Made by a program: the position numbers and the translations under genes. A model generated the notes under the pieces. It saw only the letters and a list, made by a program, of their open reading frames with translations, was not told the origin of the DNA and did no database searches. 25,334 nucleotides of DNA from a virus, in the IMG/VR virus record IMGVR_UViG_3300032214_000724, positions 1-25,334 of that record. One strand, written 5' to 3'. Positions 1 to 25,334 of the stretch are shown here, one piece after another. Each line of letters begins with the position of its first letter. Positions within the stretch are counted from its first letter, which is position 1.

Positions 1-262
1 TACAACAGAAACAACTACAAAGATTGTAGAAACCATTCGCCAAGTTGAATATACAACTGGCACATCTTATACTGTAACTGGAACGAATATTAATATTCCT
101 GGAACTCCTGCAGCAGGAGCAAACTATAGTATTATGACTCAAGGTGCTCCATTTCAATTCAGTGAGACCATATTAGGCACTGGAGTGGCCAAAGAAACAT
201 GGATAGACAGAACAACAGAACAACAATCTACCACAAACTCGGTTTCTGTATTTACCCAATAA
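1..262 (+). CDS. C-terminal part of a probable virion structural protein (5' end outside window)
   Basis: An open frame runs from base 2 to a TAA at 260-262 (86 residues seen) and has no start in the window. The visible part is rich in Thr, Ser and Gly (for example INIPGTPAAG and ETILGTGVAKETW), with no membrane segment, as in fibre, neck or tail proteins of cyanomyoviruses. It overlaps the next gene by 64 bases in another frame, so the two are probably co-transcribed late genes. I do not recognise the family; the structural role is inferred from composition and neighbours. Confidence 0.6.
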   Translation, partial: TTETTTKIVETIRQVEYTTGTSYTVTGTNINIPGTPAAGANYSIMTQGAPFQFSETILGTGVAKETWIDRTTEQQSTTNSVSVFTQ

Positions 263-786
263 TAATCCTTTTACTGACTGCATCAGGTAGAGCACAACAA
301 GCACCAAGTAACACTAATATTGCAGGACCTTCAGCATCTGCTACTGGCAACGTAACAAACCAGGCAGTACAGGTTCTTCAGGGTCCTTATGCTATGAATA
401 CATATGGTGGTGGTGTTTCTTGTCAGGGTCCAACAATGAGTTTATCCCCATTCATATTAGGAAATATGAATGGTAGTGCTGACCCAGAAGCATTTCAAAC
501 ACATAATGGTAATGCTGGTGTCAGTATGGGATTTAACTTTCCATTAGATGGTAGTTTAACTGAACTATGTAAGGAAAGAGCAAGAACAGAAATTGCTAGA
601 CAACAAGCAGAGACAGATAAAGCACGTTTAGATTTTGAATTAGTTAGATTATTGAAATGTGGTGAGGCATATAAGAATGGAATAATGTTCCACCCAGAAA
701 GTCCTTATTATAAAACTTGTGCTGACGTAGTTGTAAAATACCCTAAAGTTGAGGATGTAGTGAATGGAACCAATAGAACTAATTGA
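199..786 (+). CDS. Exported hypothetical protein of the structural gene block
   Basis: The product has 195 residues. A hydrophobic stretch at about residues 14-28 (YPIIILLLTASG), followed by a Gly-, Asn- and Ser-rich region, resembles a signal peptide. Residues about 122-155 (ELCKERARTEIARQQ and onward) are charged and likely form a coiled coil, and a Cys-containing segment (FHPESPYYKTC) lies near the C-terminus. The ATG at 199 is the only ATG upstream of the hydrophobic segment, although it lies inside the preceding gene. The 3' end overlaps the next gene by 23 bases. It belongs with the virion-type genes by position; no function is recognised. Confidence 0.7.
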   Translation: MDRQNNRTTIYHKLGFCIYPIIILLLTASGRAQQAPSNTNIAGPSASATGNVTNQAVQVLQGPYAMNTYGGGVSCQGPTMSLSPFILGNMNGSADPEAFQTHNGNAGVSMGFNFPLDGSLTELCKERARTEIARQQAETDKARLDFELVRLLKCGEAYKNGIMFHPESPYYKTCADVVVKYPKVEDVVNGTNRTN

Positions 787-1648
787 TAATCCAAACTTAA
801 GACCTTTAATCGGAAATAATCTGATTAAAATTCCAAATCCAAACACTAACAGAATTGCTGGTCCTTCTGTAATTTCAGCGATAGATAGACCAGCACTTCG
901 TGGTGTTGAAGCACCAGTAGTTCGTGGATTAGAAGTTCCCATTGTTGATGTTCCAAATACAGCAATTAAATATCCAGTTATTAATGTCCCAACTCAAGCA
1001 GAGTTTGATGCTGCAGTAAATGCAGAGCGTCAAAAGCAAGCACAAGAAGAGAAACCAAAAGAGAGAGGATTACCTGATACTACCCCCCCTCCTCAACTAC
1101 CTCAAGTTGCTCAAACCCCCCCCTCTCAAACCCCTACACCTACTCCAGTTGTAGAAGTCCCAACAGATAAACCTCAACCTACTTTTACTCTCGGTGGAAT
1201 CGATATTAATTTACCTGACCCTTCTCTTGTTGCTACAGCTGGTGCTGTCGCAGTAGTTACAACTGCTGCTACGATAGCATCAACAACAGTTCTCAATGCA
1301 TTAAAAAATGCCGCTGAACCAATGATTAAAGAAGCAACCAAGAATAAGTTTAAAATTAAAATCAAACAAGTCAAACCTGTTCTTCACTATGTAATGGCAG
1401 AAGGAGGTCACATTGATATATTTGAATATTCCGCAGAAGGAACTCGTCTTGTAGAACAAGTAACTAATATAGAGCAATACATTCGGGACCAAGTTGAAAT
1501 CAATGCTCTCTATGAAATTGATAACAAGATTATTATTGATGATGTGATAAAAGACAAATTCACAAAAGAAGGCAAAGAAAGATTTAAATCCCTCTTTGCC
1601 CCTGCTAAGAAAATTGCTAAGAAACTATCTGCTAGATTATCTTTCTAA
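764..1648 (+). CDS. Proline-rich probable virion structural protein
   Basis: The product has 294 residues. Residues 1-80 contain repeated short motifs with Pro, Val and Ile (EAPVVRGLEVPIVDVP). Residues 104-140 are a Pro/Thr/Gln linker, residues 154-180 are Ala/Val/Thr-rich and hydrophobic, and the C-terminal 110 residues are Lys-rich and mixed alpha/beta in character. The linker is encoded across two runs of C, 7 and 8 bases long (1083-1089 and 1116-1123), unusual in this AT-rich sequence. It overlaps the upstream gene by 23 bases and ends 4 bases inside a convergent small gene. It is a likely virion protein by position; no family is recognised. Confidence 0.7.
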   Translation: MEPIELIDNPNLRPLIGNNLIKIPNPNTNRIAGPSVISAIDRPALRGVEAPVVRGLEVPIVDVPNTAIKYPVINVPTQAEFDAAVNAERQKQAQEEKPKERGLPDTTPPPQLPQVAQTPPSQTPTPTPVVEVPTDKPQPTFTLGGIDINLPDPSLVATAGAVAVVTTAATIASTTVLNALKNAAEPMIKEATKNKFKIKIKQVKPVLHYVMAEGGHIDIFEYSAEGTRLVEQVTNIEQYIRDQVEINALYEIDNKIIIDDVIKDKFTKEGKERFKSLFAPAKKIAKKLSARLSF

Positions 1649-1797
1649 AAATCTAAATTAGAAATAAACCAAGTAATAATAGCTGCTGGTATGTAAGCAA
1701 TTACATTGTATAAGGAATCGAGAAGGAAGTTATTAAATCCTGATTCTTTTTTTTCTTCTTTTTTTTCTTCTTTAGACTTTTGTATTGTTTGAGTCAT
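1645..1797 (-). CDS. Small Lys/Glu-rich membrane protein, 50 aa
   Basis: ATG at 1797-1795 is preceded by AAGGA at a good distance. The 50-residue product has a strongly charged segment at 8-18 (KSKEEKKEEKKE) and one membrane-like helix at about 22-45 (FLLDSLYNVIAYIPAAIITW). It overlaps the upstream small gene by 26 bases and the convergent structural gene by 4 bases. It is the last gene of the leftward lysis-type operon. No function is recognised; a small accessory membrane protein is all that can be said. Confidence 0.6.
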   Translation of the reverse strand: MTQTIQKSKEEKKEEKKESGFNNFLLDSLYNVIAYIPAAIITWFISNLDF

Positions 1798-1993
1798 TTT
1801 TTTTCCTTAGATGAAAAGCAGCATCACCAAGAAATGAACCTACAGCAAGACTAAGAACTTGAGCATAAGCATCTTTACTTGTACTTTCAAGTTCTACTTG
1901 ACCTTCTGTAAGAATACCTACAGATTCCACTGCTGAAATCATAAAGGCACTCCAGACAATTAAAAATAATCTAACAAGATGAAAGTAAATCAC
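1772..1993 (-). CDS. Small membrane protein, 73 aa (GTG start)
   Basis: The frame starts with GTG at 1993, which overlaps the TGA of the thermonuclease gene as GTGA; this coupling is why I keep that start. An ATG 17 codons further in is an alternative. The N-terminus is hydrophobic (residues 2-22, IYFHLVRLFLIVWSAFMISAV). The rest is polar, with a second weakly hydrophobic patch (VLSLAVGSFLGDAAF) and a basic tail. It is part of the leftward operon. The family is unknown. Confidence 0.6.
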   Translation of the reverse strand: MIYFHLVRLFLIVWSAFMISAVESVGILTEGQVELESTSKDAYAQVLSLAVGSFLGDAAFHLRKKNDSNNTKV

Positions 1994-2403
1994 TTTTTCC
2001 TTTTTTCTAACAAGGCATTAAAATCTTTTTTCTTTGTACCACCATCATATTCCCAAGCATATCCTTCTACAATCATTTGATTATTGATAGATACTTCTTC
2101 TCCATTGATATACAGATGTCCGATGATACGACCGTACTTCTCTGTGCTATCTGGAAGTTCTGTTTTGATGAGAATATCCTTAGCAAACTCTAGTCTGTGC
2201 TTGAGCCAATCTTTAACTTCGAGACCAAGTTTCTTTTCATACGCATCAGTTGTTCTGCTCTCTGGGGTATCGATACCAGCAAGACGAATTCGCTTAGTAA
2301 GGGAGATATCAAAACCCAAATCAATGTCAGCGTCAATAGTGTCACCATCTACAACCTTGTGAACGGAGCGTATTCTATAGACGTAAGGATCTTTGTCAGC
2401 CAT
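1990..2403 (-). CDS. Thermonuclease (staphylococcal nuclease-like, SNase fold)
   Basis: This 137-residue protein is close to the usual SNase domain length and should hydrolyse nucleic acid phosphodiester bonds with a metal ion. The signature is intact. VVDGDT gives Asp21, RIRLAGIDTPE gives Arg40, Asp45 and Glu48, and EKYGRIIG gives Arg92; these correspond to the metal-binding and catalytic Asp21, Arg35, Asp40, Glu43 and Arg87 of staphylococcal nuclease. No signal peptide is visible, so it probably acts in the cytoplasm, perhaps on host DNA; that role is inferred. SNase homologues are common in cyanomyoviruses. It shares one base with the upstream small gene and overlaps the downstream one by 4 bases. 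Confidence 0.9.
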   Translation of the reverse strand: MADKDPYVYRIRSVHKVVDGDTIDADIDLGFDISLTKRIRLAGIDTPESRTTDAYEKKLGLEVKDWLKHRLEFAKDILIKTELPDSTEKYGRIIGHLYINGEEVSINNQMIVEGYAWEYDGGTKKKDFNALLEKRKK

Positions 2404-2615
2404 TAGAATGGTAATTGAAACTTCCCTGTATTTAGTTTAGGAATAGGTAGTTTTTCAAATGCTTTGCTGACTTGTTTCTCAACAACAGCACCTACAAACT
2501 CTTCGGGGTTATCTAAAATCTTCTGTGCTTTCTGGTATGTTACATAAGCACCATAACAAAGTGCTCCGCTAATTGCCAGACTTGTTGCTGATAGAATGAT
2601 TGCTAGGTTCTTCAT
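2403..2615 (-). CDS. Small single-span membrane protein, 70 aa
   Basis: One membrane helix at residues 4-27 (LAIILSATSLAISGALCYGAY) precedes a polar tail with an amphipathic helix (FVGAVVEKQVSKAFEKLP) and a Pro-rich end. The initiating ATG lies in a strong context, GAGGAAATGAAAAATG, where the GAGG sits upstream. The gene overlaps its upstream neighbour by 47 bases and shares one base with the thermonuclease start. Function is unknown. Confidence 0.7.
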   Translation of the reverse strand: MKNLAIILSATSLAISGALCYGAYVTYQKAQKILDNPEEFVGAVVEKQVSKAFEKLPIPKLNTGKFQLPF

Positions 2616-2718
2616 TTTTCATTTCCTCGTATGCTAATTTTAGTATGTAGTAAATTACATATAGTGTAAAGATAAGACCAGACCCTAATATTACAACAAC
2701 TCCCCACGGAAATTCCAT
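2569..2718 (-). CDS. Small membrane protein, 49 aa, coupled to the metallopeptidase
   Basis: The ATG at 2718-2716 overlaps the TGA of the metallopeptidase gene as TGATG, the junction style used throughout this operon. The product has a membrane helix at about residues 6-27 (GVVVILGSGLIFTLYVIYYI) and a short polar tail. It overlaps the following 70-residue gene by 47 bases in another frame. The precise coupling and the clean helix support a real gene; function is unknown. Confidence 0.6.
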   Translation of the reverse strand: MEFPWGVVVILGSGLIFTLYVIYYILKLAYEEMKNEEPSNHSISNKSGN

Positions 2719-3464
2719 CAATACTTACCTTCGGTACAATACTCTACTTTTTTATTTGGATGATATGGGTACTTACCTTCTTGAGGTTTCATCCACCCAC
2801 ACCCAATTAACCAATCCATAGTCATAGGGGTTGGTCTAATTTGGTCCCACAGAGGACCTTTGGCACACATCTCCAACTTATCAGCTGTTACATTGGATTG
2901 TTCCTCTGCCCAATTAGCATCTGCTTCCCAAGGAACAGCACGACTTTGCATCATAGACTCATAAGTTAGTCTTGTAGTCTTCATAATCCAAGCAGGTATC
3001 TCACTATCCTGATGAACTTGTGCCATAAATGAAGTTTGCAATCCTCCACCCATACAATCCTGAACTGTATGCCACCCTTCGTGTCTCATTGTTCCTAAAA
3101 ACTCTCTAGGATCTTTAAGAAGAGTTTCATTAACAAAGAAACGATTGTAGTTTGGTTTATATAATCCTACTGTTCTTGGAGTAAAATATCTTTCTGGTGC
3201 AACATAGACAGGAACATTTACACCATCAAGAGCAATAATAATTCTTTTTAGTTCTTCCCTAAATGGGTCAAAGTCTGGATTTTTTAATAATTCAGAATCT
3301 ACTGTGAGTTTTTCTATTCCTTCAGTACATTCTAAAAGTATCATACAACCCATTGCTTCTGTACTATAGGGTCTTACTGTTGGTTGTTGTTTAAGTATTT
3401 TTTCTGCATTCGCAGGTAAAATTAAACTTAATGATAAACCGATTGCTGTGAGGAATTTTTTCAT
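2718..3464 (-). CDS. Exported zinc metallopeptidase-like protein (HExxH)
   Basis: The product has 248 residues. Residues 1-20 form a typical signal peptide (KKFLTAIGLSLSLILPANA) with likely cleavage after ANA. The centre carries MRHEGWHTVQD, an HExxH zinc-binding motif with His128, Glu129 and His132. A downstream Glu (VPWEADANW, about residue 180) is a candidate third zinc ligand. Several cysteines in the mature part could form disulfides in the periplasm. The gene overlaps its upstream neighbour as ATGA. A periplasmic or wall-associated protease that helps lysis or alters envelope proteins is a reasonable inference; the substrate is unknown. Confidence 0.7.
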   Translation of the reverse strand: MKKFLTAIGLSLSLILPANAEKILKQQPTVRPYSTEAMGCMILLECTEGIEKLTVDSELLKNPDFDPFREELKRIIIALDGVNVPVYVAPERYFTPRTVGLYKPNYNRFFVNETLLKDPREFLGTMRHEGWHTVQDCMGGGLQTSFMAQVHQDSEIPAWIMKTTRLTYESMMQSRAVPWEADANWAEEQSNVTADKLEMCAKGPLWDQIRPTPMTMDWLIGCGWMKPQEGKYPYHPNKKVEYCTEGKY

Positions 3465-3661
3465 TCATCCCACCATCCTTCTTGTTTATGTATCCAGACT
3501 TTCAAATCCTTTACATACTTTCTCAAGATCTGGGCCTGTTCTTCATGCCAAAAATCACCCGTCTCCATAAAAAGACGGGTGTGATTGTCTATTGCTTTGA
3601 GTATCTGATGGATTGGAGCATTCCAACACTCCCGTTTAGGGGTGTTCCATTCTCGTGGCAC
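3461..3661 (-). CDS. Conserved-looking small hypothetical protein, 66 aa
   Basis: The start is GTG at 3661 with no clear ribosome site; it is the only early start in this frame before an upstream stop. The protein is rich in aromatic and charged residues (ECWNAPIHQILKAIDNHTRL, then DFWHEEQAQILRKYV) and should form helices without membrane segments. It ends as ATGA on the metallopeptidase start. It overlaps the upstream 59-residue gene by 73 bases. From memory, similar small proteins occur in cyanomyoviruses, but I attach no function. Confidence 0.65.
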   Translation of the reverse strand: MPREWNTPKRECWNAPIHQILKAIDNHTRLFMETGDFWHEEQAQILRKYVKDLKVWIHKQEGWWDE

Positions 3662-3768
3662 GGTATTACAAGCGAGTGAACTTCATTATAACGAAAGTAT
3701 TCCAACTGACAATTGCCAGGACTAATTTCAGCATATCCAACTATCATAAAAGCGATAAAATCTATCAC
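3589..3768 (-). CDS. Small hypothetical protein, 59 aa (GTG start)
   Basis: The frame starts with GTG at 3768-3766, which overlaps the TGA of the lysine-rich 38-residue gene (GTGA). The product has a short hydrophobic start (IDFIAFMIVGYAEIS), a conserved-looking core with two Cys (PGNCQLEYFRYNEVHSLVIP, then C), and a polar tail that lies over the next gene. The coupled start and the sensible protein argue that it is real, despite the 73-base overlap. Function is unknown. Confidence 0.5.
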   Translation of the reverse strand: MIDFIAFMIVGYAEISPGNCQLEYFRYNEVHSLVIPCHENGTPLNGSVGMLQSIRYSKQ

Positions 3769-3881
3769 TTTTTCTTGCCACCATTCTTTGCCTTTTTGGC
3801 ATTTGCATTACCAGAATTCTGCTTTTTATTATTAGCAGATCCAACACTACCTTTCTTACCTTTGTTTGCTGACTTAGACAT
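3765..3881 (-). CDS. Lysine/asparagine-rich mini-protein, 38 aa
   Basis: ATG at 3881-3879 overlaps the TAA of the upstream membrane protein gene (TAATG). The 38 residues are almost only Lys, Asn, Gly, Ala and Ser (SKSANKGKKGSVGSANNKKQ), a highly basic, disordered peptide that could bind nucleic acid or membrane. There are no Cys or aromatic residues. It is flanked by coupled overlaps on both sides. Function is unknown. Confidence 0.55.
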   Translation of the reverse strand: MSKSANKGKKGSVGSANNKKQNSGNANAKKAKNGGKKK

Positions 3882-4225
3882 TATGCTGCACCTGTGCGTG
3901 GTTGTACTTGACCCTCTAAAACTTCGACTCTTTCTTCAAGAGATGGATCTATTGAAGCAAGTTCTGTAGCAGGGGGTTCTGGTGGTGCCTCTACAATCTC
4001 TTCTTTTTTTGGTTCGCCTTTCTTTTCATCTTCGTCATCACCACCTTTCTTCATTGTATTGATGCCAAAAGTGGCAGCAGATGCAGTGAAGACTGTTGCA
4101 ATAAATGTGGGGTCCATCTTAGATAGAGTACCCGCATAACTTGCAGTAAGAAGAGCAGCAGACCAACCCAAGATACATATACGAATTAATTGTCCCATGG
4201 CATTTTCGTTTTTCTTGTTAGGCAT
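3881..4225 (-). CDS. Two-helix membrane protein, holin candidate, 114 aa
   Basis: Residues 12-32 (QLIRICILGWSAALLTASYA) and 39-57 (PTFIATVFTASAATFGINT) are membrane helices joined by a very short turn. The rest is a long, highly charged tail rich in Asp, Glu and Lys, then Pro. Size, two helices, charged C-terminus and a place directly after the lysozyme gene fit a holin, which would open the inner membrane to release the lysozyme. No holin family signature is recognised, so this is inference from architecture and context. An internal ATG (residue 10) is an alternative start. Confidence 0.55.
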   Translation of the reverse strand: MPNKKNENAMGQLIRICILGWSAALLTASYAGTLSKMDPTFIATVFTASAATFGINTMKKGGDDEDEKKGEPKKEEIVEAPPEPPATELASIDPSLEERVEVLEGQVQPRTGAA

Positions 4226-4243
4226 TTTCTTTTGTGAATAGGG

Positions 4244-4921
4244 TTAACCTTTTTTCCAAGATTCACCTTCTGCCTTTCTTCTACGAGCAAGTCCTGCTTC
4301 TACATTTGAACCAGGATTACGGTAGAGATAAAGAGCATCGGGAACTAAGTCCCATTCTTTATTCTTCAGTCTTTTAGTGATAGTATTAAAATCGCCAGAA
4401 CCATAAAAACCAGCACCAAGATTATAAGCAAAAGAAAGTAGGGCACCTCTTTTACCGTCAGACATTTCATTCCAGTGAGGAATTTTACGAAGTGATGGAA
4501 GAAACTCTTTCTTACACTGCTCAATTAAGAGTTCATCTGCTTCTGCTTGAGTAAGCGTATCTCCCATATGGAATGGAGATCCATCTTTCTTACGAGTAGT
4601 TCCCCAACCAATTGTGATTGGAAGTCCACCAGATAGAGGATCGGGATACGCCTTTAGATGACATCCCTCAAACTCTTTGATGAGTTTTAGACCCATCATA
4701 GGCATATCATCACCACCTGCCACAGATGCTACTGGAGCGGCAGCAGACGCTGGTGCTGGTGCCGCATTACCCTTTTTTCCTCTATAGATCTCCGCCCAAT
4801 CAATATTATCTTCTAGATATTTGACTGGAAGGTTATCTTCCAACCATTGAACTGCTTTCACATGGTTGGGATTCTTCTCATCGTAGAACTTAAAGAAGTT
4901 ATGTAAATCGATTCTTGCCAT
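4244..4921 (-). CDS. Phage lysozyme, GH24 (T4 lysozyme type), with N-terminal module
   Basis: The 225-residue protein should cleave the peptidoglycan sugar backbone at lysis. Residues 1-33 are a module (DLHNFFKFYDEKNPNHVKAV, then QWLEDNLP) that recurs in the neighbouring cysteine peptidase. An Ala/Pro linker follows (about 53-69), then the GH24 domain. LIKEFEGCHLKAYPDP supplies catalytic Glu85 and Asp94, and ITIGWGTT supplies Thr103, matching Glu11, Asp20 and Thr26 of T4 lysozyme. The end (NVEAGLARRRKAEGESW) is typical of the family. No signal peptide is seen, so a holin is expected. It overlaps the 48-residue gene by 23 bases. Confidence 0.92.
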   Translation of the reverse strand: MARIDLHNFFKFYDEKNPNHVKAVQWLEDNLPVKYLEDNIDWAEIYRGKKGNAAPAPASAAAPVASVAGGDDMPMMGLKLIKEFEGCHLKAYPDPLSGGLPITIGWGTTRKKDGSPFHMGDTLTQAEADELLIEQCKKEFLPSLRKIPHWNEMSDGKRGALLSFAYNLGAGFYGSGDFNTITKRLKNKEWDLVPDALYLYRNPGSNVEAGLARRRKAEGESWKKG

Positions 4922-5045
4922 TGTTTTCTCCGAAATAGCGTTGATAAAGTTCGTTTGCTTCTACATGCTTACCATGATTTGTTAAATCTTTGATACGCTG
5001 CAAAATTTTTCTTTTAAAATTAATCGAAAATTCTCCCCCATCCAT
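4899..5045 (-). CDS. Small hypothetical protein, 48 aa, start set by strong RBS
   Basis: The frame is open from 5108, but a perfect AGGAGG lies just upstream of two adjacent ATGs at 5048 and 5045. Only the second has normal spacing (5 bases), so I start there. The product is short, basic and helical (FSINFKRKILQRIKDLTNHG, then KHVEANELYQRYFG). It overlaps the end of the cysteine peptidase by 26 bases and the lysozyme start by 23. It may be an accessory lysis protein by position only. Confidence 0.6.
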   Translation of the reverse strand: MDGGEFSINFKRKILQRIKDLTNHGKHVEANELYQRYFGENNGKNRFT

Positions 5046-5691
5046 CATTTCCTCCTGGACACCAACGGTGCTTAAGAACTGCTTTGGTGTAAATGGTCTT
5101 CTTACCATTTGTCACAGGTCCAGTATAGTTATCATTGAGGGAACCATAAGGGTCATTGATATAATATCCTTTACCATCAGGTGTCTTACCAATTACAACA
5201 CACATGTGCCCACCAGTGGGGGAAGTTAAAGAACCTCGGTGAAGAATGCCAATAACAACTGGATTACCTCTATCAAGGCTTTTATCAATATCACTAAAAC
5301 TAAGATTATAACTAAAATGCGATTTAATACCATAACCTGACAGAACTTTTGTCTGTACAGCATGGTCAGTTGTATCACCAATTGCAAATACTTTCTTAAC
5401 ATACTCATCATCACCTTTAATACTTCCTGGCTTGAGGAAAGCAAGGCACATAGCACACGATGAACTGTTACAAGTTCTTTGTGCGTCTCTGTAGTTGTCT
5501 ACTTGGTTGAAGTATGGAACATCAAGGACTGCTGGTGTGGGTGGTTTGGTTCTGAACATACCAATCCACTCTGTTTCGGCGTCATCCATGAATTCGGCAG
5601 GTAGGTTGTCTTCCAACCACTGAACTGCCGCTACATGGTTGGCATTACCATCATCATAAAATTTAAAAAAGTTATGAAGATCTAACGTCAT
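5020..5691 (-). CDS. C39-like papain-fold cysteine peptidase with shared N-terminal module
   Basis: The product has 223 residues. Residues 2-31 (LDLHNFFKFYDDGNANHVAA, then VQWLEDNLP) repeat the N-terminal module of the neighbouring lysozyme. The rest resembles peptidase family C39-like (PF13529 type). It starts with VPYFNQVDNYRDAQRTC and has the nucleophile region CNSSSCAMCLAF (Cys74). The His region is TGGHMCVVIG (His162) and the Asp region INDPYGSLN (Asp180). The triad order Cys-His-Asp is complete. It probably cuts peptide bonds in cell wall or protein targets during lysis, or a virion protein; the substrate is inferred. It is the first gene after a late-type promoter. Confidence 0.75.
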   Translation of the reverse strand: MTLDLHNFFKFYDDGNANHVAAVQWLEDNLPAEFMDDAETEWIGMFRTKPPTPAVLDVPYFNQVDNYRDAQRTCNSSSCAMCLAFLKPGSIKGDDEYVKKVFAIGDTTDHAVQTKVLSGYGIKSHFSYNLSFSDIDKSLDRGNPVVIGILHRGSLTSPTGGHMCVVIGKTPDGKGYYINDPYGSLNDNYTGPVTNGKKTIYTKAVLKHRWCPGGNDGWGRIFD

Positions 5692-5714
5692 TGTTTTTTT
5701 ATAAACACTGAATA

Positions 5715-5722
5715 TATTTATT
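5715..5722 (-). promoter_or_regulatory. Candidate T4-like late promoter box
   Basis: On the - strand the sequence reads AATAAATA, close to the T4 late consensus TATAAATA and to late motifs described for cyanomyoviruses. It sits 24 bases before the start of the cysteine peptidase gene and directly after the terminator of the peroxiredoxin operon. It would drive the lysis-type operon late in infection. Confidence 0.55.
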
Positions 5723-5747
5723 AAAAAAGCGTCCCTAGGGACGCTTT
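5723..5747 (-). terminator. Rho-independent terminator of the hli-peroxiredoxin operon
   Basis: Positions 5726-5747 are a perfect 22-base palindrome (AAAGCGTCCC and its complement). On the - strand it is followed by a run of six T. It lies 15 bases after the peroxiredoxin stop. The palindrome could also act on + strand transcripts, although no + strand gene lies nearby. Confidence 0.85.
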
Positions 5748-5761
5748 GATTATTTTAAATA

Positions 5762-6289
5762 TCAAACAAATTCTTCTTCTAGAATAGTAGATTTAATATA
5801 ACTATAAACATTTTCGGGGGCAGTCTCTTCATAAGGATCAGAGTCTGCATTATCACGCTGACCATCTTCAACAAACAGTTTTTCAATAATACCGTTATTT
5901 ACCACAGCAGCGTAACGCCAAGAACGCTCACCGAATCCAAGATTTGACTTGCTAACGAGCATACCCATTGAACGAGTAAAGTATGCATTTCCATCGGGAA
6001 TTAGTTTTACGTTTTGAATATTTTGATCTTGTGCCCAAGCATTCATTACAAATCCATCATTCACTGAGATGCAGTAAATAGCATCAATACCAAGTGCTTT
6101 AAACTCTTCAAACTTCTCTTCAAATCCGGGAAGTTGATATGTAGAGCAAGTGGGAGTGAATGCACCAGGTAGTGAGAAAATCACTACACGCTTGCCATCA
6201 AAAAGTTCAGAAGATTTGCGATTTACAAACTCACCAGACTCACGAAATACAAACTCTACTTGTGGAATTTGATAACCTTCTTTACGCAT
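5762..6289 (-). CDS. Peroxiredoxin (Prx5/AhpC-TSA type), 175 aa
   Basis: This thiol peroxidase should reduce hydrogen peroxide and organic peroxides. FSLPGAFTPTCS carries the peroxidatic Cys48 in the TPTC context, and ERSWRYAAVV supplies the conserved Arg region of the Prx5 group. A second Cys (YCISVND) may or may not resolve. The frame opens further upstream, but GGAGGT lies 6 bases before the ATG at 6289, so I start there; an ATG at 6301 overlapping the hli stop (TGATG) is the alternative. It is the last gene of a photoprotection operon, where it would detoxify peroxide in the infected, illuminated cell. Confidence 0.88.
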   Translation of the reverse strand: MRKEGYQIPQVEFVFRESGEFVNRKSSELFDGKRVVIFSLPGAFTPTCSTYQLPGFEEKFEEFKALGIDAIYCISVNDGFVMNAWAQDQNIQNVKLIPDGNAYFTRSMGMLVSKSNLGFGERSWRYAAVVNNGIIEKLFVEDGQRDNADSDPYEETAPENVYSYIKSTILEEEFV

Positions 6290-6300
6290 TTTAACCTCCA

Positions 6301-6420
6301 TCAAAATACACCAGGAATAATTTGACCAGTAGTAGCATAAGTACCAATTGCAACAATAACTCCAATCATCGCTGCCCAACCATTAATACGTTCTGCTTTC
6401 TCAGTGAAAAGATTTTTCAT
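6301..6420 (-). CDS. hli: High-light-inducible protein (Hli), short form, 39 aa
   Basis: The 39-residue protein has the Hli/LHC-like single helix with the chlorophyll-binding signature ERINGWAAMIGVIVAIGTYA, where Glu, Asn and the helix Gly/Ala pattern are conserved. It ends with the usual GQIIPGVF. It should bind chlorophyll in the thylakoid membrane and protect photosystems under light stress. Its ATG overlaps the previous TGA (ATGA) and GAGGAG lies just upstream. Its stop overlaps the alternative start of peroxiredoxin (TGATG). Confidence 0.9.
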   Translation of the reverse strand: MKNLFTEKAERINGWAAMIGVIVAIGTYATTGQIIPGVF

Positions 6421-6581
6421 TTTGTTTCTCCTCTTTTAGTTGTGTTTTGAATAACAATAAATTTGTCTTTTTTTAAGGTGCCAGCGATACAAACTTTAAG
6501 TTCATCATCGCTAGACCAGGCACCTTCTTCTACAAGTTGTTGAAGGGCAAGATTAAGTTGCCCAAGCATTCCAGCACTCAT
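6417..6581 (-). CDS. Small hypothetical protein of the hli operon, 54 aa
   Basis: ATG at 6581 overlaps the previous TGA (TGATG), and its own TGA overlaps the next hli start (ATGA). The protein is soluble (MLGQLNLALQQLVEEGAW, then SSDDELKVCIAGTLKKDKF) with a helix followed by beta-like segments. I recognise no family. Its place between two hli genes suggests a role in the same light-stress programme, but nothing in the sequence proves it. Confidence 0.65.
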   Translation of the reverse strand: MSAGMLGQLNLALQQLVEEGAWSSDDELKVCIAGTLKKDKFIVIQNTTKRGETK

Positions 6582-6667
6582 CAGTAAGTTTCTGCGACTT
6601 TCTCTACAGCATAACCCAGAAGTACAAAAAAAGCAACTGCTGTGAGTGTGAAGATTACTTCAGACAT
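6581..6667 (-). CDS. Single-helix mini-membrane protein, 28 aa
   Basis: The 28 residues are one membrane helix with a short polar tail (SEVIFTLTAVAFFVLLGYAV, then EKVAETY). The start and stop are both TGATG overlaps with the hli gene above and the 54-residue gene below. The size resembles the single-helix subunits of photosystem II or cytochrome b6f, but it does not match PetG, PetL, PetN, PsbM, PsbT or PsbX as I remember them. It may be an unrecognised small thylakoid protein. Confidence 0.55.
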   Translation of the reverse strand: MSEVIFTLTAVAFFVLLGYAVEKVAETY

Positions 6668-6876
6668 CAGAATACGCCGAAGAAGAAGTTTCCAGTTGCT
6701 GCATAAGAAATGATTCCAGCAACAAATCCCATCATTGCCCAACGTCCATTTGCCTGCTCTGCACGTTCTGCATAGGTGAGCATACCATACTTTTCGGCAT
6801 CGGCGTCAGAAATATACATCACAGGCTCTTTTGCCCACATATTCTGTTGTCCACGATCATTAGTCGTTACAGTCAT
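6667..6876 (-). CDS. hli: High-light-inducible protein (Hli), long form, 69 aa
   Basis: The C-terminal half holds the Hli helix with the chlorophyll-binding motif (ERAEQANGRWAMMGFVAGII, then SYAATGNFFFGVF). The N-terminal 35 residues are a soluble extension typical of longer phage and cyanobacterial Hli proteins. It is the first gene of the operon, about 22 bases after the predicted transcription start of a consensus promoter. It should bind chlorophyll and help dissipate excess light energy in the host thylakoid. Confidence 0.93.
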   Translation of the reverse strand: MTVTTNDRGQQNMWAKEPVMYISDADAEKYGMLTYAERAEQANGRWAMMGFVAGIISYAATGNFFFGVF

Positions 6877-6904
6877 TTTTCGTTTTATTACGAATTGTTA
6901 CACA

Positions 6905-6933
6905 ATTATATAGGAAAAAGAAAGGGGTGTCAA
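6905..6933 (-). promoter_or_regulatory. Perfect sigma-70 promoter for the hli-peroxiredoxin operon
   Basis: On the - strand TTGACA (6933-6928) is followed after exactly 17 bases by TATAAT (6910-6905). Both boxes are the exact consensus, so host RNA polymerase should read it from early infection. The predicted start is near 6898. The -35 box lies inside the hairpin of the porin terminator. Confidence 0.85.
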
Positions 6934-6940
6934 GCACCCC
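6911..6940 (-). terminator. Rho-independent terminator of the porin gene, overlapping the next promoter
   Basis: GGGGTG (6924-6929) pairs with CACCCC (6935-6940) around a 5-base loop. On the - strand the hairpin is followed by TTTCTTTTT. It lies 26 bases after the porin stop. The T-rich tract forms the spacer of the following hli promoter. Confidence 0.8.
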
Positions 6941-6965
6941 AGTGTATCAGATTTTACTGATTTAA

Positions 6966-8483
6966 TCAGAACTTAAAGGTTGTCTGAACCAGAGCACCGA
7001 AGGTATCAAGACCATCAGTACCAGTAGGATTGCTCAGGTAGAACACAGCAGGAGTTACAGCAATCTTGTCAGTAACTTGCATCTTGTAATATGCCTCGAA
7101 AGCATAGTTGCCATCTTGAGCATTTACATCGTTCTGCTTGGTAACAAAAGTAGGTTGACCAACTGCAAATCCAAGGGCATTACCCTTAGCAAGTACATCC
7201 TTCCAAACCAGACCAGTATACCAAGACTGAGAAATGGTATCACCACCTTCAGTATAACCAGAGTTGTTATAACCCCAACCAGCAGAGATAGAGGGTGCCC
7301 AACCAGAGGTAGAAGGTTGCCAGTAACCAGCAAGAGAGAACGAGTTGGTCTGACCACCAGTTGTACTATTAGGAAGTGCAGAAGTCAGAGTAGGAGTACC
7401 CGAAATACTTACACCATTGTTGGAATAAGTATAAGCACCAGTCAGGTTCCAGTTCTTAGTTGTGTAGGCAAGTTGAGCAGTAGTAGAAGCAGCAGAGTTG
7501 CCGTTGAACATACCACCTTCAGCACTATCGCCCTTGTCTGCATCACCAGCAACATAGGCACCACCAAGGGTCCAATTACCTTTCTTAACCGAAGCACCGA
7601 AACCACCACCAAGAACCTTGCTGTAGGCACCAGGAGCACCGTTGAACTGGAAGATGTTCAGGATTTTATCAGCAGTGTAGACAGAAGGCCACACAGGCAG
7701 AATATCATCTTGACGAACACGAGGACCAGCAGTAATGGTTACATCCTTACCAGCAGGGAACTTGTAGTAAAGGCGATTGATAGCAACTACGTCACCACCA
7801 TCAGCACCACCAAGATTTTCTTGGAAACCAGCATCCAGTTTGGTGAGAGAAGTAGGTGCAGCACCAAATCCACTATCATCAAAGTTACCAGCACGAAGTT
7901 GAGTACGTAGCAGGTCTTTGCCAGTGAAAGATGTATCCAGGTTCAGTTTCACATCATAGTTGAAGGAAACTGCTTCACGAAGAGCATCATAATCATTCTT
8001 ACGGTCACCACCATACGAAAGACCACCCAGAACCCACTTGGTTTCACCACGCAGTTTGGTAGTGGTAGAGAATTGTTGTGCTTCCAGAGTACCAACTTGT
8101 GCTTCCAGTTTATCAACACGACCACGAATTACTGCAAGTTCAGCAGCAAACTCTTTTTGAAGACGATTGAGTTCATCAGTCACTTCAGTAACACGATCCA
8201 GGCAAGCATTCAGAAGTGCTGCTGCCTCATAGCGGGTCATTGCCTTACCACCACCGAAGGTGCCGTTAGGATAACCTGCTACACAACCATAACGCTCTAC
8301 AAGGGCAGAGAGTGCTCCATATGCCCAATCAGAGGGTTGGATATCAGAGAATTGAGTGACACTTGTTGCCTGCTCAGAGGAGTATTGATTGACTGCTGCA
8401 ATATTAAGGTCTGCTGCGTTCGCAACGGCAGGAGCAATCATACCAAGAGCAACAGGTGCAAGCATCAGTTGTTTGATTTTCAT
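6966..8483 (-). CDS. SLH-OprB outer-membrane porin of cyanobacterial type (Som-like)
   Basis: The 505-residue protein is a full-length porin, similar in size to cyanobacterial Som porins. It has a signal peptide (residues 1-23, cleavage near VANA-AD) and an SLH domain (about 45-98, FSDIQPSDWAYGALSALVER, with GYPNGTFGGGKAMTRYEAA) that anchors to wall-linked polymer. A coiled coil (about 96-137) follows, then an OprB-type beta barrel ending in the outer-membrane Phe signature (TTFKF). It should form a channel for small solutes in the host outer membrane. Base composition is clearly more GC-rich than its neighbours, and the start has no Shine-Dalgarno; both suggest recent capture from the host. 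Confidence 0.92.
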   Translation of the reverse strand: MKIKQLMLAPVALGMIAPAVANAADLNIAAVNQYSSEQATSVTQFSDIQPSDWAYGALSALVERYGCVAGYPNGTFGGGKAMTRYEAAALLNACLDRVTEVTDELNRLQKEFAAELAVIRGRVDKLEAQVGTLEAQQFSTTTKLRGETKWVLGGLSYGGDRKNDYDALREAVSFNYDVKLNLDTSFTGKDLLRTQLRAGNFDDSGFGAAPTSLTKLDAGFQENLGGADGGDVVAINRLYYKFPAGKDVTITAGPRVRQDDILPVWPSVYTADKILNIFQFNGAPGAYSKVLGGGFGASVKKGNWTLGGAYVAGDADKGDSAEGGMFNGNSAASTTAQLAYTTKNWNLTGAYTYSNNGVSISGTPTLTSALPNSTTGGQTNSFSLAGYWQPSTSGWAPSISAGWGYNNSGYTEGGDTISQSWYTGLVWKDVLAKGNALGFAVGQPTFVTKQNDVNAQDGNYAFEAYYKMQVTDKIAVTPAVFYLSNPTGTDGLDTFGALVQTTFKF

Positions 8484-8515
8484 AAAAATTTGTTTTTTGT
8501 ACTATAGGACAAATG

Positions 8516-8540
8516 TTAAGAATTACGACAGAATTCTTAA
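8516..8540 (-). repeat. 9-bp inverted repeat in the porin leader
   Basis: TTAAGAATT (8516-8524) and AATTCTTAA (8532-8540) form a perfect 9-base stem with a 7-base loop in the leader of the porin transcript. It shares bases 8532-8540 with the larger inverted repeat just upstream, so the two structures exclude each other. Confidence 0.6.
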
Positions 8541-8577
8541 GTACTTATTTAGTGTAATGGATACTTAAGATTCTGTC
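8527..8577 (-). repeat. Long inverted repeat enclosing the porin promoter
   Basis: The arm at 8527-8543 is complementary to the arm at 8562-8577, with one unpaired A in an otherwise perfect 16-base stem and an 18-base loop. The loop holds the predicted -10 box and one arm overlaps the -35 box. No T-run follows, so it is unlikely to be a simple terminator for the glycosyltransferase gene that ends at 8576. It could be an operator or a regulatory RNA structure. Confidence 0.6.
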
Positions 8578-8579
8578 AA
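8551..8579 (-). promoter_or_regulatory. Candidate sigma-70 promoter of the porin gene
   Basis: On the - strand a perfect TTGACA (8579-8574) is followed after 17 bases by TACACT (8556-8551), two mismatches from TATAAT. The predicted start is near 8544, giving a leader of about 60 bases. The -35 box overlaps the stop codon of the upstream glycosyltransferase. Confidence 0.6.
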
Positions 8580-9394
8580 GGGTTTTGTTGGTTAGCAGAA
8601 TTTTCTGTAATGCGACCCAAGTAAGGATCATAATTCATATGTTCCCGAATATCAATTGTTGCTCCCTGCTGTTCCCAATAATCCAGAAGAGCATCATGTG
8701 GAGCTTTATGAAAGATGCTCAAATGTTCCGGATGAATTGCTGATCCCATTTGCAAATTATAAAGAAACAAAGGTATTGTATAAGTCTTACCTGTTTCCAA
8801 AATAGTATCTTCAGAAACTGCTCTTGGTTTTACCCCATTATCCAACTTGAATTTATCACTACGAATATGATGTTTCATCATTTTAGAAGCATGATGCCTG
8901 CTAATCAAATATATCGCAGCAGAAAAATCATTAATAAATTTAAGATGCAACTTTACATGGATATCGCCCGTACAAATTGTAGTTAATTGCACACAATCCC
9001 AATCATAAGGAATCAAAGGAAAAAATTCTGTCCAAGTGAAATTCCAATGTTTTACTATATCAAAATTAACATCATCTTCAAGAATTAAACAATAATCATC
9101 ATCAGTTTCTTCATAAAAAGTCTTAATTGCCTTGAGGTGAGACATACAACATCCCAATTCATTTTGACTTACGCCATCAGGTATCCTACCCTTTAAATGA
9201 GAAGAAACATCATCAACTCTGCCATCAAATCCAGAAATACGAGTATGATTTTTAATATCCCAATATTCAAACTGATTCTCCATATACTCACGACGATGAG
9301 TATCAGAATCAAGATTCAACCAGTAGATATGAGGGATACCTTTGAGTTTAAATGTTGATTTATTTTTATCAAGCAGTAATTTTTGTCCATCCAT
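8576..9394 (-). CDS. Glycosyltransferase family 25 (LPS/LOS type)
   Basis: The 272-residue protein has the GT25 signatures in order. YWLNLDSDTHRREYM (24-38) is the N-terminal strand and donor-binding region, GCCMSHLKAI (81-90) is the conserved GxxxSH region, and LILEDDV (103-109) is the acidic metal-binding motif. GT25 enzymes add galactose or related sugars to lipo-oligosaccharide cores. The distal part ends in a divergent tail. Its start lies 26 bases inside the upstream fucosyltransferase-like gene, and it is the last gene of the glycan cluster. Donor and acceptor are unknown. Confidence 0.85.
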   Translation of the reverse strand: MDGQKLLLDKNKSTFKLKGIPHIYWLNLDSDTHRREYMENQFEYWDIKNHTRISGFDGRVDDVSSHLKGRIPDGVSQNELGCCMSHLKAIKTFYEETDDDYCLILEDDVNFDIVKHWNFTWTEFFPLIPYDWDCVQLTTICTGDIHVKLHLKFINDFSAAIYLISRHHASKMMKHHIRSDKFKLDNGVKPRAVSEDTILETGKTYTIPLFLYNLQMGSAIHPEHLSIFHKAPHDALLDYWEQQGATIDIREHMNYDPYLGRITENSANQQNP

Positions 9395-10181
9395 CGGGTA
9401 TTAAATCTTTAGTATCGTGATCTTTTGTATATCCAGTACCAAACCATTGTGCTGGAGCAATAACTTTCTTATTTTTATTTTGAGATAACCAAGCACCCCA
9501 CCAAGAGAATGATGAGTTAGCAATGATAAAATCATTACACAAAGTCATCAAACACAAATCAACTCTATTGTCATCATTTTCAGAGATTAAAAATCTATCA
9601 CCAGAGAAAAGTTTTTGTTCTTTACACCATTTTGGTTCGTCAGAGAAAACAATTACATTACGACTTTCATCAAAATGCTCAAGTGCCTGTTGATAATATT
9701 CAAGAGAACATGGTGGATGATTATCACTATTAGTTAAATAATCAGTTCTCCTAACATGAAGGGAAATAGGGTTTTCGACCGAAGAAATCATTTCCTCACA
9801 GGGTTTTAAAATTTCATTTTTAAAAGCGAAGTCTTCACGAATATCACTTTCAATGTGTTTGAAATATTTTTCCGATTGAAAGTATCCCTGAAGACTTACG
9901 TGATCGGGGCAAAGGTGAAAAAGATCTTTATCAAAATGAAAAAATTTTTCATGTACTACTGGAGAATGTCCATTGTTTAGGAGTCCAATATTTACATTAA
10001 GATCAAAAGAATCAAAGAGTTCTGTGCGAAGTTTATTTCCAATACCATCATCAACTACTTGAGTGTGATTTGGAATACAAATATCTGCTCCAATATTTCT
10101 TGCAATTCCTTTAAGAGAAGCATATTGAAACATTTGATTGGCGAGTCTTCCCATTCGCCCCAATGCATTAAATCCTATCAT
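9369..10181 (-). CDS. Glycosyltransferase family 11 (alpha-1,2-fucosyltransferase-like), copy 1
   Basis: The 270-residue protein shows the three GT11 landmarks: GRMGRLANQMFQYA at residues 8-21, the donor-binding HVRRTDY at 142-148, and ANSSFSWWGAWL at 221-232. GT11 enzymes usually transfer L-fucose from GDP-L-fucose in an alpha-1,2 link. No GDP-fucose synthesis genes are in the window, but a GDP-mannose 3,5-epimerase relative is, so GDP-L-galactose is a possible donor (inference). It begins as ATGA with the GT2-like gene and is the second of two GT11 paralogues. Confidence 0.9.
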   Translation of the reverse strand: MIGFNALGRMGRLANQMFQYASLKGIARNIGADICIPNHTQVVDDGIGNKLRTELFDSFDLNVNIGLLNNGHSPVVHEKFFHFDKDLFHLCPDHVSLQGYFQSEKYFKHIESDIREDFAFKNEILKPCEEMISSVENPISLHVRRTDYLTNSDNHPPCSLEYYQQALEHFDESRNVIVFSDEPKWCKEQKLFSGDRFLISENDDNRVDLCLMTLCNDFIIANSSFSWWGAWLSQNKNKKVIAPAQWFGTGYTKDHDTKDLIPDGWTKITA

Positions 10182-10984
10182 TTTAACTGATTTTTACGTA
10201 TTTTAAGATAGTCCTGATTTTCATAATACTGTACAAGTTGGTTTCTGTCAAATGTTTTAATGATATTCCAAAGTTGCCAATTATTATTAAAGTTTGGATT
10301 GCTGAACCAAGAATTATGAGTTCTAGAATGCTCCAAATGATAGACATAATCATTAACTCTACCAATGCGATTTCCAAGAACGCTCATACGATAATAAAAC
10401 TCATCATCTTCACACCCCCAAGATATGAAGTTTTCATTCATCATATAAGAATTAATGTATTTTTCGCGATTGGCAAACTGAGTCCATCCAATTGTTGAGT
10501 TCGAAAGAGATTTATTTTTATCCAATACCGAAATATCAAAAGTTTCAGCAAACTCGTTATAGATTTCTAAAGTATATTCCGTTCTCCACTGATAAATTCC
10601 ACATCCATAAGGATAAACTATATCTACCTGATTATCCATAATCATATCATATGCCTGGTGGTATGAAGAGATTGGAAGAATACAATCTGCATCATAATTT
10701 GCAACAACTTTAGTATCTGCTGCTACTATCAAATCATTCAAAACTTTACTTTTACAAAATAAAGGTTCGTCAGATTCCTCATATAGGAAAACTAGATTGT
10801 CAGTGCTAACACGATTTTCAATCTCAGGCAGAGCTCTAGACCTAAACGTAGGATGGCTTGAAACTTCCTTTACAATAACTTTAGCGGGTATATGCCTCAA
10901 CAAATATGAAACAGAAGAAATAATGTTTTTCAGTCTATCTTCTGTTTCGATTCTTGTGGGAATGAGAAAAGTTAAATCCATCAT
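10178..10984 (-). CDS. GT-A fold glycosyltransferase, GT2-like
   Basis: The 268-residue protein starts with LTFLIPTRIETEDRLKNI, the usual beginning of a GT2 domain. It has a DxD motif in NYDADC (Asp98, Asp100) and WGCEDDEFYYRM further on, the ED-type acceptor and catalytic region seen in chondroitin-polymerase-like or galactosyltransferase-like GT2/GT7 domains. HLEHSRTHN may add a metal ligand. It needs a nucleotide sugar and a divalent metal; the sugar is not predictable. It sits between the two GT11 genes with 4-base overlaps (ATGA) on both sides; two adjacent ATGs (10984 and 10981) are possible starts. Confidence 0.8.
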   Translation of the reverse strand: MMDLTFLIPTRIETEDRLKNIISSVSYLLRHIPAKVIVKEVSSHPTFRSRALPEIENRVSTDNLVFLYEESDEPLFCKSKVLNDLIVAADTKVVANYDADCILPISSYHQAYDMIMDNQVDIVYPYGCGIYQWRTEYTLEIYNEFAETFDISVLDKNKSLSNSTIGWTQFANREKYINSYMMNENFISWGCEDDEFYYRMSVLGNRIGRVNDYVYHLEHSRTHNSWFSNPNFNNNWQLWNIIKTFDRNQLVQYYENQDYLKIRKNQLK

Positions 10985-11835
10985 ACCCTAACAACCTCAC
11001 GTTTAACTTTTATTGTTTTTGGAAAATAATATCCAGATGCATCTAAATGCTGCAAAGATGGACCAAACCAAGGATCGGGCATAAAAACTACTTTATCTTT
11101 ATTTTTGCCCAAATAAGACATCCACCAAGAAAAAGTACTATTAGCAATTATAAAATCATCACACAAAGACCCAACACACATATCAAAATGAGGTTTATAA
11201 ATTTTATCTTCTTGAATATCAAGAAAAATGCAATTACTTCCCAAAAATACTGTTTTACACCATTCAATATCATCGGAAATAATTAAGTATTGTCGGTCTT
11301 TACCAAGGGATTCGATACATTGAAAGTAATAATTTTCCGTACAAACAGCATGATGATCTTGAAATTTTATAAAATCTCCCCTTCTAACATTGATACAGAC
11401 TGAATTATTAATTTTATTTTTTTTATGATAATTTAAAGCCGATTCTAAAATAGAATCTTTAAAAGTGTAATCTTTCTTTACTTCAGAATCAGCATTTTCA
11501 AAATACTTATAACTTTCAAGATGTCCATGTAAACTTGCATTATCCGGACATTCATTAAAAAGATCTTCACAAAATTCGTGCTGATGAACTTCAATTTCAT
11601 ATCCATCAATTTGACCAAATCTTCCGTCCAAATATTCCAACTTAAACAGATGCTGGAGTTGGTGATATACCGTTACAATATTTCCATTTTCACATTTATC
11701 AAACCAAGTTGCTTTTGAATGATCTGGGATACAATGTTCATATCCAATATTTTTTGCAATCCCAACCAAAGATGCATATTGGAACATCTGATTACCCAAT
11801 CTTCCCATAGAACCAAGATTGTTCATTCCAATCAT
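10981..11835 (-). CDS. Glycosyltransferase family 11 (alpha-1,2-fucosyltransferase-like), copy 2
   Basis: The 284-residue protein repeats the GT11 plan: GSMGRLGNQMFQYA at residues 8-21, NVRRGDF at 149-155 and ANSTFSWWMSYL at 231-242. It is a clear paralogue of the GT11 protein two genes downstream but diverged, with an insert-rich region at about 45-85 (WFDKCENGNIVTVYHQLQHL). The start at 11835 lies one base after the cupin stop. The donor is probably a GDP-L-hexose; which one is open. Confidence 0.88.
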   Translation of the reverse strand: MIGMNNLGSMGRLGNQMFQYASLVGIAKNIGYEHCIPDHSKATWFDKCENGNIVTVYHQLQHLFKLEYLDGRFGQIDGYEIEVHQHEFCEDLFNECPDNASLHGHLESYKYFENADSEVKKDYTFKDSILESALNYHKKNKINNSVCINVRRGDFIKFQDHHAVCTENYYFQCIESLGKDRQYLIISDDIEWCKTVFLGSNCIFLDIQEDKIYKPHFDMCVGSLCDDFIIANSTFSWWMSYLGKNKDKVVFMPDPWFGPSLQHLDASGYYFPKTIKVKREVVRV

Positions 11836-11836
11836 A

Positions 11837-12187
11837 TCAATCTCCCTTTATTACTCTATAACTATCTTCATCAAAATGTTGTGTAGAAAATTCAAATAAT
11901 TCAGTATCTTCAAGAGCAATCATTTGATGTCTAAGACCCCTATAGACATGAAAGATATCTCCGGGTCGGAGAATTTTTTCAAAAACAGGAGAATCAGATT
12001 CCGAATACTTTAAGAGTATTTTGCCACTTTGAATATAAAATGTCTCATCTTTTAAAATATGGTAGTGCCAAGAACACTTTTTACCTTTTACAAAATATAA
12101 AAGTTTACCACAATATTCGCTATTGTTAACTATCCATTTTTCAAATCCCCAACCTTTAGGGACAAATTTAATTTCCGAAGAAGTCAT
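11837..12187 (-). CDS. Small cupin protein (sugar-processing type)
   Basis: The 116-residue single-domain cupin has the metal site WHYHILKDETFYIQSG (His41, His43, Glu48) in motif 1 and LRHQMIA (His87) in motif 2, with PGDIFHVYRG between. KGWGFEKWIVNN at the N-terminus resembles the cupin parts of mannose-6-phosphate isomerase/mannose-1-phosphate guanylyltransferase-like proteins found in polysaccharide clusters. It could isomerise or epimerise a sugar phosphate, or have a regulatory binding role. Its start overlaps the HAD gene by 20 bases. Confidence 0.75.
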   Translation of the reverse strand: MTSSEIKFVPKGWGFEKWIVNNSEYCGKLLYFVKGKKCSWHYHILKDETFYIQSGKILLKYSESDSPVFEKILRPGDIFHVYRGLRHQMIALEDTELFEFSTQHFDEDSYRVIKGD

Positions 12188-12488
12188 CAGAGTTAATTCC
12201 TTTGTCGTCTATGTAATAATCGCCAGAAGGTTTACCAAGAATCAGATTATGATATTTACATCCCCATAACCTTAATTGAAGTTCTGTAATATCAAAAAAT
12301 CGTGATTTTGCCATATCGGCATTGTCAAAATACCGACCCATTCCTCTGGCAGTAAAATAAGTAATATGATGTCCTTCATCATACAGTTTATTTATTTTTT
12401 CTATTCGACTTTGAATTGGAGTAGCAGATTCGTATTTACCATCTACATTTGCGCAGATTGTTCCGTCAATATCAACTATGTATTTCAT
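12168..12488 (-). CDS. Small HAD-family phosphatase
   Basis: The frame is open upstream, but the protein proper starts at the ATG at 12488 with KYIVDIDGTIC, HAD motif I (Asp6, Asp8). TYFTARG is motif II, ILGKPSGDYYIDDKG supplies the Lys of motif III and the acidic pair of motif IV. With 106 residues and no cap domain it is a minimal HAD, of a type seen in capsule and LPS clusters. Next to the heptose genes it may stand in for GmhB, the heptose-bisphosphate phosphatase; this is inference, as GmhB is about 190 residues. It overlaps the adenylyltransferase gene by 17 bases. Confidence 0.75.
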   Translation of the reverse strand: MKYIVDIDGTICANVDGKYESATPIQSRIEKINKLYDEGHHITYFTARGMGRYFDNADMAKSRFFDITELQLRLWGCKYHNLILGKPSGDYYIDDKGINSDDFFGN

Positions 12489-12876
12489 GAACTTTTTTAA
12501 TAATATTAGTTGTTGAATAATTTCCAATGCGATTAAAGAATTTAACTTCCTTTGCAAATTGACTACCTACCACATCGCCACTTCTCCAATCACCACCGAC
12601 TAAAAGTAGGTCTGGACTATAAAGTTCAATGAGTTGTTCCAGTTCAACTCTACTCCCAAAAGGCAAAACCAAATCAATATATTTAATTGATTCTAACATA
12701 GTCTTCCTAAAAAATAAAGAATTGATTGGTCTGTCCAATCCCTTATCAGTTTTAACTTTATGATCTTCATCTACACCCACAATTAAACGATCGCCAAGAG
12801 ATTTGGCTACTTTAAAAAGTTCAATATGTCCCGGATGTAAAATATCAAAACATCCATTTACCCATACAGTAATCAT
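12472..12876 (-). CDS. hldC: Heptose-1-phosphate adenylyltransferase-like (HldC / C-terminal HldE)
   Basis: The 134-residue protein is a single cytidylyltransferase-fold domain with NGCFDILHPGHIELF (nucleotide-binding HPGH, His14-His17), DEDHKVKTDKGLDRPIN and LLLVGGDW. This pattern fits the nucleotidyltransferase half of HldE/RfaE, which makes ADP-heptose from heptose-1-phosphate. In enteric bacteria the kinase and transferase are fused; here they are separate genes with hldD between them. It overlaps hldD as ATGA. Confidence 0.85.
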   Translation of the reverse strand: MITVWVNGCFDILHPGHIELFKVAKSLGDRLIVGVDEDHKVKTDKGLDRPINSLFFRKTMLESIKYIDLVLPFGSRVELEQLIELYSPDLLLVGGDWRSGDVVGSQFAKEVKFFNRIGNYSTTNIIKKVHEIHS

Positions 12877-13661
12877 TTCAGATACTCTTCAACTGTAATA
12901 AACTTATAATTACCCCACTCCTTTTTAGCACAAGTATAATCTTGATACTTACCCTTCAAATGGTCAGGAAATGGAATATATTCCACTTCACCATTATATT
13001 TCCTAGCAACACATTCTGCAACATGATAGAAACTTACAGGATTACTTGTTCCTAAATCATAAATTCCAGATGGTCTATTATTATTAAGCACAACCTCAAC
13101 TAAATCTCCAACCCAGATAAAATCTCTCAAAAACTTATCAGATCCTTCAAACAAATTTAACAAACCAGTTTCTTTGATTTGTTTGATGAACTTACTTACA
13201 GGACTTGCTTGATCTCCTTTGTTTTGCTCACCATCTCCATAAACATTGAAATATCTAAATCCTTGAATATGAGAAAATTTATCAATATTATCAGTAACCC
13301 AATAATCTATTTGAAGTTTAGAAATTGCATAGTAATTCAGAGGATTAAAAATACCTTGCTGATTGCCATAAACAGAAGCTGATGATGCATACTTTACGGG
13401 TATACCATACTTTATTGCAAATTCAAATAGCAATAAAGTATAATCAACATTCCATTTATGAATTTTATTAATATCAGTTTCAATGGTAGATGAAATTGCT
13501 CCCTGATGAAGAATCAAGGAGACATTATCCCATTCTTTAAACTTTCTAAAAAACTGCCAACAATTATGCTGATCCAATTCAACAACATTATCTAATTTGG
13601 ATTTAAAGTTTTTTCCAATGAATCCACTGGCACCAGTTAGAATAATTAAATTTCCTGCCAT
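12873..13661 (-). CDS. hldD: ADP-heptose 6-epimerase-like SDR (HldD)
   Basis: The 262-residue extended SDR has the NAD(P)-binding LTGASGFIGKN (8-18). HQGAISSTIETD (52-63) is a characteristic HldD element, catalytic YAISK is at 111-115, and GFRYFNVYGDGEQNKGDQAS, RDFIWVGDLV and PFPDHLKGKYQDYT are HldD-like. It should invert C6 of ADP-D-glycero-D-manno-heptose. It is shorter than the usual 300-310 residues. Its start follows a 35-base gap, the longest gap in the cluster except for the one holding a gene remnant. Confidence 0.88.
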   Translation of the reverse strand: MAGNLIILTGASGFIGKNFKSKLDNVVELDQHNCWQFFRKFKEWDNVSLILHQGAISSTIETDINKIHKWNVDYTLLLFEFAIKYGIPVKYASSASVYGNQQGIFNPLNYYAISKLQIDYWVTDNIDKFSHIQGFRYFNVYGDGEQNKGDQASPVSKFIKQIKETGLLNLFEGSDKFLRDFIWVGDLVEVVLNNNRPSGIYDLGTSNPVSFYHVAECVARKYNGEVEYIPFPDHLKGKYQDYTCAKKEWGNYKFITVEEYLK

Positions 13662-13695
13662 TTATCAGTATTCAATTCAGAATTATTACTCAAGC

Positions 13696-13724
13696 ATTAT
13701 ATCACACCTACTCCCATTTGTGCA
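13696..13724 (-). promoter_or_regulatory. Possible internal promoter before hldD
   Basis: On the - strand the gap before hldD contains an extended -10, TGATATAAT (TATAAT at 13701-13696). TGCACA (four of six matches to TTGACA) lies 17 bases upstream. The predicted start is near 13689. The -10 overlaps the stop codon of the kinase gene, so part of the match could be chance. Confidence 0.4.
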
Positions 13725-14425
13725 ACAACTTTTGAGGCACATAGATTTGCATATTCAATACTATCTCCAACATCATCAGTCTCTAAAAATTTAACTACAA
13801 ATGCAGATATGAAAGTATCTCCTGCACCAGATAAATCTTTTACTTCTACTTTCTTTGTTGGATATCTTTTTCCCCGATACTCACAACCCAATCCTCCCAT
13901 TGTATGAATAATTTTTTCTGATAACTCTTTAGTTAAAAATTGTTTTGAGTTTTCATATTCAACATCATTAATTTTAATGAATCTTGCTTTTTTCACCCAA
14001 TCTCCAAGAATTTTTTTAGTGTCTATAAAAACATTGTCATGATTAGAACAAATATATTCAATATCTTCTTCTGTTAAAAATCCTTTATTATAATCCGAAA
14101 TGACAACTACTTCACAATCTAAATCTATTTTTTTAACATTTGCTCTTTTTATTTCTTGAGTGGTATCAACTCTAAAAAACATATGATTAGTTTCTTGATG
14201 AACATATCTAGTTTTGGTTAGTTGATACCAATCTTTATTTGTATGAATATCAACTTTTCCATATATACTTTCAATATTTCTACGAACGTTCCCAGCCATT
14301 CCCGGATTTTCTCTTTGATCTATGATGTTTAATACTGGAACAGGTGCTTCCGGACATAATCTATTAGAATTACAATATACAAAAATGTCTCTGCAACTTT
14401 CACCAATGACTAAAATTTTTTTCAC
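13697..14425 (-). CDS. hldA: Heptose-7-phosphate kinase-like (HldA / N-terminal HldE), PfkB fold
   Basis: The 242-residue PfkB-family sugar kinase has NRLCPEAPVPVL (21-32) and NPGMAGNV (40-47), which are HldE-like substrate elements. DYNKGFLT (111-118) is the HldE lid-region motif, and DLSGAGDTF (198-206) holds the catalytic Asp203 and the anion hole. It should phosphorylate D-glycero-D-manno-heptose-7-phosphate at C1. It is about 70 residues shorter than typical HldE kinase domains, but the visible motifs are kept. It overlaps the upstream gene as ATGA. Confidence 0.85.
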   Translation of the reverse strand: MKKILVIGESCRDIFVYCNSNRLCPEAPVPVLNIIDQRENPGMAGNVRRNIESIYGKVDIHTNKDWYQLTKTRYVHQETNHMFFRVDTTQEIKRANVKKIDLDCEVVVISDYNKGFLTEEDIEYICSNHDNVFIDTKKILGDWVKKARFIKINDVEYENSKQFLTKELSEKIIHTMGGLGCEYRGKRYPTKKVEVKDLSGAGDTFISAFVVKFLETDDVGDSIEYANLCASKVVAQMGVGVI

Positions 14426-15270
14426 GGTTCTCCAATATAGGGTTTATAAAAATAAGCAATATCATTTGGAGAATGTGGAAGAAAGTGACAGCAATAATAA
14501 GCTGATTCGGAACCTACATTTTGTTTAATATTTGTATCATGAGTCTTCATGTATATTTTTTCTTTTGGAAGTCTGTTTGAGGCAAGAATACCACAAAAAG
14601 AATCGCACCCAGCATAGTAATCACAATGAGATGCTAAATTCACGACAAATTTAATATCTGGATTAATAAACAAAGAATAATTTGTTAAAGGTACATCAAT
14701 TTCACAATCAGATACCACAATAACTTTTAATCCAGTAGTATTTGATAATTTTTCAACAAAATCCCAATCAGAAGAATCTATAGTAGATATATCATTTCTT
14801 GGTCTGGTTGATGTTGGGTAATGAAATAAAATATAATTTCCCATTTCTGGATTTTTAGAATTTCTTATGAAAGAAGAACCATAATAAAATTCATTAAGAT
14901 CTTTTCCAGATCTGGACATTTTACCAACATCAAGAAATCTTTCTGCAGCATCAACTACTTGAATTTCTTCATTTTCAATACCAAATAATCTTAAACCAAT
15001 TTGAAAATTATTGGACATATCTGGCCTAAAATGCCAAAAAGGAATAGCAACTGGATCAAGAGTTGCCATTGCTTGTTTGCCAATCTCATCATCAATAACG
15101 TGTTGTTTTTTGAGATTGGGATATTCTGGATTATTTTCGAAAAGTGGAATTAAATTTTTACCAAATCTACAAGCCCAATAAATTTCAGAAATACTTTCCT
15201 TTTCTTCTGGCGATATCACAGTATCTAGGGACATCATATCACCAATACCAGTACAAATATAGGTTTTCAT
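14422..15270 (-). CDS. Hypothetical glycan-cluster protein, possibly GT9-like
   Basis: The frame opens with TTG at 15282, but GAGGT sits 6 bases before the ATG at 15270, so I choose 282 residues. The N-terminus KTYICTGIGDMMSLD and the C-terminal NLASHCDYYAGCDSFCGILA resemble the beginning and the DSG-type donor motif of GT9 heptosyltransferases (Rossmann GT-B). The similarity is by eye and the middle is unfamiliar. In a cluster that makes ADP-heptose, a heptosyltransferase would fit. No membrane segment or signal peptide is visible. Confidence 0.6.
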   Translation of the reverse strand: MKTYICTGIGDMMSLDTVISPEEKESISEIYWACRFGKNLIPLFENNPEYPNLKKQHVIDDEIGKQAMATLDPVAIPFWHFRPDMSNNFQIGLRLFGIENEEIQVVDAAERFLDVGKMSRSGKDLNEFYYGSSFIRNSKNPEMGNYILFHYPTSTRPRNDISTIDSSDWDFVEKLSNTTGLKVIVVSDCEIDVPLTNYSLFINPDIKFVVNLASHCDYYAGCDSFCGILASNRLPKEKIYMKTHDTNIKQNVGSESAYYCCHFLPHSPNDIAYFYKPYIGEP

Positions 15271-15278
15271 ATAATACC

Positions 15279-16472
15279 TCAATATCTAGATTTACGTTCA
15301 ATTAGCATCATTGGCTTTCCACTCTCAACAGCACCACGTACTGCTTTGAGAACATCTACGCCAGTCACAGGGTCAATCACAGGGAAACTCACTGCAGATC
15401 TAAACATATTAGTAAAGTCTTGTGAGTGTGTAATCCCAGAGTAGAAAGGTCCAGCATCAGCAGTCACGGCACGAATAATCACAGGAACTTTAAATTCGCC
15501 ATGAGAAATTCTTTCAATCTTATCAATGTGATTGATAATAGCATCTGCAGCAACTAACATAAAGTCATGACGTTCATAGTAAAGAACGGGAATGAATCCC
15601 TCAAATGACATACCAATCGCAAGTCCTGCCATAAGATTTTCGGCAACAGGAGTTTCAAGTTTCTGTTCTTTAGGAACACCCTTAAGAGTTCCCATTGCAT
15701 CGCCATAAGCAACATTATACCCAATGAAAATAGCGCCAGATTCACCAAGTTCTGTCATGGACTGAACGATAGCATCCTTGTATGAAATATCAGTTTGCTC
15801 AATTTCTGGATATACAAACTCCTGAAGAAGGGGGAAATATTCCTCATCAGTTTTCTTAACTGCCTTGGAAAGATCAATCATGCCAGGTTTACGGCAATGA
15901 GGATAGGTGCAATTATAAGTATATCGAATAACTGAAGGAGAGTTCCATTCAGGATGTGCTGTCTTGCCCCAACGATCAGAATTACTTGCCTCACAAGACC
16001 TATCGTTACTTTCGATTACAAAAGTGCAAGGAAGATCCCACCCATCAACATATCTGATTGCTTCTGCAAGATGTCCATTATCTTCAGTACCATCACCAAC
16101 AAAGCACCAAACTTTTTGACTAGAACCTTTACGTTTTAGAGCCCAAGCAATACCAGCAGCAATTGCTGGAGTTCCGCCAATAATAGCAGAAAGGAAGAAA
16201 TTGCGTTGCCTATCGTAGATAAACATGCTTCTTCCATTCAAAATTCTATCCTCCACATCTTCGGGAGGAACTCCATGAAGAAGGGCATGATAATGATTAC
16301 GATGATTTGAAATTACATAATCATCTTCATTAATGTTTTCAAAAATTTCAATCAGTTTATCTTCATTTCCCCCCGATAAATGAAAAAGAAATGGAAGTTT
16401 ATTATCGAGATATAGATCTCCAATATGGTCCTCAAAGGCAATCAGTTCTTCCTTAGTCCACTTCTTTCTCAT
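15279..16472 (-). CDS. Compact fused E1 alpha/beta thiamine-diphosphate enzyme
   Basis: In 397 residues this protein joins what are usually two chains. The alpha-like part (about 1-200) has GGTPAIAAGIAWALKRKG and the ThDP motif GDGT (126-129) to ESND (Asn156). The beta-like part (about 230-397) has KLETPVAENLMAGLAIGMSF with catalytic-type Glu278, and HIDKIERIS. The transketolase C-terminal domain of normal E1 beta is missing. Such enzymes cleave or form C-C bonds next to a carbonyl. Its overlap with the alcohol dehydrogenase gene (ATGA) suggests a shared path to an unusual sugar or acyl precursor. The exact reaction is unknown. Confidence 0.8.
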   Translation of the reverse strand: MRKKWTKEELIAFEDHIGDLYLDNKLPFLFHLSGGNEDKLIEIFENINEDDYVISNHRNHYHALLHGVPPEDVEDRILNGRSMFIYDRQRNFFLSAIIGGTPAIAAGIAWALKRKGSSQKVWCFVGDGTEDNGHLAEAIRYVDGWDLPCTFVIESNDRSCEASNSDRWGKTAHPEWNSPSVIRYTYNCTYPHCRKPGMIDLSKAVKKTDEEYFPLLQEFVYPEIEQTDISYKDAIVQSMTELGESGAIFIGYNVAYGDAMGTLKGVPKEQKLETPVAENLMAGLAIGMSFEGFIPVLYYERHDFMLVAADAIINHIDKIERISHGEFKVPVIIRAVTADAGPFYSGITHSQDFTNMFRSAVSFPVIDPVTGVDVLKAVRGAVESGKPMMLIERKSRY

Positions 16473-17488
16473 ACAAGTTCCTCTGCAATTTTAATCATAA
16501 TTCTACCAGCATTTCCAGTTTTTAGCAAATTAAATGCATCATTAATCTGGTCTAATGTAAATGTATGAGTTATTAGTTTACTTACATTCAATAGTCCCTC
16601 ATTATGCAATCTAATATATCGAGGAATATCTTCCTGAGGATTTGTTTTGCCACCTTGTGTTGCTTTAATACTTTGCCCAATACCATTAAAAAGATTGACA
16701 GCATTCATTACTTCAACAAACTTTCCTGGGGCAGGTTGTCCCACCAGAATCATTCTACCAGTATTTGATAGAATAGAAATACCTTGACTAATAACTTCAG
16801 GAATACCAGTAGTATCAATTACAATATCAACCTTACCTTCAATTTGATCGATAGAAGTATAAAACTTATTTGCACCAATATCAAGGCACATCTGCTCTTT
16901 ACTGAGATTATTATCCACTGCAATGATAGGACAAGCACTCTTCATTGCTGCTGCCTGAATCAAATTCAACCCAACACCACCAGTTCCAATAACTGCAACA
17001 CTCTCACCAAACTTCAGATCAACTTCATTATCAATAATTCCCATTGCAGTCGTAAGAGCACAACCAAGAATAGCACAAAGTTCTGGAGGAGTATCTTGAG
17101 GAACGCTGGTTAATCTATTTTCAGATACAATCGAATATTCGCTTAGAGTAGTTACTTTACCACTACTCATAGACTTTCCATCAAGAACATAACTTGGGAA
17201 TGGTGCCTCAATGCCAGTTCCAGGACGCCAGTGCATTACAACCTTATCACCAACCTTAACGGTTGTTACACCATCTCCAACTGCCTCAACAATTCCACAT
17301 CCTTCGTGCCCCATCAAATGAGGAAGAAACTTAGCATTTCCCTTGTGCCCCCTAATCTCATGAAGTTGAGCACCACAGAGACCACTCACAAGGATTTTAA
17401 CAAGAACTTGACCTACTTTTAATTCGGAAAGTTCTACATCTTTAATCACAAGTGGTTTATCAATTTCTACTAATACTGCTGCTTTCAT
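16469..17488 (-). CDS. Zinc-dependent alcohol/polyol dehydrogenase (MDR family)
   Basis: The 339-residue medium-chain dehydrogenase has the catalytic zinc site Cys38 (SGLCGAQLHE) and GHEGCGIVEAVG (His61, Glu62). Its Rossmann motif is AVIGTGGVGLN. The structural-zinc Cys cluster of many family members is absent; MHWRPGTGIEAPFPSYV occupies that region. It should interconvert an alcohol and a carbonyl with NAD(P). It is translated just before the fused E1-type enzyme, so the substrate may be the product or precursor of that enzyme (inference). The gap to the upstream gene is 5 bases. Confidence 0.88.
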   Translation of the reverse strand: MKAAVLVEIDKPLVIKDVELSELKVGQVLVKILVSGLCGAQLHEIRGHKGNAKFLPHLMGHEGCGIVEAVGDGVTTVKVGDKVVMHWRPGTGIEAPFPSYVLDGKSMSSGKVTTLSEYSIVSENRLTSVPQDTPPELCAILGCALTTAMGIIDNEVDLKFGESVAVIGTGGVGLNLIQAAAMKSACPIIAVDNNLSKEQMCLDIGANKFYTSIDQIEGKVDIVIDTTGIPEVISQGISILSNTGRMILVGQPAPGKFVEVMNAVNLFNGIGQSIKATQGGKTNPQEDIPRYIRLHNEGLLNVSKLITHTFTLDQINDAFNLLKTGNAGRIMIKIAEELV

Positions 17489-17493
17489 AATCT

Positions 17494-18249
17494 TTAATTA
17501 ATGTACTTCCATTTTTTACTGCAATGGTCCTTCATATAAGAAAAATCATTTGCTCTATTTTGTGGTGTTGGTTTTGCATAAATGTAAACATCGTCTAAAT
17601 TAAGCTTTTCTAAAATGTAATAAACAGATGTTTCTACGGTATGAATTTCTTTTGCATTTTCAAATACTTTAATCCAATCAAATAAATTTACATCATCATA
17701 AAATTCCATGTAAACATTTTGATAATCATTGCTTGGAACTAAATCCTCTCTAGTTCCATAATTAGGATATGTTCCAGAATTTTTATTGATAAGATTGTAT
17801 GGTTTTGTTATATCCAAACCAATTCTTTGAATTAAATTATTTTCTCTTTCTTCGTTTCTTTTAAAATTAAAATAATCTTTCCAATCTAAGTAATCAACAT
17901 TGCAAAAATCATACTTCATATGTCCATGTGCTAAGTTGTTATTATGGCACTTACATACTTTTTGAACATAGTCTGATGTTTGGAGTGGAACAAACAAATA
18001 CTCATCAGTTTGTTCCATATACATGTTATTTGAATTATAAACATGCTTATATGAAAAATCTAAATTTTCATCAATAAATTCAACATTTTCCGCAATTAAA
18101 TATTCTTTCAAATAAGAATATATTGACGATACTGGCCAAATGACCTTGTCACAATCAGTATCTGTCAAAACAGATTGTGCTATTTTTTGGCAGAAAAATA
18201 TATCCCCAATTCCTGCAGGTTGTTTAATTATACAAACTTTATTGCCCAT
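17494..18249 (-). CDS. Hypothetical glycan-cluster protein with GT9-like N-terminus
   Basis: The frame is open upstream, but the ATG at 18249 overlaps the previous TAA (TAATG), giving 251 residues. It begins KVCIIKQPAGIGDIFFCQKI, like the glycine-rich first strand and helix of GT9 heptosyltransferases. Near the end, AKEIHTVETSVYYILEKLNL resembles a degenerate GT-B donor motif. The middle is rich in Asn, Tyr and Asp and matches nothing I know. It is most likely a glycosyltransferase-related protein; heptose transfer is a guess from context. Confidence 0.6.
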   Translation of the reverse strand: MGNKVCIIKQPAGIGDIFFCQKIAQSVLTDTDCDKVIWPVSSIYSYLKEYLIAENVEFIDENLDFSYKHVYNSNNMYMEQTDEYLFVPLQTSDYVQKVCKCHNNNLAHGHMKYDFCNVDYLDWKDYFNFKRNEERENNLIQRIGLDITKPYNLINKNSGTYPNYGTREDLVPSNDYQNVYMEFYDDVNLFDWIKVFENAKEIHTVETSVYYILEKLNLDDVYIYAKPTPQNRANDFSYMKDHCSKKWKYIN

Positions 18250-18797
18250 TAATTTTCCTCCACATAGGCACCAAGAACATCGCAATCGGCACCATGATTA
18301 GTTTTAAAATCAATAAATTTATATTCAGGATTAATCTCTAAGATTTTTTGTTTTAGTTGTTCAAGGGTATTTGGAAAGTATTCGGGAATATCATCAATCA
18401 AAATATTATGAGTTTTAATCTTCGAGGTTTTAATTACATCAAGTTCTTCCAATGTAGGAACACCACCACCTTCAGCATGGGCATCCAACCAAAACAAAGA
18501 TTTTTTATCAAGTTGAGAAACTATTTCAGGAAGACAATCAAGAGATAATCCATTCCAAAGAAATACATTATCATTTTTTTCAAATTTATTCATACAATAT
18601 TCATATCTTTTTTGCATAAACTCACAACTTAAAACCTTTTCAAATCCAAGTTCAAGTGCAACTTCTACGCTACCACCAAAATTAGTTCCAGTTTCTACAA
18701 AATACTTACAATCTTTTTGAATACCAAAATATTCATAGACATAATACATAGGGTTTTTCCCCTCTGATGCAGCTCTATTGTATAATTCATTAGACAT
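18249..18797 (-). CDS. Class I SAM-dependent methyltransferase-like protein
   Basis: The 182-residue protein has YFVETGTNFGGSVEVALELG (residues 32-51), a motif I glycine loop with an unusual TGTNFGG form. SCE lies at the end of strand 2 (Glu59), and LFWLDAHAEGG (101-111) is in the motif IV position. Such proteins in polysaccharide clusters may methylate a sugar hydroxyl. No DNA methyltransferase motif is present. It overlaps the upstream GT10 gene by 8 bases. Confidence 0.75.
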   Translation of the reverse strand: MSNELYNRAASEGKNPMYYVYEYFGIQKDCKYFVETGTNFGGSVEVALELGFEKVLSCEFMQKRYEYCMNKFEKNDNVFLWNGLSLDCLPEIVSQLDKKSLFWLDAHAEGGGVPTLEELDVIKTSKIKTHNILIDDIPEYFPNTLEQLKQKILEINPEYKFIDFKTNHGADCDVLGAYVEEN

Positions 18798-19593
18798 TAA
18801 AATAATTCTCCCAAATAAAATCTTCTAAAATTTCCATTTTTTTAACTCTTTCCAAGTTATCTTGGATAGCGTCCATCTTACTATAATACAATTCATCAGA
18901 AATGTAAAACTCTTCTGTTAAATCTATAATTCCATCTTTATTGAAATAATTCCCAATATTTGGTGCGCCAAGATAAACGGGAATAGTTCCTGTGGCAAAA
19001 CAATCTAAAAGTTTTTCTGTGAAATATGTTTCATATTCAGCATTCTCAATCGCAATAGAAAACATATAATTACAAAGACCTTCTTCTTTAGTTGAAATTT
19101 CATTGAAACCACGTCCAAAGAAATCAACTTGATCTTTAAGTTTCTCAACCCATTCAAGACGCTTACGATGACCTTCGCACATATTTTTGTTGGAAGCAAT
19201 CATAGAAATGATTTTTGTTTTATCATATATCTTTAGATCTTTAATCCAAGTTCCTTGTGCAGGAACCCATTTAAATTTATCTGGATCAATCTCAATGAGT
19301 TCTTGATTGTGAGTAAAAATGATATCAAACGTATTCATTACTAAATTTGAATTCAACTTAACCCAATCAGTAACTTGGGGGAGAATTGCAGAAGATTCAA
19401 GAATCCAGGCATATTTGGGACCAGATCGCGAATCATCAAATGCTAGTCCAATAGCAGAATCGATATAAAAAGTTCCTTCACCCCCATCATCAACCCATTC
19501 AGTAAACTTAGAAACTTTTCCCGCCACTGAGCACCTAGGAGCACCAATATAATTAAAAGTATTCCCTACAAGATTAAACTTATGTTTTTGCAT
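18790..19593 (-). CDS. Glycosyltransferase family 10 (alpha-1,3/4-fucosyltransferase-like)
   Basis: The 267-residue protein has the hallmark GT10 C-terminal region: MFSIAIENAEYETYFTEKLL (from about residue 177) followed by DCFATGTIPVYLGAPNIGNY. This contains the conserved ENxxxxxYxTEK and PVYxGAP elements of the GDP-binding site. GT10 enzymes transfer L-fucose from GDP-L-fucose. As with the GT11 pair, the donor might be a related GDP-L-hexose made by the adjacent upstream epimerase gene, which it overlaps by 14 bases. Confidence 0.9.
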   Translation of the reverse strand: MQKHKFNLVGNTFNYIGAPRCSVAGKVSKFTEWVDDGGEGTFYIDSAIGLAFDDSRSGPKYAWILESSAILPQVTDWVKLNSNLVMNTFDIIFTHNQELIEIDPDKFKWVPAQGTWIKDLKIYDKTKIISMIASNKNMCEGHRKRLEWVEKLKDQVDFFGRGFNEISTKEEGLCNYMFSIAIENAEYETYFTEKLLDCFATGTIPVYLGAPNIGNYFNKDGIIDLTEEFYISDELYYSKMDAIQDNLERVKKMEILEDFIWENYFNV

Positions 19594-20629
19594 TTATTTG
19601 TTCCCTAATCCAATTGTAAGTTTTATGAATACCTTCTTCAAGAGATTGAGAATAGTCCCAGCCCAGTTCTTTACGAATCAAATCGTTGTTTGAGTTGCGA
19701 CCACGAACACCAAGAGGACCATTAATATGAGTTTTTTTAACTACTTTACCAGAAATCTTTTCAGCAGTCTCGACAAGTTGATTAATCGTTACCATTTCTT
19801 CCGATCCAATATTCACTGGACCAATGAATTCAGATTCCATCATACGACGAGTTGCTTCAATACACTCATCAATATAAAGGAATGAACGAGTTTGAAGACC
19901 ATCGCCCCATACTTCTATGGCACCACCTGTTTCGGGGAGGTATGCAACCTTTCTACAGATTGCTGCAGGTGCTTTCTCTCTCCCACCTTCCCATGTTCCT
20001 TCTGGACCAAAAATATTATGATAGCGAGCAACTCTAACAGGAATACCATAATTCCTGTGATAAGCAAAATACAGGCGTTCTGAGAAAAGTTTTTCCCACC
20101 CATACTCAGAGTCTGGGTCTGCTGGATAAGCAGTCTCTTCACGACAGTCAGGATTGTCTGGATCTAGTTGATTATATTCTGGATACATACACGCAGACCC
20201 AGAATAGAAAATTTTAGTTTTATTTACTTCTTTAAAGTCATTAAGTTGACGCTGTGCTTCAAGAACATTCAAATTAATTGATACTGAGTTGTGCATAATA
20301 TCTGCATCATTCTCGCCAGTAAACACAAATCCTGCTCCACCCATATCAGCAGCAAACTGATAAATCTCATCAAAAGTATCAATATACTTTGAAGGAACAA
20401 AATTATAAAAATTCCTATAAGGACCTTTATATTGAAGAACTCTTTCTACAAAATTTAAATCCCGCAGATCGCCAATAATAAATTCATGCGATTCGCTTTC
20501 AGAATATTCTGGAAGTTTAAGGTCCACTCCACGCACCCAATACCCCTCTGCTCGCAGTCTCTTTACCATGTGGCTTCCGATAAAACCACCAGCACCAAGA
20601 ACAAGTGCTGTTTTCTTATAATCACTCAT
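19580..20629 (-). CDS. GDP-mannose 3,5-epimerase-like SDR
   Basis: Started at the ATG at 20629 (overlapping the RfbH-like gene by 8 bases), the product has 349 residues. LVLGAGGFIGSHMVKRL is the NAD-binding motif. The stretches QFAADMGGAGFVFTGENDAD, FYSGSACMYPEYNQLDP, EYGWEK (Tyr176, Lys180) and RYHNIFGPEGTWEGGREKAP closely follow plant-type GDP-mannose 3,5-epimerase, including the catalytic-type Cys147. That enzyme turns GDP-D-mannose into GDP-L-galactose and some GDP-L-gulose. An earlier ATG at 20656 is possible but gives an unmatched extension. A related 3,5-epimerase or 4,6-active SDR remains possible. Confidence 0.85.
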   Translation of the reverse strand: MSDYKKTALVLGAGGFIGSHMVKRLRAEGYWVRGVDLKLPEYSESESHEFIIGDLRDLNFVERVLQYKGPYRNFYNFVPSKYIDTFDEIYQFAADMGGAGFVFTGENDADIMHNSVSINLNVLEAQRQLNDFKEVNKTKIFYSGSACMYPEYNQLDPDNPDCREETAYPADPDSEYGWEKLFSERLYFAYHRNYGIPVRVARYHNIFGPEGTWEGGREKAPAAICRKVAYLPETGGAIEVWGDGLQTRSFLYIDECIEATRRMMESEFIGPVNIGSEEMVTINQLVETAEKISGKVVKKTHINGPLGVRGRNSNNDLIRKELGWDYSQSLEEGIHKTYNWIREQINAKT

Positions 20630-21929
20630 GATGTCTAGTTTTATAGAGGTTAACAATTTCTTCTATGTATTCTATCATAGAATCAGTAATTACAGGAGAA
20701 CATCCAACAAAAAATACATTGTCCAAAACTTTCATTGCATTCGGATAATTAAATGCAGATTCTAAATGCCTATAAGCAGGATGTATAAGGAGATTCCCTG
20801 CAAAATAATTTCTGGTTTGAATTTTATTATCTTCCAGGAATTTAACAAGTTCAGTTTTATCTCTATCACAGATAATAGGAACACCAAACCAACTTGTTTC
20901 CGCATCTGGGAGTTCACCAACAACGCGAACTCCAGGAATTGTTTCAAAAATTTTATGAAGTCTTGATTTGTTGAATCTACGTTTTTGATGAATTTCATCA
21001 AACTTTTTAAGTTGAACAGATCCAATAGACCCAACCATATCAATCGGTTTTAAATTATAACCAATTTGACCAAAAACATATTTGTGATCGACAACTTTAT
21101 CATAACCAATAAGCCAATTATCAAATCGTTTCCCACAAGTTCCACAACTTAAAAGGTTTTGAGACCCCACACAGTAACAATCTCTACCCCACCAAGCAAA
21201 ACTACGAGCAAGATCTACAACTTCTTTGATGTTTGAAGATACCATACCACCTTCAATTGTAGTGATGTGGTGTGCAGGATAGAAAGAACATGATGCTGCA
21301 ACTGCATGATCAGTTAGATACTTTCCTTTCCACTTACTACCCAAACTATCACAATTATCTGCGATTAGGTGAATATTATATTCATCACATATATTAAGAA
21401 TTTCATCATAATTATATGCGTTTGCAAGAACTGGAGAAGAAAATAATGCTCTAGTTTTTGGAGTAATCTTGTTTCTTATTTGTTGCAAATCCCAATTAAG
21501 ATCTTGATAATTAATATCAACAAATACTGGTTTTAAATTATTCTGAATTATTGGATTTAGTGTGGTAGGAAACCCACAGACTGAGACGATAATTTCATCA
21601 TCATCTTCCCAAGAAAAATATTTTTTAAGTGCAGCAATCATCACAAGATTTGCAGAACTTCCGGAATTTACCATTACAGAATGTTCGAAGTTAAACTTTT
21701 TAGAAAACTCCTTTTCAAACCTATTAACACTTTCTCCAGAAGAAAGCCATTTTCCAGTAAAAAGGGTTTTCAGAGCTGCTTCAATTTCTTGGTTGTCCCA
21801 GTATGGACCAGAATAAAAGATATTACTTTCACCCTTTACATAATCATTGTTATAAAGATACGGAAAGAAGTTATCTTGCGTATCAAATAAATTATCAATA
21901 AATTGTTTTACTTGTTCTTTCATATTCAT
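20622..21929 (-). CDS. rfbH: RfbH-type 4-keto-6-deoxysugar 3-dehydratase (PMP and Fe-S)
   Basis: I start at the ATG at 21929, which overlaps the previous TGA as ATGA (435 residues). The fold is that of DegT/DnrJ/EryC1 aminotransferases, but FYPAHHITTIEGG has His220 where aminotransferases have the PLP lysine, as in RfbH/DdhC and ColD dehydratases. Cys193 (DNCDSLGS), Cys251 and Cys253 (GRDCYC) and Cys262/265 (SCGTCGKRF) fit, from memory, the [2Fe-2S] cysteine pattern of the E1 (RfbH) group rather than ColD. It should remove the C3 hydroxyl in 3,6-dideoxyhexose synthesis. No rfbF or rfbG or dedicated reductase is seen here. Confidence 0.88.
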   Translation of the reverse strand: MNMKEQVKQFIDNLFDTQDNFFPYLYNNDYVKGESNIFYSGPYWDNQEIEAALKTLFTGKWLSSGESVNRFEKEFSKKFNFEHSVMVNSGSSANLVMIAALKKYFSWEDDDEIIVSVCGFPTTLNPIIQNNLKPVFVDINYQDLNWDLQQIRNKITPKTRALFSSPVLANAYNYDEILNICDEYNIHLIADNCDSLGSKWKGKYLTDHAVAASCSFYPAHHITTIEGGMVSSNIKEVVDLARSFAWWGRDCYCVGSQNLLSCGTCGKRFDNWLIGYDKVVDHKYVFGQIGYNLKPIDMVGSIGSVQLKKFDEIHQKRRFNKSRLHKIFETIPGVRVVGELPDAETSWFGVPIICDRDKTELVKFLEDNKIQTRNYFAGNLLIHPAYRHLESAFNYPNAMKVLDNVFFVGCSPVITDSMIEYIEEIVNLYKTRHHE

Positions 21930-22654
21930 TCCACAATGTAAGAAAAATTTTCTTCTAAACAACCTTGCCATGCCATCTGCAAAATTCTCTCAAACCAATG
22001 TGCCTCAATTGGATTATTATTATAATCAGTATAATGCATCATTTTCTTATAAAAGTTTTTGCTATATTTCAAAATACAATTTTTAGGGACGGCATAATTA
22101 GCACCAGGAGAAAAACTAAGAAACTTAGGAATATCATCAATAACAAAAAGATCCTGAATAAATTCCCTAAGACTAGAAATTCTGGGATAGACTTTTATAT
22201 TTTTAATTTCCTCAGATTTTTCACCTTCGATTCGATCTTCCCATTCCATTGGTTGTGCAAACCAATTATCATTTACCAAATATGGGAAATAAGAATCGCA
22301 TAATGTTCCACCATCAATTGGAACAAACCAATTTGACTTAAGAGAATAAATGAATCTTTCTTCAGTTGTATATTTTTTTTGAAGAAGATTCCCTTTGATA
22401 TGTATCATCATATCTGGTAGATTATCATAATGATCAAAAATATATCTCCCAATATCATAAGGATTTGATCCAACATTTGGAGATTTTATTACTTTTCCTA
22501 GATGATCTATTTTTGATTTTTGGGGAAAATCATCAGGAGTTCGGTCATAAATGATAATGTTTTCTGGCGAAAACCCATATTCATAAGTTAGTTTCAACCA
22601 TTCTAAATCATGATTTGCATGATTACTAACTACTAAAGTTTTAGATATGCTCAT
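21926..22654 (-). CDS. DUF3431-like protein, possible glycan enzyme
   Basis: A TTG at 22660 extends the frame by two codons, but the ATG at 22654 is more likely (242 residues). KTLVVSNHANHDLEWLKLTY at the start and PIEAHWFERILQMAWQGCLE at the end resemble, by eye, proteins of unknown function of the DUF3431 type, which occur in polysaccharide loci. The arrangement, with PDMMIHIKGN in the middle, suggests a GT-A-like fold. It ends as ATGA on the RfbH-like gene. I cannot assign a reaction. Confidence 0.6.
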   Translation of the reverse strand: MSISKTLVVSNHANHDLEWLKLTYEYGFSPENIIIYDRTPDDFPQKSKIDHLGKVIKSPNVGSNPYDIGRYIFDHYDNLPDMMIHIKGNLLQKKYTTEERFIYSLKSNWFVPIDGGTLCDSYFPYLVNDNWFAQPMEWEDRIEGEKSEEIKNIKVYPRISSLREFIQDLFVIDDIPKFLSFSPGANYAVPKNCILKYSKNFYKKMMHYTDYNNNPIEAHWFERILQMAWQGCLEENFSYIVE

Positions 22655-22671
22655 CAACAAATAATAATTTT

Positions 22672-23520
22672 CTAATATTCTACCATATCACAAATCATCT
22701 GTAAACCCTGCTCAAATTTCATTTGACATGAAAAATTAAGAAGATTTAACTTATCTATATTTAATGTCATATTTTTGACTTGTATGAATTTTTGATCCGA
22801 TGGCATGGGTACATCTATAATTTCACTTGAACTATTAACGATTAATTTCGCAGTATTAATAATTTCTCGGAAAGAAAAGGATTGTCCAGAAGCTATGTTA
22901 TAAATTTCATTAATATTTTCAGAATCTATAATCAACTTTATAGATTTACATATATCTTCCACAAACATATAGTCTTTCAAAAAATTCCCACCATCATAGA
23001 GTTTGATTTGTTTATTTTCTTTCAAAAGTCTTACCATATATGCAAGAACATTCTTTCCCGGAGAAATTGTTTTATCTAAACCATAAACATTACCAATTCT
23101 AAAAATTCTATATTTAATTTTAAAAGTTTCGCAAAAAGAAATTAAAAGTTGTTCTGCACACCTTTTAGTAATAGAATAAAATCCTGTTGGATTACAACAA
23201 TCAGATTCTTTGGCATCTAAAATATCATTACCATAAACAAATCCAGAACTTATAAAGTTAATGGTTATATCCCTACCCTTACAGTTTGAAAGGAAGTCTA
23301 CAAAAATTTTTAAATTTGTATCAATATCAACATGAAGATCATTAAAAACATTTTGATTAGTAGTGGTACTTATAAAATAAAGAACCTCCTTAGTACCAAA
23401 ATCTCTTGATTCTCTAGGAATTATAACAGTATCTTCTGAATATAACTTACAAAAAGTATTTCCTATAAACCCCGTTCCACCAAAAACAGATATTTTACCA
23501 GTCATATTTTTCACACTCAT
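22672..23520 (-). CDS. Extended SDR: nucleotide-sugar epimerase, dehydratase or reductase
   Basis: I start at the ATG at 23520 (282 residues); an ATG at 23505 is equally possible. ISVFGGTGFIGNTF is the NAD(P)-binding motif, FISSGFVYGND holds the catalytic Ser region, and FYSITKRCA has the catalytic YxxxK. FRIGNVYGLD and LKDYMFVEDICKS complete the extended-SDR pattern. It precedes the RfbH-like gene by one gene, so a 4-keto-reductase of CDP-abequose or paratose synthase type would fit, but nothing diagnostic is seen. Its start lies over the end of an epimerase remnant. Confidence 0.8.
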   Translation of the reverse strand: MSVKNMTGKISVFGGTGFIGNTFCKLYSEDTVIIPRESRDFGTKEVLYFISTTTNQNVFNDLHVDIDTNLKIFVDFLSNCKGRDITINFISSGFVYGNDILDAKESDCCNPTGFYSITKRCAEQLLISFCETFKIKYRIFRIGNVYGLDKTISPGKNVLAYMVRLLKENKQIKLYDGGNFLKDYMFVEDICKSIKLIIDSENINEIYNIASGQSFSFREIINTAKLIVNSSSEIIDVPMPSDQKFIQVKNMTLNIDKLNLLNFSCQMKFEQGLQMICDMVEY

Positions 23521-23623
23521 CAAATGTTTTTCCAAGTTTATCCTTTGAGGACAAAATAGGATCTTCTATATTTTTCCAATCAATATTGGGAGTTGTATCA
23601 TTCAACCTTGCAAGATTAATTAA
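23495..23623 (-). pseudogene. C-terminal remnant of a dTDP-4-dehydrorhamnose 3,5-epimerase-like gene
   Basis: Between the 218-residue gene and the SDR gene, the - strand has 42 codons ending in TAA at 23497-23495 with no proper start; a TAG lies just upstream. The peptide contains NDTTPNIDWKNIEDPILSSK followed by DKLGKTF. This matches, from memory, the usual C-terminus of RfbC/RmlC-type epimerases (ND...I.W....PILS.KD..GK). The N-terminal three quarters are absent. Its stop overlaps the SDR start region, as in an intact operon. A 36-codon gene starting at TTG is a less likely reading. Confidence 0.6.
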
Positions 23624-24276
23624 CTATGTGGGTAATCTTGAACAGATTTTCCACCGTCATTAGAATAATCATTAATATAATATCCAAAGAAGTATGGGGG
23701 AGTATGATACAATTCTCTATGAGTCTCTTCCAATAGATTTTTATCTCTTACAGATTCAAACCAAACATGTTCTATATTTACTGAATTTTCAAAACGATAA
23801 AGTTCATTCCAAGAGAAAGTTTCTCTAAAAAAATCAACGTCAAAAAAACATGTATGGAGTCCAAAAGTAACATCATTTCCCCATTTTCCAGTAACTAATT
23901 TTTTATTAGTTCCCCTACATTTAGAAATTATATCATGATAATCTAAATCTGGGTTATTATCGTAGGCAAGTTTAAGGACATGTTTAAATTTTTTCGGTAA
24001 TACATCTAAAGCGTTATGAAACGACCTAAGTTCTGCAATACCATGATTTCTATTATGATTTGAAGGAATTCCATTTACCGAAAAACTATTGTCAGAATCA
24101 TATACAAATATATGACAATAATTTTGTGTATCTAAATCTATTGGAGAATGGGATGCAAGAATAACAAAATGTCCAGATTCAAATAAATTTCTACAAAGTA
24201 TTTTTGTCATCTTTCTTTGAACTTCTTCATGCTCACCAGCACAGTAAGTTGTAACTAAAACAGCAGTATCACTCAT
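23620..24276 (-). CDS. Hypothetical protein, first intact gene of the glycan cluster
   Basis: The 218-residue protein has no signal peptide or membrane helix. It opens with a strand-rich segment (DTAVLVTTYCAGEHEEVQRK, then FVILASHSPID). HVLKLAYDNNPDLDYHDI sits where a GT-A DxD-type motif might be, and FSWNELYRFE and HTPPYFFGYYIND are aromatic-rich. The plan resembles small GT-A-like proteins of phage glycan loci, but I cannot name a family. It lies between two gene remnants, which suggests it was inserted or that its neighbours decayed. Confidence 0.65.
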   Translation of the reverse strand: MSDTAVLVTTYCAGEHEEVQRKMTKILCRNLFESGHFVILASHSPIDLDTQNYCHIFVYDSDNSFSVNGIPSNHNRNHGIAELRSFHNALDVLPKKFKHVLKLAYDNNPDLDYHDIISKCRGTNKKLVTGKWGNDVTFGLHTCFFDVDFFRETFSWNELYRFENSVNIEHVWFESVRDKNLLEETHRELYHTPPYFFGYYINDYSNDGGKSVQDYPHS

Positions 24277-24315
24277 ATCGTTAAAAAGTTAAAGAGCATT
24301 TATGTGAGTTTTAAG

Positions 24316-24393
24316 TCATCGCAGGACTTTGAGCACAGTTACATGCCCAGCATGGAATAAATCAAATGAACCCAAATTAAAATCAATTTTCAT
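24316..24393 (-). pseudogene. N-terminal remnant of a cytidylyltransferase-fold gene
   Basis: From ATG at 24393 to TGA at 24318-24316 the - strand encodes 25 residues, MKIDFNLGSFDLFHAGHVTV followed by LKVLR. GSFDLFHAGH is the nucleotide-binding signature of glycerol-3-phosphate cytidylyltransferase-like or HldC-like enzymes, which are at least 120 residues long. No continuation is seen after the stop in any frame. It keeps a promoter upstream, so the leader of the glycan transcript contains this fragment. Confidence 0.7.
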
Positions 24394-24412
24394 ACGAAAA
24401 ATATTTTTTTCC

Positions 24413-24441
24413 ATTATACCAAAAAAGGAGAGTTTATGCAA
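24413..24441 (-). promoter_or_regulatory. Candidate promoter of the glycan cluster (extended -10)
   Basis: On the - strand TGGTATAAT is an extended -10 with perfect TATAAT (24418-24413). TTGCAT, a partial -35 match, lies 17 bases upstream (24441-24436). The predicted start is near 24406, just before the cytidylyltransferase remnant. The -35 region is inside the terminator hairpin, the same layout as before the hli operon. Confidence 0.65.
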
Positions 24442-24447
24442 CTCTCC
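24421..24447 (-). terminator. Rho-independent terminator fused to the following promoter
   Basis: GGAGAGTT (24427-24434) pairs perfectly with AACTCTCC (24440-24447) around a 5-base loop. On the - strand the hairpin is followed by TTTTTT. It would end transcripts coming from the small genes at 24580-25326 or from a short RNA in between. The AAGGAG of the same hairpin reads as a Shine-Dalgarno on the + strand. Confidence 0.75.
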
Positions 24448-24570
24448 CGTCAGGTCTTTCATGCACGCCACTTGCCCTTTGACTGGAGGCAAGAAACCAG
24501 GCGGGAGAGAGTCCCATCCGCACCAACGTCATTTGAGAGATGCCGTAAACTCATAGAGGGTCATATTTGA
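24436..24570 (+). CDS. Possible 44-aa + strand gene in a GC-rich stretch
   Basis: ATG at 24436 is preceded by AAGGAG with 5-base spacing and opens 44 codons to TGA. The product is Arg-rich (MQLSRQVFHARHLPFDWRQE, then TRRERVPSAPTSFERCRKL). The same DNA has open short frames on the - strand, including 31 codons (SLRHLSNDVGADGTLSRL) and an 11-codon frame (MTLYEFTASLK) preceded by GGTGGAG. The stretch is more GC-rich than its surroundings and has several stems, such as CTTGCC with GGCAAG. It could be a small gene on either strand or a structured RNA; I cannot choose. Confidence 0.3.
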   Translation: MQLSRQVFHARHLPFDWRQETRRERVPSAPTSFERCRKLIEGHI

Positions 24571-24579
24571 CTCCACCAC

Positions 24580-24852
24580 CTAGTTTTGGGAAACTAGGAA
24601 AATTTGGGATAGTTTTGCAAGTTCATTCACAGAAAAGAATGCACATAAAACTAAAACATCATAAAGTTTTAGTTTAATTGCAAACGGTATAGTTAAAGTG
24701 CCACCAATAAACTTTACCAGCAATCCCCATTTAAAATCTCCCCATAACATGATTTGATAACCAATAATGAGGAGAATATTGCCAAGATATCGTAAGATAC
24801 TTGTTTTAGACATAAGGGGTTTTGCTCCCGACCAGTGCGCTTTTAAAGTCAT
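24580..24852 (-). CDS. Small membrane protein, 90 aa (or 77 aa)
   Basis: The first ATG is at 24852 and a second at 24813, where SKTSILRYLGNILLIIGYQI begins; the second start gives 77 residues and looks more natural. The protein has two to three hydrophobic segments (YLGNILLIIGYQIMLWGDF, LLVKFIGGTLTIPFAI and YDVLVLCAFFSV). From memory, similar small membrane proteins occur in cyanophages and marine cyanobacteria. A perfect 8-base inverted repeat (24579-24586 and 24591-24598) spans the stop codon but has no T-run. Function is unknown. Confidence 0.65.
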   Translation of the reverse strand: MTLKAHWSGAKPLMSKTSILRYLGNILLIIGYQIMLWGDFKWGLLVKFIGGTLTIPFAIKLKLYDVLVLCAFFSVNELAKLSQIFLVSQN

Positions 24853-24871
24853 CCCGAGACTATTTAACTAA

Positions 24872-25114
24872 TCAATCCCAATCCAAAATATCATCAGAAT
24901 CAATATAACAAGGTTGATTAGTCAACCATTTCGCATATTCAATATCTTCCATTGCAGTAGAACATTGCATAGAATTATCAAACAAATAAACGTCATTCCA
25001 CCTTTTAGAATAATAATCTTGTGTTTGAAGACGGTAATCAGGTTTGCCGTTTAGTTCAATAATTCCACGTTCAACAAACCTAAATCCTTCACGTTCAAGA
25101 AGAACTTTTGTCAT
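24872..25114 (-). CDS. Acidic small hypothetical protein, 80 aa
   Basis: The start overlaps the upstream stop as ATGA. The protein is soluble and ends in an acidic segment (CYIDSDDILDWD). The centre has a strand-like, aromatic pattern (YRLQTQDYYSKRWNDVYLFD). It contains two Cys and no known motif. It forms a two-gene unit with the 71-residue protein and is probably an early-type accessory gene; that is inference from size and position. Confidence 0.6.
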   Translation of the reverse strand: MTKVLLEREGFRFVERGIIELNGKPDYRLQTQDYYSKRWNDVYLFDNSMQCSTAMEDIEYAKWLTNQPCYIDSDDILDWD

Positions 25115-25326
25115 GCAACCTCAACAGATTCAAGATCAGAAAGAACATATTCCATAAGCATTTCATAATCATCCAGAGGATCACCAGAGAATACTACACC
25201 TTCTTGCTCATAAAAACGACGAACTTTTTTAAAGAGTTTTGGATTCTTTACATCAAGATAGAATTCGCCATTAGCAGCACCACGAAGGGTTTGAACGTCT
25301 TTCTTAAATTTAGAAGTGAGAGTCAT
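25111..25326 (-). CDS. Small hypothetical protein, 71 aa
   Basis: The ATG is at 25326, and only eight bases of sequence precede it, so its upstream signals are mostly out of view. The product is soluble, with a basic N-terminal half (TSKFKKDVQTLRGAANGEFY, then KLFKKVRRFYEQEG) and an acidic helical end (DPLDDYEMLMEYVLSDLESV). No known family is recognised. It overlaps the next gene as ATGA. Confidence 0.6.
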   Translation of the reverse strand: MTLTSKFKKDVQTLRGAANGEFYLDVKNPKLFKKVRRFYEQEGVVFSGDPLDDYEMLMEYVLSDLESVEVA

Positions 25327-25334
25327 TGTTTTGA

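Follow-up and report, generated by a model that had tools for sequence, protein, structure and literature searches.

A candidate porin cassette in cyanobacterial viruses: SLH-OprB barrels related to different host porins behind a leader without the Yfr1 site

Certain viruses of freshwater cyanobacteria appear to maintain a standing phage cassette for an outer-membrane porin. It would consist of a sigma70 promoter, a hairpin leader, a signal peptide, an SLH domain and a coiled coil, would accept exchangeable barrels from host porins, and would be uncoupled from the near-universal small RNA Yfr1, leaving the virus to set the porin of the infected cell. We judge the chances of this proposal, taken as a whole, to be about even. 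Porin identity, the mosaic of modules, the promoter, the absence of the Yfr1 site and purifying selection are features read from sequence comparison. The mosaic structure and the replaced leader are more informative facts than the presence of a porin.

The porin gene and its neighborhood

The window, meaning the whole stretch of DNA analyzed, has 25,334 bases and is a linear virus record from IMG/VR. On its minus strand, positions 6966-8483 encode an SLH-OprB outer-membrane porin of 505 residues from an ATG start. The signal peptide (residues 1-23, 8415..8483) has n-, h- and c-regions and ends in ANA before AD; by eye, the N-terminus, MKIKQLMLAPVALGMIAPAVANA followed by ADLN, resembles a signal peptide. 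It is succeeded by an SLH domain at residues 45-88 (8220..8351; PF00395, E 5.2e-11), coiled-coil helices at residues 103-138 (8070..8177) and an OprB-type barrel at residues 141-505 (6969..8063), all on the minus strand. The OprB model PF04966 matches residues 104-505 (E 1.5e-21), and both Pfam matches lie above curated cut-offs. NCBIfam model NF033921 (por_somb), whose family name is iron uptake porin, spans residues 40-505 at 309 bits (cut-off 100), a full-length match to the SomB family. An AlphaFold2 model of moderate confidence (mean pLDDT 68.5, pTM 0.61), built from an input alignment of 36 sequences without the row for the isolate phage S-SRM01, has helices at residues 103-111 and 113-138 and then 16 strands within 141-504, which puts a 16-strand barrel behind the SLH domain and coiled coil. 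Its top fold match in the PDB is OprB of Pseudomonas putida (4gey); OmpM1, an SLH porin of Veillonella (8bys), is also high among the matches. On this evidence the gene product is a SomB/OprB-type porin, for which ion conduction and iron uptake are predicted. An earlier note, made from the letters of this DNA, had described a signal peptide, SLH domain, coiled coil, barrel and terminal Phe. The open reading frame, Pfam, NCBIfam and AlphaFold2 bear this description out, and the last residue is Phe.

The same note had called the flanking genes phage genes, which agrees with the families found there (endolysin, phage peroxiredoxin, phrog_848, phrog_591 and phrog_452) and with a cyanophage wcaG RNA. 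The latter, a cis-regulatory RNA (RF01761, 98.7 bits) at 24457-24554 on the minus strand, heads the glycosyltransferase/epimerase cluster. The sugar-nucleotide and glycosyltransferase cluster of the window is large, and such genes adjoin the porin both here and in most viral loci. Downstream of the porin lie an intrinsic terminator read from the sequence (GGGGTG-cttga-CACCCC plus a T run; 6913..6940, minus strand) and a high-light-inducible (hli) gene recognized by its 69-residue translation (6667..6876, minus strand); 57 viral loci have an hli gene no more than 6.5 kb downstream. The upstream neighbor, a family 25 glycosyltransferase gene (PF01755; 8576..9394, minus strand), has counterparts in 54 viral loci, at most 6.5 kb upstream. 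Downstream of the porin, 55 viral loci have a gene for ferritin-like Dps and 36 have peroxiredoxin.

Several other features of these regions were observed. Another short hli-like ORF, 39 residues long (6301-6420, minus strand, start at 6420), lies right before the peroxiredoxin gene of the window, whose true start is probably at about 6289-6301 and not at TTG 6379. Within the sugar cluster, 15279-17488 (minus strand) encodes an E1-dehydrogenase/transketolase-like protein and a zinc alcohol dehydrogenase, unusual company in a phage surface-sugar island. PhotoRC-II RNAs occur close to the porin in loci L014 and L251. The contig of L035 (G161) encodes two different full-length porins, at 62669-64165 and 77472-78953, about 15 kb apart, and therefore one phage can hold two porin slots. 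The porin is often found directly behind tRNA genes, as in S-SRM01 (L002:14797-14868) and in L045, L072, L078, L228, L248, L279, L282 and L285; the SLH gene of phage S-PM2 is likewise behind tRNA genes, and it may be at the tRNA cluster that captured genes enter. At the start of the phage tRNA cluster, S-SRM01 (L002:14165-14201) and L259 (6318-6354) have an abiF RNA (RF03085, 49 bits, cut-off 37). Neither of these two records yielded an Abi_2 protein gene, and an orphan phage abiF RNA could be a decoy against a host AbiF system.

Mosaic of N-terminal module and barrel

Relatives of the porin occur by the hundreds among IMG/VR viral contigs. A first scan, with an N-terminal peptide as bait, returned 84 of them, and a second scan with barrel peptides only returned at least 535 stretches. 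Trees were built from 43 viral representatives and 65 host porins, the latter encoded by members of the Vulcanococcus/Synechococcus/Cyanobium family, with the protein split into residues 1-146 and residues 147-505. For residues 1-146, 40 of the 43 viral rows form one starred clade, the other three having another signal peptide, and no viral row groups with any of the 65 host porins. The signal peptide is almost identical among viral porins whose barrels differ, and few parts of the protein are as constant as the SLH module.

The tree for residues 147-505 places viral rows in at least four positions, three of them beside different host paralogues, and forces four changes. The barrel type of the window stands beside a porin of a Vulcanococcus genome (host locus L101), that of L023 beside host L197 (75% identity over the whole protein), and that of L070 and L073 beside host L181. 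The large S-SRM01 group has a further, separate place in the tree. The barrel is in this sense nested among host genes, whereas the N-terminus stands apart from all host porins tested. Since viral barrels are scattered beside different host paralogues, a single viral barrel origin is rejected. The AU test agrees: one clade of all viral barrels is rejected (p 2e-56), one clade of all viral N-termini is not (p 0.88), and for the N-terminal data, joining the clade of the window to the host of its barrel is rejected (p 0.0008). The first-pass trees were quick searches with SH-aLRT support; when the barrel tree was repeated with bootstraps on 54 rows, it gave four changes throughout the 5-95% range.

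At the DNA level, the window and L027, a locus with another barrel type, are 84-97% identical over the first 90-100 codons. Identity drops to about 60-64% across the coiled coil, at about residues 105-140, the zone where similarity breaks among viral porins with differing barrels. Recombination near the coiled coil would be the simplest account of the mosaic. The N-terminal bait of the first scan could favor shared N-termini, and the barrel-only scan served as the control: the phage N-terminus was still dominant, other N-termini (MFKSAF type) being in the minority, and the mosaic result stands. The minority signal peptide, MFKSAFAAT..., was seen in L237, L239, L240, L249, L253, L256 and L288, with barrels of the S-SRM01 group; porins of this type have their own conserved leader, CATCCGCAGG...CTCTGCGAGAAAATATAGAGGTACTT.

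The porin leader and Yfr1

The sequence GTGTGAGG, complement of the conserved ACUCCUCACAC in the small RNA Yfr1, occurs in 62 of 68 distinct host porin leaders, counted for proteins with a typical porin start and excluding some with uncertain starts. Its core begins 10-19 bases upstream of the start codon and overlaps the Shine-Dalgarno position. None of 85 distinct viral leaders has this site, and at their ribosome binding region the viral leaders lack the GUGUGAGG-type site that marks a Yfr1 target. Of 61 host-family genomes, 47 have Yfr1, which was directly read in five of these. The computed duplex with the Yfr1 core averages -17.6 kcal/mol for host leaders (shuffled -9.8), as against -3.7 kcal/mol for viral leaders, which is no better than shuffled (-4.2).

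In E. coli, a reporter with the leader of Prochlorococcus porin PMM1121 is repressed 4.7-fold by Yfr1 (PMC6778093). Homologous porins are among the predicted Yfr1 targets of Nostoc, and the expression of Yfr1 changes little in the strains tested (PMC6974561). With experiments confined to Prochlorococcus MED4 and Nostoc, we infer from the pairing that Yfr1 controls the host porins considered here, and from the computed loss of pairing that the phage porin escapes Yfr1 repression. The porin is probably made in infected cells whatever Yfr1 does. Loss of the site may be a by-product, because a phage gene needs its own leader anyway.

What the viral leaders contain instead is well exemplified by the window. 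A sigma70-type promoter, read from the sequence, has TTGACA (8579-8574), a 17-base spacer and TACACT (8556-8551), together 8551..8579 on the minus strand. Such a promoter, with at most two mismatches, is present in 68 of 94 viral leaders, compared to 4.6% of shuffled leaders. A TAAATA-type sequence, possibly a late promoter, occurs in 63 of the 94, and for this reason early timing is not certain. The promoter is followed by a hairpin, TTAAGAATT-CTGTCGT-AATTCTTAA (8516..8540, minus strand), also a reading of the sequence. Most viral leaders have a hairpin at the same place, with stem sequences unrelated between groups; the hairpin stretch has a mean z of -2.65, against -1.01 for the stretch before it.

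Next comes the conserved leader motif TGTCCTATAGTAC (8499..8511, minus strand), then an A/T-rich spacer and the ATG, without a Shine-Dalgarno sequence. In its strict form, TGTC[G/C]T[A/T]TAG[T/A]A, the motif has 92 occurrences in 2.0 Mb of viral loci, all at porin starts, and none in host loci. The two largest genomes, the 240-kb S-SRM01 genome and a 248-kb contig, have the exact motif once each, at the porin. A general phage signal or antisense target was considered for the motif and rejected, as it occurs only before the porin in 2 Mb of viral loci. About a third of viral leaders, some of them directly behind tRNA genes, are missing the strict motif. The viral leader has no Rfam match in the sources scanned.

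Possible roles, viral ownership and known systems

In the proposed mechanism, host sigma70 polymerase would transcribe the porin from its strong, probably early promoter, and translation from a phage-type leader without the Yfr1 pairing site would be insensitive to Yfr1 in the cell. Leader, signal peptide, SLH domain and coiled coil would act as one phage-type module, and barrels would have been captured from different host porin paralogues via recombination near the coiled coil. The protein would insert into the host outer membrane, with its SLH domain tying it to the cell wall. During infection it would repopulate that membrane, an anchored porin supply that host Yfr1 cannot switch off. The payoff would be influx of iron and inorganic ions and an outer membrane kept intact as host porin synthesis falls.

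That an anchored, Yfr1-proof and probably early phage porin pays mainly in ion (iron) influx and a sound outer membrane is the reading we favor, tentatively and at slightly less than even chances. The Dps and peroxiredoxin genes nearby and the iron role of the family favor ion supply. Porins of the SLH-OprB class help to take up micronutrients and to keep the outer membrane stable, and the relative Slr1908 is important in both iron uptake and vesiculation (PMC8707739). The earlier note had proposed uptake, superinfection exclusion and envelope support, each of which may apply to the phage porin.

Exclusion, to which we would give perhaps a third of the probability, would have the phage porin and the nearby glycosyltransferases dilute, replace or mask the porin receptor of competitors, with barrel exchange tracking receptor types. 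The glycosyltransferase and sugar-nucleotide genes adjoining the porin fit exclusion as well as they fit uptake; the promoter looks early, and barrels swap while the anchor stays. The SLH protein of S-PM2 also points this way: its transcript is among the earliest and most abundant, and infection protection has been suggested for it in a review that also records the absence from cyanophages of the T4 r genes, which are involved in superinfection (PMC2984593). In the clade of the window, however, surface loops vary (0.147) only slightly more than strands (0.090) and no more than periplasmic turns (0.160). Because the turns vary as much as the loops, there is no clear surface-driven diversification, and loop diversification was set aside as proof of exclusion; loop variation does not decide between uptake and exclusion. 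Moreover, none of these porins is known to us as a cyanophage receptor.

We think it unlikely that the porin is mainly an envelope tether, SLH-bound to steady the outer membrane of a virion-filled cell and to delay leakage or vesiculation until timed lysis, with the pore incidental. The constancy of the SLH module, the raised vesiculation upon loss of Slr1908 (PMC8707739) and the endolysin genes close by would suit such a role, but purifying selection is equally strong on barrel and N-terminus, and a mere tether has no need of barrels from several host porins. Very improbable is a passenger, that is, a host gene acquired by chance and useless to the phage. The porin sequence is host-like and there were several captures, yet dN/dS between viral porin copies is 0.06-0.26, well under 1, with dS reaching 0.8, and this purifying selection already disfavors a passenger, as do the ameliorated GC3 and a leader and neighborhood conserved over many contigs.

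The earlier note had stressed the raised GC content of the gene. The porin does exceed the window (46.1% against 34.9%), but the argument misleads. The excess is confined to codon positions 1 and 2 (58% and 48%), and GC3 is 0.32, near that of phage neighbors (0.18-0.31) and far from that of host porins (0.71-0.86), so that base composition does not point to a recently inserted host gene, and the GC excess was rejected as a sign of recent host DNA.

The central claim of the note, a phage-borne full-length SLH-OprB porin, has strong support. It had called for a database search with a tree and for a search of other cyanophage genomes. Viral relatives were found, the tree is not confined to one host genome, and the porin is present in bona fide phage genomes: a full-length copy in S-SRM01, isolated from a Singapore reservoir, and copies on many independent viral contigs, with the T4-type major capsid gene gp23 on 8 of 20 larger porin contigs, including the 83-kb L223, whose barrel is of the window's own type. 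Among 50,697 phage records, no other isolate had a full-length match. An assembly chimera of phage and host DNA, to which the GC step at the porin gene might point, has a negligible probability and was ruled out by the S-SRM01 copy, the gp23 contigs, the phage-like GC3 and the order of family 25 glycosyltransferase, porin, hli, peroxiredoxin, C39 peptidase and lysozyme, which recurs in the independent contigs L007, L014 and L015. Viral relatives, gp23 contigs, the isolate copy, recurring gene order, GC3 and dN/dS together argue that the porin gene is old in phages and selected.

If the mosaic, Yfr1-proof cassette is real, a virus evades host small-RNA control of the cell envelope by swapping the leader of a captured gene, and a phage outer-membrane protein undergoes modular barrel exchange. 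Simple, direct tests of the cassette could show how cyanophages benefit when they remodel an infected cell's surface, in a group of freshwater cyanobacterial viruses that is abundant and for which S-SRM01 is the one isolate found with the porin gene.

A phage porin of the SLH-OprB kind is not new as such, since GenBank annotates the S-SRM01 copy as a porin. That protein (QPX48248.1; Synechococcus phage, Kyanoviridae) resembles the one in the window in its full-length SLH-OprB architecture, its leader motif and a similar neighborhood, but it is 52% identical and has a barrel of another lineage; its annotated start is six codons too late, and the S-SRM01 paper does not mention it. The literature searched, with few subscription journals in it, contains no prior report of the mosaic or of the missing Yfr1 site. 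The Lc porin of the lambdoid phage PA-2 is also phage-encoded and is said to supplant OmpC of the host and to block superinfection. Unlike the phage type of the window, PA-2 is a temperate enterobacterial phage, and its porin has no SLH domain.

The SLH proteins of S-CREM1 (UYA57656.1) and S-PM2 (CAF34233.1) share a related SLH domain and coiled coil with the window porin, and the S-CREM1 leader has a promoter, a hairpin and a related motif like those of the viral porins; both proteins, however, have about 280-290 residues and no OprB match. Viral OmpL, which accompanies amtB and glnK in viruses of oxygen-poor ocean water (PMC8115048), is likewise an outer-membrane porin carried by phages and interpreted as a nutrient gene, but it is of Bacteroidetes type and belongs to other hosts. 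Cyanobacterial SomB or SLH-OprB porins (NF033921; Slr1908, Slr1841) have the same domain order and full-length family match, whereas the porin of the window is phage-encoded and has a phage-type N-terminus and a leader without the Yfr1 site. Prochlorococcus PMM1119 and PMM1121 are porins as well, and their leaders pair with Yfr1 (PMC6778093), whereas the computed duplexes of the phage leaders show no such pairing.
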